The notes beneath the pieces were generated by a model. The model was not told the origin of the DNA and ran no database searches. It saw nothing but the letters and a program-made list of their open reading frames with translations. From Roseateles oligotrophus (GTDB lineage Bacteria > Pseudomonadota > Gammaproteobacteria > Burkholderiales > Burkholderiaceae_C): a DNA stretch of 64,000 nucleotides. The first letter of the stretch is position 1, and each line of letters opens with the position of its first letter. The position numbers were made by a program, and so were the translations under genes. Below, one piece after another: positions 1 to 64,000 of the stretch. The stretch covers positions 124,001-188,000 of the forward strand of contig NZ_JAJIRN010000001.1 of the NCBI RefSeq assembly GCF_025717515.1, written 5' to 3'.

Positions 1-1041
1 TCGAGCTTCTGGCGGCTTGGCAAGATAGGGCAAGCGCTGATACGAGGCCCCGAGTGTGTCAAACCAAGCTTGCAGCGCCTTGACTTGGGCCGCGCTGCTG
101 TCCAGCAAATTCATCGCTTGGCGGAACTCTTCGCCGCCGGGAAGCTCAGTGACCGCCCAGCCGATATGTTTGCGCGCCGTGCGCATGCCGGTCAGCTCGC
201 CGTAGAGGCTGTAATGGTCGTGCAGATGCTCGATCAGCCAGTCGCGCGCTTGCAGTACGGTGGGGGCAGGCAGTTGTTCGCCGGTGGCCAGAAAATGGGC
301 GGTTTCGGCAAAAATCCAGGGCCGACCCTGGGCCGCGCGACCAATCATCACCGCGTCGGCACCGGTCAGCGCCAAGACTTCTTTGGCTTTTTGAGGCGAG
401 TCGATGTCGCCATTGGCGACCACCGCAATTTTCAGCGCTGCCTTGACGGCTGCCACCGTCGCGTATTCGGCCGCGCCCTTGTAACCCTGCTCGCGGGTGC
501 GGCCATGCACGGTCACCATGGCCACGCCGGCACGTTCGGCCGCCAGCGCCAAACTCACGGCATTCTTTTCGCTCTCGCACCAACCGGTGCGCATCTTCAG
601 TGTCACCGGTACGCCTTGCAGCGCCGCGGCTTCGACCACCGCCTCGATGATTTGCAAGGCCAAGGGTTCGTCTTGCATCAAGGCCGAGCCGGCCCATTTA
701 TTGCAGACCTTCTTGGCCGGGCAGCCCATATTGATGTCGATGATCTGCGCACCGCGGTCGATGTTGTAGCGGGTAGCCTCGGCCATCATGGCCGCGTCGG
801 TGCCGGCAATTTGTACCGCGATCGGGCCGGCTTCGCCCTCATGGTTGGCGCGCCTCGAGGTCTTCAGGCTGGTCCACAGGTCCTTGCGCGAGGTCACCAT
901 CTCGCTGACTGCATAGCCCGCACCCAGGCGCCGGCAGAGCTGGCGAAACGGCCTGTCGGTGACGCCGGCCATCGGTGCCACGAACAGATTGTTCGGCAAG
1001 TTGTGGGGGCCGATACGAAAGACCGGAGGGATGGTGTGCAT
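1..1041 (-). CDS. dusB: tRNA-dihydrouridine synthase B (partial, 3' end off window)
   Basis: FMN-dependent enzyme that reduces uridine to dihydrouridine in the tRNA D-loop. Reading the minus strand from the ATG at 1041 gives an open frame of 347 codons that runs off the left edge. The start reads MHTIPPVFRIGPHNL and is followed by APMAGVTDRPFR, the family flavin-site motif. The segment INMGCPAKKVCNKWAGSALM holds the catalytic Cys in the form typical of the DusB subgroup. Further motifs are TLKMRTGW, VHGRTREQGY and ANGDID. In many proteobacteria fis follows dusB; here that region is outside the window. Only the very C-terminus is missing, so the family call is firm. Confidence 0.95.
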   Translation of the reverse strand, partial: MHTIPPVFRIGPHNLPNNLFVAPMAGVTDRPFRQLCRRLGAGYAVSEMVTSRKDLWTSLKTSRRANHEGEAGPIAVQIAGTDAAMMAEATRYNIDRGAQIIDINMGCPAKKVCNKWAGSALMQDEPLALQIIEAVVEAAALQGVPVTLKMRTGWCESEKNAVSLALAAERAGVAMVTVHGRTREQGYKGAAEYATVAAVKAALKIAVVANGDIDSPQKAKEVLALTGADAVMIGRAAQGRPWIFAETAHFLATGEQLPAPTVLQARDWLIEHLHDHYSLYGELTGMRTARKHIGWAVTELPGGEEFRQAMNLLDSSAAQVKALQAWFDTLGASYQRLPYLAKPPEAR

Positions 1042-1050
1042 GGACGGGGA

Positions 1051-1088
1051 GCAGGTCTTGCCTAAAAAAGAGGCAAAATTATACCTGC
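1051..1088 (-). promoter_or_regulatory. Candidate dusB promoter -10 and nested leader hairpin
   Basis: On the minus strand a perfect TATAAT lies at 1083-1078, about 37 bases before the dusB ATG at 1041. No good -35 is visible 16-18 bases upstream. The same stretch holds a nested inverted repeat: GCAGGT at 1051-1056 with ACCTGC at 1083-1088, and TTGCCT at 1058-1063 with AGGCAA at 1071-1076. The inner part would lie in the dusB leader. The hairpin could also end transcripts from the solute-binding gene just upstream. Confidence 0.35.
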
Positions 1089-1093
1089 TTGGC

Positions 1094-1945
1094 TCAATGC
1101 GGCTTGCTTGTGCTTGTCGGCTTGGCGCCTTCGTTCTGGCGACGCCAGAGTTGGATATTGCTTTCCAGCAGCGCCGCCAGCGACTTCTGGCTGATCAGTT
1201 TGATCATTGCGCGGGTGATGCGGCCGCGCATTTCGCCGCTATTGCAGGCCGACTTGTGTGAGAGCGTGAGAAAGAGGCTTTCGTTCGCGACCGCAGGAGA
1301 GAGCATCTTCACGTCGCCAACGCTCAGTTTGGACAGAAAGGCCTGGCCGGGGCTGTCTTCGTAGATCATGTAATCGGCGCGCGAACGTTTGAGCATCTGT
1401 ATCGCCTGCTCCAAACTGGCGACCTGAGTCATCTTCAGCGACTGCTTGGCAAAGCGGTCAAAGTCCTCGCCGAAGCTATTGTTGATGACGGTCACGCCTT
1501 GCAGGCCGATCAGATCGTTCCAGCGTGAGTAGTTGATCTTGGCGTTGGCGCGCACCCAAATGACCGAGCGAGTGTCATGAAAGGGCGGGTAAAAATAGTC
1601 CATGTACTCGGTGCGCGGCATGGTCCAAAAAGCGCCCGCAATCAAGTCGATATGGCCGGCCCGCGCTTCTTCTTGCACACGGCCCCAGGGGCCCACATAG
1701 CGCAGCTCGATTGGAACGCCAATCTCTTTGGCCAGCATTTGCATCAGGTCGGCGTTGGCGCCAATCAAGCGGTTTTCGTCCGCCGGGTCGCGCCATAAAT
1801 AGGGCGGGTATTGCGGGTTTCCCGAAGCCAGCAGCATGGTGCAGGCCTCCTGGGCCAAGGCCTGAGGCAAACTGATCAGGGTCAGCAAGGCCGAGGCAAA
1901 CAGTTTGCAACAGCGAACGGAGAGACCGGCATGAGGTTTGTTCAA
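1094..1945 (-). CDS. Periplasmic solute-binding protein, bacterial family 3 (amino-acid-binding-like)
   Basis: Secreted binding protein of the SBP_bac_3 fold. An N-terminal signal peptide ends near LPQALAQ. The mature part starts with a ligand-lobe pattern (ASGNPQYPPYLWRD), then GANADLMQMLAKEIGVPIE and GHIDLIAGAFWT, as in polar amino-acid binding proteins. No transporter genes are adjacent, so it may be an orphan binding protein or sensor. Start choice: an ATG at 1969 would sit one base from a possible ATG of the divergent gene. I prefer the TTG at 1945, which has GGAG seven bases upstream and gives a signal peptide of about 31 residues. The ligand cannot be told from the sequence. Confidence 0.8.
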   Translation of the reverse strand: MNKPHAGLSVRCCKLFASALLTLISLPQALAQEACTMLLASGNPQYPPYLWRDPADENRLIGANADLMQMLAKEIGVPIELRYVGPWGRVQEEARAGHIDLIAGAFWTMPRTEYMDYFYPPFHDTRSVIWVRANAKINYSRWNDLIGLQGVTVINNSFGEDFDRFAKQSLKMTQVASLEQAIQMLKRSRADYMIYEDSPGQAFLSKLSVGDVKMLSPAVANESLFLTLSHKSACNSGEMRGRITRAMIKLISQKSLAALLESNIQLWRRQNEGAKPTSTSKPH

Positions 1946-1979
1946 TGGAATGCTCCAAGCGGTCAGCATAATGGGCTCA

Positions 1980-2471
1980 ATGGAAGCTCATTTGGAATCA
2001 TTGCTGCACAGTTTGCTGATGATACTTGCCGTGCCCGAAGTTGGGTTGATCAGCGTATTTTTGGTTTCCTTGGTGTCGGCCACCTTGCTGCCGCTGGGCT
2101 CGGAGCCGGCGGTGTTTTTGTTGGTCAAGGCCGACCCGACCTTGTTCTGGCCGGCCATCGCGGTCGCGACGCTGGGCAACACGCTGGGTGGGGCCATCAG
2201 CTGGTGGATGGGCTATGGCGCCGAGGCGGTGTATGAGCGCGCCACCCATCAAAAACCGCAAAATCCTCGGCTGCTGGCTTGGTTTAGCCAGTTTGGCGCC
2301 AAGGCCTGTCTGCTGAGTTGGCTGCCTGTGATTGGTGACCCGATGTGCGCGTTGGCCGGCTGGTTGCGGCTGCCGTTTTGGCCTTGTGTTGCTTATATGG
2401 CGATCGGCAAGTTTGCCCGTTATGTGGCGATGACGGGGGCGTTGATATGGGTATTCCCGGGGTCGATATGA
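1980..2471 (+). CDS. YqaA family inner-membrane protein (DedA/SNARE-associated-like)
   Basis: Small integral membrane protein of about 163 residues resembling E. coli YqaA. It has hydrophobic segments around VPEVGLISVFLVSLVSATLL and the conserved family pieces LPLGSEPAV, GNTLGGAISWWMGYGAE, and a C-terminal LPVIGDPMCALAGWLR. The re-entrant-loop pattern is shared with the DedA superfamily, whose members act in lipid scrambling or membrane homeostasis. The role of YqaA itself is not established. Start codons at 1938 (TTG), 1950, 1971 and 1980 are in frame. The one at 1980 (MEAHLES) is chosen because the family begins about there and it avoids overlap with the divergent gene. Confidence 0.8.
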   Translation: MEAHLESLLHSLLMILAVPEVGLISVFLVSLVSATLLPLGSEPAVFLLVKADPTLFWPAIAVATLGNTLGGAISWWMGYGAEAVYERATHQKPQNPRLLAWFSQFGAKACLLSWLPVIGDPMCALAGWLRLPFWPCVAYMAIGKFARYVAMTGALIWVFPGSI

Positions 2472-2553
2472 GTTTGGACTTGGGCATGGCGGGTCGGCTT
2501 GCGTGGACAATGCTGGTTCTGTCCTTTATGCCCATCAGCAAACAAGCCCATAT

Positions 2554-4041
2554 ATGAGCACACCCGCTTACAACGAACTTCACCAGCGTCATCAACGCCT
2601 GCACCGTTTGGCTCATTTGCAGGCCATTGCACAGTGGGACCAGTCGGCCAATATGCCGTCCAAGGGCAATGAGGCGCGCTCCTTGGCCCTGGCCGAAATG
2701 GGCGGCATGCTGCATCAACTGGCGACCGAACCGCAACTCAAAGGCTTGCTTGACGCCGCTGAGGCCGAGGCCTTGAGCGGCGATCAACGCGCCAACCTGC
2801 GCGAAATGAGGCGCAGCTGGAAGGCCTCGAACGCTTTGCCGCAAAGCCTGGTCGAAGCCAAGTCCTTGGCCAACTCGCGTTGCGAGCACGCTTGGCGCAC
2901 GCAGCGTCCGGCCAACGATTGGGCCGGTCATCTGCCGCTGCTGCGCGAGTGCATCAGGCTCGCGCGTGAAGAGGCGCGCTGTTTGTCGGAGAGCAGTGGC
3001 TTGGGCTTGTATGACGCCTTGATGGATCAATACGAGCCCGGCATGCGAGCAGCCGAGGTCGACCGCGTCTTTGGTGATTTGCGCAGTTGGCTGCCGGCTT
3101 TGATCAAGGAGGTGCAGGCCAAGCAGGCCCAAGAACAGACCCTGCGTCCGCAGGGGCCGTTCCCCAAAGATGCGCAGCGCGCCTTGGGTCTGGCGGCGAT
3201 GCAATTGGTTGGCTTCGACTTCGAGGCCGGTCGGCTTGATGAGAGTGCCCATCCGTTTTGCGGCGGCGTGCCCGAGGATGTGCGCATCACCACGCGCTAC
3301 CGCGAAGATGACTTCTTGCCCAGTTTGATGGGCGTCATCCACGAGACCGGCCACGCCCGCTACGAGCAGAACCTGCCGCGCGAATGGCTGGGTCAGCCGC
3401 TTGGCCAAGCCCGCTCGATGGGCGTGCATGAGAGCCAGTCGCTGAGCTTCGAGATGCAGCTCGGCAGCCACCCGGCTTTTGCCAAGCTGCTGAGCCCGCT
3501 GGTCATCAAGCATCTGGGGGCGCAGGCCGCGTTCGAACCGGCTAACTTGAATCGCCTGCTGACGCGTGTGCATCCGGCCTTTATCCGAGTCGACGCCGAT
3601 GAGGTGACCTATCCGGCCCATGTGATCTTGCGTTATGAGATCGAGCGCGCCTTGATCGAGGGTCAGATCGAATGCGAGGATATCCCTGCACTTTGGGATA
3701 CCAAGATGATGGAATTGCTGGGCGTGGATACGCGCGGCAATTACAAAGACGGTTGCATGCAGGACGTTCACTGGGGCTGTGGCCTGATCGGCTATTTCCC
3801 TTGCTACACCTTGGGCGCGATGTATGCGGCGCAGTGGTTTGCCGCGATGCGCCGCAGCATGCCGAGCTTGGACGCCGATATTGCGGCCGGCAATCTGGCG
3901 CCGATATTCGACTGGCTGCGCAGCAATATCTGGCTGCAAGGCAGCCGCTTGGAAACGCCCGGCTTGGTCAAAGCCGCCAGCGGCGAGACGCTCAACCCGG
4001 CGCATTTCAAGGCGCATTTGCAGGCGCGCTATCTGGCCTGA
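2554..4041 (+). CDS. Carboxypeptidase Taq family metallopeptidase (M32)
   Basis: Zinc carboxypeptidase of about 495 residues, matching the usual M32 length near 500. Near residue 270 the zinc motif reads HETGHARYEQN (HExxH form). It is followed by HESQSLSFE, the downstream Glu ligand region, and by HPAFIRVDADEVTYPAHVILRYE, a family signature. M32 enzymes remove C-terminal residues from peptides in the cytoplasm, and no signal peptide is seen. The ATG at 2554 (MSTPAYNEL) is preferred over the upstream ATG at 2503, because homologues start near this point. A strong terminator follows at once. It lies 82 bases after the yqaA-like gene and could share its transcript. Confidence 0.93.
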   Translation: MSTPAYNELHQRHQRLHRLAHLQAIAQWDQSANMPSKGNEARSLALAEMGGMLHQLATEPQLKGLLDAAEAEALSGDQRANLREMRRSWKASNALPQSLVEAKSLANSRCEHAWRTQRPANDWAGHLPLLRECIRLAREEARCLSESSGLGLYDALMDQYEPGMRAAEVDRVFGDLRSWLPALIKEVQAKQAQEQTLRPQGPFPKDAQRALGLAAMQLVGFDFEAGRLDESAHPFCGGVPEDVRITTRYREDDFLPSLMGVIHETGHARYEQNLPREWLGQPLGQARSMGVHESQSLSFEMQLGSHPAFAKLLSPLVIKHLGAQAAFEPANLNRLLTRVHPAFIRVDADEVTYPAHVILRYEIERALIEGQIECEDIPALWDTKMMELLGVDTRGNYKDGCMQDVHWGCGLIGYFPCYTLGAMYAAQWFAAMRRSMPSLDADIAAGNLAPIFDWLRSNIWLQGSRLETPGLVKAASGETLNPAHFKAHLQARYLA

Positions 4042-4060
4042 TTTGCGCCTGAAAAAAGAA

Positions 4061-4089
4061 AAGGGCGACCCGGTGAGTCGCCCTTTTTG
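4061..4089 (+). terminator. Intrinsic terminator after the M32 carboxypeptidase
   Basis: Perfect 9-bp stem AAGGGCGAC (4061-4069) and GTCGCCCTT (4077-4085) with a 7-base loop, ending in a T-run. It lies 19 bases past the stop codon at 4041. The A-run on the 5' side means it can also work for the convergent PEP-CTERM gene. Confidence 0.9.
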
Positions 4090-4146
4090 CTTGCTGATCA
4101 ACGCTTTCCGGCCTCTACCCCATCAAGCGCTCTCCAGTTAACTCTT

Positions 4147-4785
4147 TCAGCCTCGCTTCTGCTTTTTGCGGCGTGACACCAAGCCCATTGCGGCGAGACC
4201 CAGGCCCATCAGGGCCAAGCTGGTCGGCTCAGGGACGGCGTTGAGCTGAACGTTGTCGAGCGAGCTGCCGACGCCGTCGCTCTTGCCCAAAGCGGCCAAG
4301 CTCAATGTCATGTGATTGCTGGTGGCTCGGACTTGCGTGGTGAAGGTGGTCCAACCGGCTTTGTCCAGTTTGGGCGCTGCGATGATCGCGGCGCCTGCGG
4401 TTTCGCCGAAGCTCCAGCCCAGGCCATTTGTTGCGCCGGCACGATTGGCATAGTCGAACGACAATTGGTACCACTGGCCGATATCGGTGGTGATCACCTG
4501 GCTGATGGCGCTGTTCACGTTGACATCCAACTCGGCAAACGTTGGGCTCTTGTGGCCTGTACCGACGAAGTCGTTGCGCAGTTCAATTCCATGGCTGGCC
4601 TTCCAGCCATAAATGCTGCTGTAGACACTGTATGAGTGGTTCTTCTGCGATGTCGCCGCTTGGGTCGCGGTGGCCGCCTTGACGATTTCAAAGCCGCCGT
4701 TTGTGACCAAATTGGGGCCCAGTGCCGGAGATGCTGAGGCCAGCAAAGGAGCGGCGGCGAGGGCGATGATCAGTAGTTTTTTCAT
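4147..4785 (-). CDS. PEP-CTERM sorting domain protein
   Basis: Secreted protein of 212 residues. A signal peptide (MKKLLIIALAAAPLLASASPA) leads into NLVTNGGFE, the opening of a jelly-roll, carbohydrate-binding-like domain. The C-terminus is a classic exosortase signal: AVPEPTSLALMGLGLAAMGL and then a basic RRKKQK tail. In this class the protein is exported by Sec, and the tail is recognised by an exosortase at the membrane, usually in bacteria that make exopolysaccharide. No exosortase lies in the window. A 10-bp inverted repeat covers the region just upstream of the start codon. The specific role is unknown. Confidence 0.9.
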   Translation of the reverse strand: MKKLLIIALAAAPLLASASPALGPNLVTNGGFEIVKAATATQAATSQKNHSYSVYSSIYGWKASHGIELRNDFVGTGHKSPTFAELDVNVNSAISQVITTDIGQWYQLSFDYANRAGATNGLGWSFGETAGAAIIAAPKLDKAGWTTFTTQVRATSNHMTLSLAALGKSDGVGSSLDNVQLNAVPEPTSLALMGLGLAAMGLVSRRKKQKRG

Positions 4786-4790
4786 GGGTC

Positions 4791-4852
4791 GGAATCCGAA
4801 TTTCTCTTGTTATGCAGCATTGAAGATGTTCTGCAATGCATTTTCGGATTCC
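4791..4852 (-). promoter_or_regulatory. 10-bp inverted repeat in the leader of the PEP-CTERM gene
   Basis: GGAATCCGAA at 4791-4800 and TTCGGATTCC at 4843-4852 are perfect inverted copies separated by 42 bases. The proximal copy ends six bases from the ATG at 4785, where a ribosome-binding site would be expected. On the transcript it could form a long stem-loop hiding that site. As DNA it could be a paired operator. Confidence 0.5.
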
Positions 4853-4950
4853 GTCTCGCAGCGGTCATCCCCGCGACTCAAGGGGGGTGAGCCAGCAGTC
4901 GTGACTTAGGTCACGGGGTTTTGATTTGATGTGGCGAGCCGGGCTCAAGT

Positions 4951-6150
4951 TCAGAGCAAACCGGCCTTCAATTGCTTGAGCGTGCGGCGCAAGCTGCGCA
5001 GCGCGGCCGCCATGCGGTGCTCGCCCGGCTCGCCCAGCAGTCGCAGGCTGAGGTCTTCCAGAACTTCGGTGTTCAGCCGCAGTCCGTGGCGGGCCAGTTG
5101 CTCGCTCAATTGAGGTGCGCGCTGAAGCAGCGCCGCGCGCGTGCTTTGGTAAGCATGCTCGGCCAAATGGTGGCGCTGTGAGTAGCTGAAGGTGTTGGCC
5201 AGGAACATCTCGGCATCCCGGTGGTCGGGCTCGAAGAGCAGAATTTCGGTTTCCGGGTGGCTGTGCTCATAGCGCTTGAATCCCAGTTCCAGGCGCGAAT
5301 GGATCAAGGAGCGAAAGGTCTGGCTCAGCACCAAGGGCAAGCCGCCATCAACCAGCCGCGGGATGCGGGCATTTTTGACCCTTGTCGACTCGGCCGGGTC
5401 GGACTCATAGGGCACCAAGGGGTTGAGGCAGATCAGCAGATCCATGCCTTCTTGCAAGAGCACCGAGGCATGCAGGGTCTTCTTGAGCGCACCGTCCACA
5501 TAATGCCGTCCGTCGATGGTGACCGGTGGAAACAAACCCGGCAAGGCTGCGCTGGCCTGGACCGCCCGCGAGATCGGAATGTGATCCCAGCCCGGTAGGC
5601 CAAATGGCACGGCCTCGCCGCTGTCCAGGTCGGTGGCGACCAGCACCAGGCGTTTTTTCAGCTGCCGGAAGTCATTGCTGCGGCCGGGTTGGCCGAACAG
5701 CCGCGCCATCTGTGCCGCCATGGCCTCGCCGGACAAAAGCCCGGTCGGCAAAGCAGCCCCTAGTCGCTCGAACGAGCCCAACACCGAGCGGCCCTGCACC
5801 AAGGCGGCCCAACTGGCGCGAAAAAATAGGCCGGGCAGCAACTTCAACCGCGAGCCATATTCGGCCCAGGCCGGCCGCAAGAGTTGGGCCGGGTCGAAGC
5901 TGTCGGGTGAATGCGCGCTGTTTTCAATGAAGGCCGCGCAGAGCGCTCGCGGGCTCAGGCCGTTGACCAAGCCGGCGGCAATAAAGCCGCCGGCGCTGAC
6001 GCCGATATAGCCGGCGCAGTCGGTGAAGTTCAGGCCCTCGATCGCCTCTTCCAGGGCACAAAGGGCGCCAATCTCATAGATGGCACCCAAGGGGCCGCCA
6101 CCTGCCAGCGCCAAACCGATGCGTGGTCCTGCCGGGGAGCTAGTCTTCAA
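4951..6150 (-). CDS. Patatin-like phospholipase family protein
   Basis: Serine acyl hydrolase of 399 residues. The N-terminus has the glycine-rich oxyanion loop LAGGGPLGA (about residues 15-23). The nucleophile elbow GVSAG follows with Ser52, and the catalytic Asp lies in YVDGALK (Asp219). The Ser-Asp dyad is therefore complete. No signal peptide is seen, so the protein is probably cytoplasmic. Patatin proteins cleave phospholipids or other acyl esters. In PHA-producing bacteria some patatin-like proteins sit on PHA granules, which is of interest because a phasin gene lies just upstream on the same strand (gap about 41 bases). The substrate is not known. Confidence 0.9.
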   Translation of the reverse strand: MKTSSPAGPRIGLALAGGGPLGAIYEIGALCALEEAIEGLNFTDCAGYIGVSAGGFIAAGLVNGLSPRALCAAFIENSAHSPDSFDPAQLLRPAWAEYGSRLKLLPGLFFRASWAALVQGRSVLGSFERLGAALPTGLLSGEAMAAQMARLFGQPGRSNDFRQLKKRLVLVATDLDSGEAVPFGLPGWDHIPISRAVQASAALPGLFPPVTIDGRHYVDGALKKTLHASVLLQEGMDLLICLNPLVPYESDPAESTRVKNARIPRLVDGGLPLVLSQTFRSLIHSRLELGFKRYEHSHPETEILLFEPDHRDAEMFLANTFSYSQRHHLAEHAYQSTRAALLQRAPQLSEQLARHGLRLNTEVLEDLSLRLLGEPGEHRMAAALRSLRRTLKQLKAGLL

Positions 6151-6191
6151 TCGAAGCGGCCACTGTAAGAGGTCTCAGTCAAGGAGCCGAT

Positions 6192-6977
6192 TCAGCCTTC
6201 GATGGCTGCGGCGACGGTTTCTGCCACATCGCTCACGGCCGGAGCGGCTGCGGCGATCTTCTTGCTGGAGGCCTTGCTGGCTGGCTTCTTGAAGGGCGTT
6301 GGCGCAGGCTTGGCGGCCGGCTTCGCCTTGGCGACGGGCTTCGCTGCAGCCTTGACGGGAGCTGCCTTGGCGGGAGCAACCTTGGCGGCCGCTTTGACTG
6401 CTACCTTTGCCGGAGCCTTGGTGGCGACCTTCTTGGTCGCAGCTTTGGCTGCAGGTTTGGCGGCCGCCTTTGCTGTCGGCTTGGCAACAGGCTTAGCGGC
6501 CTTGTCAACGACCTTCTTCGCCGGGGCCTTGATGCCGACGGCGGCATTCAGCGCGTCGATACTGGCGATCAGCTCGGCCACATCTTTGGCCGAAGGCACA
6601 CCCAGTCGGTTCAGCGCGCGGGCAACGCGATCTTCAAAGATCGACTCCAGCTTGTCCCAATGTTGGCCGGCCTTGTTGCCGACGCCGCCGGCCATGCCGG
6701 TAACCTTGCTGGCCATCGCGCCGAGCTTTTCTTCGGCAGCGGACTGAGTTTTCTTCTGCAAGTTCAGACCTTCCTTGACGAGCGCCTCAAACACCTTGCC
6801 ACCTTCGCCCTGAGCCTTGGCGAATGCGCCCAGGCCGGCGGCCCAGATATGTTGAGCGGAGTCCTTGATACCTTGTGCGAGCTGGCTGTCCAGCAGGCCT
6901 GCCGGCAATGCAGCGCCGAAGCCCGTGTTGGAAGCATTGTTCTTTTTGGCTGCCATTTTCTGAAGCTTCTTGACCAT
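6192..6977 (-). CDS. PHA granule-associated phasin with Lys/Ala-rich tail (PhaF-like)
   Basis: Protein of 261 residues in two parts. The first ~145 residues are a phasin domain: WAAGLGAFAKAQGEGGKVFEALVKEG, then amphipathic helices and a LGVPSAKDVAELIASIDAL segment. The second part is a long run of KPAAKAAAKPAAKAATKK-type repeats, very like the histone-H1-like DNA-binding tail of Pseudomonas PhaF. PhaF coats polyhydroxyalkanoate granules and ties them to the nucleoid. The ATG at 6977 (MVKKLQKMAAKK) is used; a longer frame to 7097 lacks a plausible start. It may share a transcript with the patatin gene downstream. Confidence 0.88.
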   Translation of the reverse strand: MVKKLQKMAAKKNNASNTGFGAALPAGLLDSQLAQGIKDSAQHIWAAGLGAFAKAQGEGGKVFEALVKEGLNLQKKTQSAAEEKLGAMASKVTGMAGGVGNKAGQHWDKLESIFEDRVARALNRLGVPSAKDVAELIASIDALNAAVGIKAPAKKVVDKAAKPVAKPTAKAAAKPAAKAATKKVATKAPAKVAVKAAAKVAPAKAAPVKAAAKPVAKAKPAAKPAPTPFKKPASKASSKKIAAAAPAVSDVAETVAAAIEG

Positions 6978-7202
6978 GTCGTTCGTCCTTGGTGGTGGTT
7001 GTCGCACTGATTGCACGGGAATTGCTTTCACTATAAATGCCACAGGCGTTGATGTGTAGTGCGATCCTAGGCAGTGAGCTCTATCTAGTGTGCTCACACC
7101 AGCGCCGGCAAGTAAGTGAGCAGGACTGCGGGTAATCGCCCATCGGTAAGGAGCGCCAGATGGTCAAGAATCGATGGCAGTAGCTACACGTGGGAGTCAG
7201 AC

Positions 7203-9215
7203 ATGCAGTATTTCGTCACCGGGGCCACCGGCTTCATTGGTAAACGCCTGGTCAAGAAGTTGTTGGCGCGGCGCGGCAGCACGGTTCACTTCCTGATGCG
7301 CGAGGGAAGCCGCGACAAATTGCCCGAGTTGTTGGAGTTTTGGGGCCTGACCAAGACCGGTAAAGCCCGTGCGCTGCCGGTGTTTGGTGACTTAACGGGC
7401 AAGAAGCTCGGCGTTTCGGCGGCGGACCTGAAAGCGCTGAAGGGTCAGATCGACCATGTCTACCATCTCGCCGCCGTCTATGATCTGAAGGCCGACGAGG
7501 CCGCGCAGATCGCCGCCAATGTGGACGGTACGCGCAGCATGGTGGAGTTCGCGCAGGCCGTCGAGGCCGGCCACGTCCACCATGTTTCATCGATCGCGGC
7601 TGCCGGTCTCTATGAAGGCGTATTCCGCGAGGACATGTTCGACGAGGCCGAAGGGCTTGAGCACCCTTACTTCAACACCAAGCACGAGAGCGAGAAGATC
7701 GTCCGCCAGGAGTGCAAGCGGCCCTGGACCGTGTATCGCCCGGCGATGGTGGTGGGCGACTCCAAAACCGGCGAGATGGACAAGATCGACGGGCCTTACT
7801 ACTTCTTCAAGCCGATCCAGCGCCTGCGCCAGATCCTGCCGCCTTGGCTGCCCTCGATCGGCTTGGAGGGCGGGCGCGTCAATATCGTGCCGGTCGACTA
7901 TGTCGTCGATGCGCTCGATCACATCAGCCATCTGACGCGGGCGACGGGGCGTTGCTTCCATTTGGTGGACCCGGTCGGCTACCGCGTCGGCGATGTGCTG
8001 GATATCTTCTCCAAGGCCGCGCATGCACCGAAGATGAATCTGTTCATCAACGCCGCGCTGCTCGGCTTCATCCCCAAGAGCGTCAAGAAGGGCTTGATGG
8101 CCTTGGCACCGGTGCGGCGCATCCGCAATGCGGTGATGAAGGATCTGGGCCTGCCGGACGATATGTTCACCTTCATCAACTACCCGACCCGCTTTGATTG
8201 CCGCGAGACCGCCGCCGCACTCAAAGGGTCAGGTATTGCCTGCCCAAGCCTGCATGACTATGCTTGGCGTTTGTGGGATCACTGGGAGCGTCACCTCGAC
8301 CCCGATCTCTTCATCGACCGCAGCCTGCGCGGCGCTTGCGGCGGCAAGGTGGTATTGGTAACGGGCGGTTCAAGCGGCATCGGGCTGGCCTCCGCGATCA
8401 AATTTGCCGAGGCCGGCGCGATCACGGTGATCTGCGCCCGCGATGAGGTCAAGCTGGCCGAGGCGGTGGCCGAGATTCGCGCCGCCGCCGGCGCTGACGC
8501 CAAGATTCACAGCTATTCGGCCGATATCTCCAACGAGGAAAGCTGCAAGGCGATGATCACTTGGCTGACCGAGACCTTCGGCGGTGTCGACTATTTGATC
8601 AACAACGCCGGCCGCTCGATCCGCCGCGCCATCGAAGGCAGTTACGACCGTTTCCATGACTTCGAGCGCACCATGCAGCTGAACTACTTCGGCTGCCTGC
8701 GCGTCACCATGGGCCTTTTGCCCGGCATGGTGGCCAAACGCAAGGGTCATGTGGTCAATATCTCCAGCATTGGCGTGCTGACGAATGCGCCGCGCTTCTC
8801 CGCCTATGTGGCCAGCAAGGCAGCGCTGGATGCCTGGACGCGCTGCGCCTCGTCGGAGTTCGCCGACCAGGGCGTCACCTTCACCACCATCAATATGCCC
8901 TTGGTGCGGACACCGATGATCGCGCCGACGCAGATTTACAAGAACGTGCCGACACTGGCTCCCGAGGAAGCGGCCGATATGGTGGCGCAGGCTTGTATCT
9001 CGAAGCCGGTGCGGGTGGCGACGAGGTTAGGTATTACGGGTGAATTGCTGCATGCGGCGATGCCGCGGGTGGCGCAGATCGTGATGAATACGACCTTCCG
9101 CATGTTCCCGGACAGCGATGCGTCGAAGGGCGACAAGTTGGGCAAGGGCGGCAAATCGCAGCTCTCACCCGAGGCGATCGCGATGCAGCAGATGATGAAG
9201 GGGATTCATTTCTGA
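7203..9215 (+). CDS. Two-domain fatty acyl-CoA reductase / SDR family oxidoreductase
   Basis: Protein of 670 residues made of two Rossmann domains. The N-terminal domain starts MQYFVTGATGFIGKRL, has the nucleotide motif at residues 6-13 and a YFNTK (YxxxK) site at 156-160, as in NAD_binding_4 reductases. The C-terminal short-chain dehydrogenase domain has TGGSSGIG at 387-394, NNAG near 467 and a YVASK site at 535-539. Length, order and the start (including LVKKLLAR and FHLAA-like segments) resemble the Marinobacter Maqu_2507 alcohol-forming fatty acyl-CoA reductase and mycobacterial AcrA1. The predicted reaction is acyl-CoA (or acyl-ACP) to fatty aldehyde and then alcohol with NADPH. Start at 7203 chosen over 7116 by homology. 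Confidence 0.85.
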   Translation: MQYFVTGATGFIGKRLVKKLLARRGSTVHFLMREGSRDKLPELLEFWGLTKTGKARALPVFGDLTGKKLGVSAADLKALKGQIDHVYHLAAVYDLKADEAAQIAANVDGTRSMVEFAQAVEAGHVHHVSSIAAAGLYEGVFREDMFDEAEGLEHPYFNTKHESEKIVRQECKRPWTVYRPAMVVGDSKTGEMDKIDGPYYFFKPIQRLRQILPPWLPSIGLEGGRVNIVPVDYVVDALDHISHLTRATGRCFHLVDPVGYRVGDVLDIFSKAAHAPKMNLFINAALLGFIPKSVKKGLMALAPVRRIRNAVMKDLGLPDDMFTFINYPTRFDCRETAAALKGSGIACPSLHDYAWRLWDHWERHLDPDLFIDRSLRGACGGKVVLVTGGSSGIGLASAIKFAEAGAITVICARDEVKLAEAVAEIRAAAGADAKIHSYSADISNEESCKAMITWLTETFGGVDYLINNAGRSIRRAIEGSYDRFHDFERTMQLNYFGCLRVTMGLLPGMVAKRKGHVVNISSIGVLTNAPRFSAYVASKAALDAWTRCASSEFADQGVTFTTINMPLVRTPMIAPTQIYKNVPTLAPEEAADMVAQACISKPVRVATRLGITGELLHAAMPRVAQIVMNTTFRMFPDSDASKGDKLGKGGKSQLSPEAIAMQQMMKGIHF

Positions 9216-9242
9216 GGCAGCGCTACTACTGCCTAGTCGCGA

Positions 9243-9719
9243 TCAGTGATGCCAGAACAGCAGGCGGGTGCCGCTGGCATCCAGATTGCTGATGGCGATG
9301 TTGCCCATCGAGTTTGCACTGTTGTATTGGCCCGCGCCGGCCGCCAGTAGGTCGGCCAAACCGACCTGCAAGTTCAGCTTGCCGGCACCGATGATGAGCT
9401 GACTGCCGCCCTGACCGTCGTAGCCGGTTTGCAATGCTCCGTTCATGCCGGCGGTCTGGATGGCGGCGGCAAATTCGGCCGGTGAGAGCTTTGTCTTTTC
9501 GGCCGCCAACTTGTCGCTGTCCAGCAGGTTCAATAGACCTGGCAGCGCCATGCTCGGCAACGCCGCGAGCAGGGGGCTTGTTTGCGCGCCGCCGTTGACC
9601 GAGCGCATTTCTTCGTCACCCAGCGGCTGCGGAGCGGCCAGCGTTGCTGCCGAGCAGGCCAAAGCGGCCGTGGCCAAGAGCAGGCTGCGGGTCAGGAACT
9701 TGGCGCTGGCTGTGAACAT
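9243..9719 (-). CDS. Small secreted protein of unknown function with Gly-Gly motif after the signal peptide
   Basis: Predicted product of 158 residues from the ATG at 9719. The first ~29 residues are a Sec signal peptide (MFTASAKFLTRSLLLATAALACSA, then TLAAP). Next comes PLGDEEMRSVNGG, a pattern like the leader motif of double-glycine peptides and of some short secreted proteobacterial proteins. The remainder is Ala/Gly/Leu-rich (LLAALPSMALPGLLNLL, GNIAISNLDASG). I do not recognise the family. It is convergent with the acyl-CoA reductase gene with only 27 bases between the stops. Confidence 0.65.
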   Translation of the reverse strand: MFTASAKFLTRSLLLATAALACSAATLAAPQPLGDEEMRSVNGGAQTSPLLAALPSMALPGLLNLLDSDKLAAEKTKLSPAEFAAAIQTAGMNGALQTGYDGQGGSQLIIGAGKLNLQVGLADLLAAGAGQYNSANSMGNIAISNLDASGTRLLFWHH

Positions 9720-9941
9720 GGCAATACCTCGGCTGGCTTCAGTGCGGGGCCAAAACTTGGCCCGATGCAACAATTCTCAAAGCAGCGAAGGCGTCTGAAT
9801 AGGCCTGAGCGGCGATGCAGGCGGCCGTTTCGTGACATAGGCGGCATGCAGCGAGCTTTGTTGGCGCGGCTGTAGCGGCGCTGGTTTTTCTAGACCGCGC
9901 CGGCCCGTGACGGAGTTGGCATGTCGTCCTCGGGGGCGGTT

Positions 9942-10466
9942 TTAGAACGCCTCGGCCAAGGGCAGCACGGTCACACGCCTAGACACCGCGCTCAGCGCGA
10001 TCTGGTGCAGCATCTCGGTGACGGTGGCGCAGCAGTCTGAAAGGATGCTGACCTTGGCATATTGCTCCGCCGCCTTCGAGATGGCGGTATGGGTGACGCA
10101 ATTCTGGGTCATCATGCCGCAGATCAGCAACTCGCTAACGCCCAGCTCGGACAGCGTCTGGGCCAGATTGGTGTCGTCAAAACTGTCCGCGAAGCGCTTG
10201 ATCACGAGCGGCGCTTGAGGTGCTGCCGCCAGCACGCGCGGGTGAGTGGCCACGCCCGCGCTGCCGGCATTGAAGAAGGGTGAGGGGCCTTTGGCCGGAT
10301 CGGCGATGTGCTGAATCAGGATCACCGGTACCTGCGCCGCTTGGGCCTTGTGGATGGCCGCTTCGACCTGCGTCAGCACGCCCTCGGCATTGTGCAGCGG
10401 GTAGTTGCCATCGGGGAAATAGTCCATTTGGACATCGATGACGAGCAGGGCTTGTTGCTGTTTCAT
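9942..10466 (-). CDS. Cysteine hydrolase, isochorismatase family
   Basis: Cytoplasmic hydrolase of 174 residues. The likely catalytic triad is Asp11 (LLVIDVQMDYF), Lys90 (LVIKRFADSF) and Cys123 (MMTQNCVTHTA), matching the isochorismatase-like fold used by nicotinamidases, ureido-hydrolases and related enzymes. The non-prolyl cis-peptide region before the Cys (ICGMMTQNC) is also typical. The start at 10466 is set by MKQQQALLVIDVQ and the upstream GGAGACC sequence. It is divergent from an AraC-type regulator with an N-terminal DJ-1/PfpI domain, a frequent pairing in which the regulator controls the hydrolase. The substrate is unknown. Confidence 0.9.
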   Translation of the reverse strand: MKQQQALLVIDVQMDYFPDGNYPLHNAEGVLTQVEAAIHKAQAAQVPVILIQHIADPAKGPSPFFNAGSAGVATHPRVLAAAPQAPLVIKRFADSFDDTNLAQTLSELGVSELLICGMMTQNCVTHTAISKAAEQYAKVSILSDCCATVTEMLHQIALSAVSRRVTVLPLAEAF

Positions 10467-10550
10467 GGGGATTGGTCTCCGGCTTTGTTGATGAATCGAT
10501 GGGCAAATTGTTGCAAGCGGCGGTTTGGTTGACGAGTGGCCTGATTGACA

Positions 10551-10562
10551 TTTATCGATAAA
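10551..10562. promoter_or_regulatory. 12-bp perfect palindrome between hydrolase and AraC regulator
   Basis: TTTATCGATAAA lies in the 138-bp divergent intergenic region, 42 bases before the regulator start. A perfect AT-rich palindrome here is a plausible operator or part of overlapping promoters. It is the only such site in the gap. Confidence 0.4.
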
Positions 10563-10604
10563 ATCGGGCCAAACTTCCCGACCGAGCAAACCGCGTGCAA
10601 ATCG

Positions 10605-11552
10605 ATGAAAGCCCACCCGATTGCCGTGCTGGCCTTTGACCAGATCAGCCCATTTCACCTGGCCGTGCCCTGTGCCGTGTTCGGCGAGTCGCATCCGGGC
10701 GCGCCGCCTTTCGAGTTGCGGGTATGCGCCGCCGAGCCCGGTACTTTGATGACGACGGCCGGTTTTGGCCTCAGCTTGTCTGCGGGTCTGGAGGCCTTGA
10801 AGGGCGCGCGCACCGTCATCGTGCCGAGTTGGCGTGACCCGCAGGAGCGTCCGGCGCCGGACTTGCTGGATGCGCTTCGCCGGGCCCACAAGGCCGGCGC
10901 ACAAATGGTCGGCCTGTGCTTGGGCGCCTATGTGCTGGCCGAGGCGGGCTTGCTGGATGGGAGGCGCGCCACCACGCATTGGGCCTATGCGCAGGACTTT
11001 GCTGCGCGCTACCCTCGCGTGCAGGTGGATGCCGATGTGCTTTATATCGACGAGGGAGATGTGCTGACCTCGGCCGGAACCGCCGCCGGCATCGATGCCT
11101 GCTTGCATCTGCTGCGTCGGCAATATGGCGCGGCCTCGGCAAACACTGTGGCGCGGCGCTTGGTCGTGCCGCCGCATCGGCAGGGCGGGCAGGCGCAGTT
11201 CATTGAACAGCCGCTGCCCGAGACCGCGCGCGACTCTCGTTTGGCCGCCGTCATCGAGCGGGTGCGCGGCGATCTGACGCAGGCGCACAGCCTGGACAGC
11301 CTGGCCGATAGCGTCGCCATGAGTCGGCGCAGCTTCACCCGGCATTTTCGGCAGCTAACGGGCACGACCGTCGGCGCCTGGTTGCTCAGCGAGCGCCTGG
11401 CGCGCAGCCAGGCCTTGCTGGAGGGCAGCGATCAAAGCGTCGAGCAGATCGCCGAGTTGGCCGGCTTCGGCTCGGTGGTGTCGCTACGGGCGCATTTCCG
11501 CAGTGCGTTCGGGGTTTCGCCACGGGCTTGGCGGCAGACCTTCAGGGGTTGA
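10605..11552 (+). CDS. GlxA/FtrA family AraC-type transcriptional regulator
   Basis: Regulator of 315 residues. Residues 1-190 form a DJ-1/PfpI (class I glutamine amidotransferase-like) domain, with the elbow region MVGLCLGAYVLAEAGLL around Cys105 and RATTHWAYAQ. Residues ~210-315 form the AraC DNA-binding domain: HSLDSLADSVAMSRRSFTRHFR is helix-turn-helix one and VEQIAELAGFGSVVSLRAHF is helix-turn-helix two. Such proteins usually activate a neighbouring catabolic gene. The divergent cysteine hydrolase is the obvious target, and the palindrome at 10551-10562 is a possible site. The ATG at 10605 (MKAHPIAVLAFDQ) was chosen over the upstream frame start at 10545. Confidence 0.9.
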   Translation: MKAHPIAVLAFDQISPFHLAVPCAVFGESHPGAPPFELRVCAAEPGTLMTTAGFGLSLSAGLEALKGARTVIVPSWRDPQERPAPDLLDALRRAHKAGAQMVGLCLGAYVLAEAGLLDGRRATTHWAYAQDFAARYPRVQVDADVLYIDEGDVLTSAGTAAGIDACLHLLRRQYGAASANTVARRLVVPPHRQGGQAQFIEQPLPETARDSRLAAVIERVRGDLTQAHSLDSLADSVAMSRRSFTRHFRQLTGTTVGAWLLSERLARSQALLEGSDQSVEQIAELAGFGSVVSLRAHFRSAFGVSPRAWRQTFRG

Positions 11553-11603
11553 GGGCTGCTCGACCGCTTGACCTTCGAAACTTGGCGTCACGGCGGTGCC
11601 ATA

Positions 11604-11664
11604 GTGGCTTTCCCTCTCCTGGCTTTCCCTTGTCGTGGCTTCCCCTATCGTGGCATCCCCTCTC
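11604..11664. repeat. Short imperfect tandem repeat, four units of 15-16 bp
   Basis: Four head-to-tail copies: GTGGCTTTCCCTCTC (11604), CTGGCTTTCCCTTGTC (11619), GTGGCTTCCCCTATC (11635) and GTGGCATCCCCTCTC (11650). They lie between the AraC regulator and a PEP-CTERM gene. No reading frame that looks coding covers them. Confidence 0.7.
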
Positions 11665-11749
11665 CCTTGCGGAGGAGGGCTCATGGAAACATTCGAGCAC
11701 AAGAATCCTGCAGGGTTCGACCTCCATTAACTGTTTCAGGGGATATTGA

Positions 11750-12349
11750 ATGCAGCCATCGCTTCGCTTTCTTTCGGCCGCCGCACTGACCTTGCTGTCC
11801 GCATCGTCTTTTGCCGCGTCAACGGTTTACACCTCATCGGCGGACTTCATGAGCCATGTCGTGGCGGGCTCCTACACCGAGAACTTCAACGGACTCAGCA
11901 GCCCTCCAGCGGGCGGAGCTTTCGCGGGCGGCGGTTTTTCTTATGCCGTCTCCGCGCCTAGCGATCTCTATGCTTCGGGCGAATTCCTGGGTACCAACCA
12001 GATCGACGAGGCGCTAACGATTACTTTCACCGGCGGCAATGTCACCGCGGTCGGCAGCAACTTCTACTCCACCAATATCTCTGACCAGTTTCAGGCGGTG
12101 TCGCTCACCATCACCTTGAACGACGGCACGGTCACGACCTTCACCCCGACCTCGGTGCTCGACAGCTACCGCGGTTTCACCTCGAATGTGGGCATCAGCT
12201 CGCTGGTGATGAGTGCGGCGGGCGCGTCTTTGTATGTCGGCGTCGACAACCTGACGGTCGGCGTGAGCGCAGTGCCGGAGCCAAGCAGCTGGGCCTTGAT
12301 GGGCTTGGGTTTGGCCGGCTTGATCGCTGCACGTCGGCGCACGGTCTGA
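11750..12349 (+). CDS. PEP-CTERM sorting domain protein
   Basis: Secreted protein of 199 residues. Signal peptide MQPSLRFLSAAALTLLSASS, with cleavage near SFAAS. The central domain has a beta-rich look (YTENFNGLSSPPAGGAF, FYSTNISDQFQAVSLTITLND, LYVGVDNLTVG), similar to small PEP-CTERM proteins of filamentous or biofilm-forming betaproteobacteria. The C-terminus AVPEPSSWALMGLGLAGLIA followed by ARRRTV is a full exosortase signal. The start codon follows AGGGGATATTGA, a fair ribosome-binding site. It lies 77 bases before the secreted M4 protease on the same strand and may share its transcript. Function unknown. Confidence 0.9.
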   Translation: MQPSLRFLSAAALTLLSASSFAASTVYTSSADFMSHVVAGSYTENFNGLSSPPAGGAFAGGGFSYAVSAPSDLYASGEFLGTNQIDEALTITFTGGNVTAVGSNFYSTNISDQFQAVSLTITLNDGTVTTFTPTSVLDSYRGFTSNVGISSLVMSAAGASLYVGVDNLTVGVSAVPEPSSWALMGLGLAGLIAARRRTV

Positions 12350-12426
12350 TTGGTCCGACGCGGGCGCAGCGCGCCTCATCCTCAATACATTGTTGATGCG
12401 GTTTTATGCCGCACAAGAAAGTGATT

Positions 12427-14829
12427 ATGTCTAAAGCTACATTGAAAATGTCGGTCATTGCCCTTTCAGTGGGTTTGGCCTTGGCGGCCCAGGCGCAGGC
12501 TCAAGTTCCTGAAAGCTTGCAGGGCCAGCGCGAGGCTGTCGCCCGCCTGGCCGCCGCCACCGGCGGCACTGCCGATGTGTCCATGCATGCCGCCACCGGT
12601 GCGGCTCGATTTGTTCGCGTGGCGCCGGGAGGCAAGCTCGGCGCGCAGGTCCGCGGCGGTGCCGCCAGCGACGCCGCCAAGCAGAGCAGCTCGCAGCAGT
12701 TCCTGAACGAATACGGCAGCCTGTTCGGTATCACCAACGCCGCCACCGAACTCGCCGCCGCCCGCGTCGAGAAAGATCGTCAAGGCGGAACGCACCTGAC
12801 CCAAAAGCAGGTCTATCAAGGTTTGCCGGTTTTTGGCGCCGAACTGAAGTCCCATTTTGACGCATCGGACAATCTGATCGTCGTGAACGGTACCTTCATT
12901 CCCGGTATCAACGTCAATGCCACGCCCAACCGCTCGGCCGAGCAGGCGAGCAAGATTGCGCTGGGCTTGGTCAGCACCGAGCTCGGCCGTGCGACCAAGC
13001 TGACGGCTGCCGCGCCGACCCTGATGATTTATCGTGAAGGCTTGGCCAGGGGCATCGAGGGCGCCAACCATCTGGCCTGGCAAGTCGAAGTTGGCAATCG
13101 CGCGAACGTGCGCGAATTCGTCTATGTCGATGCGCACTCGGGCAAGGTCATCGACAAGATCACCGGTATCCACGAGGCCAAGAATCGCCGTGCCTACAAC
13201 GGGTTGGGCGTTACGGCGCCAGGGCCTAACTACCCTGCCTCGCCGTTCTGGGTCGAAGGTCAGCCCTTCCCGACCGGCACCAGCGAGGCCGACAATATGA
13301 TCGCCGCCTCGTCGGAAATCTATGACTTGTTCAAGGTCGCCTTCGGCCGCGACTCCTTCGACGGCAAGGGTGCCACCATGGATTCGATCTTCAACCGTGG
13401 CGACAGTTGCCCGAATGCGTCGTGGAACGGACGCTTCATCTCCTTCTGCCCAGGTACCACCACCGATGACGTGACCGCGCATGAGTGGGGCCATGCCTAC
13501 ACCGAGTACACCGACAACCTGATCTACCAATGGCAACCCGGCGCTTTGAACGAGTCCTACTCGGACATCTGGGGCGAGACGGTTGACCGCCTCAACGGCC
13601 GCGGCGGAGACACCCCCGATGCCGCGCGCTCGGACGGCGCCTGCTCCGTCTTCACCAAGGTCGGCGGCGTTCCCGGCACCGATAACTCCGTGCGCTGGCT
13701 GATGGGCGAGGACTCGTCGGCCTTCGGCGGCGCGATCCGGGACATGTACAACCCGATTTGCTACGGCAACGCGGGCAAGGTCTCGGATGCGAAGTACCGT
13801 TGCACAACCGCCGATTCTGGCGGCGTGCACAGCAACTCCGGCGTGCCCAACCACGGCTATGCGCTGCTGGTCGATGGCGGCAACTACAACGGTCAGTCCG
13901 TCGCCGGCATTGGCCTGACCAAGGCCGCCCATATCTACTACCGGGCGCAAAGCGTTTACCAGGGCCCGGCCAGCGGTTTCGCCGACCATGCCGATGCCTT
14001 GCTGCAGTCCTGCAAAGACCTCACCGGCGTGAACCTGGCTCATCTGAAAACCGGCGCGGCCTCGGGCGAAGTCATTGCCGCAGCGGATTGCGACCAAGTC
14101 TCGAAGGCGGCGCTCGCCGTCGAACTGCGCACGCCACCGACCCAGTGCAACTTCAAGCCATTGCTGGCAAAGTCGCCACCGGCCTTGTGTGCAGTGGGCA
14201 ACCCTACGTCCTTGATGGCGGACAACTTCGATGGCGGCAAACGAGGCGGCGCGCGTTGGCTGGTGAGTCATGCGGGCGTCTCGGGCGACTTCACCGCACG
14301 TGATTGGGGCGTTGTCACCAAGCTGCCGAGCCAGCGCGCTGGCTACGCCATCTTTGCCGCCGATGCCAATATCGGCACCTGCTCACCGGGCGGCAACGAG
14401 GCCGGTCTGCAGCGTCTGGAGAGCCCGGAAATCACGATTCCTGCCGATGCCACGGCGCCCAAGCTCACCTTCGATCACTGGATCGCAAGCGAGGTTGGTT
14501 ATGACGGCGGCAACCTCAAGATCAGCGTGAACGGTGGCGCCTGGACCCTGGTCAAGGGCAGCGACTTTGTCTACAACCCCTACAACATGAACTTGATTTC
14601 GGCCGCTGGCGGTAATGACAATCCGCTCGCCGGCCAAGCCGCCTTCTCGGGTGGTGATGGTGGTTCGGTGAGTGGTTCATGGGGCCGTTCGATCGTCAAT
14701 CTGGCGCCTTACGCCAAGGTCAATGACAAGATCAAACTCCGCTTTGAAATGTCCAACGACGGCTGCGGCGGCACCATTGGCTGGTATCTGGACGACGTGA
14801 TGGTTTACCGCTGCCCAGTCGCACCGTAA
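12427..14829 (+). CDS. Secreted thermolysin-like metallopeptidase (M4 family) with C-terminal beta-sandwich domain
   Basis: Preproprotein of 800 residues. A signal peptide (MSKATLKMSVIALSVGLALA) is followed by an FTP/PepSY-type propeptide to about residue 250 (FLNEYGSLFGI, LTQKQVYQGLPVFGAELKSH, YVDAHSGKVIDKI). The catalytic domain has zinc ligands in HEWGH (His352 and His356, with Glu353) and GALNESYSD (Glu376), the gluzincin layout. A later SGVPNHGYALLVDGG matches the active-site His region of M4 enzymes. From about residue 600 a jelly-roll domain (DNFDGG, LTFDHWIASE, IGWYLDDVMVY) resembles immune-inhibitor-A or MAM-like modules. Extracellular protein degradation is the expected role. Start at 12427 preferred over 12406. 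Confidence 0.92.
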   Translation: MSKATLKMSVIALSVGLALAAQAQAQVPESLQGQREAVARLAAATGGTADVSMHAATGAARFVRVAPGGKLGAQVRGGAASDAAKQSSSQQFLNEYGSLFGITNAATELAAARVEKDRQGGTHLTQKQVYQGLPVFGAELKSHFDASDNLIVVNGTFIPGINVNATPNRSAEQASKIALGLVSTELGRATKLTAAAPTLMIYREGLARGIEGANHLAWQVEVGNRANVREFVYVDAHSGKVIDKITGIHEAKNRRAYNGLGVTAPGPNYPASPFWVEGQPFPTGTSEADNMIAASSEIYDLFKVAFGRDSFDGKGATMDSIFNRGDSCPNASWNGRFISFCPGTTTDDVTAHEWGHAYTEYTDNLIYQWQPGALNESYSDIWGETVDRLNGRGGDTPDAARSDGACSVFTKVGGVPGTDNSVRWLMGEDSSAFGGAIRDMYNPICYGNAGKVSDAKYRCTTADSGGVHSNSGVPNHGYALLVDGGNYNGQSVAGIGLTKAAHIYYRAQSVYQGPASGFADHADALLQSCKDLTGVNLAHLKTGAASGEVIAAADCDQVSKAALAVELRTPPTQCNFKPLLAKSPPALCAVGNPTSLMADNFDGGKRGGARWLVSHAGVSGDFTARDWGVVTKLPSQRAGYAIFAADANIGTCSPGGNEAGLQRLESPEITIPADATAPKLTFDHWIASEVGYDGGNLKISVNGGAWTLVKGSDFVYNPYNMNLISAAGGNDNPLAGQAAFSGGDGGSVSGSWGRSIVNLAPYAKVNDKIKLRFEMSNDGCGGTIGWYLDDVMVYRCPVAP

Positions 14830-14867
14830 ACCTGCACCGAGCCGGGCCTGAGCCCGGTAATTGACGC

Positions 14868-14898
14868 AAAGGGGCTTCCGTTGGGGGCCCCTTTTTTT
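14868..14898 (+). terminator. Intrinsic terminator after the M4 protease
   Basis: AAAGGGGC (14868-14875) pairs with GCCCCTTT (14887-14894), with an 11-base loop, followed by a T-run to 14898. A second GC-rich hairpin, GCCGGGC with GCCCGG, sits just upstream around 14841-14856. Confidence 0.85.
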
Positions 14899-14993
14899 AC
14901 GGCGCTCGCTCTGGCCGGTTTCATCATGCCGGCCAATCGGCTTGGCCAATTGACGCAGGCTGCGTGGCCTGCTGACAATCCAGCAAAGCCAAC

Positions 14994-15024
14994 GGGGAGA
15001 GATCCCTGGATGAGATCTTTCCCC
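14994..15024. terminator. Possible terminator or hairpin downstream of the GH16 gene
   Basis: GGGGAGAGATC (14994-15004) pairs with GATCTTTCCCC (15014-15024), with one G-U pair and a 9-base loop. It lies 35 bases past the minus-strand stop at 15059. There is no clear T-run on either strand, so it may be an mRNA 3'-end stabiliser instead. Confidence 0.4.
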
Positions 15025-15058
15025 GGGCATGCAAGTCCGGATCCTGCGCGAGCAGGGG

Positions 15059-16852
15059 CTACCTCATGGTGAAGCTGCGGGAAGGCGAATCGACCGCCAA
15101 TTGACGCATATTGTCCCAGTAAGTGAAGCGGAATTCGACGACATCCCCCTTCTTGAGTCCACCTGCTGCATAGCGACTGCCCGTGCCGTCTTGGCGCAAG
15201 CGCACCGACTGGGTTTCCCCGCCATTGACCGTGTAGTGCACATCCGCCCAGCCTGCCGAGCTGACCGAAAATTCAAGACTGCTAGGGCTGGTCTGCGCGG
15301 ACGCCGTTGAAGCCAAGCCCGCCGGCAACAGCTTCTTCAGCGCCACTTGGGTGGTCTTGAGGCTCGTGCTGCCCGAGTCCCAAATGATGTCGTCGATCGC
15401 CATCTGGAATGAGGTTGTCGGCAAGGCACCATCGACGCTGTAGATTTGGAACATGTCCAACATCGCTTGCAGGGCCACCTTGGGTCCGGCAATTTCAGCG
15501 ACCGGGATGGTGGCCGTACCCCATTCACCATCTCGCAGCAGACCGTAGGCGCTTGTGTTGGCCGGGAAAGTGACCGCGTTCTGATTGGTGAAGTTGTCTT
15601 GAATGCCCACCTTGAAGGCAACGTTGGCCGGGATCTTGATTTTCAGCTTGATCTGCCCGTTGCGAAATCCTGTCATGTCATGCAATTGCTTGGACTGCAC
15701 GCTACCGCCAAACCACTGTCCTGGCGTTACATAACGCCAAGCCAACACGCCGCCGCCCTCAAACGGAGGGATGTCGCCGGCGGCAAGGTTGTTCCAGACG
15801 AAGATGTCGGACGATACGCCCGGCACCTGCTTGTTGTTGACCAGCGTTAAATCTGTGAAGACGCCGAATTTGCCGACTTCGGGCTGGCTCTGCAGGCCGA
15901 GCTTGACCTCGCCCTTGCCGTCCAGCTCGTATATGCGCACATAGTCCACATACATCGTGCCCGGCAGGGGCGCTGTCACCTGGGCCGCCGTTGCGGCGGG
16001 CGTGAAGTTGCCTCCCACGGCCATGTTCAGCAACATGTAGAACGGCGCTTGCAGGGAGGGCGAGTTGACCGCGAGCGGACTCTTGTACATATCGTACTCA
16101 CGCCCGTTGTCGAGTACGCTGAAGCGCATCTGCGACTCCGTCCAGTACAGGCGGTAGGTGACGAAACGGTTCGCCAGTGATCGGCTTGGTGTGTACCAGT
16201 TGCGGGTCTGCCAAGAGGTCGAACCGGCGCAGCTTTCGTTGCCCGGCACGCAGGCGGCTTGCTGGAAGGTGATGACGTTGGAGCCCACAAATTGGTCGGG
16301 CGAAATCGATGGCAATCCGGCCGGGAGCTTGCCGCCCATTTCCATCATGTCGATTTCGCCGTTGCGTGGCCAAACCTGCGGGCTGACGCCCAAGAGCCAT
16401 GCGGCCGGCCACAGCCCGATGCCTACCTGCGGCGTGGCCATGCGGACCTCGATCATTCCGTACTGAACCTGCACCTTGCCGGACGTGTCGAGCTTGCCCG
16501 AGCTGAAGGCGTTGCCGCCGATGTTCTGGCGCAGCGCGGTGATGGCCAGTGCTCGAGTGCCCGGCTCGAATGGCACGTTGGCAATACTGAGATTGTTGGG
16601 GCTATAGAACTGCAGTTCCTGGTTGCCATAACCGCAGAGGTTGATCTGGCAGCCATTGCCGTTTGTTGCGGTCCAGACGCTGGTGTCCAGGCTGGCTGCG
16701 TTGAACTCTTCGGACCAAAGCAGCTTGCCAATGACGGGGCTGGTCACGCTGGCGAAGCTGCCGACATTGCAGCTCAGCAGCGCGCCGCCGAGCAAGGCTT
16801 GCAGCAAGTGGCGCTGTGCCCAAGAGGCTGGTGAGTTTTCTTGGCGATTCAT
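15059..16852 (-). CDS. Secreted GH16 family beta-glucanase (likely laminarinase) with carbohydrate-binding modules
   Basis: Protein of 597 residues with a signal sequence (HLLQALLGGALLSCNVGSFA). The GH16 catalytic domain starts at LLWSEEFN and carries the ExDxxE site GEIDMMEMG, with Glu166, Asp168 and Glu171; an intact second domain half reads VTYRLYWTESQMRF. After about residue 285 a galactose-binding-like beta domain follows (FTDLTLVNN to MAIDDIIWDSG). The last ~80 residues (WADVHYTVNGGE, LKKGDVVEFRFTYWDN) resemble CBM56, a beta-1,3-glucan-binding module. Hydrolysis of laminarin-type beta-1,3-glucan is inferred. Start: the ATG at 16852 has AAGG 9 bases upstream; an ATG at 16861 overlaps the stop of the upstream PEP-CTERM gene as ATGA. 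Either way the genes are coupled. Confidence 0.9.
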   Translation of the reverse strand: MNRQENSPASWAQRHLLQALLGGALLSCNVGSFASVTSPVIGKLLWSEEFNAASLDTSVWTATNGNGCQINLCGYGNQELQFYSPNNLSIANVPFEPGTRALAITALRQNIGGNAFSSGKLDTSGKVQVQYGMIEVRMATPQVGIGLWPAAWLLGVSPQVWPRNGEIDMMEMGGKLPAGLPSISPDQFVGSNVITFQQAACVPGNESCAGSTSWQTRNWYTPSRSLANRFVTYRLYWTESQMRFSVLDNGREYDMYKSPLAVNSPSLQAPFYMLLNMAVGGNFTPAATAAQVTAPLPGTMYVDYVRIYELDGKGEVKLGLQSQPEVGKFGVFTDLTLVNNKQVPGVSSDIFVWNNLAAGDIPPFEGGGVLAWRYVTPGQWFGGSVQSKQLHDMTGFRNGQIKLKIKIPANVAFKVGIQDNFTNQNAVTFPANTSAYGLLRDGEWGTATIPVAEIAGPKVALQAMLDMFQIYSVDGALPTTSFQMAIDDIIWDSGSTSLKTTQVALKKLLPAGLASTASAQTSPSSLEFSVSSAGWADVHYTVNGGETQSVRLRQDGTGSRYAAGGLKKGDVVEFRFTYWDNMRQLAVDSPSRSFTMR

Positions 16853-16857
16853 CGGGT

Positions 16858-17517
16858 TCATCCTTGCGTGCAGGAGTTCAATGGGGCGCCTACCGCTTTG
16901 CGGTTTTGGCGCCGCAGGGCCGTAGCAATCAGCAAGCCTCCGGCCAACATCAGGGCGTAGCTGGCCGGTTCCGGCACGGCGCTGACCGTGATGCGGGCGG
17001 CCGGCAGTCCGATGAATTGGCTGGTTACTTCTTGCCAGGCGCCTGCGTTCGATGTGTAGGCCCAATTGACGGTGGGCACATCGGTGCCGCTTTGCCAGGA
17101 ACCCGAGAAGCCGTTGTCGGCGATGGCCGCCAGCCAGTAGTTGCCGGCGGCCAGCGTCCAAGCTCCGGGCGTAAGCATGGAATTGGCTACCGGGTTGTCC
17201 AGGTGGCTGCTGTAAAGCCATGCGGAGGCGGACGGCACAGCGCCTTGCTTGGCCATGATGCCTACGGTGACTCCGCCCAAGCCATCGATGGACGTGAGAA
17301 TGGATTCGATCGACGTTGCAACACTCAGAGTGAAGGGGATGGCTACGTCTTGGCGGCCCGAGCCGTCTTGGTAAAGCTGTGTCGGCCAGCCTTCGACCGC
17401 ATCGCCGGGGCCGAAGGAGTCCAACACGACGGTGCCTGAGGCATGGACATGAGTAGCCAGTCCGCTCAGCAAGAGCAGGACGGGAATTTTCAAGTGTCCT
17501 TGGATTTCGAATTTCAT
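16858..17517 (-). CDS. PEP-CTERM sorting domain protein, coupled to GH16 gene
   Basis: Secreted protein of 219 residues starting at 17517 behind TCCGGAGA, a good ribosome-binding site. Signal peptide MKFEIQGHLKIPVLLLLSGL. The mature part reads TVVLDSFGPGD and later AAGNYWLAAIADNGFSGSWQ, the choice-of-anchor type beta-sandwich found in many PEP-CTERM proteins. The C-terminus is AVPEPASYALMLAGGLLIA with a basic RRQNRKA tail; the extra ~14 residues after the tail are unusual for this signal. Its stop codon is within ten bases of the GH16 start, so the two are translated from one message. Probable cell-surface or matrix partner of the glucanase. Confidence 0.88.
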   Translation of the reverse strand: MKFEIQGHLKIPVLLLLSGLATHVHASGTVVLDSFGPGDAVEGWPTQLYQDGSGRQDVAIPFTLSVATSIESILTSIDGLGGVTVGIMAKQGAVPSASAWLYSSHLDNPVANSMLTPGAWTLAAGNYWLAAIADNGFSGSWQSGTDVPTVNWAYTSNAGAWQEVTSQFIGLPAARITVSAVPEPASYALMLAGGLLIATALRRQNRKAVGAPLNSCTQG

Positions 17518-17686
17518 ACCGATATCTCCGGAGAAGAGTCCGCAGGCAAGGGGCCAAGGCGGATCAATATTTGCAAGAAGTTGGACGACGTCGAATGAAC
17601 CATCTTGTTGCCGCACAGCAGAGCTATGAGGCCGCAAACCCGGCACAAATTGCCATCGCCGCTTTTCTGCCGCGCAGATTCTCAAA

Positions 17687-17727
17687 TCGCTTCGCCAGCC
17701 CTCGGGGAGAGGGCGGGGGCGAAGCGA
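17687..17727 (-). repeat. Strong two-part hairpin between two PEP-CTERM genes
   Basis: TCGCTTCGCC (17687-17696) pairs perfectly with GGCGAAGCGA (17718-17727). Inside it GCCCTC (17698-17703) pairs with GAGGGC (17709-17714). It lies 15-55 bases after the stop of the upstream gene on the minus strand and has no T-run. It is more likely an mRNA-stabilising or REP-like element than a full terminator. Confidence 0.6.
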
Positions 17728-17741
17728 CAGGTCCGGGGCTC

Positions 17742-18455
17742 CTAGGCGCGACGCCTGCGCGCTGCGGCGCCGAGTATGCCCAGGCCAGCCAGCATCAGGG
17801 CATAGGTCTGCGGCTCCGGCACGGCTGCAGCAATCACGCTCAGATTGATGTCATCGATCAAGACCGCGTTCTGGCGATTGCTGAGCAAAGGGCCGACGGC
17901 TGTGTTCATTTCCAGGAATAGCGCCACCGTACCGGCAGGTATGACGCCGCCTTGGTACGTGATCTGCGACCAATTGCTGGTGCTGAGGCTGTTTTGGAAG
18001 AACTGATTGCCGCTGGTGCCGAGGATGCTGCCGTCAGCACTCAAATATCGCAAGGCGAACAAGACATTGCCTGTTTCGCTCACATCGCCCTTGGCCCAGA
18101 AACTCAAGCTCGGGCTGGTACCGATATTGGCCGCGTCCAGTGCCAACAGACCGCCGTGGTCCATCGAGTTCTGGAACAGGGTCGAGCCACCGAAACCGTT
18201 CGGATTGGTGAGCAGGGCCGAATGTGAGCCGCTGTGAGCATCGGTCGACCACATGGCGGGGTTGCCGGTGGGGGCTGCTAACCAGCCTTGGGCGAAGTAG
18301 GTCGCGTCGCCGGGCGGATTGGCGGCGCTATTGGCCGTTTCAAACCCGCCGTTGGCGAAACCGTTGCTTGTGGCTGCTCCGGCGGCATTGACCAGACCAA
18401 CAGCCAAAGTTGCGAACAAGAGGGGGGCGACCAGGTTCATCTTCAAATTCTTCAT
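17742..18455 (-). CDS. PEP-CTERM sorting domain protein, first gene of GH16 locus
   Basis: Secreted protein of 237 residues starting at 18455 behind AAGGAAGAGAC. Signal peptide MKNLKMNLVAPLLFATLAVG. The mature part begins NGFANGGFETANSAANPPGD and contains WSTDAHSGSHSALLTNPN, FWAKGDVSETGN and a final NAVLIDDINLSV, a typical carbohydrate-binding-like jelly roll. C-terminus AAVPEPQTYALMLAGLGILG then AARRRRA: a full exosortase signal. The frame extends upstream to 18644, but that part covers the operator palindromes and has no start signal, so it is rejected. Expression is likely controlled through the palindromes at 18534-18570, about 80 bases upstream. Confidence 0.9.
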   Translation of the reverse strand: MKNLKMNLVAPLLFATLAVGLVNAAGAATSNGFANGGFETANSAANPPGDATYFAQGWLAAPTGNPAMWSTDAHSGSHSALLTNPNGFGGSTLFQNSMDHGGLLALDAANIGTSPSLSFWAKGDVSETGNVLFALRYLSADGSILGTSGNQFFQNSLSTSNWSQITYQGGVIPAGTVALFLEMNTAVGPLLSNRQNAVLIDDINLSVIAAAVPEPQTYALMLAGLGILGAAARRRRA

Positions 18456-18533
18456 GTCTCTTCCTTGGTTTTTTGGGGGTGGGATTGATTTCCAGAAACG
18501 GGGCAAGGCCGATTCACTGCGGCTGGTCACCCT

Positions 18534-18570
18534 AATCATGAAAGCGGTTTCTGAAAGCGCTTTCATGATT
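18534..18570. promoter_or_regulatory. LacI-family-type double operator
   Basis: TGAAAGCGCTTTCA at 18552-18565 is a perfect 14-bp palindrome of the form recognised by many LacI-family repressors (central CG, TGAAA/TTTCA arms). TGAAAGCGGTTTCT at 18539-18552 is a weaker copy joined to it. As a whole, AATCATGAAAGCG (18534-18546) is a perfect inverted copy of CGCTTTCATGATT (18558-18570). Likely controls the minus-strand PEP-CTERM/GH16 genes. No LacI gene is in the window. Confidence 0.65.
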
Positions 18571-18745
18571 GCCGAACGATATGAGCAAACGAAAAGGCCG
18601 TCCATGTGGAATACCCTTGTATGTGGGAGTCTGGATATTGGCATCGCTCCTTAAGTGGCCCATCTGAGCAAGCTCTGCCGACATTTGGATGGGCCAGTTT
18701 TGGTGTGGTTTTGCAAGCTTGGCGGCACGTAGAACATCATCGGTG

Positions 18746-18757
18746 CCCCCCCCCCCC
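18746..18757. repeat. C12 homopolymer
   Basis: Twelve consecutive C residues in the intergenic region. Such tracts can change length by slippage and are also prone to sequencing error. No gene reads through it. Confidence 0.7.
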
Positions 18758-18839
18758 ATGTCGTCGTTGCAAATCCTCGCGACGCCACTTGGTGTCCCTG
18801 CGGTCTATGCCTAAGCACAGAACCAAATTCATCGGTTTT

Positions 18840-18853
18840 TGAAAGTGCTATCA
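18840..18853. promoter_or_regulatory. Third LacI-type operator-like site
   Basis: TGAAAGTGCTATCA matches the perfect palindrome at 18552-18565 in 12 of 14 positions. It lies 240 bases before the start of the divergent sugar-binding protein gene, so one regulator could act on both sides. Confidence 0.45.
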
Positions 18854-19093
18854 AGAATGCGGCCTTGCATTGGGAGACCCGCAGGCCTGTCGTTTTGCGC
18901 CAGCCCCCCGAGGGGTTGGAGAAACAACTGGGGGTAGGGCGGCGTTCCGCTGATTGAGCGCTGCGGGTTGGTCTGCATGGCTCACCGAAAAGTGGGCTCA
19001 GTTCTCGGCCAGTGCCGTCACTCCGCCGAAATTTGGCAGCGTCAATTGCGTGACAATGGGTTTCTCCCACGTCCGACCAAGGATCCGCCCTGT

Positions 19094-20188
19094 ATGCGAA
19101 CACTGCGCGCCGGCCTGCTAGTCTTGCTGCTGCAATTGGCGGCACCTTGGGCAATCGCCTTGAACGTAGCCTTTGTCAATCCGGGCCGTTCGAACGAGGC
19201 CTTCTGGTTGGCCTCCAGCCAAGCCATGCAGTCCGCCGCCGACAGCCTCGGCATCAGACTGGAAGTTCTCTACGCCGAACGTGAGCCGAAGCGAGCGTTG
19301 GAGATCGCACAGGAGATTGCCCAGCGACCCGCCGCGAAGCGACCCGACTATGTGATCCTGGTCAACGAAAAAGGAACCCTGGTTGAAAGCGCGCAAGCTC
19401 TGGGCGCAGCCGGGATCAAGACCTTTGCCGCCTACAGTGGCCTGCTGCCGCAGGAACGGGCGCAATGGGCGCCGCGCAAGGGCCTGCCGCTGCTGCTGGG
19501 CAGCCTGGAGCCGCGCGCTCGCGATGCCGGCTACCTGACCGCCCGTGCGCTGATTCAGCAAGGTCTGGCCGAGAAACGCCTGGCCGCAGATGGCAAGTTG
19601 CACATGCTGGCGCTGGCCGGTGACCGTTCAACCCCGGTCTCGATTCAGCGCAATGAAGGCCTCCGCCAGGCCCTTGCCGAGAATCCGCAGGTCGAGTTGA
19701 AGGAGCAAGCCTTTGGCGACTGGCGTCGCGATCTGGCCAAGGAGAAGACGCAAGGCCTGCTGCAGCGCTATCCGGAGGCCCAATTGCTCTGGGCCGCCAG
19801 TGATCTGATGGCTTTTGGCGCCCTTGAGGCCCTGGAGTCCCGTGAGCGCAAACCCGGTCGGGACATGCTGGTGTCGGCCATCAACACCTCGACAGAGGCG
19901 ATGCAGGCACGCATAGACGGGCGCTTCGCGGCGCTGGCCGGCGGCCATTTCATGACCGGTGCCTGGGCCTTGGTGATGATTTACGACCATGCCCAAGGCC
20001 GCGACTTCAGCGACGAAGGCCTCGAACTGGAGCGGCCGATGTTCATGCTCTTCAGCAAGCCGGAAGCGACGCGCTTCCTGAGTCGTTTCGAGGGAGGCAT
20101 AGGCAAGCTCGACTTTCGACCCTATAGCAAGCATCTGAATTTAAGGCTGAAGCAATATCAATTCGGGCCGGGTGCCTTGTTGAAATAG
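19094..20188 (+). CDS. Periplasmic sugar-binding protein (Peripla_BP_4 type)
   Basis: Secreted protein of 364 residues. Signal peptide MRTLRAGLLVLLLQLAAPWA precedes ALNVAFVNPGRSNEAFW, the opening of the type I periplasmic-binding fold used for ribose, galactose and similar sugars. Later parts fit the fold: EIAQRPAAKRPDYVILVNEKG, MLALAGDRSTPVSIQRNEGL, LLWAASDLMAFGALEALE and VSAINTSTEAMQARIDGRF. No permease or ATPase gene is adjacent, so it may feed a sensor kinase or a transporter elsewhere. The ATG at 19094 is used because it gives a proper signal peptide; the frame is open back to 18968. It is divergent from the beta-glucanase genes. Confidence 0.85.
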   Translation: MRTLRAGLLVLLLQLAAPWAIALNVAFVNPGRSNEAFWLASSQAMQSAADSLGIRLEVLYAEREPKRALEIAQEIAQRPAAKRPDYVILVNEKGTLVESAQALGAAGIKTFAAYSGLLPQERAQWAPRKGLPLLLGSLEPRARDAGYLTARALIQQGLAEKRLAADGKLHMLALAGDRSTPVSIQRNEGLRQALAENPQVELKEQAFGDWRRDLAKEKTQGLLQRYPEAQLLWAASDLMAFGALEALESRERKPGRDMLVSAINTSTEAMQARIDGRFAALAGGHFMTGAWALVMIYDHAQGRDFSDEGLELERPMFMLFSKPEATRFLSRFEGGIGKLDFRPYSKHLNLRLKQYQFGPGALLK

Positions 20189-20220
20189 GCGATCGTTACC
20201 GAGCAGTCGCACCCGCCACC

Positions 20221-23200
20221 TCACTTGAAATCCCGACTCCGCTCCAGCCCCAGCCGGCCCAAGAGCGGCGTCAAGTCGTCGAAGCTGCGCGCAACAAGAT
20301 GGCGTACGCCGTTTTCATGCTGCCAGACCCCGTGCACGGCCAAGAGCCTTGCGGCGCGCACGACGCGGCGGTGCTCCGCATACACAGCGGGCCAGACGAT
20401 CACCTGCACGCTGCCGCTCTCGTCCTCGAGGCTGATGAAAAGCGTGCCATTGGCGGTCTGCGGGCGCTGGCGCACGGTGACGATGCCGCAGGCATGCGCC
20501 TTGCGGCCGTTCGGCCAATGCTGCAGTTGTTCGGAGTTCTTGAGGCCCAGCTTGGCCAGGCGCGGGCGCAAGAGCTTGAGCGGATGGCTGCGCAGCGTCA
20601 GGCCCAAGGCGGCGTAGTCCCAGATCACTTCTTCGCCTTCGGGCGCGGCCGGCAGGTCCAAGTCCTCATCCGCGCTGAATGAGCCCTGCAACAAGCGCGG
20701 ATGCGCACGCAGCGCCGAGGCCTGCCAGACCTGCTGGCGGCGCTGGCCGGCCAGCGACATCAGCGCATCGGCGGCGGCGAGTTGCTGCATGTCTTGCTGG
20801 TCCAGCTCGGCGCGCAGGGCCAGGTCTTGCGCGTCGCTGAAGGGGTGGGCGCTGCGGGCGGCTTCAATCCGCTCGGCCGCAGCGTTACTGAGCCCCGAAA
20901 TCAGCTGCAGACCCAGGCGCACCGCCGGCTGTTTAAACCCGTCGCGAAGCTCCAGCGTGCTCAGGCGCTCGCTCTCATTGACATCGACCGCACGCACCTC
21001 GATCTGGTGCCGGCGCGCATCCTGCACCAACTGGCTGGGGGTGTAAAAGCCCAGCGGTTGCGAGTTCAGCAAGGCGCATAAAAACGCCGCCGGCTCATGC
21101 CGTTTGACATAACAGGACACATAGGTCAGCAGCGCGAAACTGGCCGCATGGGATTCGGGGAAACCGTAGGATGCAAAGCCCTTGATCTGGCGAAAGATCG
21201 CCTCGGCGAATTCGTCCTGATAGCCGCGCGCGCTCATGCCGGTGAGGATTTTTTCGTGGAAGCGGGCCAGGTCGCCGGGCCGCTTCCAGGCCGCCATTGC
21301 ACGCCGCAACTGATCGGCCTCGCCGGCGCTGAAACCGGCGGCGATCATCGCCACCTGCATCACCTGCTCCTGGAAAATCGGGATGCCGCAGGTGCGCTCC
21401 AGCGCCGCGCGCAACTCGTCCTTCGGATATTTGATCTGTTCGGGTGGCAGCGCGCGGTTCTTCAAATAGGGGTGGACCATGCCGCCGGCAATCGGCCCGG
21501 GGCGCACCAGCGCCACCTCGATCACCAGGTCGTAAAAGCAGCGCGGCTTCAGGCGCGGCAGCATCGACATCTGCGCGCGCGACTCGATCTGGAACACGCC
21601 GATGGTGTCGGCCTTGCAGATCATGTCGTAGGTGGGCACATCGCCTTCGGGGACGTCTTTGATGCCGAAGGGCTTGCCACGCAGGCTGCTGATGAGGTCG
21701 AAGCTGCGTTTGAGCGCGCTCAGCATGCCCAGCGCCAGCACGTCGACCTTCATCAGGCCGAGCGCGTCGATATCGTCCTTGTCCCACTGGATCACCGTGC
21801 GCTCGGCCATGCTGGCGTTCTCGATCGGCACCAGCCGTGACAGCGGCCCCTCGGTCAACACAAAGCCGCCGGGATGCTGGCTGAGGTGGCGCGGCATGCC
21901 CATCAGCTGGCGGCTCAGGCGTACCAGCTGGCGCAGCTGCAAGTCCTGCGGGTCCAGGCCCAGTTCGATCTGCAAAGCTTGCAGGCGCTCATCCGGCAGG
22001 CTTTCCTCGCTCCAGCCGCTGTGGTCTTTGGCGAGCTTTTCGACCAAGGTCTCGTCCAGCCCTAAGGCGCGGCCGACGTCGCGGATCGCGCTGCGCGGCC
22101 GGTAGCTGATGACGACGGCGGTCAGCGCGGCGCGCTCGCGGCCGTATTTGCGGTACAGGTATTGGATGACTTCCTCGCGCCGCTCATGTTCGAAGTCCAC
22201 ATCGATATCGGGCGGCTCATTGCGCTCGCGGCTGATGAAACGCTCGAACAACATGCTGCTGCGCGCCGGGTCCACCTCGGTGATGAACAGGCAAAAGCAG
22301 ACGATGCTGTTGGCGGCCGAGCCACGGCCCTGGCAGAGAATCTTGCGGCCGCGCGCGAAGCGCACGATGTCGGCCACGGTGAGAAAGTAATGCTCGTAGC
22401 CGAGTTCCTTGATCAGGCCCAGCTCATGTTCGATTTGTGCGCGCAGTTTGCTCGTTAACCCATTGGGCCAGCGCCGCGCGGCGCCGGTCTCGGTCAGCGC
22501 GCGCAGATGGTCGGTCGCGGTGCTGCCGGCGGGGATCACCTCGCTGGGGTATTGGTAGCGGATCTCGTCGAGCGAAAAATTGCACATGCCCGCCACCACC
22601 AGGGTCTCGGCCAGCAGCTCGGCCGGGTAGAGCTGGGCCAGGCGCAGGCGGCTGCGCAGATGGCGCTCGGCGTTAGGCTGCAGCTCAAAGCCGCATGCGG
22701 CGATCGGTCTGTTCAGGCGCGTCGCGGTCATCACATCCTGCAGCGGCTTGCGCGAGCGCCGGTGCATATGCACATCACCGCAGGCGACCAAGGGCAGGGC
22801 GGTTTGCTCAGCCAGCGCACGCATCCGCTGCAGCCAGACCTCATCGCCCAGTTCGCGCAGCAACTCGACACCTAACCAGGCGCGGCCCGGCATATGCTGC
22901 AGCAGCCAGCGCGCCGGGGCGAGCAGTTGTGCGTCGCTGGCCTCGCGCGGCAGCAGGGCGATGAACAAACAATCGGCCAAGGCCGCCGGCCGCAATTGCG
23001 ACCAGCGCAGGCAGTACGTGCCCTTGTCGGCGGCGCGGCGCAGCTCGGTGATGAACTGGCAGAGATTGCCATAGCCGTTCAGATGGCGCGCTAGGACCAA
23101 GAGCTTGAACAGGGGTTGGTCGTCCTCGCCTTGAATGCTGAATTCGGCGCCAATGATCAGCTTGAGCTCACATGCTTTTGCGGCAACGTGGGCGCGCACG

Positions 23201-23352
23201 ACGCCGGCCAGCGAGCATTCATCGGTCAGGGCCAAGGCGGCATAACCCTGCGCATGAGCGCGCTCCACCAGCTCGGCCGGCGTCGAGGCGCCGCGCAGAA
23301 AAGTGTAGTTGCTCAAGGCATGCAGCTCGGCATAAGCACTCAAACCGATCAT
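20221..23352 (-). CDS. dnaE2: Error-prone DNA polymerase III alpha subunit DnaE2 (ImuC)
   Basis: Replicative-type but error-prone polymerase of 1043 residues. An N-terminal PHP domain (YAELHALSNYTFLRGAS, ALTDECSLAGVVRAH) leads into the C-family polymerase core: ILCQGRGSAANSIVCF, the catalytic PDIDVDFEHER motif, HLSQHPGGFVLT and IFQEQVMQVAMIAAGFS. The C-terminal OB-fold region reads VTVRQRPQTANGTLFISLEDE. Together with ImuA and ImuB it carries out SOS mutagenic translesion synthesis. Its ATG (23352-23350) shares one base with the imuB stop, so translation is coupled. The frame continues upstream to 23691 only as an out-of-phase overlap with imuB, which is rejected as the start. Confidence 0.96.
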   Translation of the reverse strand: MIGLSAYAELHALSNYTFLRGASTPAELVERAHAQGYAALALTDECSLAGVVRAHVAAKACELKLIIGAEFSIQGEDDQPLFKLLVLARHLNGYGNLCQFITELRRAADKGTYCLRWSQLRPAALADCLFIALLPREASDAQLLAPARWLLQHMPGRAWLGVELLRELGDEVWLQRMRALAEQTALPLVACGDVHMHRRSRKPLQDVMTATRLNRPIAACGFELQPNAERHLRSRLRLAQLYPAELLAETLVVAGMCNFSLDEIRYQYPSEVIPAGSTATDHLRALTETGAARRWPNGLTSKLRAQIEHELGLIKELGYEHYFLTVADIVRFARGRKILCQGRGSAANSIVCFCLFITEVDPARSSMLFERFISRERNEPPDIDVDFEHERREEVIQYLYRKYGRERAALTAVVISYRPRSAIRDVGRALGLDETLVEKLAKDHSGWSEESLPDERLQALQIELGLDPQDLQLRQLVRLSRQLMGMPRHLSQHPGGFVLTEGPLSRLVPIENASMAERTVIQWDKDDIDALGLMKVDVLALGMLSALKRSFDLISSLRGKPFGIKDVPEGDVPTYDMICKADTIGVFQIESRAQMSMLPRLKPRCFYDLVIEVALVRPGPIAGGMVHPYLKNRALPPEQIKYPKDELRAALERTCGIPIFQEQVMQVAMIAAGFSAGEADQLRRAMAAWKRPGDLARFHEKILTGMSARGYQDEFAEAIFRQIKGFASYGFPESHAASFALLTYVSCYVKRHEPAAFLCALLNSQPLGFYTPSQLVQDARRHQIEVRAVDVNESERLSTLELRDGFKQPAVRLGLQLISGLSNAAAERIEAARSAHPFSDAQDLALRAELDQQDMQQLAAADALMSLAGQRRQQVWQASALRAHPRLLQGSFSADEDLDLPAAPEGEEVIWDYAALGLTLRSHPLKLLRPRLAKLGLKNSEQLQHWPNGRKAHACGIVTVRQRPQTANGTLFISLEDESGSVQVIVWPAVYAEHRRVVRAARLLAVHGVWQHENGVRHLVARSFDDLTPLLGRLGLERSRDFK

Positions 23353-24704
23353 CAGGCAAACACCCCATGCAGAAACCAGCCATGCTCGAACTCGGACAAG
23401 CGCTGCTGAAACACCCACAGCACGAGGTGGCCGGCGCTCAGCGCAAGAAAATAGTCGCGCTGCACCTGGGCGTGGCCATTCGGCAAGGCCGCGCTGAGCT
23501 GCCACCAGCCGCCCTCGATGCGCTGCGGCCCGGCCAGCAATTGCAGCGGCGCCTGCTGGTACTGCGGCCTGTCTTGGTACACCGCCAGGCGCAGCGGAGG
23601 GCTCAGCAACCAGGTCGGCTGCGCGGTGGCGGGGCCGCGCGGCGGCTGGGACATTTTGGGCGCCGTGCCGCTGTCCGCCCAGGCCTGCCAATGCTGCATC
23701 GCCTCCAGCCTGTGGTCTGCCAGCAAATGACCGCAGCGCACCCGCTCCGGACCCAAACGAGTCGAGATGCGTTCCAGCAATTGGGTCAGCGGCTCATGGG
23801 CCTGGTCGGGGGCGGCCGGCAGCAGGCTGGCGCTGAGTTCTTCCATCGCCAGCACCTCGCCCGCTTGCAGGCGGATCTCGCCGGCCGGCGCGGCCAGCGT
23901 CAGCTGCGCCAGATGCTCGGCCAGCAGGCGCGAGAGGTGGCCGAAGTCGCGCGTGCAACAGCTGGTGCGGATGCTCAAGGCGCCGCCGCTGCCGGCGTCG
24001 CGGGCGCGCATCGCGTCGTGATCCCAGTGCAGGGTCAGTTCCTGAATGCCAGCATGGCGTGCCGCCAGCCAGGCGCATAACTGCAAGAGCAGTTGGCGCA
24101 CGAACTGCAGCAGCAGCTGCGCGTTCTCGACCCGCTGCGGCAGCTCCAGCCTGGCCTCGAACTCGGCCGGTGCCTGCAGCCAGGCATGAGCCTCGGGCAG
24201 CAGGCCCAGCGCCTGGTCGAGGGCTTGCAGCGGCGCCTTGCCGAAGCGCCGGCTCAGGCCGGCACGCGGCAGCCGCCGCACATCGCCCAGCGTGCGGCAG
24301 CCCAGCCGCGCCAGCATCGGCGCATGCGCTTGCACGGCGCTCAGGCAGTGCAAGGGCAGGCCGTCGAGAATTTGAGTTATGGGTCGACTCAAGCCGTCGC
24401 TGACGGCGGCGCGGGCCAGGGCCAGCGCGGCTAGGCTGGTCGGAGCCCAGGCAAGGGCTTGCAATGCCAGGCCGGATGAGGCGGCGCCGTCGCGCACTCG
24501 CGCGTGCAGCGCGTCGGCGCCGCGGAATAGGCGCAGGCAGGCATGGACCTCCAGCACCACCGCATCTTCCAGGCGCGCGACCTTGGGGCTGAACTGCAGT
24601 GCCCACCAGGCCAGCGCTTGCTGGGTTTGGTCCGGTGCTGCGGCACAGCCCTGTTGCTCATCGCAGCTGGTTGGCGGGCTGAGTAGCAGGGCGAGCCAAT
24701 GCAT
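23352..24704 (-). CDS. imuB: ImuB, inactive Y-family polymerase-like adaptor
   Basis: Protein of 450 residues with the Y-family polymerase fold. The N-terminus (MHWLALLLSPPTS) lacks the catalytic acidic residues that begin active Pol IV/V, as is usual for ImuB, which serves as a hub joining DnaE2, ImuA and the beta clamp. Recognisable parts include RLEDAVVLEVHACLRLFRG, LGDVRRLPRAGLSRRFG and the C-terminal region PLRLAVYQDRPQ with a family-typical WWQLSAALPNG. A short C-terminal tail (EFEHGWFLHGVFA) is also conserved. It overlaps imuA by 47 bases and dnaE2 by one base. Confidence 0.92.
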   Translation of the reverse strand: MHWLALLLSPPTSCDEQQGCAAAPDQTQQALAWWALQFSPKVARLEDAVVLEVHACLRLFRGADALHARVRDGAASSGLALQALAWAPTSLAALALARAAVSDGLSRPITQILDGLPLHCLSAVQAHAPMLARLGCRTLGDVRRLPRAGLSRRFGKAPLQALDQALGLLPEAHAWLQAPAEFEARLELPQRVENAQLLLQFVRQLLLQLCAWLAARHAGIQELTLHWDHDAMRARDAGSGGALSIRTSCCTRDFGHLSRLLAEHLAQLTLAAPAGEIRLQAGEVLAMEELSASLLPAAPDQAHEPLTQLLERISTRLGPERVRCGHLLADHRLEAMQHWQAWADSGTAPKMSQPPRGPATAQPTWLLSPPLRLAVYQDRPQYQQAPLQLLAGPQRIEGGWWQLSAALPNGHAQVQRDYFLALSAGHLVLWVFQQRLSEFEHGWFLHGVFA

Positions 24705-25545
24705 GGCGAGCCTCCACGGCGATAGGGCCAGGATGTTGAGCCCGTGGCAGCGCCAGGCCCAGCATCCGCGGGGTCAGCACCTGCGCCAAGTCGGCCGGCA
24801 TGGCCGGCAGGCTCAAGAGTCCCTCATGCACCGGACCGCGGCGCTTGAGGATGTGCAGTTGCAGCGTCCAGCCCGGCCCGGCGCTGACGCACAGGCGCAA
24901 GGGTGCGGCCGAGGACTGTGTTTGTACGGCGAGCGGGCGGAACAGGAAGATCGGCGCATCCATCAGCTGGGCGCAGCTTTGCAGGCGGCGGATTTGTTCG
25001 GGCGCTGCGTTGGGCAGCCAAGCCAGGATGGCGGCACTGGCATTGGCCTTGATCGCTTGCTCCAGCACCCAGAGTTGCTGGGCCGGCGTCTGCGGCGCGA
25101 CCCAGATCAGGCGCTGGGGCTGCAGCCCCGCGCGTTGCAAGCCGGGTAGATGCGGGGCCAGCGGTGGGTTGATCAGCAAGAGCGGGCGCTCGGGGTGTGT
25201 GGCGCTGAGCCGACTGGCGGCGCCCCGGCCGGCTTTTTTTTTGTTGCCGCTTGCAGCGGGCGGCTTGCCGGCCTCGGTCTGAAGCAGCAAGCGCAAGGCC
25301 GGTGCCAGCAAGCGCCATTCCAAGGTGGCCACGCTGTCGCTGAGGATCTCGCTCAAGCTTTGCGTTGGCCAACCGCCACCTGGCAACTCGGCGTCCAAGG
25401 CGGAAAAGCCACTGCCAACGCACATGCTGTGGCTGCTGCCCAAACTGCTGGCGCGCCAGACCCGCGCTTGCAGCAGCGCGTCCAGCCTTGCGCTGTTGGC
25501 GGCGGCGGACGAAGGTGGTGGCGGTATGGGGTCGGCGGCAAACAT
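24658..25545 (-). CDS. imuA: ImuA, SOS mutagenesis RecA-like accessory protein
   Basis: Protein of 295 residues, first gene of the imuA-imuB-dnaE2 cassette. The sequence has the family layout: GFSALDAELPGGGWPTQSLSEIL near residue 47, a RecA-like strand PLLLINPPLAPHLPGLQ, and LIWVAPQTPAQQLWVLEQAIK. A Lys-rich insertion (GNKKKAGRGAA) sits around residue 100. Its role is to support translesion synthesis through contact with RecA and ImuB. A LexA box lies 13 bases before the ATG at 25545. The untranslated leader must be very short and no clear Shine-Dalgarno is visible. Confidence 0.9.
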   Translation of the reverse strand: MFAADPIPPPPSSAAANSARLDALLQARVWRASSLGSSHSMCVGSGFSALDAELPGGGWPTQSLSEILSDSVATLEWRLLAPALRLLLQTEAGKPPAASGNKKKAGRGAASRLSATHPERPLLLINPPLAPHLPGLQRAGLQPQRLIWVAPQTPAQQLWVLEQAIKANASAAILAWLPNAAPEQIRRLQSCAQLMDAPIFLFRPLAVQTQSSAAPLRLCVSAGPGWTLQLHILKRRGPVHEGLLSLPAMPADLAQVLTPRMLGLALPRAQHPGPIAVEARHALARPATQPANQLR

Positions 25546-25558
25546 GGCTTGCTGGTAG

Positions 25559-25574
25559 CTGTATTTTTATACAG
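25559..25574 (-). promoter_or_regulatory. LexA box (SOS box) of the imuA-imuB-dnaE2 operon
   Basis: CTGTATTTTTATACAG matches the proteobacterial LexA consensus CTGT-N8-ACAG exactly. On the minus strand it overlaps possible -10 elements (TATACT, TATAAA), so bound LexA would block the promoter. The operon should be induced by DNA damage. Confidence 0.92.
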
Positions 25575-25697
25575 TATACGACCCTGAGCTGAACGAGCAA
25601 GCCGATTTAGGGGGTGGGGGCTCGGCAAGAGGGTTGCTTGGTTCTCTTAGAATCCTGTCCGGGCCTGAACGCCTGCATAGAGCTGTATATCTGCGTG

Positions 25698-26567
25698 ATG
25701 AATAACAAAACGGTCTGGCTTTGCTTGGCTTATCTGCTTGCGGATACGGCCGCCTTCGCCACGCCCGTGGTGCCGCCGCTGGAGCAAGATCAACAGAAAT
25801 GGGAGCAACAACTCGGGGCCGAGCATGCTCAGGCGAGCTCATTGCAGGGGCAGCCGCCGAAGCCGGAGGCGGGCGTCGCAGTAATCGCTAACAGCCCCTC
25901 GCTTGCGGATTTGACCAAGCAGCCCGGCGCCGAGTTCGAGACGGTGTTGGCCAAGGGTGAGTTGGTTCACGGCACCGGTCTGCGGCCCAGCAGCCGAACC
26001 GAGCAGGATCTGTTCGGTGGCGGAGCCAAGGACAATATGCTGATATCCGCCGAGGTCAAGAATGTCTTGAAGGATCTGCGCGGCGAGTTGCATCAAATCA
26101 CCGGCGATTATTTCAAGAATTCACAGGCCGAGAGCGAAGCCGAGCAAGCGAGATTGGTGCGTCGCCTCGATGAGGCCAAGTCTGCTCGAGATCAGACCAT
26201 GGGCTCGACGGGGCGCCCGCTGTCCGAAGAGGAGCGTCGCTTGGGCGCCTGGCGGATCGCGCTGTTGACCGAACAGTTGATCGAAGATATCAAACCCTGG
26301 GCGATCACGGCGCTGCTCTTGTTTGGGCTCTTTCACTTAACGCAGGCTTTGCTGCGCAAGCAGGCTGCGGTCAAGTTGCTGCGCGCTAAATTGCGCGATG
26401 AGGCCAGCGGCAAAACCCGCAGCAGAGCAAGCAGTCAAGCCGCGCCCGCCCAGGCCACGCCGACCAAGGGGCAGCACACCAGGGTCAGGCAGCGAATCCG
26501 CTTGAGCTCGGCCGCATCGCCCAGTTCGTCGGACTCATCAAGATCACGACGAAACCGGCCGTTGTAG
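25698..26567 (+). CDS. Predicted membrane-anchored protein of unknown function
   Basis: Product of 289 residues from the ATG at 25698. An N-terminal hydrophobic segment (MNNKTVWLCLAYLLADTAAFA) looks like a signal peptide or anchor. A central polar, charge-rich region (KDNMLISAEVKNVLKDLRGELHQITGDYF, SQAESEAEQARLVRRLDEAK) is probably helical or coiled. A second membrane helix WAITALLLFGLFHLTQALL is near residue 210, followed by a long basic Ser/Arg-rich tail (RQRIRLSSAASPSSSDSSRSRRNRP). The layout suggests a large periplasmic part and a cytoplasmic basic tail. I do not recognise the family. It is divergent from imuA, but the LexA box faces imuA. Confidence 0.7.
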   Translation: MNNKTVWLCLAYLLADTAAFATPVVPPLEQDQQKWEQQLGAEHAQASSLQGQPPKPEAGVAVIANSPSLADLTKQPGAEFETVLAKGELVHGTGLRPSSRTEQDLFGGGAKDNMLISAEVKNVLKDLRGELHQITGDYFKNSQAESEAEQARLVRRLDEAKSARDQTMGSTGRPLSEEERRLGAWRIALLTEQLIEDIKPWAITALLLFGLFHLTQALLRKQAAVKLLRAKLRDEASGKTRSRASSQAAPAQATPTKGQHTRVRQRIRLSSAASPSSSDSSRSRRNRPL

Positions 26568-26607
26568 GCCGGTCTTTGCCGCGGAGCTTGTGTTGGCCTC
26601 TGACGGC

Positions 26608-28494
26608 TTACTTTTTCTCGGCCAGCAAGGTTTCCAACTGATCCATGGCCCGGTTCATTCGCCGTACCAATGCGCGGTAGGGCTCCGGTGAGGCCAGATC
26701 CAGGCCGGCGGCGCGGGTCAGCGGATAAGGGTCGGCGGAGTTGCCGGCCTTCAGCATGGCGAAGTAACGCGCACGCAGATCGGTGTCACCGTTGCCAATG
26801 CCCTCGGCAAAAAAGGCCGCAGCGCTGATGCAGGTGGCGTATTGATAGACATAGAAGTCGCGGTAGAAATGCGGGATATAGGCCCACTCGATGCCGTAGA
26901 TATCATCGATCTTGACCACGCCCTTGGCGTCACCGTGATAGCGCTTGAGCAGATCCAGATAGATCTTGCTCAGGCCCTCGCCGGTGATCGGCTCGCCTTT
27001 CTCGACCGCGGCATGCGCGGCCAACTCGAACTCGGCAAACATGGCCTGACGGAAGAAAGTGGCGCGCAGATTTTCCAGCTGCTGGCTGAGCGCAAAAATC
27101 TTCTCGTCGCGGGTCTTGGCGTTGGCGACCATATGGTCGGCCAGCAGCAGCTCGTTGGCGGTGGACGGGATCTCGGCGATGAAGGTCGCATAACCCGAAG
27201 TCTCGTAGGGCTGCGAGTTCGAGTAGACCGTGTGCATCGCGTGGCCCCACTCATGCGCCAGCGTCGAGACGCTGTTGTAGTCGCCGTTGTAAGTCATCAA
27301 GAGATAGGGGTGCACATCGTAGGCCGAGCCGTTCATATAGGCGCCCGAGCGCTTGCCGCGCTGTGGCTGCGAATGCATCCAGTTCTGCTTGAAGGCGGCG
27401 CCGAGCTGGTTTGTGTAGTCCTCGCCCAGTGGCTTCAATGCGGCCAAGGTCAAGGCCTCCGCCTCGGCTTGGGTGTAGGTGCCCGAGGGCTTGGCCAGCG
27501 GCACATACATGTCCTGGTAGCCGGCTTGCTTCAAACCCAGCACCTTGCTGCGCAAGCTCAGGTAGCGGTGCAGCGTCGGCAGGCCGGCATTGGCTTCTTG
27601 CACCAGAGTCAGATAGACGGCCTCCGGGATGTTGTACTCGGCCTGCGCCATCGCCACGCTGCTCGGGTATTTGCGCGCCTTGGCGTTGAATACCGTGCCG
27701 CGCAAATTGGCCGCGTAGACGGCGCCAATCGTGCGCTCATAGTTTTTGTAGGTCGGCCAGAAGGCGTCGAAGACCTGCTTGCGTACCTTCGGATCGGGGT
27801 CGGAGCGATGGGCGCCGTATTGTTCTTGATCGAGCACCACCTCCTTGCCGCGAATCTTGATCTTGGGCCAGGGCAGATCGGCGTTGGTCAGCAAGGTATA
27901 GATCTGACCCGGTTGCTGCAAGGTCTCGCTGGCGGCGGCGAGCAGCGCTTCTTCCTTGGGGCTCAAGGTGTGCTCGGCCATGCGCAGAATGGTCTGCAAT
28001 GTTTGCTTGTGCTTGGCCAGGCCCGGCTCGGCTGCGATGAAGCCCTCGACCTTGCTGCGGCCAATGGCAGCCACTTCCGCGTTGACGAACGAGGTCGCCT
28101 CGCCATATTGGTTGTAGATCTGGTCGCCCAACTGGCTGCGCGCCTGGTTGGCGGTGATCTGGGTGTTCTCGTCCGCCTTCATGCTGGAATAGGACTGCAG
28201 GCGCGACAGGCGGCGCTGCAGCGCCGACATCAAGTCCATGCCGGCCAGCAGGCTCTGCGCGCCTTGGCCCAAGCTGCCTTGCATCGCCTTGAGCTTGGGG
28301 AATTCGGCCATGATGGCGAGGCGCTCGGCCTCCCATTTGGCGTCATCGGCGTAGAGCTGGGTCAGGTCCCATTGCTGCGTGCTGGCCTTGCTGGCGGCAC
28401 TGGCGACTGGTTTGGTCGGGGCGGCTGTGGCGGCTTGTGCGTTGCTGAGCAGCAGCAGGGTCGCTGCGGCAAGGGCGATGGCGGTCAATTTCAT
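26608..28494 (-). CDS. pepF: Secreted oligoendopeptidase F-type metallopeptidase (M3B)
   Basis: Peptidase of 628 residues. Unlike typical cytoplasmic PepF it begins with a signal peptide (MKLTAIALAAATLLLLSNA, then QAATAA), so it is predicted to be periplasmic. The zinc site is HEWGH at residues 414-418 inside TLAHEWGHAMHTVYSN, followed by FIAEIPSTANELLLADHM with the third ligand Glu. The N-terminal helical region begins WDLTQLYADDAKWEAER. PepF enzymes cut oligopeptides of about 7-20 residues. It lies 118 bases downstream of an M16 peptidase on the same strand and they probably share a message for periplasmic peptide turnover. Confidence 0.92.
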   Translation of the reverse strand: MKLTAIALAAATLLLLSNAQAATAAPTKPVASAASKASTQQWDLTQLYADDAKWEAERLAIMAEFPKLKAMQGSLGQGAQSLLAGMDLMSALQRRLSRLQSYSSMKADENTQITANQARSQLGDQIYNQYGEATSFVNAEVAAIGRSKVEGFIAAEPGLAKHKQTLQTILRMAEHTLSPKEEALLAAASETLQQPGQIYTLLTNADLPWPKIKIRGKEVVLDQEQYGAHRSDPDPKVRKQVFDAFWPTYKNYERTIGAVYAANLRGTVFNAKARKYPSSVAMAQAEYNIPEAVYLTLVQEANAGLPTLHRYLSLRSKVLGLKQAGYQDMYVPLAKPSGTYTQAEAEALTLAALKPLGEDYTNQLGAAFKQNWMHSQPQRGKRSGAYMNGSAYDVHPYLLMTYNGDYNSVSTLAHEWGHAMHTVYSNSQPYETSGYATFIAEIPSTANELLLADHMVANAKTRDEKIFALSQQLENLRATFFRQAMFAEFELAAHAAVEKGEPITGEGLSKIYLDLLKRYHGDAKGVVKIDDIYGIEWAYIPHFYRDFYVYQYATCISAAAFFAEGIGNGDTDLRARYFAMLKAGNSADPYPLTRAAGLDLASPEPYRALVRRMNRAMDQLETLLAEKK

Positions 28495-28612
28495 GGGCGG
28501 TCTCTTCGCTTGTGGCGGTTTTGATGTTGCGCCGATACGGGTCCGGCGAGCCCCGCCATTGTGCCGCGCCCGCAGCGCTCAGGCATTCGTCATGCTCGGG
28601 CCTGTGCCTCGC

Positions 28613-31510
28613 TCAGGGTTCGGCGCTCAAGACTCCGTTGATCAAGACGACCCATTGCCGTGGCCGTAATGCGCGGCGCAGCGCTTGCAAGACTTGCTCC
28701 GGGCTGGCTGCCTCCAGCGCCGCGTCCTCGGCCGCTTGCTGGCTGATGAAGTTCATGTCCAGATCGAAATGCGCCAGCAGCGCTGCGGCCAGATGGGCGT
28801 CCTGGCCGCGCTGCTGGCGTCGGTCGGCCAGCAGTTGCCGGCGCACCCGCTCCAATTCGGCTGCGCTGGGCCCGAAGCTGAGCAAACGGGTGATTTCTTC
28901 TTGCAGCGCCGTCTCGACCTTGAAGGCGCTGGCCGGGGCGCTGCTGGCTTGCAGGCTGAAGCGGGCGGCATCATCGGCCGGATGGTTGGGCACGCGCAAA
29001 TTGGCGCTGATGTTGTAGCTGAGCGCATCCTGCTGGCGCAGCCGCTCGGCCAGACGCGAGCCGCTGGCGGAGGCGCCGTCACCTGCCAGCAAGCGGGTGC
29101 CCAAGAGCAGGGCCGGGTAATCAATCGACTGCTGCGTGAGGGCCAGGTCTTGCTGCATGGCGACGCTGGCCGCGCCCTCTGCCGCTTGTTGCTGGCTCAC
29201 CGCGATGAAGCGTGCGCCCGCCACCGGTCTATGGGCCTGCCGCTGCCGCACAAAGGTCGGTGCCGCGAGGCCTTGCCAATCGCCGAAAAGCGTCTCCAGG
29301 CGGGCGCTCAGCTGATCGGGCAGATTGCCGACGACGGCGATCTGCGCTTGATTGGCCGACCAGAATCGCGCATGAAAGTCACGCACCTGCTGAGCATCCA
29401 GACCGCGCCAGATTTGCAGCAACTCTTCGGCCGATTGTTGGTAGTCGGCGGCATCCGGCGCCAAGCCTTGCTGCTGATTCAGATAGCGGCGCAGCCTGTC
29501 CTGCACCGAACCGGCGGTCGCGCGCGCGGCCGCCTCCAAATTCGCCAATGTCGCTTTGCGCACACGCTCGAAGGCGGCATCCGACAGCGTCGGCCGGCGC
29601 AGCAGGTCGCGCAGCAGTTCCAGCGCGGGCAGCAGGCTGGCTTTGCGGGTTTGCAACTGCAGCTGCAAACCCTGCGGCCCGCTTTGTATGCGGATGTCGG
29701 CCTGCAATTGCTGGCGCAGGCGCTGGATGTCGGCCGCCGAATGCTTGGCCGCACCGTCCTCCAACATCGCGGCGAGCGGCCGCCAGCCTTGCTGACCGGC
29801 CATTTCATCGGCGCTGCCCCAGCGCAGCGACAGCAGCAGGCTGACCTGCTCGTTGGCGCTGGGCTTGGGCAGCAGGGCCAACTGCATGCCGCTGCTCAAG
29901 CGCAGGCGTTGCACGCGCGATTCGATCGCGGCCGGGTCCGCATCGAAACGCTCGGCCGGGCTTTGCTGGCCACCGAGCATGGCCCCACCCGATTTGATCT
30001 TCTCCAGCCCTGATGAGGGGTCGGTGACCACCTGCACCTCGGCCGCTTTGGCGAACAGACCCGCCAACAAACCCCTTGGCGCTTCGCCCGATTCGGCGTT
30101 GCGAATGCTGGCATCGGTGACGCCGCGCGCGACGCTGCGGTTCTCCGCCCGCACATAGTTGGCGGCCACCTTGCGCACATCGTAGGCGCGCAGCTCGGGC
30201 AGGGCGTCGAGCAGTTTGAAGGGCAGCCGCCAGTCGCCGGCACCGATGGCGTGACTGATCAGTTGAGCGGCGGCGTCGGGGTCCTGCAACTGGCTCTTCA
30301 GCTGGGCGGCGCTGCCCACCGCCACCCGGCGCACCAGCGCGTCGCCCATGCGTTGCGGGTCGATGAACTGGCCCAGCTCATTCAGCCAGCGTTCTTCAAA
30401 CTGCTCCAGCTCGCGGCGGGCCGAGGCCTGGTCGCTGGCGCTATTGGGCAAGAGCAAGCCCAGGCCAAGCAGATTGGGGTCGCGCGAGATCGGCATGCCG
30501 TTCATCAGCAGCGCCCGACCGGGCCAGGCCGGGTCTTGCATCAGCCGCTGGCTGACTCCCAGCAGCAGTTGGCTCAAGACCATCAACGCCGGCGCATCCG
30601 GGTGCGCCATGCCGGGCGTGCGGTAGGCCACGGCCAGCGCCGTTTGCGAGGTGTGCAGGGTGCTGAGCCTGGGTGCTTGCTGGGGTGGCTCCGGCGGGGC
30701 TTCCTGCTCGGGCGATGAGCTTGTTTGAGCCGAGTCCGGCAGCGCTCCAAAAGCGTCGACTACGGCGCTCAGCGCCTGGGCCGAATCGAAGGCGCCCGAG
30801 ATCATCAGCACCGCCTTGTGGGCTTGGTAATGGCGTTCGTAAAAACCGCGCAGGCGCTGCAGCGACAGCGCCTCAATGTCCGGTGTGAAGCCGATCACCG
30901 GACGGCCGTAAGGGTGCTGTCGATAGGCGCTGGCCTGCAGGGCTTGATGCAATTGCTGGGCAATCTGGCCGCCACGCAAACCCATCTCGTTGAGCACGAT
31001 GGGCTTTTCTTTCGCGAAGTCCTGCTCGCTCAGGCGCGCGCCCCGCATGCGCGAGGCCTCCAGCTTCAACACCCGTGCCAGCGTACTCGGGTCCGGGTTG
31101 AACCAGCTGAAATAATTGGTTCGGTCCATGGTGGTGGTGCCGTTCCAGCGCACCTGCATCTGTTGCATTTCGGCCGCCAGATCGGGGGCATCCTGGGTGC
31201 CCCTGAAGGTCACATGTTCAAGCAGATGCGCCATGCCGGCTTCGCCCGGACCCTCATGCCGGCTGCCGACGCGGTAGGTCATCGTCACCCGAGTGAGCGA
31301 GTGTTTCGGTGTGGGCATCAAGAGTATTTGCAGACCGTTGCTCAGACGGTATTCGCTGATGCCGCCGAGCGTGCGCAACTCTTTGAGGCCAGCGCCATCC
31401 GGCTTGGGTTCCGAGTTCGGTTGTGCGAATGCCGGCTGTGCAGCAAACGCCAGCACCAGCAGCAAGGTGCGCGCATGGCGAATGGCGCGATCGGGGGCTG
31501 TACGTTGCAT
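28613..31510 (-). CDS. Secreted M16 family (insulinase/pitrilysin-like) zinc peptidase, two-halved
   Basis: Protein of 965 residues holding both M16 halves in one chain, as in pitrilysin. Signal peptide region TLLLVLAFAAQPAFAQP. The active half has the inverted zinc motif HLLEH (His95, Glu98, His99) in GMAHLLEHVTFRGT, with the downstream Glu supplied around EKPIVLNEMGLRGG. The second half (from about residue 510) begins RLSSGMQLALLPKPSANEQVSL and lacks the zinc motif, as is normal for the inactive partner half. Likely periplasmic degradation of peptides. A Pro/Glu/Ser-rich linker (SSSPEQEAPPEPPQQAP) is near residue 255. Upstream of the pepF-type gene. Confidence 0.9.
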   Translation of the reverse strand: MQRTAPDRAIRHARTLLLVLAFAAQPAFAQPNSEPKPDGAGLKELRTLGGISEYRLSNGLQILLMPTPKHSLTRVTMTYRVGSRHEGPGEAGMAHLLEHVTFRGTQDAPDLAAEMQQMQVRWNGTTTMDRTNYFSWFNPDPSTLARVLKLEASRMRGARLSEQDFAKEKPIVLNEMGLRGGQIAQQLHQALQASAYRQHPYGRPVIGFTPDIEALSLQRLRGFYERHYQAHKAVLMISGAFDSAQALSAVVDAFGALPDSAQTSSSPEQEAPPEPPQQAPRLSTLHTSQTALAVAYRTPGMAHPDAPALMVLSQLLLGVSQRLMQDPAWPGRALLMNGMPISRDPNLLGLGLLLPNSASDQASARRELEQFEERWLNELGQFIDPQRMGDALVRRVAVGSAAQLKSQLQDPDAAAQLISHAIGAGDWRLPFKLLDALPELRAYDVRKVAANYVRAENRSVARGVTDASIRNAESGEAPRGLLAGLFAKAAEVQVVTDPSSGLEKIKSGGAMLGGQQSPAERFDADPAAIESRVQRLRLSSGMQLALLPKPSANEQVSLLLSLRWGSADEMAGQQGWRPLAAMLEDGAAKHSAADIQRLRQQLQADIRIQSGPQGLQLQLQTRKASLLPALELLRDLLRRPTLSDAAFERVRKATLANLEAAARATAGSVQDRLRRYLNQQQGLAPDAADYQQSAEELLQIWRGLDAQQVRDFHARFWSANQAQIAVVGNLPDQLSARLETLFGDWQGLAAPTFVRQRQAHRPVAGARFIAVSQQQAAEGAASVAMQQDLALTQQSIDYPALLLGTRLLAGDGASASGSRLAERLRQQDALSYNISANLRVPNHPADDAARFSLQASSAPASAFKVETALQEEITRLLSFGPSAAELERVRRQLLADRRQQRGQDAHLAAALLAHFDLDMNFISQQAAEDAALEAASPEQVLQALRRALRPRQWVVLINGVLSAEP

Positions 31511-31722
31511 GGAGGCATCGCAGTGAAGAGGGCTTGATTTTCAGGCAAGGCCGAGCCCAAGTGCCTGCGGCGACCCGTTTCGATCTGTTGTGCCTTTGCC
31601 GCATCCACCCTGCAGATGAGGGGGTAGATCCGGCGACCCGGCCAGAACAGGTCTTCGCCTCATGTAATCTCAGGGTTTTTACCAATTCTTCATTCTTGTT
31701 CGATCAATCGAGGCGAGCTTAG

Positions 31723-32349
31723 ATGGTGTTGACAGAAGATTTTGATGTCGCTTCGGCATCTGCGCAGGTGTTGGCTGCCTTCGCGGCCTCGGCCACTGCG
31801 CGCCTGTTGTTGCGCGAGCCAAGGGCCGACGATCTGGATGCGGTGTTCGAGCTGCATGCCGATCCGGTATGCACCCGCTGCAGTGCCAGCGCGACCTTGG
31901 GGCGCCGCGATGAAGCGCAGGCCTTGTTGCAAGGCTGGCTCGCCCATTGGCAGACGCATGGCTTTGGTTACTGGGTGATCAGCGCACGCGAGCAGCCCGA
32001 TGCCGTGATCGGCTTTGGCGGGGTGATGCACAAGACCATAGACGGTATCAGCGGCCCCTATCTGTATTTCCGCTTTCGCCCGCAAGCCTGGGGCCAGGGC
32101 TTCGCGTCGGAGATGGCCTTGCGGGCGCTGGACCTGAGTTTCACCGTACTCAAACAGGCTCAGGTGCTGGCCATTGTGCTGCCGGCGAATACGCCCTCGC
32201 GCAAGACCCTGGAGCGCATCGGCATGCTCTTGAAGAGTGCGCTGGCCGATGTGCCGGGCCAGCCGCCCAGCCTGGTCTATGAACTCACCGCCTTGCGTTT
32301 TGCCGGCCTGCCCAAGGTGCAACCAGCGCCGACACCGTTCGGGGCTTGA
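31723..32349 (+). CDS. GNAT family N-acetyltransferase (RimJ/RimL-like)
   Basis: Acetyltransferase of 208 residues. After a ~25-residue extension the domain starts RLLLREPRADDLDAVFELHAD, the usual opening of RimJ/RimL-type enzymes. GYWVISAREQPDAVIGFGGV gives the beta-strand with backbone contacts. The acetyl-CoA loop is PQAWGQGFASEMALRAL (Q-x-x-G-x-G/A form), and the C-terminal ANTPSRKTLERIGM is the family signature before the last strands. The substrate is not predictable: it could be a ribosomal protein N-terminus, an amino acid or a small amine. A bidirectional terminator follows. Confidence 0.9.
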   Translation: MVLTEDFDVASASAQVLAAFAASATARLLLREPRADDLDAVFELHADPVCTRCSASATLGRRDEAQALLQGWLAHWQTHGFGYWVISAREQPDAVIGFGGVMHKTIDGISGPYLYFRFRPQAWGQGFASEMALRALDLSFTVLKQAQVLAIVLPANTPSRKTLERIGMLLKSALADVPGQPPSLVYELTALRFAGLPKVQPAPTPFGA

Positions 32350-32380
32350 GAGCTTGTCATCGGGACGTTGACAAGGACGT

Positions 32381-32408
32381 AAAAAAACCCGCCGAGGCGG
32401 GTTTTTTG
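32381..32408. terminator. Bidirectional intrinsic terminator
   Basis: A-run, CCCGC-CGAG-GCGGG stem-loop, then T-run. It lies between the GNAT gene and the convergent PEP-CTERM gene and fits both strands. Confidence 0.92.
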
Positions 32409-32444
32409 TTGAGGCCCAAGTGCGGGCGGCCTGCTTGGCCGGTC

Positions 32445-33968
32445 TTATGCAGTCTTGCGGCGCCGTGCCAGGCCGGTCACGGCCATCAAGCCCAGCGCCA
32501 TCAAGGCATAGCTCGATGGCTCGGGCACCGCCGATACATCAATCTCGGCGATATAGGTGTGCCAAATCGCCCGGTTGAGGGTCTGGTTAGGTGGGGGCAA
32601 GAAGGACCAAGGCGCAGCATATTCACCAATCGCATAGAACTTGTGATGATTGGTCGGGTCAATGGTCACGGCAGCGTAATCGCCCCAGCGTTCGCGGCAA
32701 GGGCTAGCAGGGTCCACCGTGGAGCAGTGATAGTCATTGGTGTCGCTGGCACGTAAAAGCATCTCGCCGCCATCCGCGACCAAGCCGCCATTGGCGTCGA
32801 CCTTGAAGGCCTGCGCCATGAAGCTGATGGTGCCGTCGGCCTTGCCATCGCCGTTCAGATCTTCGGTTTGCAAGCCCGAACGGTTGTAGCCGATCACGGC
32901 TTCGCCATGCTCGTTGACGGCGATCGACCCCTCGAAGTAGTCGAAATCGCCGGTTTCAATTTTGCCGCTGGAGATCAAGCTGCCATTGTCGGCGTTGATC
33001 ACCGTCCAACGTACATCGGCATAGTCGTTAGTGCCCTTGATGGTGCTCACCGAGTAAAGCTTATTGCCCACCTGCACCGCGTTGGCGGTGATGCGCGGGC
33101 TCAAGACATCGACCGTGCGAGTGCCGTCGGGCTGGCGTGCTGGGCCGGCTGTCGTGAAGCCTGTGCCGGCAACGATGTTGGGCACGCCCTGCGTAGCGCC
33201 TGGCCCGTCAACCCCGTCGACCTTGTAGAAAACCAGGTCGTTGCTGCTGCGAGACTGAGCAACCATGGCCGCACTATTGCTTGGATTGCCGTCCCATTTA
33301 ACTGCTGCCTGAATCGCAAAGCCGCGCTTGGCGGCGGCGCTGGCGGTATCAAAGCGCGTCATATTGGTGGTGCTGGGCGCGCCGCCAAAAACATCGGTTT
33401 TGGGAATCACAAACAGGCTGGTACCGCTGAAGCCCGGCGTGAAGTTGTTGGTGCCAATATAGATGCCCTTGTCGTCCAAACCCAAGGTTGGGTAGTCGGC
33501 GGTGCTGCCGGTGGAGGCAAAGGCGGTGATGGCGGTTGACTTCCATCCACCCAGGGCGTTGTCGGTGTCGGACACGCCGATATTCAGGACGTTGCCTGTG
33601 GCACCGAAGCCAATTGCCAGCCAGCGGTTGGTGTAATGGTCAAACAGCACGCGCTGGTCGCCTCTGGAGGCTGTTTGGCCGGCGGCGGTCCAAAACGCAG
33701 TCGTGTCCACACGTGAGCTCAAGGCGCCCGAGGCCTTGTCGTAAATCGCGATGCTACCGTTGCTGGTTTCAAGAAACTGGGTCGTGCCGACTGCACCCAT
33801 CGTGTCCGGCGGACGGAAGCATTGCAAGAGCAAGCAATTGTCGAGCTGTGATGTACCCTCGAAGCCGCGGAAGGTGGCGGCCTGGGCCGCGGCCGAGGCC
33901 AGTACGGTAAGCGCCGATGCCGCCAGCAGCAACGCATTTTTGGTGAATTTTCCTTGATTTGAAATCAT
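32445..33968 (-). CDS. Large PEP-CTERM sorting domain protein
   Basis: Secreted protein of 507 residues. Signal peptide around NALLLAASALTVLASAAAQA. The mature part starts RGFEGTSQLDNCLLLQCFRPPDTMGAVG and has blades such as FLETSNGSIAIYDKASG, DQRVLFDHYTNRWLAIGFG, DYPTLGLDDKGIYIGTN and GDFDYFEGSIAVNEHGE, which read like a beta-propeller. C-terminus AVPEPSSYALMALGLMAVTG plus LARRRKTA: a full exosortase signal. The start (MISNQGKF) has GGAG at a rather long distance. A terminator-like hairpin with a T-run ends only 21 bases before the ATG, so its leader may be attenuated. Confidence 0.9.
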   Translation of the reverse strand: MISNQGKFTKNALLLAASALTVLASAAAQAATFRGFEGTSQLDNCLLLQCFRPPDTMGAVGTTQFLETSNGSIAIYDKASGALSSRVDTTAFWTAAGQTASRGDQRVLFDHYTNRWLAIGFGATGNVLNIGVSDTDNALGGWKSTAITAFASTGSTADYPTLGLDDKGIYIGTNNFTPGFSGTSLFVIPKTDVFGGAPSTTNMTRFDTASAAAKRGFAIQAAVKWDGNPSNSAAMVAQSRSSNDLVFYKVDGVDGPGATQGVPNIVAGTGFTTAGPARQPDGTRTVDVLSPRITANAVQVGNKLYSVSTIKGTNDYADVRWTVINADNGSLISSGKIETGDFDYFEGSIAVNEHGEAVIGYNRSGLQTEDLNGDGKADGTISFMAQAFKVDANGGLVADGGEMLLRASDTNDYHCSTVDPASPCRERWGDYAAVTIDPTNHHKFYAIGEYAAPWSFLPPPNQTLNRAIWHTYIAEIDVSAVPEPSSYALMALGLMAVTGLARRRKTA

Positions 33969-33989
33969 GATGTGGGTGTCCGTCTCCGC

Positions 33990-34018
33990 AAAAAAAGAGT
34001 ATCCCGATCTGGAATACT
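33990..34018 (-). terminator. Terminator-like hairpin directly upstream of a PEP-CTERM start codon
   Basis: On the minus strand AGTATTCC (34018-34011) pairs with GGGATACT (34005-33998) through a 5-base loop, with one G-U pair, followed by CTTTTTTT (to 33990). It could end the upstream minus-strand transcript or act as an attenuator for the 507-residue PEP-CTERM gene that starts at 33968. Confidence 0.7.
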
Positions 34019-34166
34019 TTGCTTGGCTCTCCGGTCATTCATGCTGTGCTTAAGTCACCGCTAGAGCTTGCCGTTAGCGTAGCGCTCATTTGGGCGAACG
34101 CATCCCTAGTCTTAGGGGTACTGGCGGGTAATGGAGCTTGTGAGTTTCCCTAGGTTTTAGGTCTTA

Positions 34167-34604
34167 TCAACGCATACCGCTGTCGCAGTCCAAACTCATC
34201 GAAGTAAAAGAGTTGGCGCTGATCAGCACATTGATAAGCGGACAACGGGTGATTTTTTCCGCCGGCATAACCTGCAGTTGGTAGCGACCTGCCGCGGCAG
34301 TAATTTGGTACAGGCCCAACGAAGTTGTTCGTGTCTGCCCAATGATGCTGCCGGCCTCATTCAGCAACCTGATCTCAACCTGGGCATAGGGGGCTTGGCA
34401 ATCTTCCCCTTCACGGGGCGGGCCACCACAGGCTGGTGACAAGGTGATCCGGCCTTTGACGCCGGACACGGGCGTCGATGCCGCGTACGCGTTTGCACCC
34501 ATCGACAACAGACAGCCCAGAGCCGCTATCGCAAAGCACCAGTTGCGTCGGCAATCTTTGGCGTAGTCAAACATGGCGTGAGTCATAGCTCTCCTGATGG
34601 ACAT
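34167..34604 (-). CDS. Small secreted protein with prealbumin-like (carboxypeptidase-regulatory) fold
   Basis: Product of up to 145 residues. Two in-frame Met codons near the N-terminus (positions 7 and 11) are alternative starts. Hydrophobic signal segment NWCFAIAALGCLLSMGANAYA. The mature part reads GVKGRITLSPACGGPPREGEDCQAPYAQVEIRLLNEAG, then TSLGLYQITAAAGRYQLQVMP, the pattern of a small Ig-like carboxypeptidase-regulatory domain. Similar short secreted proteins with the GRITLSP-x-C segment occur in betaproteobacteria. Four or more Cys residues suggest disulfides. It has no PEP-CTERM signal though it lies among PEP-CTERM genes. Role unknown. Confidence 0.75.
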   Translation of the reverse strand: MSIRRAMTHAMFDYAKDCRRNWCFAIAALGCLLSMGANAYAASTPVSGVKGRITLSPACGGPPREGEDCQAPYAQVEIRLLNEAGSIIGQTRTTSLGLYQITAAAGRYQLQVMPAEKITRCPLINVLISANSFTSMSLDCDSGMR

Positions 34605-34666
34605 GACAGCAATACGTCTGCAACTTTGTGCCGCTTGTCGGGGTCTAGCCGGGTACTGTTGCGAGT

Positions 34667-35086
34667 TCAGGGTGCCGCAGGCGTGATGAGGGCTGCCGTT
34701 GCCGTCGAGTCGGCGGGGCAGGCTTTTGCTTTGGCATAGCTCTCCCGCTCAATGTCCTGCACCTCGACACAGAGTTGCACCGACTGGGTCTTGGGCCAGG
34801 CACAGCTCTGTTCGAGGACCAATAACAGACTTGCCGACAAGGCCTGTTTGGTCTGCACCGAGCGGCCGCTCAGCAAAGCCAGCTTGGCGTGCACAAAGGC
34901 TTGGTTATCCGGGTGGTTGCTGGCCTGGGTGCCGACCAGATAGGTTTCCAGTCGAATGGCTCGGCTCTTGATGTCCAGTTCCTCAAACTCACCGCTGCTC
35001 AGCAGTACCTTGTTGATCGCCAGCAAGGTGTCAGCTGCCTTGAACAGGGGCAGGTTGCTGGTGTATTCGAGGGTGATATGGGGCAT
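34667..35086 (-). CDS. 5-carboxymethyl-2-hydroxymuconate Delta-isomerase-like protein (CHMI family)
   Basis: Tautomerase-superfamily protein of 139 residues. The start MPHITLEYTSNLP gives Pro2 of the precursor, which becomes the catalytic N-terminal Pro after Met removal; this is the CHMI/HpaF hallmark. Other parts fit: IKSRAIRLETYLVGTQ and FVHAKLALLSGRS. E. coli HpaF is about 126 residues, so length fits. The enzyme works in the homoprotocatechuate meta-cleavage pathway, but no other hpa gene is nearby, so the true substrate may differ. The ATG at 35086 is fixed by the Pro requirement; an upstream frame start at 35167 is rejected. Confidence 0.88.
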   Translation of the reverse strand: MPHITLEYTSNLPLFKAADTLLAINKVLLSSGEFEELDIKSRAIRLETYLVGTQASNHPDNQAFVHAKLALLSGRSVQTKQALSASLLLVLEQSCAWPKTQSVQLCVEVQDIERESYAKAKACPADSTATAALITPAAP

Positions 35087-35206
35087 AAGGTGTCCTACGT
35101 TGGCGAGGACTTGATTCTCAACGCAAAAGAAAATGCGGTACTCGCTCCCAAAAAGTCCGACCCCCACACAGGGCAGGGTCGGCGCTTAGGTTCAATGCCG
35201 TGTCGT

Positions 35207-35767
35207 TCAGTTGCGGCCCTGCCTAGCTCTTGCGCTCACAAATCCAACGGTCCCCAGACCCGCCAATAGCAGGGCATAACTGGCCGGCTCGGGCACCGGG
35301 GAAGGTGTGTAGAGCGTGGCATGTGTCAGAGGCAGAGGGTTGCCCTGGGGGTCGGTGCCGACCCCCTCGGTGCTATCGAAGGTCACGCTTGTCAATCCAT
35401 TCGGCGCATGGAAGAGGTAGAAGCTGTGCTGCTCACCGACCTCCATGCCAATGATGAAATCGCCGCTGATGGGTGTATCAAAGCTCAGCAGACCACTGAA
35501 CATCACTTGCGGGTTCTGGGTGAAGGGGCCGTTGCCGATGTCGGCGCTGCTGCCCGCGTAAGCCCACTGACCGACCCACTGGCTGCTCAAGTAGCTGATT
35601 TCCGAGGCGTTGCCGCTTAGAAACCCGGCCTGTGAACCACGGCAATCCGCCGCCGCCAAACTGCTGAAATTGCTGTCGTGGCAGCTTTCTGCCCAAGCGG
35701 GCAAGGTCGCTGCCATGGCGGTGATGCAGGCCACAGTGAGCAGGCCGGCGCGAAGCGTTCTTTTCAT
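35207..35767 (-). CDS. PEP-CTERM sorting domain protein
   Basis: Secreted protein of 186 residues. The start at 35767 has AAGGA eight bases upstream. Signal peptide MKRTLRAGLLTVACITAMAA ends near LPAWA. The mature part has two Cys residues early (SCHDSNFSSLAAADCRGSQ) and a beta-rich body (FSGLLSFDTPISGDFIIGMEVGEQHSFYLFHAP). C-terminus PVPEPASYALLLAGLGTVGF then SARARQGRN, an exosortase signal. It lies 58 bases downstream of the GDSL/PEP-CTERM gene on the same strand and is probably co-transcribed. Function unknown. Confidence 0.88.
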   Translation of the reverse strand: MKRTLRAGLLTVACITAMAATLPAWAESCHDSNFSSLAAADCRGSQAGFLSGNASEISYLSSQWVGQWAYAGSSADIGNGPFTQNPQVMFSGLLSFDTPISGDFIIGMEVGEQHSFYLFHAPNGLTSVTFDSTEGVGTDPQGNPLPLTHATLYTPSPVPEPASYALLLAGLGTVGFVSARARQGRN

Positions 35768-35825
35768 TTCAGATCCTTGGATTCAACTGACTTTGCTTGC
35801 CGAATGATCGCCAGCCCCGCTTGTT

Positions 35826-36839
35826 TCAGACCCGGCGACGCTGCCAGGCCGCCATACCGGCCAGGCCGACGGCGAACAGCAGATAGCTCGATGGCTCGGG
35901 CACCGCGGCCGCCATCATCGCGTCGGCGAGTATCTGATGACCCTTGGCCGTCGGGTGGATGGCGTCCCAGTACAAGGCGGTGGCGGGGTCACAGTTGTTG
36001 ATCGCCGCGCCGCAGGCGTCGCTGATATTGCTGAGTCCGTAGGCGGCCGGGTTGGCTGCAATGGTGCTGATCAGGCCAAAGACGTCAAAGGTCTTGACGC
36101 CAGCCTCGGTGCTCAGGCGATAGTCCAAAGCACTGTTCATCGTGGCGCCCAAGAGGCCGCTGATGTATTGCGAACCGGTCGCGCCGGCGAAGGGCGTGGC
36201 TGCGAAGTTCGGCGTATTCCAGACGATGATGTTGTGCGCGCCGGCGGCTTGCAGGCTATCGACCATATTGCCGATGTCGGTCGCGAAGCGGCTGGCGTTG
36301 TCGGAAATGATGCTGATCTGCTGGGCAAATGACAGGCCCGGCGCAGACAAAGCGGTTGCGGCAGCCCGCAAATTGTTGCCGCCGCCTTCAATCACATAGA
36401 GGGCGTCGCTCGGAGCCGCCGGATGGGCGGCGAGGAATTGGCCGACCTGGGCCGTCAAGCTGTAGGGGAAGCCAGCGCCGCTGGTGACCGCGCCGCCAAA
36501 GACGTAGTTTGTGCCGCCGGCCAAGGAGGGGATTGCGCTCAGGCCCAAGGATGCGGTGAACTGCGTCGCCCAGGTGGCGCCGTTGCTATAGGTGCCAAAA
36601 GTACGAGCGCCCTTGTCATAGGTGAAGGAGGGAATGTAGGTGTTGCCGGTGATCACCTGCGCAGGGTTGTAGAGGCCGGCCAGATAGTTATTGCCGCTGT
36701 CCGACAGGCTGTCTCCAAAAATGACCACGCTGCTGAACGGCGCCGCATGCGCCGGCAGGCTGGCAACGGTGCCAAGAGCGCCGATGGCGAGGATGGCGGC
36801 GCTGAGGAGGCCTCGAGTAAGCTTGATTTTCGTAGACAT
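35826..36839 (-). CDS. SGNH/GDSL-type esterase with PEP-CTERM anchor
   Basis: Secreted hydrolase of 337 residues. Signal peptide AAILAIGALGTVASLPAHAA. Block I of the SGNH fold is VVIFGDSLSDSGNNYLAG with Ser44 as nucleophile. Block III is YVIEGGGNNLR (Gly/Asn oxyanion), and block V is YWDAIHPTAKGH with the Asp and His. The catalytic set is therefore complete. The C-terminus AVPEPSSYLLFAVGLAGMAA and WQRRRV form an exosortase signal. An esterase carrying its own sorting tag should act at the cell surface, perhaps on acylated exopolysaccharide or lipid esters (inference). First gene of a minus-strand run reaching down to at least 34167. Confidence 0.9.
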   Translation of the reverse strand: MSTKIKLTRGLLSAAILAIGALGTVASLPAHAAPFSSVVIFGDSLSDSGNNYLAGLYNPAQVITGNTYIPSFTYDKGARTFGTYSNGATWATQFTASLGLSAIPSLAGGTNYVFGGAVTSGAGFPYSLTAQVGQFLAAHPAAPSDALYVIEGGGNNLRAAATALSAPGLSFAQQISIISDNASRFATDIGNMVDSLQAAGAHNIIVWNTPNFAATPFAGATGSQYISGLLGATMNSALDYRLSTEAGVKTFDVFGLISTIAANPAAYGLSNISDACGAAINNCDPATALYWDAIHPTAKGHQILADAMMAAAVPEPSSYLLFAVGLAGMAAWQRRRV

Positions 36840-36946
36840 TCTGTGACGGTGGCGTAATGCGATTGCTTGACGGTAGCAGCGGCCTCAGGTCTGGCCTATC
36901 CGGGCAAACCCAAGTCGCCGCTCCCGACCGAGGGTTCATGCGCCCC

Positions 36947-37675
36947 TTAATTCAGGGGGGGGTGCGGAAAACAACGCAAGCCTTGCAGCTTGAGCACCCG
37001 CAAGCCGCCATATTCGATGCTGATCAATTTGCGCGTGGCCAGTTCGTTGAGTGCCTGGTTGACGCGCTGGCGTGACAGCCCGACCAGATAGCCCAACTCT
37101 TGCTGGGTGATGCGCAGCAGGTTCCCCACGCCGGGGTAGAGCTGCGGATGGAATAGCGCGGCCAGATTGCGCGCCACGCGCAACTCGGGGTCCGAGATGC
37201 GGTCGATCTCGCGTGCGGCGATGAACTGACCGAGCCGCTCATTGAGTTGGTTCAGCATGAAGCGGTTGAAGGCAATGCTGTTCCCCAGCAAATCGTGAAA
37301 AACCTCGATCGGCAAGCCGGCCACCACGCTGCGGCGCAGCGCCTGGATGTTGTAGCGATAGCTTTCGCGCTTGAGCAGCGTGCCTTCGCCGAACCAACCG
37401 CCGGGCGGCACACCGGTGAAAGTGACGGCCTGGCCGCTGCTCTCGTCATTGCTCATCTTCAACAGGCCATCGATCACGCCGAACCAGAAATTGGCGGGTC
37501 GGCCGATACGGCAGATACGCTCGCCGACCTCGGCGTCCGCCACCTGCAATTGCGCCACCACGGACTCGCGCTGCGCCGGCGTCAGCACCGTCATCCAGGG
37601 AATGGCGACCAGCTCTTGTGGGGTCGCGGAGCGGGCGCGTTGACGCAATGGGTTGTGGTGGCTTGGCGGGTGCAT
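36947..37675 (-). CDS. Crp/Fnr family transcriptional regulator
   Basis: Regulator of 242 residues starting at 37675 (MHPPSHHNPL). The N-terminal cyclic-nucleotide-binding-type barrel covers about residues 25-150 (ERICRIGRPANFWFGVIDGLLK, GVPPGGWFGEGTLLKRESYRY). The C-terminal winged helix is at residues 165-235, with recognition helix GLSRQRVNQALNEL. There is no N-terminal Cys cluster, so it is not an FNR-type oxygen sensor. It is divergent from the acyl-CoA ligase that opens the liv-type transport operon; control of that operon is a fair guess. An AGGTG-AAAA-CACCT palindrome lies between them. Confidence 0.9.
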   Translation of the reverse strand: MHPPSHHNPLRQRARSATPQELVAIPWMTVLTPAQRESVVAQLQVADAEVGERICRIGRPANFWFGVIDGLLKMSNDESSGQAVTFTGVPPGGWFGEGTLLKRESYRYNIQALRRSVVAGLPIEVFHDLLGNSIAFNRFMLNQLNERLGQFIAAREIDRISDPELRVARNLAALFHPQLYPGVGNLLRITQQELGYLVGLSRQRVNQALNELATRKLISIEYGGLRVLKLQGLRCFPHPPLN

Positions 37676-37733
37676 GGGCCCAGTGTCGACTGTTTCACAT
37701 GACGTCTGGCTTACACGGAGTGCCGCCAAACCT

Positions 37734-37747
37734 AGGTGAAAACACCT
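37734..37747. promoter_or_regulatory. Palindrome between Crp-type regulator and liv-type operon
   Basis: AGGTG (37734-37738) and CACCT (37743-37747) flank AAAA. Two more CCTAGG/CCCTAGG-like stretches lie within 80 bases. Candidate operator for the divergent promoters; no standard Crp half-site (TGTGA) is seen. Confidence 0.35.
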
Positions 37748-37872
37748 GGCAGGGAAGTCCCTAGGAATGTCATTGCGACGACAGCATGGCGTCAAAGTCA
37801 GGCCTAGGATGCTGCCATACCGGCGATCAATGCGGCCGGTAGCCGATCACATCACAAGGAGACAAGTCAACC

Positions 37873-39819
37873 GTGGCGACGACCTTCCCCAGGCTCTTGC
37901 TCGAACATGCCGCCCAGCGCCCAGATGCGCCGGCGCTGCGCGAGAAGGAGTACGGCATCTGGCAGAGTTTGAGCTGGCGTCAGCTGGAGGCGCTGGTGCG
38001 TGAGTTGGCGCATGGCTTGGCGGCGGCCGGCCTGCGGCGTGGTGACCACCTGGTCGTGGTGGGCGAGAACCGGCCGCGCTTGTCGGCCACACAGCTGGCG
38101 GCGCAGGTCCTGGGTGCCATACCGGTGCCGCTGTATCAGGACGCGGTGGCGGCCGAATTTGTGTTCCCGATCAATAACGCCGAGATCGCCTTTGCCGTGG
38201 TCGAGGACCAGGAGCAGGTCGACAAGATGCTGGAGTTGCGGGAGCTTTGCCCGCAGTTGCAACGCATCTGGTTTGATGATAAACGCGGCCTGCGCAATTA
38301 CGACGAGCCCGGCCTCGCGTCGCTCGATGACTTGTGCGCCCAAGGGCGCCAGCATGCCGGCGAGCGGCCGGCCTTCTTCGCCGAACAAGTGGCGGCGGTG
38401 CAACCCGGCGACACCGCCGCGATGTTCTTCACCTCGGGCACCACCGGCAATCCCAAAGGCGTTGTCCACACCCATCTGAGTCTGATCGACCGGGCCCAAG
38501 CCGGTGCCCGCTTTGACAAGCTGACATCGAGCGAGGAGGTTTTGGCCTATCTGCCGCCGGCCTGGATCGGGCAGAACATCTTCAGCTACGCGCAGTGGCT
38601 GGTCTGCGGCTATGTGGTCAATGCGCCCGAATCCGCCAGCACGGTGTCTATCGATCTGAAGGAGATCGGCCCGACCTACTACTTCGCGCCGCCCCGTGTG
38701 TTTGAGGGATTATTGACCAGCGTGTCGATCAGGATGGAGGACGCCAGCCGGGCCAAGCGGTTTCTGTTCGAGCGCTGCATGACTCTGGCACGGCGGGTCG
38801 GACCGGCGCTGATGGACGGCAAGGCGGTCGGCCTTGTTGACCGCTGCAAATACGCATTAGGCAATCTGCTCATTTACGGCCCGCTGCGCAATACTCTGGG
38901 CTTCTCGCGGGTGCGGGTGGCCTACACGGCGGGCGAGGCGATCGGGCCGGATCTGTTCAGCTTCTACCGTTCGATCGGCATCAATCTGAAGCAACTCTAT
39001 GGCTCGACCGAGACGGCCGTGTTTGTCTGTCTTCAGCCCGACCATGAGGCCCGCGCCGACACCGTCGGCGTGCCAATTGACGGGGTCGAAATCAAGTTGG
39101 CCGACAGCGGCGAAATCCTGGTCAAGTCGGACGGCCTGCTCAAGTGCTATTACAAGAACCCCGAGGCCACCGCCGAGGTCTTGACGCCCGACGGTTGGTA
39201 TCACACCGGCGACGCCGGCTTCATCGATGGCCATGGCCATCTGAAGATCATCGACCGCGCCAAGGATGTCGGTCATCTGGTCGGCGGCAGCTATGGCGGC
39301 GCGATGTTTGCGCCCAAATATGTGGAGAACAAGCTGAAATTCTTCCCCTACATCAAGGAGGCAGTGGCCTTTGGTGACCGGCGTGCCAGCGTTTGCGCCT
39401 TCATCAATATCGACTTTGAGGCGGTCGGCAACTGGGCCGAGCGGCGCAATCTGTCCTATGCCGGCTACACCGATCTGGCGCAAAAGCCCGAGGTCTATGA
39501 GTTGGTCCGAGATTGCATCGAGAAGGTCAATGCCGATCTGGCCGAAGACGGCGTTCTGGCCGGCAGCCAGATCGGCCGCTTCCTGGTGCTGCACAAGGAA
39601 CTTGATGCCGATGACGGCGAGTTGACCCGTACCCGCAAGGTCAAGCGCGGCGCCATCGCGGAGAAATACGCGGTCCTGGTCGAGGCGCTGTACGAGGGCC
39701 GCGAGGCTCAGTACATCGAGACCGCGGTCAAGTTCGAAGATGGCCGCAGCGGTGTGGTTGCGGCCGATTTGAAGCTCGCCGACGCGAAGAAATTCAGCCC
39801 CGTCAGGAGTGCCGCCTGA
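37873..39819 (+). CDS. AMP-dependent acyl-CoA synthetase/ligase (long-chain type)
   Basis: Adenylate-forming enzyme of 648 residues with a GTG start at 37873, set by AAGGAGA about 10 bases upstream. The P-loop-like motif FFTSGTTGNPKGVVHTH is at about residues 185-200. Downstream are LKQLYGSTETAVF, the adenine-binding motif, and GWYHTGDAGFIDGHGHLKIIDRAKD, the hinge region. Reaction: acid + ATP + CoA to acyl-CoA. The length and style are those of ligases that precede liv-type transporters in Burkholderiales, where the acid imported is activated directly. Its stop overlaps the next ATG by one base (TGATG), so translation is coupled with the ABC ATPase. Confidence 0.92.
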   Translation: MATTFPRLLLEHAAQRPDAPALREKEYGIWQSLSWRQLEALVRELAHGLAAAGLRRGDHLVVVGENRPRLSATQLAAQVLGAIPVPLYQDAVAAEFVFPINNAEIAFAVVEDQEQVDKMLELRELCPQLQRIWFDDKRGLRNYDEPGLASLDDLCAQGRQHAGERPAFFAEQVAAVQPGDTAAMFFTSGTTGNPKGVVHTHLSLIDRAQAGARFDKLTSSEEVLAYLPPAWIGQNIFSYAQWLVCGYVVNAPESASTVSIDLKEIGPTYYFAPPRVFEGLLTSVSIRMEDASRAKRFLFERCMTLARRVGPALMDGKAVGLVDRCKYALGNLLIYGPLRNTLGFSRVRVAYTAGEAIGPDLFSFYRSIGINLKQLYGSTETAVFVCLQPDHEARADTVGVPIDGVEIKLADSGEILVKSDGLLKCYYKNPEATAEVLTPDGWYHTGDAGFIDGHGHLKIIDRAKDVGHLVGGSYGGAMFAPKYVENKLKFFPYIKEAVAFGDRRASVCAFINIDFEAVGNWAERRNLSYAGYTDLAQKPEVYELVRDCIEKVNADLAEDGVLAGSQIGRFLVLHKELDADDGELTRTRKVKRGAIAEKYAVLVEALYEGREAQYIETAVKFEDGRSGVVAADLKLADAKKFSPVRSAA

Positions 39820-40616
39820 TGGCAGAAAAGAAGATCGGCGAGGTCATCCTCGAAGTCAAAAACATCTCGCTGGCCTTTGGCGGCGTGAAGGCCTTGACCG
39901 ACATCAGCTTCGATGTGCGCGAGCATGAAATCCGCGCCATCATCGGGCCCAACGGCGCCGGCAAGAGCTCGATGCTGAACTGCATCAACGGCGTCTATCA
40001 GCCGCAGCAGGGCGCCATCAGCTTGCGCGGCCGTAGCTTCGAACGCATGAATTCGCGCCTGCGTTTGCGAACGATGGCCGAGATGGGCGTCGCGCGTACC
40101 TTCCAGAATCTGGCGCTGTTCAAGGGCATGAGCGTGCTGGACAACATCATGACCGGCCGCAATCTGCATATGAAGCGCAATCTGCTTTGGCAGGCCTTGC
40201 GCTGGGGGCCGGCCGAGCGGGAGGAAAACGAGCAGCGCGAGAAGGTCGAGCGCATTATCGATTTCCTGGAAATACAGGCATTTCGCAAGACGCCGGTCGG
40301 ACGCCTGTCCTATGGTCTGCAAAAACGTGTGGACCTGGGTCGGGCCTTGGCGATGGAGCCCCAGGTGCTGCTTCTGGACGAGCCGATGGCCGGCATGAAT
40401 GTCGAGGAGAAGCAGGATATGTGCCGCTTCATCCTCGACGTTAACGACGAGTTCGGCTGCACGATTGTCTTGATCGAACATGATATGGGCGTGGTGATGG
40501 ACATCTCCGACCGTGTCGTGGTTTTGGACTACGGCAAGAAAATTGGCGACGGCACGCCCGCTGAAGTAAGGCGTAATGATGACGTGATCAGTGCCTATCT
40601 CGGCACCTCCCACTGA
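39819..40616 (+). CDS. livG: ABC transporter ATP-binding protein, branched-chain amino acid type (LivG-like)
   Basis: ATPase of 265 residues. Walker A is GPNGAGKSS at about residues 43-51, the signature is LSYGLQKRVDLGRAL and Walker B is QVLLLDEPMAGMN. The segment TFQNLALFKGMSVLDNIMTG with EHDMGVVMDISDRVVVLDYG is typical of LivG. With LivF, LivH and LivM it forms a HAAT-family importer. The family also carries aromatic and other organic acids, which fits the flanking CoA ligases better than amino acids. Confidence 0.93.
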   Translation: MAEKKIGEVILEVKNISLAFGGVKALTDISFDVREHEIRAIIGPNGAGKSSMLNCINGVYQPQQGAISLRGRSFERMNSRLRLRTMAEMGVARTFQNLALFKGMSVLDNIMTGRNLHMKRNLLWQALRWGPAEREENEQREKVERIIDFLEIQAFRKTPVGRLSYGLQKRVDLGRALAMEPQVLLLDEPMAGMNVEEKQDMCRFILDVNDEFGCTIVLIEHDMGVVMDISDRVVVLDYGKKIGDGTPAEVRRNDDVISAYLGTSH

Positions 40617-40627
40617 GAACATCCGGC

Positions 40628-41557
40628 ATGGGACCCTTCCTTGAAATTCTCTTCGGCGGCCTGATGACGGGCATGCTGTATTCGCTGATCGCCTTGGGCT
40701 TTGTGCTGATCTACAAGGCCAGCGGTGTGTTCAATTTCGCGCAGGGCGCGATGGTGCTGTTTGCGGCCCTGGCGATGGCGCGTTTTGCCGAATGGATACC
40801 GAAGTACAGCGGCATCGCCAACCCCATCGTGGTGAATGTGTTGGCCTTTGCCGGCGCCTTCGTGGTGATGATTGGCGTCGCCTGGAGCATCGAGCGGCTG
40901 GTCCTGAGCCGGCTGGTCAATCAGGAGGGCATCACGCTGCTGATGGCCACGCTGGGCGTCACCTATTTTCTCGAAGGCCTGGGGCAAACGCTGTTCGGCT
41001 CGGACATCTACAAGATCGATGTCGGTATGCCCAAGGACCCGATCTTCTTGCTCGAGAAGACTTTTGAGGGTGGGCTGCTGGTCAACAAGGAAGACCTTTA
41101 CGCCGCGCTGATCGCGGCGGCAATGGTCGCGCTGCTGGCGCTGTTCTTCCAGAAGACCGCGACCGGCCGGGCCTTGCGGGCGGTGGCCGATGACCACCAG
41201 GCAGCGCAGTCGATCGGCATCCCCCTGTCCACCATCTGGGTGATTGTCTGGAGCGTGGCCGGCTTTGTGGCACTGGTGGCCGGTGTCATCTGGGGCAGCA
41301 AGTTGGGGGTGCAGTTCTCGCTCTCGCTGGTGGCGCTGAAGGCCTTGCCGGTGGTGATTCTGGGCGGCTTGACCTCGGTGCCCGGCGCCATCATCGGTGG
41401 CCTGGTGATCGGGGTTGGCGAGAAGCTCAGCGAGGTCTATGTCGGCCCGCTGTTGGGGGGCGGCATCGAGATCTGGTTTGCCTATGTGCTGGCGCTGCTG
41501 TTTCTGCTGTTCAGGCCGCAAGGTATGTTTGGCGAGAAAATCATTGACCGCGTGTAG
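40628..41557 (+). CDS. livH: ABC transporter permease, branched-chain amino acid type (LivH-like)
   Basis: Membrane permease of 309 residues with about eight hydrophobic segments. Typical LivH pieces are GLMTGMLYSLIALGFVLIYKAS, FNFAQGAMVLFAAL, LLMATLGVTYFLEGLGQ, and the EAA-like loop RALRAVADDHQAAQSIGI. The C-terminal codons (EKIIDRV and stop) form the 5' arm of a strong terminator-like hairpin, so expression of the downstream genes may be set here. Starts 11 bases after livG. Confidence 0.93.
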   Translation: MGPFLEILFGGLMTGMLYSLIALGFVLIYKASGVFNFAQGAMVLFAALAMARFAEWIPKYSGIANPIVVNVLAFAGAFVVMIGVAWSIERLVLSRLVNQEGITLLMATLGVTYFLEGLGQTLFGSDIYKIDVGMPKDPIFLLEKTFEGGLLVNKEDLYAALIAAAMVALLALFFQKTATGRALRAVADDHQAAQSIGIPLSTIWVIVWSVAGFVALVAGVIWGSKLGVQFSLSLVALKALPVVILGGLTSVPGAIIGGLVIGVGEKLSEVYVGPLLGGGIEIWFAYVLALLFLLFRPQGMFGEKIIDRV

Positions 41558-41573
41558 CGCGGTCAATGATTTT
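41537..41573 (+). terminator. Terminator-like hairpin inside the liv operon
   Basis: AAAATCATTGACCGCG (41537-41552) and CGCGGTCAATGATTTT (41558-41573) are perfectly paired over 16 bp, with the livH stop codon TAG in the 5-base loop. The 3' arm ends in a T-run. It is followed by 73 non-coding bases before livM. As a perfect inverted repeat it works on both strands. Confidence 0.8.
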
Positions 41574-41646
41574 TCAGAGCAGACTAACTAGGCGCAGCCA
41601 AGTTAAGCGAAGCGGGTCGTAACTAAAAGATCATTGAGAAAGAGCC

Positions 41647-42711
41647 ATGTTCTACAGAGAAAACGGCCAGTTCAAAACGAGCTATCGCGCCGACAGCCAG
41701 ATCTTCCCGATTCGGCAGGACCAGATCGCCATCGCGCTGCTCTTGCTGATCGCCTTCGTGCTCGTGCCGCTGTTTGCATCCGAGTATCTGTTTCGCGCCA
41801 TCCTGATTCCATTTCTGATCCTGTCGCTGGCCGCCCTGGGTCTGAATGTGCTGGTCGGTTACTGCGGGCAGATCTCGTTGGGCACCGGTGCCTTCATGGC
41901 GGTGGGGGCCTACGCGGCCTACAACTTCCATGTGCGCATCGAAGGCATGCCCTTGATCGCCTCTTTGCTATTGGGCGGTCTGTGCGCCACCGTGGTCGGC
42001 GTGCTGTTCGGCATCCCCTCGCTGCGCATCAAGGGCCTGTATCTGGCGGTCGCCACGCTGGCGGCGCAGTTCTTTTGTGACTGGGCTTTTCTGCGTATCA
42101 AATGGTTCACCCATGATTCACCGTCCGGCAATGTCTCGGTGTCGGGTCTGCAAATAATGGCTTACAGCATCGAGTCGCCGGTGCAGAAGTATCTGTTTTG
42201 TCTGAGCTTTGTGGCGCTCTTTGCGCTCTTGACCAAGAATCTGGTTCGCTCGGCGATAGGCCGCGAGTGGATGGCGATGCGCGATATGGATGTGGCGGCC
42301 GCCGTGATCGGCATTCGCCCCGTGTACGCCAAGCTGAGTGCGTTTGCCGTCAGCAGCTTCATCGTCGGGGTGGCGGGTGGGCTCTGGGGCTTTGTCCACC
42401 TGAGCAGCTGGGAGCCGGCGGCCTTCTCGATCGACCGCTCGTTTCAACTCTTGTTCATGGTCATCATCGGCGGCCTGGGTTCGGTGATGGGTAGCTTCTT
42501 CGGCGCCGCCTTCATCATCATCTTGCCCATCGTGCTGGCTCAAATCCCGCATTGGTTTGGCTTGCCTATTCAAACCGAAACGGCTTCGCATCTGGAATTC
42601 ATGATCTTTGGCGCGCTGATCGTGTTCTTCTTGATCGTTGAACCGCATGGCATTGCACGCCTGTGGTCAACCGCCAAAGAAAAGCTGCGCCTGTGGCCCT
42701 TCCCGCATTGA
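41647..42711 (+). CDS. livM: ABC transporter permease, branched-chain amino acid type (LivM-like)
   Basis: Permease of 354 residues with about nine hydrophobic segments. A polar N-terminal extension (MFYRENGQFKTSYRADSQIFPIRQ) comes before the first helix. LivM marks are LAALGLNVLVGYCGQISLGTGAFMAVGAYA, the EAA-like loop REWMAMRDMDVAAAVIGI, and the C-terminal LLFMVIIGGLGSVMGSFFGAAFI. Partner of LivH. Separated from livH by the hairpin at 41537-41573, so it may be expressed at a lower level or from its own promoter. Confidence 0.93.
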   Translation: MFYRENGQFKTSYRADSQIFPIRQDQIAIALLLLIAFVLVPLFASEYLFRAILIPFLILSLAALGLNVLVGYCGQISLGTGAFMAVGAYAAYNFHVRIEGMPLIASLLLGGLCATVVGVLFGIPSLRIKGLYLAVATLAAQFFCDWAFLRIKWFTHDSPSGNVSVSGLQIMAYSIESPVQKYLFCLSFVALFALLTKNLVRSAIGREWMAMRDMDVAAAVIGIRPVYAKLSAFAVSSFIVGVAGGLWGFVHLSSWEPAAFSIDRSFQLLFMVIIGGLGSVMGSFFGAAFIIILPIVLAQIPHWFGLPIQTETASHLEFMIFGALIVFFLIVEPHGIARLWSTAKEKLRLWPFPH

Positions 42712-42761
42712 AACCCTGATTGGTAACCGCACCCCGCGTGCATAACAAGGAGACGATAAGC

Positions 42762-44108
42762 ATGAAACTGAAGTCTTTCGCTTTGATGGCCACGGTGGCC
42801 GCCAGCAGCCTGGCCGGCTTGCCCGCGCTGAGTCAGGCCGCCGCAGCAGCAGCAACAGCAGCCGAACAGTTCTTCCCGGTCTTGGTTTTCCGCACCGGCG
42901 CCTATGCGCCCAACGGTACCCCTTGGGCCAATGGTTATGTCGACTATCTGAAGCTGGTCAACGCGCGCGGCGGCATGAACGGCGTCAAGATCACTTTTGA
43001 GGAATGCGAAACCGGCTATGCCACCGACCGCTCGGTCGAATGCTATGAGCGCCTGAAGGGCAAAGGGGGCGGCGCGACCCTGGTGCAGCCACTCTCGACC
43101 GGCGCCACCTTTGCGCTGACCGAGAAGGCCCCCGGCGACAAGATTCCCTTGGTCACCGCCGGCTATGGCCGCAGCGAGTCGGCCGATGGCGGCGTCTTCA
43201 AATGGAACTTCCCGCTGCTGGGTACCTACTGGGTGGCCGCCGATGTGCTCTTGCAACATATCGCCAAGAAGGAGGGCGGTTGGGACAAGCTCAAGGGCAA
43301 GAAGATCGCGCTGGTCTATCACGACAGTCCCTATGGCAAGGAGCCGATCCCGCTGCTGCAAGAGCGCTCCAAGCTGCATGGCTTCGAGTTGCAACTGTTG
43401 CCGGTGACGGCGCCCGGTGTCGAGCAAAAAGCCACCTGGCTGCAAGTGCGCCAAAGCAAGCCCGACTACACCTTGCTGTGGGGCTGGGGCGTGATGAATT
43501 CGACCGCACTGAAAGAAGCGCAGGCCACTGGCTACCCGCGCGAGAAGATGTACGGCGTCTGGTGGGCCGGTGCCGAGCCCGATGTGAAGGACGTCGGCGA
43601 TGGGGCCAAGGGCTATAGCGCCGTCACCATTCAGCATGGTGCCGAGCCTAACGCCAAGGTCGTGCAGGACATCCTGAAGGAAGTGCATGCCAAGGGGCAG
43701 GGTACGGGGCCTAAAGATGAGGTCGGGCAGGTGCTCTATATGCGCGGTCTGTTGTCGGCGATGCTCGGGGTTGAAGGCGTCAAGCGTGCACAAGAGCGTT
43801 TCGGCAAGGGCAAGCATATGGACGGTGACCAGGTCCGTTGGGGCCTGGAGAACCTCGCCTTGGACCAGAAGAAGCTGGACGCGCTGGGCCTGGCCGGCGT
43901 GATGCGGCCGGTGTCAACCTCCTGTGTCGATCACATGGGATCGAGCTGGGCGCGTGTGCACAGCTGGGACGGCAAGCAATGGAACTTCACGTCCGACTGG
44001 TATCAGGCCGACGACAGCATCATCAAGCCGATGGTCAAGGCCACCGCCGAGCGATATGCGACGGAGAAGAAGCTGACGCGCAGAACTCCAGAAGACTGCC
44101 AATCCTGA
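42762..44108 (+). CDS. livJ: ABC transporter substrate-binding protein, LivJ/HAAT type
   Basis: Secreted receptor of 448 residues. Start at 42762 behind AAGGAGACGATAAGC. Signal peptide MKLKSFALMATVAASSLAGL, with cleavage near SQAAA. Type I periplasmic-binding (leucine/isoleucine/valine-binding-like) fold: FRTGAYAPNGTPWANGYVDYLKLVN, ITFEECETGYATDRSVECYERLKG, KKIALVYHDSPYGKEPIPLLQE and TLLWGWGVMNSTALKEAQATGYP. Longer than E. coli LivJ, as in the subfamily next to acyl-CoA ligases. An Ala-rich stretch follows the signal peptide. Two hairpins lie between it and the next gene. Confidence 0.92.
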   Translation: MKLKSFALMATVAASSLAGLPALSQAAAAAATAAEQFFPVLVFRTGAYAPNGTPWANGYVDYLKLVNARGGMNGVKITFEECETGYATDRSVECYERLKGKGGGATLVQPLSTGATFALTEKAPGDKIPLVTAGYGRSESADGGVFKWNFPLLGTYWVAADVLLQHIAKKEGGWDKLKGKKIALVYHDSPYGKEPIPLLQERSKLHGFELQLLPVTAPGVEQKATWLQVRQSKPDYTLLWGWGVMNSTALKEAQATGYPREKMYGVWWAGAEPDVKDVGDGAKGYSAVTIQHGAEPNAKVVQDILKEVHAKGQGTGPKDEVGQVLYMRGLLSAMLGVEGVKRAQERFGKGKHMDGDQVRWGLENLALDQKKLDALGLAGVMRPVSTSCVDHMGSSWARVHSWDGKQWNFTSDWYQADDSIIKPMVKATAERYATEKKLTRRTPEDCQS

Positions 44109-44179
44109 TCGCTGTGCGATCAAGATTGGCTGCGCCAGGGAACGTTTGCTCCCACCCCAACCCTCCCCCGAGGGGAGGG
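44104..44179 (+). repeat. Two hairpins between the binding-protein and LivF genes
   Basis: TGATCG and CGATCA flank CTGTG right at the livJ stop (44106-44122). Further on CCCTCCCC (44161-44168), CGA, GGGGAGGG (44172-44179) forms a tight GC hairpin. Neither has a T-run. They could stabilise the livJ message or reduce read-through to livF. Confidence 0.5.
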
Positions 44180-44201
44180 GGTGGCGAGTTTGAGGGCAGC
44201 T

Positions 44202-45014
44202 ATGAGCAATGAAAACATATTGCTGAACGTCAACGGCATCGAGGTCATCTACAACCATGTGATCCTGGTGCTGAAGGGCGTTTCTTTGCAGGTCAAGGAA
44301 GGCGCCGTGGTGGCCTTGTTGGGCGGCAACGGCGCGGGCAAGACAACCACGCTGCGGGCGGTTTCCAACCTGCTGGCCGGGGAGCGCGGCGCCGTCACCA
44401 AGGGCTCGATCGAGTTGCGCGGCGAGCGGATCGAAAAACTCTCGACCGCCGAGATGGTCGGCCGCGGCGTGATTCAGGTGATGGAGGGCCGGCATTGCTT
44501 TGCCCACCTCAGCATCGAAGAGAACCTGATGACCGGCGCCTACACCCGCAAGGACGGCAAGGCGGCGGTTGCCGCCACGCTGGAGAAGGTCTACAACTAC
44601 TTTCCGCGCCTGAAAACGCGCAGCAAATCCCAGGCCGCCTACACCTCGGGCGGCGAGCAGCAGATGTGTGCGATCGGGCGCGCCTTGATGGCCAACCCCA
44701 AGATGGTCTTGCTCGATGAGCCTTCGATGGGCTTGGCGCCGCAAATCGTCGAGGAGGTGTTCGAGATCGTCAAGGACCTCAACCAAAGAGAAGGCGTGAC
44801 TTTTTTGCTGGCCGAGCAGAACACCAATATGGCTTTGCGTTATGCCGACTACGGCTACATCCTCGAGAACGGCCGTGTCGTGATGGACGGCGCTGCGGCT
44901 GCGCTGCGCGAGAACGAGGATGTCAAGGAGTTCTATCTGGGCATGGGGGGCGGCGACCGCAAGAGTTTCAAGGACGTGAAGAGCTATAAGCGCCGCAAGC
45001 GCTGGTTGGCTTGA
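44202..45014 (+). CDS. livF: ABC transporter ATP-binding protein, branched-chain amino acid type (LivF-like)
   Basis: ATPase of 270 residues. Walker A is GGNGAGKTTT, the signature is TSGGEQQMCAIGRAL and Walker B is PKMVLLDEPSMGLAP. LivF features are VIQVMEGRHCFAHLSIEENLMTG and LLAEQNTNMALRYADYGYILENG. A basic C-terminal tail (KSYKRRKRWLA) is longer than in E. coli LivF and common in this ligase-linked subfamily. The ATG at 44202 is used; a GTG at 44181 is in frame but lies in the hairpin region. Confidence 0.93.
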   Translation: MSNENILLNVNGIEVIYNHVILVLKGVSLQVKEGAVVALLGGNGAGKTTTLRAVSNLLAGERGAVTKGSIELRGERIEKLSTAEMVGRGVIQVMEGRHCFAHLSIEENLMTGAYTRKDGKAAVAATLEKVYNYFPRLKTRSKSQAAYTSGGEQQMCAIGRALMANPKMVLLDEPSMGLAPQIVEEVFEIVKDLNQREGVTFLLAEQNTNMALRYADYGYILENGRVVMDGAAAALRENEDVKEFYLGMGGGDRKSFKDVKSYKRRKRWLA

Positions 45015-45038
45015 ATGGCGAAAGTTCTGGAGAGCCGC

Positions 45039-45338
45039 ATGAATGACGATAACTTTTTCGCCCCCGTGGCTTTCAAGCCTGACGAGGCGCTGGCCCAGGC
45101 TAAAAGGGCGCTGCGCGACATTCGTTCGTTGAGCGAGCGCAACAACCATTTCAGCCTGCAGGGTCAGGTCGTGCTGGAGTTGACCGTGGTGGACAAGGTC
45201 TTGCGAGCTCGCCTGGCCAAGCGCCCTGCGCGCAGCCCGGACTGGGAGTTGCGCGACTGCAAGAACAGCGCCGAGCTGCGGGCGCTGCAAGACGAGATCA
45301 AGCGCCGCGTGGCGCGCTGGACGGACGAGACGGTATGA
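45039..45338 (+). CDS. Conserved small protein of unknown function in the liv/CoA-ligase operon
   Basis: Product of 99 residues from the ATG at 45039, which has GGAG about seven bases upstream. An ATG at 45015 directly after the livF stop would add eight residues. The sequence is polar and helical (PDEALAQAKRALRDIRSLSERNN, LRALQDEIKRRVARWTDE) with no signal peptide and no membrane segment. It ends in an ATGA overlap with the PaaK-type ligase, so the genes are translationally coupled and probably work together. I do not recognise the family. A role as accessory subunit for the ligase or transporter is only a guess. Confidence 0.7.
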   Translation: MNDDNFFAPVAFKPDEALAQAKRALRDIRSLSERNNHFSLQGQVVLELTVVDKVLRARLAKRPARSPDWELRDCKNSAELRALQDEIKRRVARWTDETV

Positions 45339-46612
45339 GAGCGTCAGCGGCCGGAGAATTTTTTGACGCGCTGGAACGCTGCGACCCGATCGAGCGTGAA
45401 CGAGGCTTGATGGCCGCGCTGCCGGCGCAGATCGCCCATGCCCAGGCCCATACGGCGGCCTATGCCGAGCTCTTCGCCGGGCTCGACGCGGCCGCCATCA
45501 ACAGCCGCGCTGCGCTGGCGGGCCTGCCCATCACGCGCAAGACCGAGTTGATGGCGCGCCAGCAGCGGCTGCGAGCCACCGATGCGTTTGGTGGTTACTC
45601 AACGATTGCTTGGGCCGGGCGCGGCAACAAAACGGCGCGCCGGGTGTTCCAGTCACCCGGCGGCATCTATGAGCCGGAAGGCCAGGGCGCCGACTATTGG
45701 CGGGCTGCGCGCGCGCTCTTTGCTGCGGGTGTGCGCGTCGGTGACCTGCTGCACAACAGCTTCAGCTACCACCTGACGCCGGCCGGCTCGATGATGGAGG
45801 GCGGCGCTCATGCGTTGGGTTGCACCGTTTTCCCCGGCGGCGTGGGTAACACCGATTTGCAGTTGCAGGCGATCGCCGACTTGCGGCCGCAAGCCTATGC
45901 CGGCACGCCGAGTTTTTTGAAGATATTGCTCGACAAGGCCGCGGAAACCGGTGTTGACGTCACGTCGCTGAACAAGGCCCTGGTCAGCGGAGAAGCGTTG
46001 CCGGCTTCGCTGCGCGATTGGTTCTTGGCGCGCGGTGTGGACGCCTACCAATGCTATGCCACCGCCGATTTGGGCCTGATCGCCTATGAGACTGCAGCGC
46101 GGCAAGGCTTGGTCTTGGCCGAGGGTGTGATTGTCGAGATCGTGCGGCCCGGCACATCGGACCCATTGCCCGAGGGTGAGGTCGGTGAACTTGTCGTGAC
46201 CAGTTTGAACCCGGACTATCCGCTGATCCGCTTCGGCACCGGTGATCTGTCGGCGCTGTTGCCGGGCCACTGCCCGACCGGGCGCAGCAATACCCGCATC
46301 AAGGGCTGGATGGGCCGAGCCGATCAATCGGCCAAGGTGCGCGGGATGTTTGTGCATGGGGCCCAAGTGGCCGAGATCATGCGGCGCTTCCCGGCGCTTG
46401 GGCGCGCGCGCCTGGTGATCGAAGGCGAGATGGCGCAAGACCGCTTGACGCTGCGGATCGAGACGGCGGCGGGAGCCAATGAAGGCTTGAACGAACGCAT
46501 TGCCGAGGTGATCCGCGAAGTCACAAAGCTGCGCGCCGAGGTCGTCCAGCTGCCTCCAGGCAGCTTGCCCAATGATGGGCTGGTGATCGAGGATGCGAGG
46601 TCGTACAAATAG
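45335..46612 (+). CDS. Phenylacetate-CoA ligase-like AMP-binding enzyme (PaaK family)
   Basis: Adenylate-forming enzyme of 425 residues, matching the ~430 length of PaaK. Family parts: LAGLPITRKTELMARQ near the N-terminus, a VFQSPGGIYEPEG loop where classic ligases have the Ser/Thr/Gly P-loop, QAYAGTPSFLKILLDKA, VSGEALPASLRDWF and CYATADLGLIAYE. The hinge reads RIKGWMGRADQSAKVRGMFVHGAQV. Note that the usual SSGTTG motif is replaced by QSPGGIYEPEG, as in one PaaK-like subfamily. Last gene of the operon. Likely activates an aryl or other acid, but the substrate is not evident. Confidence 0.85.
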   Translation: MRASAAGEFFDALERCDPIERERGLMAALPAQIAHAQAHTAAYAELFAGLDAAAINSRAALAGLPITRKTELMARQQRLRATDAFGGYSTIAWAGRGNKTARRVFQSPGGIYEPEGQGADYWRAARALFAAGVRVGDLLHNSFSYHLTPAGSMMEGGAHALGCTVFPGGVGNTDLQLQAIADLRPQAYAGTPSFLKILLDKAAETGVDVTSLNKALVSGEALPASLRDWFLARGVDAYQCYATADLGLIAYETAARQGLVLAEGVIVEIVRPGTSDPLPEGEVGELVVTSLNPDYPLIRFGTGDLSALLPGHCPTGRSNTRIKGWMGRADQSAKVRGMFVHGAQVAEIMRRFPALGRARLVIEGEMAQDRLTLRIETAAGANEGLNERIAEVIREVTKLRAEVVQLPPGSLPNDGLVIEDARSYK

Positions 46613-46637
46613 GGCATGCCTGATTTGGCCTGGCCGG

Positions 46638-48896
46638 TCAAACCGACGCGATCTTCAAGGGCAGTCGCCGCTGGCGCTGGCCGGTCAGCGCGAACAAAGC
46701 GTTGGCGACCGCCGGTGCGATCGGCGGCGTACCCGGTTCACCGACGCCGCCGGGCGCTGCGCTGCTGGCGACGATATGAACGTCGATGACAGGCATCTGC
46801 GCCATGCGAATCACTTCGTAGCTGGGGAAGTTGCTCTGCTCGATGCGGCCGTTCTTGACCGTGATCTCGCCAAACAAGGCGGCCGACAGGCCGTAGACGA
46901 TCGCACTTTGCATTTGCGCCTCCACCGTGTCGGGGTTGACGACGACGCCGCAGTCGATCGCGCAGACCACCCGGTGCACCCGCGGCTGGCCGTCTTGCAC
47001 CGACACTTCGGCTACCTGAGCGCACCATGAGCCAAAGCTCTCATGCACAGCGATCCCTTGGGCGCGCCCGCCAGGCAAGACCTGACCCCAGCCGGCCTTG
47101 GCCGCGGCTAACTCCAGCACAGCAAGGTGGCGAGGTTTGTCGGCCAGCAGGGTGCGGCGGTATTCGAACGGGTCCTTGCCGGCCGCGTGGGCCAGCTCAT
47201 CGATGAAACCTTCGGTGAAGAAGGCGTTGTAGGAGTGGCCGACGCTGCGCCAGGAGCCCACCGGCACAGGCGTCTTCACGCGCAGCTGTCGCACGCTCAG
47301 ATGCGGGATCGCATAGGGCAAGTCGAAGGCGCCTTCGATCTGGTTTTTGTCCGGTGAGTCGGCGGCGAAGGCGGGCAACAAGCGCTCGGTGGTGGACAGG
47401 CCGATGGAGGGCGCGGCCACCCGGTTCAGCCAGGCCATGGGCCGGCCTTGTTCGTCCAGGGCTGCGGCGAAGCTGGCCATCGCGGCCGGCCGGTACATAT
47501 CGTGCTGCATGTCTTCCTCGCGCGACCAGATCAGCTTGACCGGCCGGCCGCCCGTTCGCTGGGCGATCAGCACCGCCTGCTCGATCATGTCGAGCTCCAG
47601 CCGGCGGCCGAAGCCGCCGCCCAAGAGCGGCACATGCAACGTCACCTGTTCGCTGTCCAGACCGGCGATCTTGGCGGCGCGCCAGCGCGCCAAGGAGGCG
47701 ACTTGCGTGCCGCACCAGACGGTCAAATGTCCGTCTTTGAACTGTGCCGTGCAATTGATTGGCTCCATCGCGGCATGGGCCAAGAATGGCGCCGAGTAAG
47801 TGGCTTCAAGTTTCTTGCTGGCTTGGCTCAGCACCTTGTCGGCGTCTCCTTGGCTGCGAAAACCTGTGCCGTCCTCGCTGCCGGCCAATGCGGCCTGCAG
47901 CCGAGCGGTGATTTGTGCCGAATCGATTGTGGCGTTGGGGCCTTCGTCCCATTCAATGGACAAGGCCTCGAGCGCGGTCTTGGCGCGCCAATAGCGGTCG
48001 GCCACGACGACCAGCGCTTGTTCTTGAATCACAAAAGCGTCCGTCACGCCGCGCGCGGCCTTGGCTTGCGCGGCGTCGAAACGCAAGACCTTGCCGCCCA
48101 AGACCGGGCATTGCCGAATCGCCGCATAAAGCAGACCCGCGGGCTTGACGTCGATGCCGAACTCGGCGCTGCCATTGACCTTGGACGGGATGTCGGTGCG
48201 TACCGTGGCCTTGCCGATCAGGCGGAATTCGCTGGGGTCTTTGAACTTGACCTCGCTGCGCGGTGCAATCTGCGCGGTAGCTGCCGCCAAGTCACCAAAG
48301 CCGGCCGAGCGGCCGCTGGGCAGGTGGCTGACCACGCCGGCGTGCACCTGGCATGCCTCAGGGGCTACGCCCCAGCGCTGCGCGGCCGCATCCACCAGCA
48401 TTGCGCGCGCGGTGGCGCCGGCCAAGCGCATCGGGGCCCAGGCATCGCGCACGCTGGAGGAGCCGCCGGTGACCTGCAGGCTCAGCGCATAACCGACCTT
48501 CTGCACGGAGCGGCGCGCGATGCGAGCCAGCAAGCTGTCGTCATCGCTGGCGAAGGGCAGCACATTGAGCAGCAGCGCCGTGTTGGCGTAGATTTGCGCG
48601 ATCGGCGCCTGCTCGGTGCTGACCTTGAGCCAGTCGGCGTCCATTTCCTCGGCCACCAGCATCGCCAGTGCCGTGTGCACGCCCTGGCCCATTTCGGCTC
48701 TGGGTGTGGCGACGATGACGCGCCCGTCCGGCATGATCTTGACCCAGCCGTTCAGCGCGACCTGATCCCCGCTGGCGGGCCAGCTGGCTTTGTCACCCAG
48801 GCGTGATTTGGCCGCAGGCGGCGTCGTCAGGCTCACGCCCAGCAGCACGCCGCCGCCCAAGAGGCCGCCGGCAATCAGAAAGCCGCGGCGCTTCAT
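46638..48896 (-). CDS. iorB: Molybdopterin-binding large subunit, isoquinoline 1-oxidoreductase type (xanthine dehydrogenase family)
   Basis: Molybdenum hydroxylase large subunit of 752 residues. The N-terminus [20 protein letters not shown] is a twin-arginine (Tat) signal, so the enzyme should act in the periplasm. Cofactor-binding parts: [39 protein letters not shown] and [18 protein letters not shown]. The catalytic Glu is in [19 protein letters not shown] at the C-terminus. The duplicated aldehyde-oxidase domain layout is that of IorB. The substrate may be an N-heterocycle or an aldehyde. ATGA overlap with the small subunit gene. The apparent frame extension to 49292 runs antiparallel through that gene and is rejected. 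Confidence 0.9.
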
Positions 48897-49360
48897 GCGG
48901 CGCTCCCGTCCAGATGAGCCGCAGCGCCATGGATCGCCGCTCGAATACGCTGGTAGGTGCCGCAGCGGCAGATATTGCTGATGTCGGCGTCGATGTCGGC
49001 GTCGCTGGGCTTTGGCTTGACGCGCAGCAGGCTGGCTGCGGCCATGATCATGCCGCTCTGGCAATAGCCGCATTGCGGCACTTGGTGCTTGATCCAGGCT
49101 GCCTGCAAGGCCGCCACGATGCGATCGGGCTCGGCCTCGATGCTGCGCACGCTCTTGCCCTCCAGCGCCATGATGGGCATCACACAGGCGCGCGTCGCGA
49201 CACCGTCCACCTCGACCGTGCAGGCCCCGCAGTTGGCGATGCCGCAACCGAACTTGGTGCCGGTCAGGCCTAACTCGTCGCGCAACACCCACAGCAGCGG
49301 GGTTTCGGGCTCCAGGGTCAAACTGTGGCGCTGGCCGTTGATGGTGAGGTTTGTGTTCAT
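48893..49360 (-). CDS. iorA: 2Fe-2S small subunit, isoquinoline 1-oxidoreductase type
   Basis: Electron-transfer subunit of 155 residues with two [2Fe-2S] clusters. The plant-type cluster uses CGIANCGAC and a further Cys at TRACVMP. The C-terminal cluster uses [10 protein letters not shown] and [11 protein letters not shown]. No cytochrome or FAD domain is present, as in IorA. It is made just before IorB (4-base overlap) and would be carried through the Tat system with it. The ATG at 49360 is used; another at 49369 falls within the predicted -10 box. With the MerR-type promoter the transcript would begin close to 49360, so the mRNA may be leaderless. Confidence 0.9.
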
Positions 49361-49367
49361 GGTCGCC

Positions 49368-49398
49368 ATGCTAAGCTTCAAGCTGACTTGAAGGTCAA
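49368..49398 (-). promoter_or_regulatory. MerR-type promoter with SoxR-like palindrome, 19-bp spacer
   Basis: On the minus strand: -35 TTGACC (49398-49393), a spacer of 19 bases, and -10 TAGCAT (49373-49368). The spacer, with one base of the -35, holds CTTCAAG-CTGA-CTTGAAG (49376-49393), a perfect 7-bp inverted repeat close to the SoxR box form. A 19-bp spacer is the hallmark of promoters that MerR-family activators twist open. The divergent MerR gene starts at 49433. Confidence 0.75.
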
Positions 49399-49432
49399 GC
49401 GATTTTTGATTGTTCGGACGGGGTACATCTGG

Positions 49433-49837
49433 ATGAAGATTGGTGACTTGGCTCAGCGCACCGGGATGGCGGCGTCGGCGATTCGGTTTTATGAATCCAG
49501 CGGCTTGCTGCCTCCGGCCAAACGGGGCGCCAATGGCTATCGGCAATATGACGACGAGACCTTGCAGCGGCTGCTGGTGATTCAGATCGCGCAGCGCTTG
49601 GGTTTCTCGCTGGAGACCTTGCGCCGCTTGGCCGGCCATCAAGGGCGCGAGATGCCGCATGATTTGGTGATGCAAAGCCTGCAAGAGCGTTTGGCCGAAA
49701 TCGATGCCATGCAAAAAACCTTGGCCTCGCAGCGGCAAGAGACCGAGACGCTGATGCAGCAGTTGCAGGCTCAATGGCAGCAAGGCCGCTGCTTGGAGCT
49801 CGGCGCCGGCGCGCCTATGGCCATGCAGGCCGGTTGA
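49433..49837 (+). CDS. MerR family transcriptional regulator
   Basis: Regulator of 134 residues. The winged helix-turn-helix fills residues 1-70: [31 protein letters not shown], then [32 protein letters not shown] coiled-coil dimer helix follows ([31 protein letters not shown]). The short C-terminus has one Cys and lacks the CxxC cluster of SoxR, so the iron-sulfur redox sensing of SoxR is not expected. It is divergent from iorA, and the SoxR-like palindrome in the iorA promoter is its likely target. Start at 49433, although the frame is open back to 49325. Confidence 0.9.
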
Positions 49838-49920
49838 CGAAGAACCAGTGTGGTGCTGCCTCCGCTCGACACAGGGCCAAATACATCGGTTTTATGTACC
49901 GCCGAGTGCGCGATGCTGCA

Positions 49921-50361
49921 TCAGTTGACCCGCAGCGGAATCGTCACCGGGCCGTCGTTCAGCAGGCTCACCTGCATATCCGCGCCGAACTCGCCGCTGG
50001 CCACCACCGGGTGCTGGCTTTGGGCATATCTGACGCAATGCTCATACAAGCGCTGGCCCGGCTCGGGCCTTGCAGCGCCGGTGAAGCTGGGCCGGTTGCC
50101 ACCGCTGCAATCGGCCGCCAAGGTGAATTGCGAAACGATCAGCAAGCCGCCGCCCACGTCCTGCAGGCTGAGGTTCATCTTGGCCGAAGCGTCGCCGAAG
50201 ATGCGCAGCTTCAAGACCTTGTTGATCAGTTTCTCGGCCTGCGCCTCGCTGTCGCCGGGCTCGGCGCAGACCAGCATCAGCAGGCCGGGACCAATCGCAC
50301 CGATGACTTGCCCGCCGACCTCAACCTGCGCATGGCGCACTCTTTGCAAAATCGCGATCAA
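49921..50361 (-). CDS. dtd: D-aminoacyl-tRNA deacylase
   Basis: Proofreading enzyme of 146 residues that removes D-amino acids (and glycine from tRNA-Ala) from charged tRNA. Family motifs are present: start MIAILQRVRHAQVEV, VSQFTLAADC in the SQxxL region, NRPSFTGAARPEPG in the cross-subunit Gly-Pro region, and FGADMQVSLLNDGPVTI. In the NxPxF loop the usual GP appears as GAA-RPEPG, as in several betaproteobacteria. Cytoplasmic homodimer. It is convergent with the MerR gene, with 83 bases between. Confidence 0.94.
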   Translation of the reverse strand: MIAILQRVRHAQVEVGGQVIGAIGPGLLMLVCAEPGDSEAQAEKLINKVLKLRIFGDASAKMNLSLQDVGGGLLIVSQFTLAADCSGGNRPSFTGAARPEPGQRLYEHCVRYAQSQHPVVASGEFGADMQVSLLNDGPVTIPLRVN

Positions 50362-50510
50362 ATCTCTTCCTTTGGTGACGGGTGACGATGCTGATTATGG
50401 TGTTCGAGCTGCGGCTGGCATTGTGGCCGCAAGCCCGAACTTCGGCGCAAGCGGCGACCTACAATCCCGCCAGATTTTGTGACCTCACCTTGTTTTTGTC
50501 TGGATCAGCC

Positions 50511-51428
50511 ATGAAGAACGAAGCCAGCTCGGCCCACAGCACCGATGTCTCCCATATCGCCCCGCGCGAAAAGGCCGAGATCCTCTCGCAGGCGCTGCCC
50601 TATATCCGCAAGTTCCATGGCAAGACCATCGTCATCAAGTACGGCGGCAATGCGATGACCGACCCGGCCTTGCAGCAAGACTTTGCCGAGGATGTGGTGC
50701 TCTTGAAGCTGGTCGGCCTGAATCCGGTGGTCGTGCATGGCGGCGGCCCGCAGATCGAGGGCGCCTTGACTCGCCTGGGCAAGAAGGGCCACTTCATCCA
50801 GGGCATGCGCGTCACCGACGAAGAAACCATGGAAGTGGTGGAGTGGGTGTTGGCCGGTCAGGTTCAGCAAGATATCGTCGGCCTGATCAATGTGGCTGGT
50901 GGCAAGGCGGTGGGCCTAACGGGCCGCGACGGCGGCATGATTCGCGCCAAGAAGCTCAAGATGCTGGACAAGGATGACCCGGCCAAAGAGCACGATATCG
51001 GCCAGGTCGGCGATATCGTCAGCATCGACCCTAGCGTGGTGAAGGCGCTGCAGGATGACCAGTTCATCCCCGTCATCAGCCCGATCGGTTTTGGCGAGCA
51101 CAACGAGAGCTACAACATCAATGCGGATGTCGTGGCCGGCAAGTTGGCCGAAGTTTTGAAGGCCGAGAAATTGGTGCTGCTGACCAATACGCCGGGGGTG
51201 CTGGACAAGGCCGGCAATCTGCTGACCGACCTGAGCGCGCGCGAGATCGACGAGTTGTTCGCCGACGGCACCTTGTCCGGCGGCATGTTGCCCAAGATTG
51301 CCTCGGCGCTGGACGCAGCCAGGAGCGGCGTCAATGCGGTCCACATCATCGATGGCCGCGTGCCGCATGCGATGCTGCTGGAGATTTTGAGCGACCAGGC
51401 TTATGGGACGATGATCCGGTCGCACTGA
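50511..51428 (+). CDS. argB: Acetylglutamate kinase
   Basis: Second step of arginine synthesis: N-acetylglutamate + ATP to N-acetylglutamyl phosphate. Protein of 305 residues. Motifs: [14 protein letters not shown], the Lys-Gly-Gly phosphate loop; [14 protein letters not shown], the substrate loop; and [16 protein letters not shown], the nucleotide region. The N-terminal helix [21 protein letters not shown] is found in arginine-inhibited hexameric forms, suggesting feedback control. Start at 50511 (MKNEASS); the frame is open to 50382 but upstream codons look non-coding. Followed 9 bases later by the HAD gene, a conserved Burkholderiales order. Confidence 0.96.
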
Positions 51429-51437
51429 GTCTGTCTG

Positions 51438-52136
51438 ATGCGAGGAGCATCCAAGCGGGTCTGGTTCTTCGACCTCGACAACACCCTGCATAACGCCTCG
51501 GCTCATGTGTTCGGGGCGCTCAATGTGGCGATGACCGATTACATCCAGACCCATGTCGGGGTGCCACGCGATGAAGCCAGCCGTCTGCGGGCACTCTATT
51601 GGCATCGCTACGGTGCCACGCTGCTGGGCTTGGTGCGCCACCATGGCGTGCAGCCGGCGCATTTTTTGCACCATACCCATCGCTTGGAGGGTGTCGAGCC
51701 GCTATTGCATGGCCATGCGCATGACCTGGCAGCACTCCAGCGCCTGCCGGGGCGCAAGTTTTTGTTGACCAACGCTCCGCTGGCCTACGCCCAGCGGGTG
51801 CTGGCCGTGTTGGGCATCGCGCATTGTTTCGAGGCGGTGATTGCCTTTGAGCAAATGCGCATGTTTGGCCAGTTGCGACCTAAGCCAGACATGCGCATGT
51901 TCCGCCATCTGCTGGTCGGGCTGAAGCTGCGGCCCAGCGACTGTGTGTTGGTGGAAGACACGCTGGTGCATCAAAAGGCCGCCAAGCGGGTCGGCATGCG
52001 CACGGTCTGGATGCAGCGCTGGTTGCGCCGTTCGCAAAGCAATCCACATGGCCCCGAGGCCCATGTGGGTCTGCGCCGGCGGCCGGTCTATGTCGATAGG
52101 CGCATCAACCGGCTGCTCGACTTGTTGCCGGCTTAG
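51438..52136 (+). CDS. Pyrimidine 5'-nucleotidase-like HAD hydrolase
   Basis: HAD-superfamily phosphatase of 232 residues. Motif I is FFDLDNTLHN with both Asp residues; motif II is FLLTNAP; motif III/IV is RPKPDMRMF with VLVEDTLVHQKAAKRVGM. The cap is the small helical type of the SDT1-like pyrimidine nucleotidase group. It lies between argB and slmA, the usual place in this order of bacteria. Product would be a nucleoside from UMP, CMP or a similar phosphate (inference). Confidence 0.9.
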   Translation: MRGASKRVWFFDLDNTLHNASAHVFGALNVAMTDYIQTHVGVPRDEASRLRALYWHRYGATLLGLVRHHGVQPAHFLHHTHRLEGVEPLLHGHAHDLAALQRLPGRKFLLTNAPLAYAQRVLAVLGIAHCFEAVIAFEQMRMFGQLRPKPDMRMFRHLLVGLKLRPSDCVLVEDTLVHQKAAKRVGMRTVWMQRWLRRSQSNPHGPEAHVGLRRRPVYVDRRINRLLDLLPA

Positions 52137-52301
52137 GGCGGCGGTCTGCTCGGTTCGGCATTGCCGTCGAGCGTTGACTCGCAGTGGCGCGCGGCTGTGC
52201 CAGAATCGGCCGCCGGCTGCCGTCATGGGCCGCGCGCTTTAGCAAGTTGGCACTTCAGCAATGAAGCGCTCGCATGAATCTGCGATCAACCCCAAGCCGC
52301 T

Positions 52302-52955
52302 ATGCCCATGTCCGCTTCAGAGCCCAAATTGAATCTTGTCGCAGCCGCTGTGTCCGCAAGCGCTGCGCCACCGCGCAAGCGCCCGCGGCCGGGTGAGCGC
52401 CGGGTGCAAATTCTGCAGACTCTGGCCAGCATGCTGGAGCAACCCGGTGCGGACCGTGTCACCACCGCGGCGTTGGCGGCCAAGCTGGAGGTCAGCGAGG
52501 CGGCGCTCTACCGCCACTTCGCCAGCAAGGCGCAGATGTTCGAGGGCCTGATCGAGTTCATCGAGGGCAGCATTTTCACACTCTTGAATCAAATCACCGA
52601 GCGCGACGGATCGGGCTTGCTGCAGGCGCAAAAGATTGTTTCGATGCTGCTGCAGTTCGGTGAACGCAACCCGGGCATGACACGCGTGATGGTCGGTGAT
52701 GCGCTGGTTTATGAGAACGAGCGCCTGGTGTTGCGCATGAATCAGTTTTTTGATCGGGTCGAGTCTTCGCTGCGCCAAGTGCTGCGCAACGCGGCGGAAG
52801 CGAATGGCTCCAGCACGCCGACGGTTGACGCGAATGCGCAGGCCTCGGTCTTGGTCAGCTTCATCGTCGGTCGCCTGCAGCGTTATGCGCGCAGTGGCTT
52901 CAAGCGCAGCCCGATCGAGCAGCTTGATTCGGCCTTGCGCATGTTGCTGGGCTGA
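52302..52955 (+). CDS. slmA: Nucleoid occlusion factor SlmA
   Basis: TetR-fold protein of 217 residues that binds specific DNA sites and blocks FtsZ ring assembly over the nucleoid. The helix-turn-helix reads RVQILQTLASMLEQPGADRVTTAALAAKLEVSEAALYRHFASKAQM. The C-terminal part is the SlmA-specific dimer and FtsZ-binding region (FEGLIEFIEGSIFTLLNQI, LLQFGERNPGMTRVMVGDAL). The N-terminus carries an Ala-rich and basic extension (RKRPRPGERR). It starts 165 bases after the HAD gene and may have its own promoter. Confidence 0.93.
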   Translation: MPMSASEPKLNLVAAAVSASAAPPRKRPRPGERRVQILQTLASMLEQPGADRVTTAALAAKLEVSEAALYRHFASKAQMFEGLIEFIEGSIFTLLNQITERDGSGLLQAQKIVSMLLQFGERNPGMTRVMVGDALVYENERLVLRMNQFFDRVESSLRQVLRNAAEANGSSTPTVDANAQASVLVSFIVGRLQRYARSGFKRSPIEQLDSALRMLLG

Positions 52956-52997
52956 AGCTCACCGCTACACTGGCCAGCCCCTTAAAGCGCGCTGACC

Positions 52998-53936
52998 ATG
53001 GTTGATCCCGTACAAGTTTCCCTGCAGGGTTTTCTGCAACGTGCCGAGGCCTTGCTGGCTCGCGTTGAGACCTTGCTGCCGCCTGTCTTGGCCGCGCCCG
53101 ACTGGCAGGCCGCAGCGGCCTTCAGGTATCGGCGCCGGCGCGGTGTGCCGGTGCTGGAGGCGGTGCGCCACGCGGCCACGATACGCCTGAGCGACTTGCT
53201 TGAGGTTGAGCCTCAGAAGCAGCGTCTGCTGCAGAACACCGAGCAGTTTGTTTCCGGCCGTTTGGCGAATAACGTGCTCTTGACCGGCGCACGCGGCACC
53301 GGCAAGAGCTCGCTGATCAAGGCCTGCTTGAATGAATTTGCCCCGCGCGGACTGCGTCTGATCGAGGTCGACAAGGCCGATCTGGTCGACCTTCCCGATC
53401 TGGTCGACCTGGTGGCGGAACGGCCCGAACGTTTTGTGATCTTCTGTGATGACCTGAGCTTTGATGAAGGTGAACTCGGCTACAAGGCCTTGAAGTCGAT
53501 GTTGGACGGCTCGGTCGCAGCGGCCACCGACAACGTGTTGATCTACGCCACCAGCAACCGACGCCACCTCTTGCCCGAGCAGATGAAGGACAACCTGTCC
53601 TATACGCACCAGCCCGATGGCGAGGTTCATCCGGGTGAGGCGATCGAGGAAAAGATTTCTCTGTCCGAGCGCTTTGGCCTGTGGTTGAGTTTTTACCCCT
53701 TCAGCCAAAACGAATACTTGGCCATCGCCGCTCAATGGTTGCGTTACTTTGAGGTGGCGGAGGACACCATTGCTGCGGCGCGTCAGCCGGCCCTGGTCTG
53801 GGCGCTGGAACGCGGTTCGCGTTCGGGCCGGGTCGCCTATCAGTTCGCGCGCGACTTGGCCGGGCGTGGCGGCCTGGAGGCAATGCCGCCCGTGGTGACC
53901 GACAGCGTGCCACCAACCGGACTCGATCATGTCTGA
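52998..53936 (+). CDS. DUF815 family AAA-type ATP-binding protein
   Basis: Predicted cytoplasmic ATPase of 312 residues. Walker A is TGARGTGKSS (about residues 96-105) and Walker B is VIFCDDLSFDE; sensor-like YATSNRRHLLPEQM follows. This matches the DUF815 group, which has no firm function. The family sits next to a MutT-type NUDIX gene in many Burkholderiales, as here, where the genes overlap by eight bases. No membrane segment is seen. Confidence 0.9.
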   Translation: MVDPVQVSLQGFLQRAEALLARVETLLPPVLAAPDWQAAAAFRYRRRRGVPVLEAVRHAATIRLSDLLEVEPQKQRLLQNTEQFVSGRLANNVLLTGARGTGKSSLIKACLNEFAPRGLRLIEVDKADLVDLPDLVDLVAERPERFVIFCDDLSFDEGELGYKALKSMLDGSVAAATDNVLIYATSNRRHLLPEQMKDNLSYTHQPDGEVHPGEAIEEKISLSERFGLWLSFYPFSQNEYLAIAAQWLRYFEVAEDTIAAARQPALVWALERGSRSGRVAYQFARDLAGRGGLEAMPPVVTDSVPPTGLDHV

Positions 53937-54384
53937 GTTGGGGGGAGCCGAACGGGTGCCGGTCGATGTGGCCGTGGGTGTGCTGGTCGAGCGTGATGGG
54001 GAGGGGCGTGAAGCTCGTTTTTTGCTCACCAGTCGGCCGGTCGGTAAGGTCTACGCCGGTTACTGGGAATTCCCCGGCGGCAAGCTGGAGGCCGGCGAGA
54101 CGGTAGAGCAGGCCTTGAGGCGTGAGTTGCAAGAGGAACTCGGCATTACGATTGCCGCAGTTCACCCCTGGCAGGAGCTGGTGATGGACTATCCGCACGC
54201 TCGGGTTCGCCTGCACTTCTGCAAGGTCTTCGAGTGGAGCGGTGAGTTCGAAATGCGCGAGCAGCAGGCGATGGCCTGGCAGAGCCTGCCGGTGCAGATG
54301 CAGCCGGTCTTGCCGGGCACGATTCCGGTGCTGGATTGGTTCGCGGCCGAGCGGGCATTCGTGGGTCCAACCCATCTGGCCTGA
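53929..54384 (+). CDS. NUDIX hydrolase, MutT-type
   Basis: Hydrolase of 151 residues. The Nudix box reads [23 protein letters not shown], matching Gx5Ex7REUxEExGU with all key residues. WEFPGG and the C-terminal [22 protein letters not shown] fit MutT/8-oxo-dGTPase relatives. In Burkholderiales a similar gene accompanies DUF815. The likely job is cleaning the nucleotide pool of 8-oxo-dGTP, although the substrate is not proven by sequence alone. Confidence 0.9.
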
Positions 54385-54416
54385 TGGCCATGCGGGTCGC
54401 CACTACACTGAGGCCT

Positions 54417-54824
54417 ATGAACTGGTTGGATCAAATCAAATGGGACGCGGACGGCCTGGTGCCGGTGATCGCGCAAGAGCAAAGCAGCGGCGACGTCGTC
54501 ATGTTTGCCTGGATGAACCGGGCGGCCTTGGCGCGCACCCAGGAGCTTGGCGAGGCTGTGTATTGGAGCCGTTCCAGGGCCAAGCTTTGGCACAAGGGCG
54601 AAGAGTCCGGTCATACGCAGACGGTGCACGAGATGCGGCTGGACTGCGACAACGATGTCTTGCTCTTGAAGATTACTCAGAACGGCCAAAGTCCAGGCAC
54701 TCCAGGCATTGCTTGCCACACCGGGCGGCACTCCTGCTTTTATCAACGGTTGGAGCAAGGCGACGGGCTTGATTGGCAAGCGGTCGAGCCGGTGCTGAAA
54801 GATCCCGGTCAAATCTACAAGTGA
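54417..54824 (+). CDS. hisI: Phosphoribosyl-AMP cyclohydrolase
   Basis: Third step of histidine synthesis. Stand-alone HisI of 135 residues. Motifs: [35 protein letters not shown], and the zinc-binding [10 protein letters not shown] with [10 protein letters not shown]. The start at 54417 ([10 protein letters not shown]) is used; an overlapping frame to 54336 lies inside the NUDIX gene. Followed at once by hisE: the stop TGA is directly next to the hisE ATG. The rest of the his pathway is not in the window. Confidence 0.95.
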
Positions 54825-55205
54825 ATGATGCAAATGACTGAGTCAACTAGTCCGGGCAATGACACCTTGGCCCGCATTGCGGCCGTGATCGAATCACGCA
54901 AGCCCAGCCATGGCGGCGACCCGGCCACCAGCTATGTGGCCAAGTTGTTCGACAAAGGCTTGGACTCGATCTTGAAGAAGATCGGCGAAGAGGCCACCGA
55001 GACGGTCATGGCGGCCAAGGATGGGGACGCGCAGAAAGTTGTCTACGAGGTGGCCGATTTATGGTTCCACTCCATCATCGCTTTGAGCCATTTCGGATTG
55101 AAGCCCGAACAGGTGCTGGCCGAATTGGCCCGCCGCGAGGGTTTGTCGGGTTTGCAGGAATTTGCCCAGCGCGGCAAAGCACAAGAGGATGAACCCAATG
55201 ACTGA
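54825..55205 (+). CDS. hisE: Phosphoribosyl-ATP diphosphatase
   Basis: Second step of histidine synthesis. HisE of 126 residues with the MazG-like helical core: [52 protein letters not shown], including the EEATE metal site, then [19 protein letters not shown] codons at 54825, 54828 and 54834 are all possible starts. The last bases overlap the next gene by eight. Confidence 0.95.
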
Positions 55206-55599
55206 TGCAAATGCGCTGATCGAGCCGAACCAGTTGCTGGATGCCGAGCGCGAGCGCAGTCTGCGTACCGTGGGTGTGGTGAGTTACTTGCTGCATGGCG
55301 TGGTGGCCATAGCCGCGGTGCTGCCAGGCGTGCAGGCCAGCGTGTTTTTGCTGCTGGTGGCCGTGTTGATCGATCTGATCAAACGCGATGAGGCCAGGGC
55401 CAGTTGGCAGGAATCGCATTTCAGTTGGCGCCTGCGAAGCGTGGCTTGGGCCGGGGCGCTGTATCTGTTGACCAGTCCCTTGTTCTTGCTGTTGTATGTG
55501 CCGGGCATGATCGCCTGGGCGCTGGTGTCGATCTGGTTCCTCTACCGCGTCGTGCGCGGTTGGGCCGCGATGAGCGCCGGCCGGCCCATGCCACGCTGA
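55198..55599 (+). CDS. DUF4870-like small membrane protein
   Basis: Membrane protein of 133 residues starting at 55198 ([11 protein letters not shown]), with 55189 as an alternative. Three to four hydrophobic segments: [33 protein letters not shown] and [29 protein letters not shown]. Charged loop [20 protein letters not shown]. Such a gene is found between hisE and the HIT gene in many Burkholderiales. Function unknown. Confidence 0.85.
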
Positions 55600-55647
55600 G
55601 TCGATTCGCCTTTGCCTGGTTTGTGAAACTTTGCTTTGAGTCTTTTT

Positions 55648-55995
55648 ATGTCACACGACCCCGATTGCCTGTTCTGCAAAATCGTCGCCGGCCAGATTCC
55701 CAGCCGCAAGGCCTATGAGGATGAGTTGGTGCTGGCCTTTCATGACATTCACCCTTGGGCGCCGGTGCATGTGCTGATCGTGCCCAAGCAGCACATCGCG
55801 ATGATGAGCGAATTGGGCGATGAGCATGTGCAGTTGCTGGGTCATATGTCGGTGTTGGCGCCCAAATTGATGCGCGACTTGGGGGTGACGAATGGCTTTC
55901 GTACCGTCATCAACACCGGCCCGGACGGCGGGCAGGAGGTGTACCACCTGCATATGCATGTGATGGGTGGCCCAAGGCCCTGGTTGAAGGGCTAA
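55648..55995 (+). CDS. HIT family protein (histidine triad nucleotide-binding, HinT-like)
   Basis: Nucleotide hydrolase of 115 residues. CLFCKIVAGQIPSRKAYEDE opens the HINT fold. The active site is the histidine triad HLHMHVMGG near residue 103. GRTVINTG-like segment reads FRTVINTGPDGGQEVYH. HinT enzymes cleave AMP-lysine or other phosphoramidates. The ATG at 55648 (MSHDPD) is used; a TTG at 55636 is in frame. Confidence 0.93.
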   Translation: MSHDPDCLFCKIVAGQIPSRKAYEDELVLAFHDIHPWAPVHVLIVPKQHIAMMSELGDEHVQLLGHMSVLAPKLMRDLGVTNGFRTVINTGPDGGQEVYHLHMHVMGGPRPWLKG

Positions 55996-56007
55996 AAACC
56001 TTGATCT

Positions 56008-56047
56008 ATGACAGTGTCATGTGTCGGCCTGCGCGAATTGTCATGTG
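56008..56047. promoter_or_regulatory. Palindrome and direct repeat upstream of tatA
   Basis: ATGACA-G-TGTCAT at 56008-56020 is a perfect 13-base palindrome. TGTCATGTG occurs twice, at 56015 and 56039, 24 bases apart. They lie in the 92-bp gap before tatA. Possible operator; no known regulator is implied. Confidence 0.3.
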
Positions 56048-56087
56048 GCCCAACTAGAATGCCGAGATTGTTTGTAGGAGATAAATA

Positions 56088-56354
56088 ATGGGTTCGTTGA
56101 GTATTTGGCACTGGCTGATTGTGCTGGTGATCGTTGTGCTGGTCTTTGGCACCAAGAAGCTCAAGAACATCGGTAGCGATCTTGGTGGCGCCGTCAAGGG
56201 CTTCAAGGACGGCATGAAGGAGGGCGGCAGCAGTGCTGATGCTGCGGCGCCGGCTGCACCGGCTCAGCAGGTCAGCAACAGCCAAAACAGCCAAAACAGC
56301 CAAAAGGCGAGCGACAGCAACACCGTCGACGTCGAGGCCAAGACCAAGTCCTGA
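56088..56354 (+). CDS. tatA: Sec-independent protein translocase subunit TatA
   Basis: Twin-arginine translocase pore-forming subunit of 88 residues. [20 protein letters not shown] is the single membrane helix, then [25 protein letters not shown], the amphipathic helix with the conserved FG hinge. The C-terminal tail is polar and includes an NSQ repeat ([10 protein letters not shown]) coded by three copies of a 9-base unit. A TAGGAG ribosome-binding site precedes the ATG. First gene of tatA-tatB-tatC. The Tat-dependent IorB in this window is a likely client. Confidence 0.95.
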
Positions 56355-56376
56355 TTGACGGCCGGTCTGACGCTGC

Positions 56377-56889
56377 ATGATTGATTTTGGATTTGACAAG
56401 CTGGCGCTGATTGGCGCGGTGGCCTTGGTCGTGATTGGCCCCGAGCGGCTGCCTCGAGTGGCGCGCACCGTCGGTCACCTGATCGGCAAGGCGCAGCGCT
56501 ATGTGTCTGACGTCAAGGCCGAGGTGAGTCGCTCGATGGAGCTCGAAGAGCTCAAGAAAATGAAGACCGAGATGGAGGCTGCGGCGCGTGACGTTGGGCA
56601 AACCGTCCAGCAAGAAGTCAATAGCGCCGGTCAGGCCTTTGAGCAGACTTGGTCCGATGTCAGTTCCAACAGCATTGGCGGCCTGGGCGATATTGGCGAT
56701 ATGGGCGGGCAGCATGGCTATGACAACAATTCTTTTGGCTCGTCTGCTTATCGGCGGCCGAAGAAGAATTGGCGTTTGAAGCGCGGTGCCACGCCGCAGT
56801 GGTACAAGCAGCAGCAAGGTGTGCGCCGCCATGCGCAGTCCGGCGCCGCCCGCGTCGCGCGCTTTCGCCCCGTTCGGCCCAATATCTAA
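56377..56889 (+). CDS. tatB: Sec-independent protein translocase subunit TatB
   Basis: Tat receptor component of 170 residues. [33 protein letters not shown] is the membrane helix with the conserved GPERLP hinge. It is followed by a long amphipathic and charged helix ([21 protein letters not shown]). The C-terminal ~75 residues are Gly/Ser-rich and then strongly basic ([33 protein letters not shown]), longer and more basic than in E. coli. Confidence 0.94.
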
Positions 56890-56924
56890 CGTTGAATCCA
56901 GCCTGAGCGCTACGCCCCCACCGC

Positions 56925-57704
56925 ATGAGCAATGACGCCAAGCCCGACGATGAACTCGCCGGCACAGAACAGCCTTTCGTCTCCCATCTGATCGAGTTGC
57001 GTGACCGCTTGGTGCGCGCTTCGATCGCGGTGGCGGTCGCCTTTGGCGTGCTGGCATTTTTCCCCGGGCCTTCGGCCTTGTACGACATGCTTGCCGCGCC
57101 GCTGGTGGCACAACTGCCGGCCGGCTCGACGCTGATTGCCACCAATGTGATCTCGCCCTTCTTGGTGCCATTGAAGATCACCTTGATGGCGGCCTTCTTG
57201 ATCGCTCTGCCGGTGGTTTTGTACCAGGTCTGGGCCTTTGTGGCGCCGGGGCTTTACTCGCATGAAAAGCGTTTGGTGCTGCCTTTGGTGTTCTCCAGCA
57301 CCTTGCTGTTCTTCGTCGGCGTGGCCTTCAGCTATTTCTTCGTGTTCGGGCAGGTCTTCAAGTTCATTCAAAGCTTCGCGCCCAAAAGCATTACCGCAGC
57401 GCCCGACATCGAGGCCTATCTGAGCTTTGTGATGTCGATGTTTATTGCCTTTGGCGCGGCCTTTGAGGTGCCCGTGGTGGTGGTGCTGCTGGTTCGCATG
57501 GGTTTGGTGACGGTCGAGAAGCTGCGCGAATTCCGTGGCTATTTCATCGTCTTGGCCTTCGTCATTGCGGCGGTCATCACGCCGCCCGACGTGGTGTCGC
57601 AGTTGGCGCTGGCGATTCCGATGTGTATCTTGTATGAGCTCGGCGTGTTCGCCGCCGGCTATTTCAACCGTTACTCAAAGGCGCCGGACGAAGCGGCCGG
57701 CTGA
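56925..57704 (+). CDS. tatC: Sec-independent protein translocase subunit TatC
   Basis: Twin-arginine signal receptor of 259 residues with six membrane helices. PFVSHLIELRDRLVRASIAV is the conserved N-terminal part that binds RR signals. VLYQVWAFVAPGLYSHEKR and SYFFVFGQVFKFIQSFAP follow, and the C-terminal half has FGAAFEVPVVVVLLVRMG and AVITPPDVVSQLALAIPMCILYELG, both typical of TatC. It ends four bases before the convergent protease gene. Confidence 0.96.
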   Translation: MSNDAKPDDELAGTEQPFVSHLIELRDRLVRASIAVAVAFGVLAFFPGPSALYDMLAAPLVAQLPAGSTLIATNVISPFLVPLKITLMAAFLIALPVVLYQVWAFVAPGLYSHEKRLVLPLVFSSTLLFFVGVAFSYFFVFGQVFKFIQSFAPKSITAAPDIEAYLSFVMSMFIAFGAAFEVPVVVVLLVRMGLVTVEKLREFRGYFIVLAFVIAAVITPPDVVSQLALAIPMCILYELGVFAAGYFNRYSKAPDEAAG

Positions 57705-57708
57705 GGCT

Positions 57709-58899
57709 TTAGCGCTCCCCGTCCTGCACCGGTTGCGGTTTGGGCCTTTGCCCGACCAACACTTCGATTTCCAATTGTTGCTCGCCGCGTTGCAAGGCCA
57801 AGGTGGCCGGCTTCAGGGGCTTCAGCGCCGCCACTGCCGCCAGCAATTGGGCGGGGCTTTGAACGGCGGTGTTGCCGACCTTGGTCAAGACATCGCCCGG
57901 CTTGACACCGGCTTTGGCGGCCGGCGCATTCGCCAGCACGCCACTGATCAGTACCCCAGATGTCAGCGGCAGCTTGAAGGCCTCGGCAAACTCGGGCGTG
58001 AGTTCGCGGGTCTGCACACCGATCCAACCCCGAGCAACCTGACCATCTCGCAACAAGGCGTCCATCACCAAGCGTGCTGAACTGATCGGAATGGCAAAAC
58101 CTATCCCCAGGCTGCCGCCATTGCGCGAATAAATGGCGGTATTGATACCGACCAAGTTGCCGTCAACGTCGACCAGCGCGCCACCCGAGTTGCCAGGGTT
58201 GATGGCCGCATCGGTTTGAATGAAATTCTCGAAGGTGTTGATGCCCAACTGGCTCCGCCCCAGTGCACTGACGATGCCCGAGGTCACCGTCTGCCCGACA
58301 TTGAAGGGGTTGCCGATGGCCAGCACCACGTCACCGACCTGCAGGCTGTCTGCCGTGCCCAGATGGATGACGGGTAAACGCTCCAGTTCTATTTTCAATA
58401 CGGCCAAATCGCTTTCCGGGTCGGTGCCGATCAGGGTGGCGCGGGCTTGGCGTCCGTCGGTCAGCATCACTTCGATGTCCGAGGCGCGCTCGACCACATG
58501 GTTATTGGTCAGCAAATAGCCATCGGCCGAGACGATCACGCCCGAGCCCAGGCCGGTTTGCGGGCGCGCGGCCTCCTTGCCTCGGCCGCGTTGCCCGAAA
58601 TGGAATTTGAACCAGGGATCTTGGGCCTCGCTATTGCGCGACGGCGCCTTGCTGGCGGTGATGCTGACCACGGCCGGAGAGGCCCGCCGGGAAGCCAGGC
58701 TGTAGCCGGCCCGCTGTGCGCCACTGGCGGCACCGGCCGGGGGGTAGGCTGCGGCCAGCGACGGCGCAATGGTTGCGGGCAGGGCAGCGGTCGGTGCCGA
58801 GCGCAGCCATTCCGGCTTTAATGTGCTCAGCACAAAAAGAATGCCCATCACCACCGTAGCGGTCTGAGCGAAAATCAACCAAAGCTTACGCACTCTCAA
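57709..58899 (-). CDS. DegQ/HtrA-type periplasmic serine protease, one PDZ domain (DegS-like layout)
   Basis: Protease of 396 residues anchored by an N-terminal membrane helix (LIFAQTATVVMGILFVLSTL). Catalytic triad: His134 (TNNHVV), Asp164 (ESDLAVLK) and Ser238 (PGNSGGALVD). A single PDZ domain covers about residues 295-385 (GWIGVQTRELTPEFAEAF, GVLISGVLANAPAAKAGVKPGDVLTKVG). One PDZ plus an anchor is the DegS/AlgW layout, which cuts anti-sigma factors in envelope stress. Other HtrA-type quality-control roles cannot be excluded. It is divergent from the Nif3-like gene with only eight bases between the start codons. Confidence 0.92.
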   Translation of the reverse strand: MRVRKLWLIFAQTATVVMGILFVLSTLKPEWLRSAPTAALPATIAPSLAAAYPPAGAASGAQRAGYSLASRRASPAVVSITASKAPSRNSEAQDPWFKFHFGQRGRGKEAARPQTGLGSGVIVSADGYLLTNNHVVERASDIEVMLTDGRQARATLIGTDPESDLAVLKIELERLPVIHLGTADSLQVGDVVLAIGNPFNVGQTVTSGIVSALGRSQLGINTFENFIQTDAAINPGNSGGALVDVDGNLVGINTAIYSRNGGSLGIGFAIPISSARLVMDALLRDGQVARGWIGVQTRELTPEFAEAFKLPLTSGVLISGVLANAPAAKAGVKPGDVLTKVGNTAVQSPAQLLAAVAALKPLKPATLALQRGEQQLEIEVLVGQRPKPQPVQDGER

Positions 58900-58907
58900 A
58901 GTCTCCT

Positions 58908-59657
58908 ATGCCTCAACGCCATGTCATCGATCTCCATCTGAAGCGCCTGTTGGAGGTCGATCGTTTCAAGGATTATGGGCCGAACGGTTTGCAGGTTGAG
59001 GGCAGGGACGAGATTCGGCATATCGTCTGTGGGGTAACCGCGAGCTTGGCCTTGATTGAGGCGGCGATAGACGCCGGCGCCGATGCGATTCTGGTCCACC
59101 ATGGCCTGTTCTGGCGCGGCCAAGACGGTCGCGTCACCGGTTGGATGAAGCAGCGCCTGGCCCGCTTGCTGGCTGCCGACGTCAATCTATTTGCCTATCA
59201 TTTGCCGCTGGATGCCCATGCCGAATTTGGCAATAACGCCCAACTCGGGCGACTTTTTGGCTGGCCGGTGGATGGCCGTTTCGGTGAGCAGGATTTGGGT
59301 TTTACCGCCTCGCTGGCGGCGCCGCAAAGTCTGGCGGTATTCGGCGCGCAGTTGGAGCGGCAACTGGATCGGGCGGTGCTGGTGGCGGGCGGAGATAGCC
59401 GTGAAATCAACAGGGTGGGCTGGTGCTCGGGCGGGGCGCAGGGCTATTTTGAGGGGGCCATCGCAGCCGGAGTCGATGTTTTCGTGACCGGCGAAATCTC
59501 CGAACCGCAGGCGCATCTGGCCGCCGAAACCGGGGTTGCCTTCATTGCTGCCGGCCACCATGCGACCGAACGTTATGGTGTACAGGCGGTGGCTGCGCAT
59601 TTGGCGCAAGAACTCGGTGTGACGCAGCAATTCATTGATATCGCGAATCCGGCATGA
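58908..59657 (+). CDS. Nif3-like dinuclear metal centre hexameric protein
   Basis: Protein of 249 residues of the NIF3/YbgI family. Metal-binding segments are present: YGPNGLQVEG, ILVHHGLFWRGQD, FAYHLPLDAHAEFGNNAQLG, and the C-terminal FVTGEISEPQAHLAAETGVAFIAAGHHATERYG. E. coli YbgI has a proposed GTP cyclohydrolase 1 type 2-like role but no firm activity. It overlaps pdxA by four bases (ATGA). Confidence 0.93.
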   Translation: MPQRHVIDLHLKRLLEVDRFKDYGPNGLQVEGRDEIRHIVCGVTASLALIEAAIDAGADAILVHHGLFWRGQDGRVTGWMKQRLARLLAADVNLFAYHLPLDAHAEFGNNAQLGRLFGWPVDGRFGEQDLGFTASLAAPQSLAVFGAQLERQLDRAVLVAGGDSREINRVGWCSGGAQGYFEGAIAAGVDVFVTGEISEPQAHLAAETGVAFIAAGHHATERYGVQAVAAHLAQELGVTQQFIDIANPA

Positions 59658-60715
59658 AGAGTATGAGTTCCGCTAAAACCATTCTGGTGACGATGGGTGA
59701 CCTTTGCGGCATTGGCCCCGAAATCGTGGCGATGGCCGTGGCGGCTCCCGAGCCCGACCTGGACGCGCGCCTGTGCGTGCTGGGCGATGTGGCGGTGATG
59801 CGCCGCGCGATGGCATGGACCGGTGTCGAATTGCCCTTGCTCCACTTGAGTTCGCTGGATGAGTTGGTCGATTTGCCGCCGCGCTGTGTGGCTGTCTGGC
59901 AGCCGGACGGCTTGCCTGCGGGTTTGCTGGATTGCTGCATGGGCGCGATTGACGCCAAGGCCGGCGCCGCGGCGGCAGTGTGTATCGAGGCGGCGGTGCG
60001 TGCGATTCAAGCGGGTAAGGCCGATGCGCTGGTGACGGCGCCCATCCACAAGGAGGCCTTGCATGCAGCGGGCATTGGTTATCCCGGCCATACGGAGATG
60101 CTGCAGGCCTTGGCGGCCGAAGGTGGCGGAGCCGCGCCGGTACGCATGATGTTGGCAAATAATGAATTACGTACGGTGCTGGTGACAATCCACTGTTCGC
60201 TTCGGCAAGCGATCGATTTGATCAATATCGAGCGCGTGCTCGAAACCGTGCGAATCGCCCAGCGGGCGATGCTGAGTTTTGGCATTGCCGCGCCGCGGAT
60301 CGCGGTGGCGGGCTTGAATCCCCATGCTGGTGAGGGGGGGCTGTTCGGCGATGAAGAAATCCGCCACATCGCTCCGGCGATTGCGCAGGCGCGCGCCGAA
60401 GGTATCGATGCCAGCGGGCCATTTGCGCCCGATACCGTATTCATGCGCGCGCGCGATGTCGCAGGCCATCCGGGTGAGTTCGATGTGGTGGTGGCAATGA
60501 CGCATGACCATGGCCTGATCCCGGTCAAATACCTGGGCGTGGAGCAGGGTGTCAATGTCACCTTGGGTTTGCCCTTTGTGCGTACCAGCCCGGATCACGG
60601 CACCGCCTTTGATGTGGCCGGCAGCGGCCGCGCCGACGCTTCCAGTCTGAAGGCAGCCTTGGCGATGGCCTGCCGCCTGCTGCCCCTCAGCGCTCCGAGG
60701 GCGCTCAGACCTTGA
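59654..60715 (+). CDS. pdxA: 4-hydroxythreonine-4-phosphate dehydrogenase
   Basis: Zinc-dependent NAD dehydrogenase of 353 residues in pyridoxal-5'-phosphate synthesis. Motifs: VTMGDLCGIGPEIVAMA near the start; DALVTAPIHKEALHAAGIGYPGHTEMLQ with metal-binding His; RIAVAGLNPHAGEGGLFGDEE; and VNVTLGLPFVRTSPDHGTAFDVAG. All family metal ligands appear present. Start at 59654 overlaps the Nif3-like stop; an inner ATG at 59663 is also possible. Its 3' end overlaps the convergent DUF1631 gene by 11 bases. Confidence 0.95.
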   Translation: MKSMSSAKTILVTMGDLCGIGPEIVAMAVAAPEPDLDARLCVLGDVAVMRRAMAWTGVELPLLHLSSLDELVDLPPRCVAVWQPDGLPAGLLDCCMGAIDAKAGAAAAVCIEAAVRAIQAGKADALVTAPIHKEALHAAGIGYPGHTEMLQALAAEGGGAAPVRMMLANNELRTVLVTIHCSLRQAIDLINIERVLETVRIAQRAMLSFGIAAPRIAVAGLNPHAGEGGLFGDEEIRHIAPAIAQARAEGIDASGPFAPDTVFMRARDVAGHPGEFDVVVAMTHDHGLIPVKYLGVEQGVNVTLGLPFVRTSPDHGTAFDVAGSGRADASSLKAALAMACRLLPLSAPRALRP

Positions 60716-63185
60716 TGCTGGCTAACTGCTTGCGTGCACGGGAGATGGCGCGCTCCATCAGATAGGCATTCTCAAACGCGCGCAGCCGTTTTGCCTCGCA
60801 CAGACGCTTGAGCATGCGAGCCGTCATGGTGACGGTCTCCTGGTGCTTGGTGCCCTGCGTAAAGATAAAGAAGCTGCGGCCCGCGCTGATATGGGCCAGC
60901 CTGACCTTGTGCCAGCTGTCGCCGGTATGCATCTGATAGGCGAAACCGAGTTGCAGGTGCTCGATCAACAGCTCGCCCTCACTAGGTTCCGGCGCCTCCG
61001 TTGAGGCTGGTAGCCCGTCGATGCTGATGTCGACCGCTTGAAGTGGCGCATCGGCAGAGAGATCAATGTCGATTTGCCCCGACCAATCCACTGCGGACTC
61101 ATTGATAAGCCCGAGCGACTTGGCTTCGGTGGCACTCAAACGCGCCCCCATGTCTACATCTTGCGGCAGGCCGGCCGTGCTGTCCGGCCCCAAGTCTTTC
61201 TCCTCGGGTGGCGTGCAGCCAAACACCCCGTCGAGTTGCTTGGCCAGCAAGTTGGTCTCAAGTGCACTGAGTGCTTGACCCTTCAGGGACTCGGCGTGGG
61301 CAGGCAATAGCTGGCCGAAAAAGGCCTTGCGCTGCTCCTCCGGCCAAGCAATCAGGTCCAAACCTTCGTTGAGGGTCTGCATCAACTTGGGCAATTGCCC
61401 CAGGAAAACCTGTCGCTGAGCGGTGCCCGATTTGGGCTGCACGCTCATCACCAGATCGCGACCAAATTGGCGAATACGCTGCGTGCGCTCGGGCGTGCTG
61501 GTCGCATCGCGGCTGACCAGGATAATGGCTTGACTCCAGGCCTGCGCCAAGAAGTCCCGAATGAAATCGGGCATTGGCACCGCCACCAAGGCGGTTTGCA
61601 GCTGTTGTGAATAACGCTGCTGCAAGCGCAGATCAACCTCTTTGCGGGCCAGCAATGTGGCGGCGTCGCCTTGTTGAGTGAGCGCGTTGCCGATCTGCTC
61701 GGCAATGAATTGCTCAAGCGTGTCCAGCTTGCGCTCGTAAACATCCATGCGGTCGAAGTCGCCATTGGCGACTTCATGAACCAGCTCTTGAACATGGGCC
61801 AGAAAGGCCAGGCCGGGACCCTCGCTGAAGTCATCGAAGGCGCAGGCCAGCGAGGCCATACGGTTGATGAAGCGGCGCACCGGATGGCGGCGGGACGAAA
61901 AGAAGGTCTGGTCACCGAGCGCCGCGCGCAAAACCGGAAGTTGCAAACTGGCCAGCAGGCGGGCCATTTGAGGCGGCACCTTGGGGTCGGACAGCACCTG
62001 ATCGAACAAGCTGCTGACCACGTCGATCACCATATGGTCGAGCCTGCCGCTGGCCGCTTGGCGCAGCTCTTCGCGGTGCAAATGGATCAAATTGGGAGGC
62101 GGGCCGCCCTGCCAGGTCGGGGCATTGAAATCCTCACTCCATTGACTGTTTGAGGGCAGCCCGGCGGGCTGGGTGTAGCCCATGCCTGCTGCGCTGTCGG
62201 GCGCGGCGCCCCATCCGCTCGAAGCGAATGGCTGCGCGCCGCTGCCGCCCGGCACATGGGCCAGGCGACGCAGCAAATCCATCAATTGAGCGTCAACAGT
62301 CCCCAGCCCGCCGGCTTGCTGGTTCGAGAATCCTTGTGGCGTGCCCCCGCCATATTCACCACGCGCGGAGCCCGCCAAGTTCGAGTTCTGGCTGGATCCG
62401 CCAAAACCGCTGCCAAAGCCCCCGCCGCCTCCACCAGGACTTTGGCTGTGGCCAAGACCGGCCCCGCCAAATCTTCCGCTGTTGTGGCCGCCTTCATCCA
62501 ACTGGCCAGCTTGGCTGTGGCCGGACAGCGCCTGAGCGCGGGTGGAAGGGCTTGAGTCAACCGCCCGTACGCGCAGGTCTTGCGGGCGCAAGCCGCGGTT
62601 GCGAAACAGCTCCGCGATGTCGGCATAGCAGATGCGCATTTCTTGCGCCAAGGCGCGAGTCAACTCATCAATGAGAAGCTGGCGAGTGTCTTCTTCTTCG
62701 GCAATCGCGTGAACCGCGGTCAACAAGGCCTGGCCAATCAATTCGGGGCGCAAGGGATTGCGATCTCCGCTGCTCAGGCCCGGCATATAGGACTCGACCT
62801 CGCGCAACTCCCATTCACTCTGGTGGCCGATGGCGAGCCCGATACGGTCACCAACGACCAGAGCGTCAACTTGGTCGTCATCCATCAGGGACAGTTCGCC
62901 CCAATCTTTTTTACCGGTCGAGTTGGATGCCGCCTTGACACCTTGCTCAAGGTTCAGCGCGGCACGCAAGGCTTGGTAGAACTGCAGCCCGAACAAGGAC
63001 TGTTGTTTGCGGAATAAAAACTGCGTCGTGAGCAATGCTTCGCGACGTTTGACCTGGCCCGCGGAAAGGGCTGACAAGCCCAGACCTTCGGCACAACGCT
63101 CGGCTGCTTGGTCGGCGGCCGTGCGAACGCGTTGGACGGCAGCTTCCAAATGCGGGTTCAGTCGACTGACTTCGGGCGAGTTCAT
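60705..63185 (-). CDS. DUF1631 family protein
   Basis: Large cytoplasmic protein of 826 residues, mostly helical. Segments typical of DUF1631: FLFRKQQSLFGLQFYQALRAAL, LMDDDQVDALVVGDRIGLAIGHQSEWELREVESYM, and VVSSLFDQVLSDPKVPPQMARLLASLQLPVLRAAL, plus FFSSRRHPVRRFINRMASLA. A Gly/Ser/Gln-rich low-complexity linker lies around residues 225-330. The C-terminal region (LAHISAGRSFFIFTQGTKHQETVTMTARM) looks like a small beta domain. Function unknown; the family is common in beta- and gammaproteobacteria. Confidence 0.9.
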   Translation of the reverse strand: MNSPEVSRLNPHLEAAVQRVRTAADQAAERCAEGLGLSALSAGQVKRREALLTTQFLFRKQQSLFGLQFYQALRAALNLEQGVKAASNSTGKKDWGELSLMDDDQVDALVVGDRIGLAIGHQSEWELREVESYMPGLSSGDRNPLRPELIGQALLTAVHAIAEEEDTRQLLIDELTRALAQEMRICYADIAELFRNRGLRPQDLRVRAVDSSPSTRAQALSGHSQAGQLDEGGHNSGRFGGAGLGHSQSPGGGGGGFGSGFGGSSQNSNLAGSARGEYGGGTPQGFSNQQAGGLGTVDAQLMDLLRRLAHVPGGSGAQPFASSGWGAAPDSAAGMGYTQPAGLPSNSQWSEDFNAPTWQGGPPPNLIHLHREELRQAASGRLDHMVIDVVSSLFDQVLSDPKVPPQMARLLASLQLPVLRAALGDQTFFSSRRHPVRRFINRMASLACAFDDFSEGPGLAFLAHVQELVHEVANGDFDRMDVYERKLDTLEQFIAEQIGNALTQQGDAATLLARKEVDLRLQQRYSQQLQTALVAVPMPDFIRDFLAQAWSQAIILVSRDATSTPERTQRIRQFGRDLVMSVQPKSGTAQRQVFLGQLPKLMQTLNEGLDLIAWPEEQRKAFFGQLLPAHAESLKGQALSALETNLLAKQLDGVFGCTPPEEKDLGPDSTAGLPQDVDMGARLSATEAKSLGLINESAVDWSGQIDIDLSADAPLQAVDISIDGLPASTEAPEPSEGELLIEHLQLGFAYQMHTGDSWHKVRLAHISAGRSFFIFTQGTKHQETVTMTARMLKRLCEAKRLRAFENAYLMERAISRARKQLASIKV

Positions 63186-63366
63186 GGGCGCGGTTGACGA
63201 TGTATGTAGCTAGATTGCTACAGTCTATATGGGGTCAAGTATCGAGCCTAAATCGGGTGGCCGGGGACGCAGACATCCGAAAACCCAGCCCCGGTCGTCA
63301 AATAGCTAACGCCTTGTCAAGCAGGAACCTTTGCTTACAAGTGTTTTGGCTGCCTTGCTGGCTAAC

Positions 63367-63801
63367 TTAGCGCTTCAAGGAATCGCGAATTTCACGCAGC
63401 AACACGATGTCTTCTGGCGTGGCGGCGGCCTCGACTGGAGCGGCCGGCTCGTCGCGCTTCAAGCGATTGATCTGCCGAATCATCATGAAGATGATGAAGG
63501 CCAGGATGATGAAATTCAGCAGCACGGTCAGAAAGCTGCCATAGGCGAACAAGGGAACGCCAGCCTTGCTGAGCGCCTCATAAGTGGCGGGGCCTTTGTA
63601 ATCAGCCGGAGGGCTGGCCAAGGTGATGAAATAGTTGGAGAAGTCCAGGCCGCCGACAATGCGGCCGATCACCGGCATGATCAAGTCCTTGACAACCGAG
63701 TCGACGATCTTGCCGAAGGCGCCGCCAATGATCACGCCAACGGCCAAGTCAACCACATTGCCTTTGACCGCAAATTCCCTGAATTCGGACAACATTCCCA
63801 T
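63367..63801 (-). CDS. mscL: Large-conductance mechanosensitive channel MscL
   Basis: Membrane channel of 144 residues that opens under osmotic downshock. [46 protein letters not shown] contains the N-terminal helix and first membrane segment with the pore-lining pattern. The second segment is [26 protein letters not shown], followed by the cytoplasmic helix with the acidic/basic bundle end ([11 protein letters not shown]). A periplasmic loop includes [31 protein letters not shown]. Start at 63801 is set by GTGGAG seven bases upstream; the frame is open to 63909. Length is normal (E. coli 136). Confidence 0.95.
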
Positions 63802-64000
63802 AAATTGCTCCACTGTTGGCTCGAGGGCCGGTTGTATTTGGGCGGGCATCGCATCGGCAGCTTGTGGCTTGCGTGATGATTGGTGCCCGCAATTGCTCAA
63901 AACGACCATATTGTCGTGTGAAAATGCGTCTGCGGAATGATGTCGAAGCCAATAGGCGGCGGCGTCCGTTAGAATCTCGGGTTGACCCCGATCAGAAGTC
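63802..64000. other. Right-end intergenic sequence, no gene seen
   Basis: No plausible coding frame starts here. A TAGAAT sequence at 63970-63975 resembles a -10 box on the plus strand, without a clear -35. It may belong to the promoter of a gene beyond the window. Confidence 0.3.

Follow-up and report, generated by a model that had tools for sequence, protein, structure and literature searches.

The window (the whole stretch of 64,000 nucleotides that was analysed, from a Roseateles genome of 5.76 Mb in 55 contigs) contains three minus-strand genes that presumably form an operon, encoding two PEP-CTERM proteins and a GH16 beta-glucanase with a C-terminal CBM56. On the other side of a 638-bp intergenic stretch lies a divergent gene for a sugar-binding-type protein (Table 1). 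Because 224 bases separate the two PEP-CTERM genes, it is not certain that the three genes share one transcript; no terminator is predicted inside the operon. Both PEP-CTERM proteins end in the C-terminal motif of this class and exosortase is encoded twice in the genome, on contigs C45 and C54, so surface sorting of the two proteins is possible. Fold prediction for PEP-CTERM protein 1, aimed at a glucan-binding module, gave a mean pLDDT of 38.6 (two sequences) and was set aside.

Palindromes upstream of the operon

The earlier note had placed three copies of a LacI-type palindrome between the first PEP-CTERM gene and the divergent gene, the first two forming a perfect 13-bp inverted repeat with an 11-base spacer. 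The sequences, the coordinates and the repeat are all exact. The primary copy, TGAAAGCGCTTTCA, is an even palindrome with a central CG. The copy that overlaps it is offset by 13 bp, and the overlap forces one of its two mismatches; the arms of the inverted repeat occupy positions 18534–18546 and 18558–18570. This doublet lies 84–110 bp ahead of the start codon of PEP-CTERM gene 1, within the range of 30–140 bp that holds more than 75% of the known LacI-family sites (PMC4052901), and about 530 bp ahead of the start codon of the divergent gene.

In the window alone, the palindrome is not in excess: at up to three mismatches, 3 matches were found and 3.1 expected. It is therefore position that speaks for the weaker copies, and the case has to be built on the genome and the one copy without mismatches. 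A search of the intergenic region for a sigma-70 consensus promoter found none. The third copy is separated from the doublet by a stretch with a run of 12 C (18746–18757), which may vary in length or mark a weak point of the sequencing.

Table 1. Coordinates of the genes, palindromes and candidate regulator discussed in the text (positions are those of the window unless a contig or locus is named)
Feature	Position	Strand	Remarks
GH16 + CBM56 beta-glucanase	15059..16855	-	about 598 aa; start codon uncertain
PEP-CTERM protein 2	16858..17517	-	219 aa; middle gene
PEP-CTERM protein 1	17742..18455	-	237 aa; first gene of presumed operon
Imperfect operator TGAAAGCGGTTTCT	18539..18552	none	overlaps the primary; 2 mismatches; in G001 with one base changed
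Primary LacI-type operator (predicted) TGAAAGCGCTTTCA; perfect copy 1	18552..18565	none	perfect palindrome, 0 mismatches; 6 copies in genome; kept in G001; at the operon of the two PEP-CTERM genes and GH16-CBM56
Block ACAAGGGTATTCCACATGGAC upstream of operator	18600..18620	-	21 bases, identical in G001
Third, weak copy TGAAAGTGCTATCA	18840..18853	none	2 mismatches; possible auxiliary operator, not conserved
Divergent periplasmic sugar-binding-type protein	19094..20188	+	probably outside the regulon
Perfect copy 2	C2:98391		ahead of TonB-dependent receptor, just beyond the end of glucokinase
Perfect copy 3	C2:99545		between glucokinase and divergent GH30
Perfect copy 4	C4:151118		ahead of fused IIA-HPr-enzyme I, glucose IIBC and GH3
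Perfect copy 5	C23:54818		ahead of second GH16; response-regulator-like gene on the opposite side
Perfect copy 6	C23:72570		ahead of extracellular solute-binding protein; further on, GH1 beta-glucosidase and ABC ATPase
Candidate LacI regulator	C23:72672-73727	-	
Palindromes at gammaproteobacterial GH16 relatives	L151 1204, 1237; L152 5616; L145 5415; L164 5705		

Perfect copies in the genome and the candidate regulator

The earlier note had proposed a search of the full genome for the 14-bp palindrome and for a LacI-family gene with the site near its own promoter. At up to two mismatches, TGAAAGCGCTTTCA occurs at 22 places in the window genome: six are perfect, none has one mismatch and 16 have two. 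From base composition, about 0.01 perfect copies are expected in 5.76 Mb. A reversed control sequence matched six places at the same threshold, none of them perfectly, and had no perfect match in any of the 18 genomes of the genus. All six perfect copies of TGAAAGCGCTTTCA adjoin genes for the use of beta-glucan or glucose, namely those of beta-glucanases, a beta-glucosidase, uptake systems and glucokinase. The lack of excess within the window would suit a palindrome that arose by accident; set against the six perfect copies in the genome, and against their co-occurrence with one group of LacI proteins described below, chance is an explanation of negligible probability.

Some of the site-bearing genes deserve comment. 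The best NCBIfam match of the GH30 protein is an endo-1,6-beta-glucanase, below the cut-off of that model; the first ATG of its open frame overlaps the site at C2:99545, so that translation may in fact begin at a later codon. At locus L022 (6486-9014), the operator precedes the gene of a PTS fusion protein made up of IIA(Glc), HPr and enzyme I. Among the weaker genome sites, seven loci were looked at.

Five LacI genes are present in the genome (PF00356, E ≤ 0.001) and none of them is on C1, the contig of the window, in agreement with the earlier note, according to which the window itself has no such gene. The best candidate for the regulator, as judged from sequence, is therefore outside the window, on contig C23. 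It encodes a protein with a PF00356 helix-turn-helix and a sugar-binding domain. A perfect site lies just past the 3' end of this gene (89 bp), between it and the gene of an ABC binding protein. Of the five LacI genes, only this one has its helix-turn-helix region less than about 1.5 kb from a perfect copy.

The other four LacI genes were rejected as the regulator, no perfect copy being present in the stretches around them. Perfect 14-bp palindromes of other sequence stand near three of these four. The LacI gene of contig C5 has an AT-rich one, GGCAAACGTTTGCC, which resembles an operator of its own, along with a copy of TGAAAGCGCTTTCA with two mismatches; the palindromes near two others are so rich in G+C that they may have originated by chance.

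The DNA-binding domain of the C23 LacI has its best structure matches in CcpA and the Lac repressor, CcpA of Firmicutes being the best solved match. CcpA is a global regulator that works with phosphorylated HPr, and its cre consensus resembles TGAAAGCGCTTTCA. By its sites, the C23 LacI looks local, unlike CcpA. It should nevertheless be considered whether the repressor is a global regulator of glucose and central carbon metabolism, of the GluR or CcpA type, for which the glucanase operon would be a peripheral target. The kinship of the DNA-binding domain and the sites at glucokinase and at the fused glucose PTS point in this direction. Against this, the scanned genes at the six perfect sites serve glucan breakdown and glucose uptake and phosphorylation, with no Entner-Doudoroff, TCA or gluconeogenic gene among them, and we regard such a global role as quite improbable.

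In Shewanella, which has one of the closest known systems, sites of the regulator BglR were predicted at bglA-bglT-bglR, at glcP-bglA and at omp (PMC2996990). The Roseateles set differs from this regulon in having ABC and PTS genes in place of the BglT and GlcP transporters (PMC2996990), and in its site at PEP-CTERM genes; the likeness to BglR is one of regulon content. In Caulobacterales, GluR and BglR1-3 are LacI regulators of glucose and beta-glucoside use, for which glucose or a beta-glucoside was proposed as the effector (PMC4052901). The GluR regulon includes glucokinase, as does the Roseateles site set; it differs in a 20-bp motif and in Entner-Doudoroff and TCA targets (PMC4052901), which are not among the genes scanned at the six perfect sites of the window genome. 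The exact 14-mer TGAAAGCGCTTTCA occurs in one paper on Clostridium phytofermentans. A literature search of titles and abstracts found no description of a LacI regulon for beta-glucan in Roseateles.

Conservation in the genus, the family and GH16 relatives

Perfect sites are conserved in relatives: 16 of the 18 genus genomes have them, and the same 16 have a LacI gene 55–91% identical to that of C23. The remaining two have neither, their only LacI matches being distant ones (37% and 35%). The LacI relative is cut by a contig end in genome G002 and is in two pieces in G007, both of which are counted among the 16. In G007, the gene (G007:C1:1439737-1440754; L091 7773-8754) looks as if frameshifted, while the site and the regulon genes remain. 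The 16 genomes contain 52 places with a perfect site, or 51 if a site of G016 that stands at two contig ends with identical flanks is counted once. Part of the genes beside these 52 places were scanned. Site-bearing regulon members other than the window operon are likewise conserved within the genus. In relatives, GH81 genes adjoin sites and GH17 is found one gene further, both of which fit a beta-1,3-glucan; some sites border an M28 peptidase, a di-haem oxidoreductase or genes without a Pfam match.

The association of regulator and site extends to the family. Among 120 family genomes, a LacI match (E ≤ 1e-85) is present in 21 and a perfect site in 21: both occur in 16, the LacI match alone in five, the site alone in five and neither in 94 (Fisher p ~1e-11). 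In 12 of the 16 genomes with both, including that of the window, a perfect site lies 56–149 bp past the 3' end of the LacI gene; in the other four, it is found at 299 bp (G070), at 237 bp (G124), on another contig (G061) or more than 5 kb away (G077, where locus L230 has no site near the LacI gene). Four of the five genomes with the LacI match alone have a site with one to three mismatches near their best LacI gene, and locus L223 has none. LacI paralogs that are 47–48% identical adjoin variant palindromes, TGCAAGCGCTTGCA in L236, L237 and L238 and TGAAATCGATTTCA in L235. The paralogs of L235–L238, together with these variants, constitute a natural set for studies of specificity.

The operon of the window, with its gene order and doublet, is found in two of the 18 genus genomes, that of the window and G001, so that the site is kept upstream of the orthologous operon in the one other genome that has it (1/1). 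When the two promoters are aligned, a single base of the 27-bp doublet differs from G001, and conservation is much lower from the doublet to the start codon. On its two flanks, the doublet is bordered by bases that vary symmetrically (A..T to T..A), which is a single event only. The 16-base core of ACAAGGGTATTCCACATGGAC is restricted, among 210 loci, to the window promoter and its counterpart in G001.

A partner at an offset of 13 bp is present at two of the 52 genus places, both being the promoter of the window operon in its two genomes. A partner with one mismatch stands at 23, 32–33 or 36 bp in 14 of the 52 places (13 if the contig end of G016 is counted once). Outside the genus, locus L225 has a perfect site with a three-mismatch partner at 13 bp. 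LacI operators favour spacings of 13, 22 and 32 bp, with overlapping sites at 110 operons, as for GntR of E. coli (PMC4052901). Since the 13-bp offset of the window doublet is that of these overlapping operators, the overlapping doublet is a known arrangement.

The divergent gene follows a different distribution. The earlier note had suggested that both divergent transcripts would be controlled from the intergenic region. The three copies would then form a looping operator set, in which the sugar-binding gene would be regulated from the 18840 site. In favour of this, a first-order Markov model of the intergenic stretch (638 bp, 4000 simulations) gave a best match with two mismatches or fewer in 0.3% of the runs, the 18840 site lies about 241–254 bp ahead of the divergent ATG, and in G008 and G011 no more than about 10 kb separates a homologue of the binding protein from the beta-glucan cluster. 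On the other hand, homologues of the divergent protein (E ≤ 1e-40) are found in 10 of the 18 genus genomes including that of the window, among them both genomes without the regulator and the sites. None of the nine other homologues has a site at up to two mismatches within 1.5 kb upstream, two having a three-mismatch site at about -375. G001, which has the operon, carries a different gene at the divergent position and has no homologue at E ≤ 1e-40. Control of the sugar-binding gene by the regulon is thus not conserved in G001 or in the nine homologues; we rejected this part of the earlier proposal and consider the looping set unlikely. The third site may be a lineage-specific auxiliary operator.

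More distant relatives of the glucanase show other palindromes. The 80 loci of GH16 relatives contain 11 sites at up to two mismatches in 963 kb, two of which are on the G001 contig. None of the 13 Oxalobacteraceae GH16 loci (L132-L143 and L147) has TGAAAGCGCTTTCA at up to two mismatches, and none has a homologue of the window PEP-CTERM proteins at E ≤ 1e-8. In the alignment, all 13 have a TTGACA/TATATT-like promoter closely followed by TGGAA-n-(C/G)G-TTTCCA, about 55–250 bases ahead of the GH16 match; a stricter filter, applied to 12 of these loci (all but L138), finds promoter and palindrome in 10. Since this other palindrome is present at every one of the 13 loci, which represent related and not independent species, Oxalobacteraceae GH16 seems to be under LacI-type control of a different specificity. 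Some gammaproteobacterial GH16 relatives have palindromes with one or two mismatches to TGAAAGCGCTTTCA, e.g., TGGAAGCGCTTTCA and TGTAAGCGCTTACA, within about 600 bases ahead of GH16.

Proposed regulation and its meaning

The genome copies, their gene context and the co-occurrence with LacI uphold a LacI-type reading centred on glucan, with the regulator outside the window. The doublet is, in our opinion, very probably an operator of the BglR-like LacI repressor of C23, whose regulon would comprise six glucan-related sites and be released by a breakdown product. Without substrate, the repressor would sit on the palindromes and block the operon of PEP-CTERM 1, PEP-CTERM 2 and GH16/CBM56. The five other sites would be repressed likewise: those at the second GH16, at glucokinase/GH30, at the TonB receptor, at the glucose PTS/GH3 and at the ABC binding protein/GH1. 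A product of beta-1,3/1,6-glucan breakdown, likely glucose or a short beta-glucoside, would then bind the repressor and release it. The sign of regulation and the effector are taken from the protein family and from the BglR and GluR predictions; we also infer binding and repression at these sites by the C23 LacI, and a single transcript for the three genes of the window.

The earlier suggestion of a regulon shared between glucan sensing and surface-protein display stands as far as LacI-type sites, beta-glucan and glucose genes and the two PEP-CTERM genes are concerned, and fails for the divergent gene. In this organism, the LacI protein probably switches on the genes for beta-glucan digestion and those of two surface-sorted proteins together. 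A bolder proposal, which we put forward tentatively, is that a glucan-responsive LacI has captured the operon, in which a secreted GH16-CBM56 enzyme is linked with two exosortase-sorted proteins, and that the 13-bp overlap gives this operon a response threshold of its own.

On sequence evidence, it is well supported that TGAAAGCGCTTTCA is a real LacI operator, in a regulon of an already familiar type. This provides a concrete, testable regulon for the use of beta-1,3/1,6-glucan in Roseateles and names its likely regulator. It also offers a defined inducing condition for the study of two PEP-CTERM/exosortase substrates; what proteins of this class do is mostly obscure. If the operon was indeed captured, glucan would induce, along with digestion, a layer at the cell surface or of matrix, in which the enzyme or its substrate is retained, and exosortase substrates would be under the control of a specific polysaccharide.
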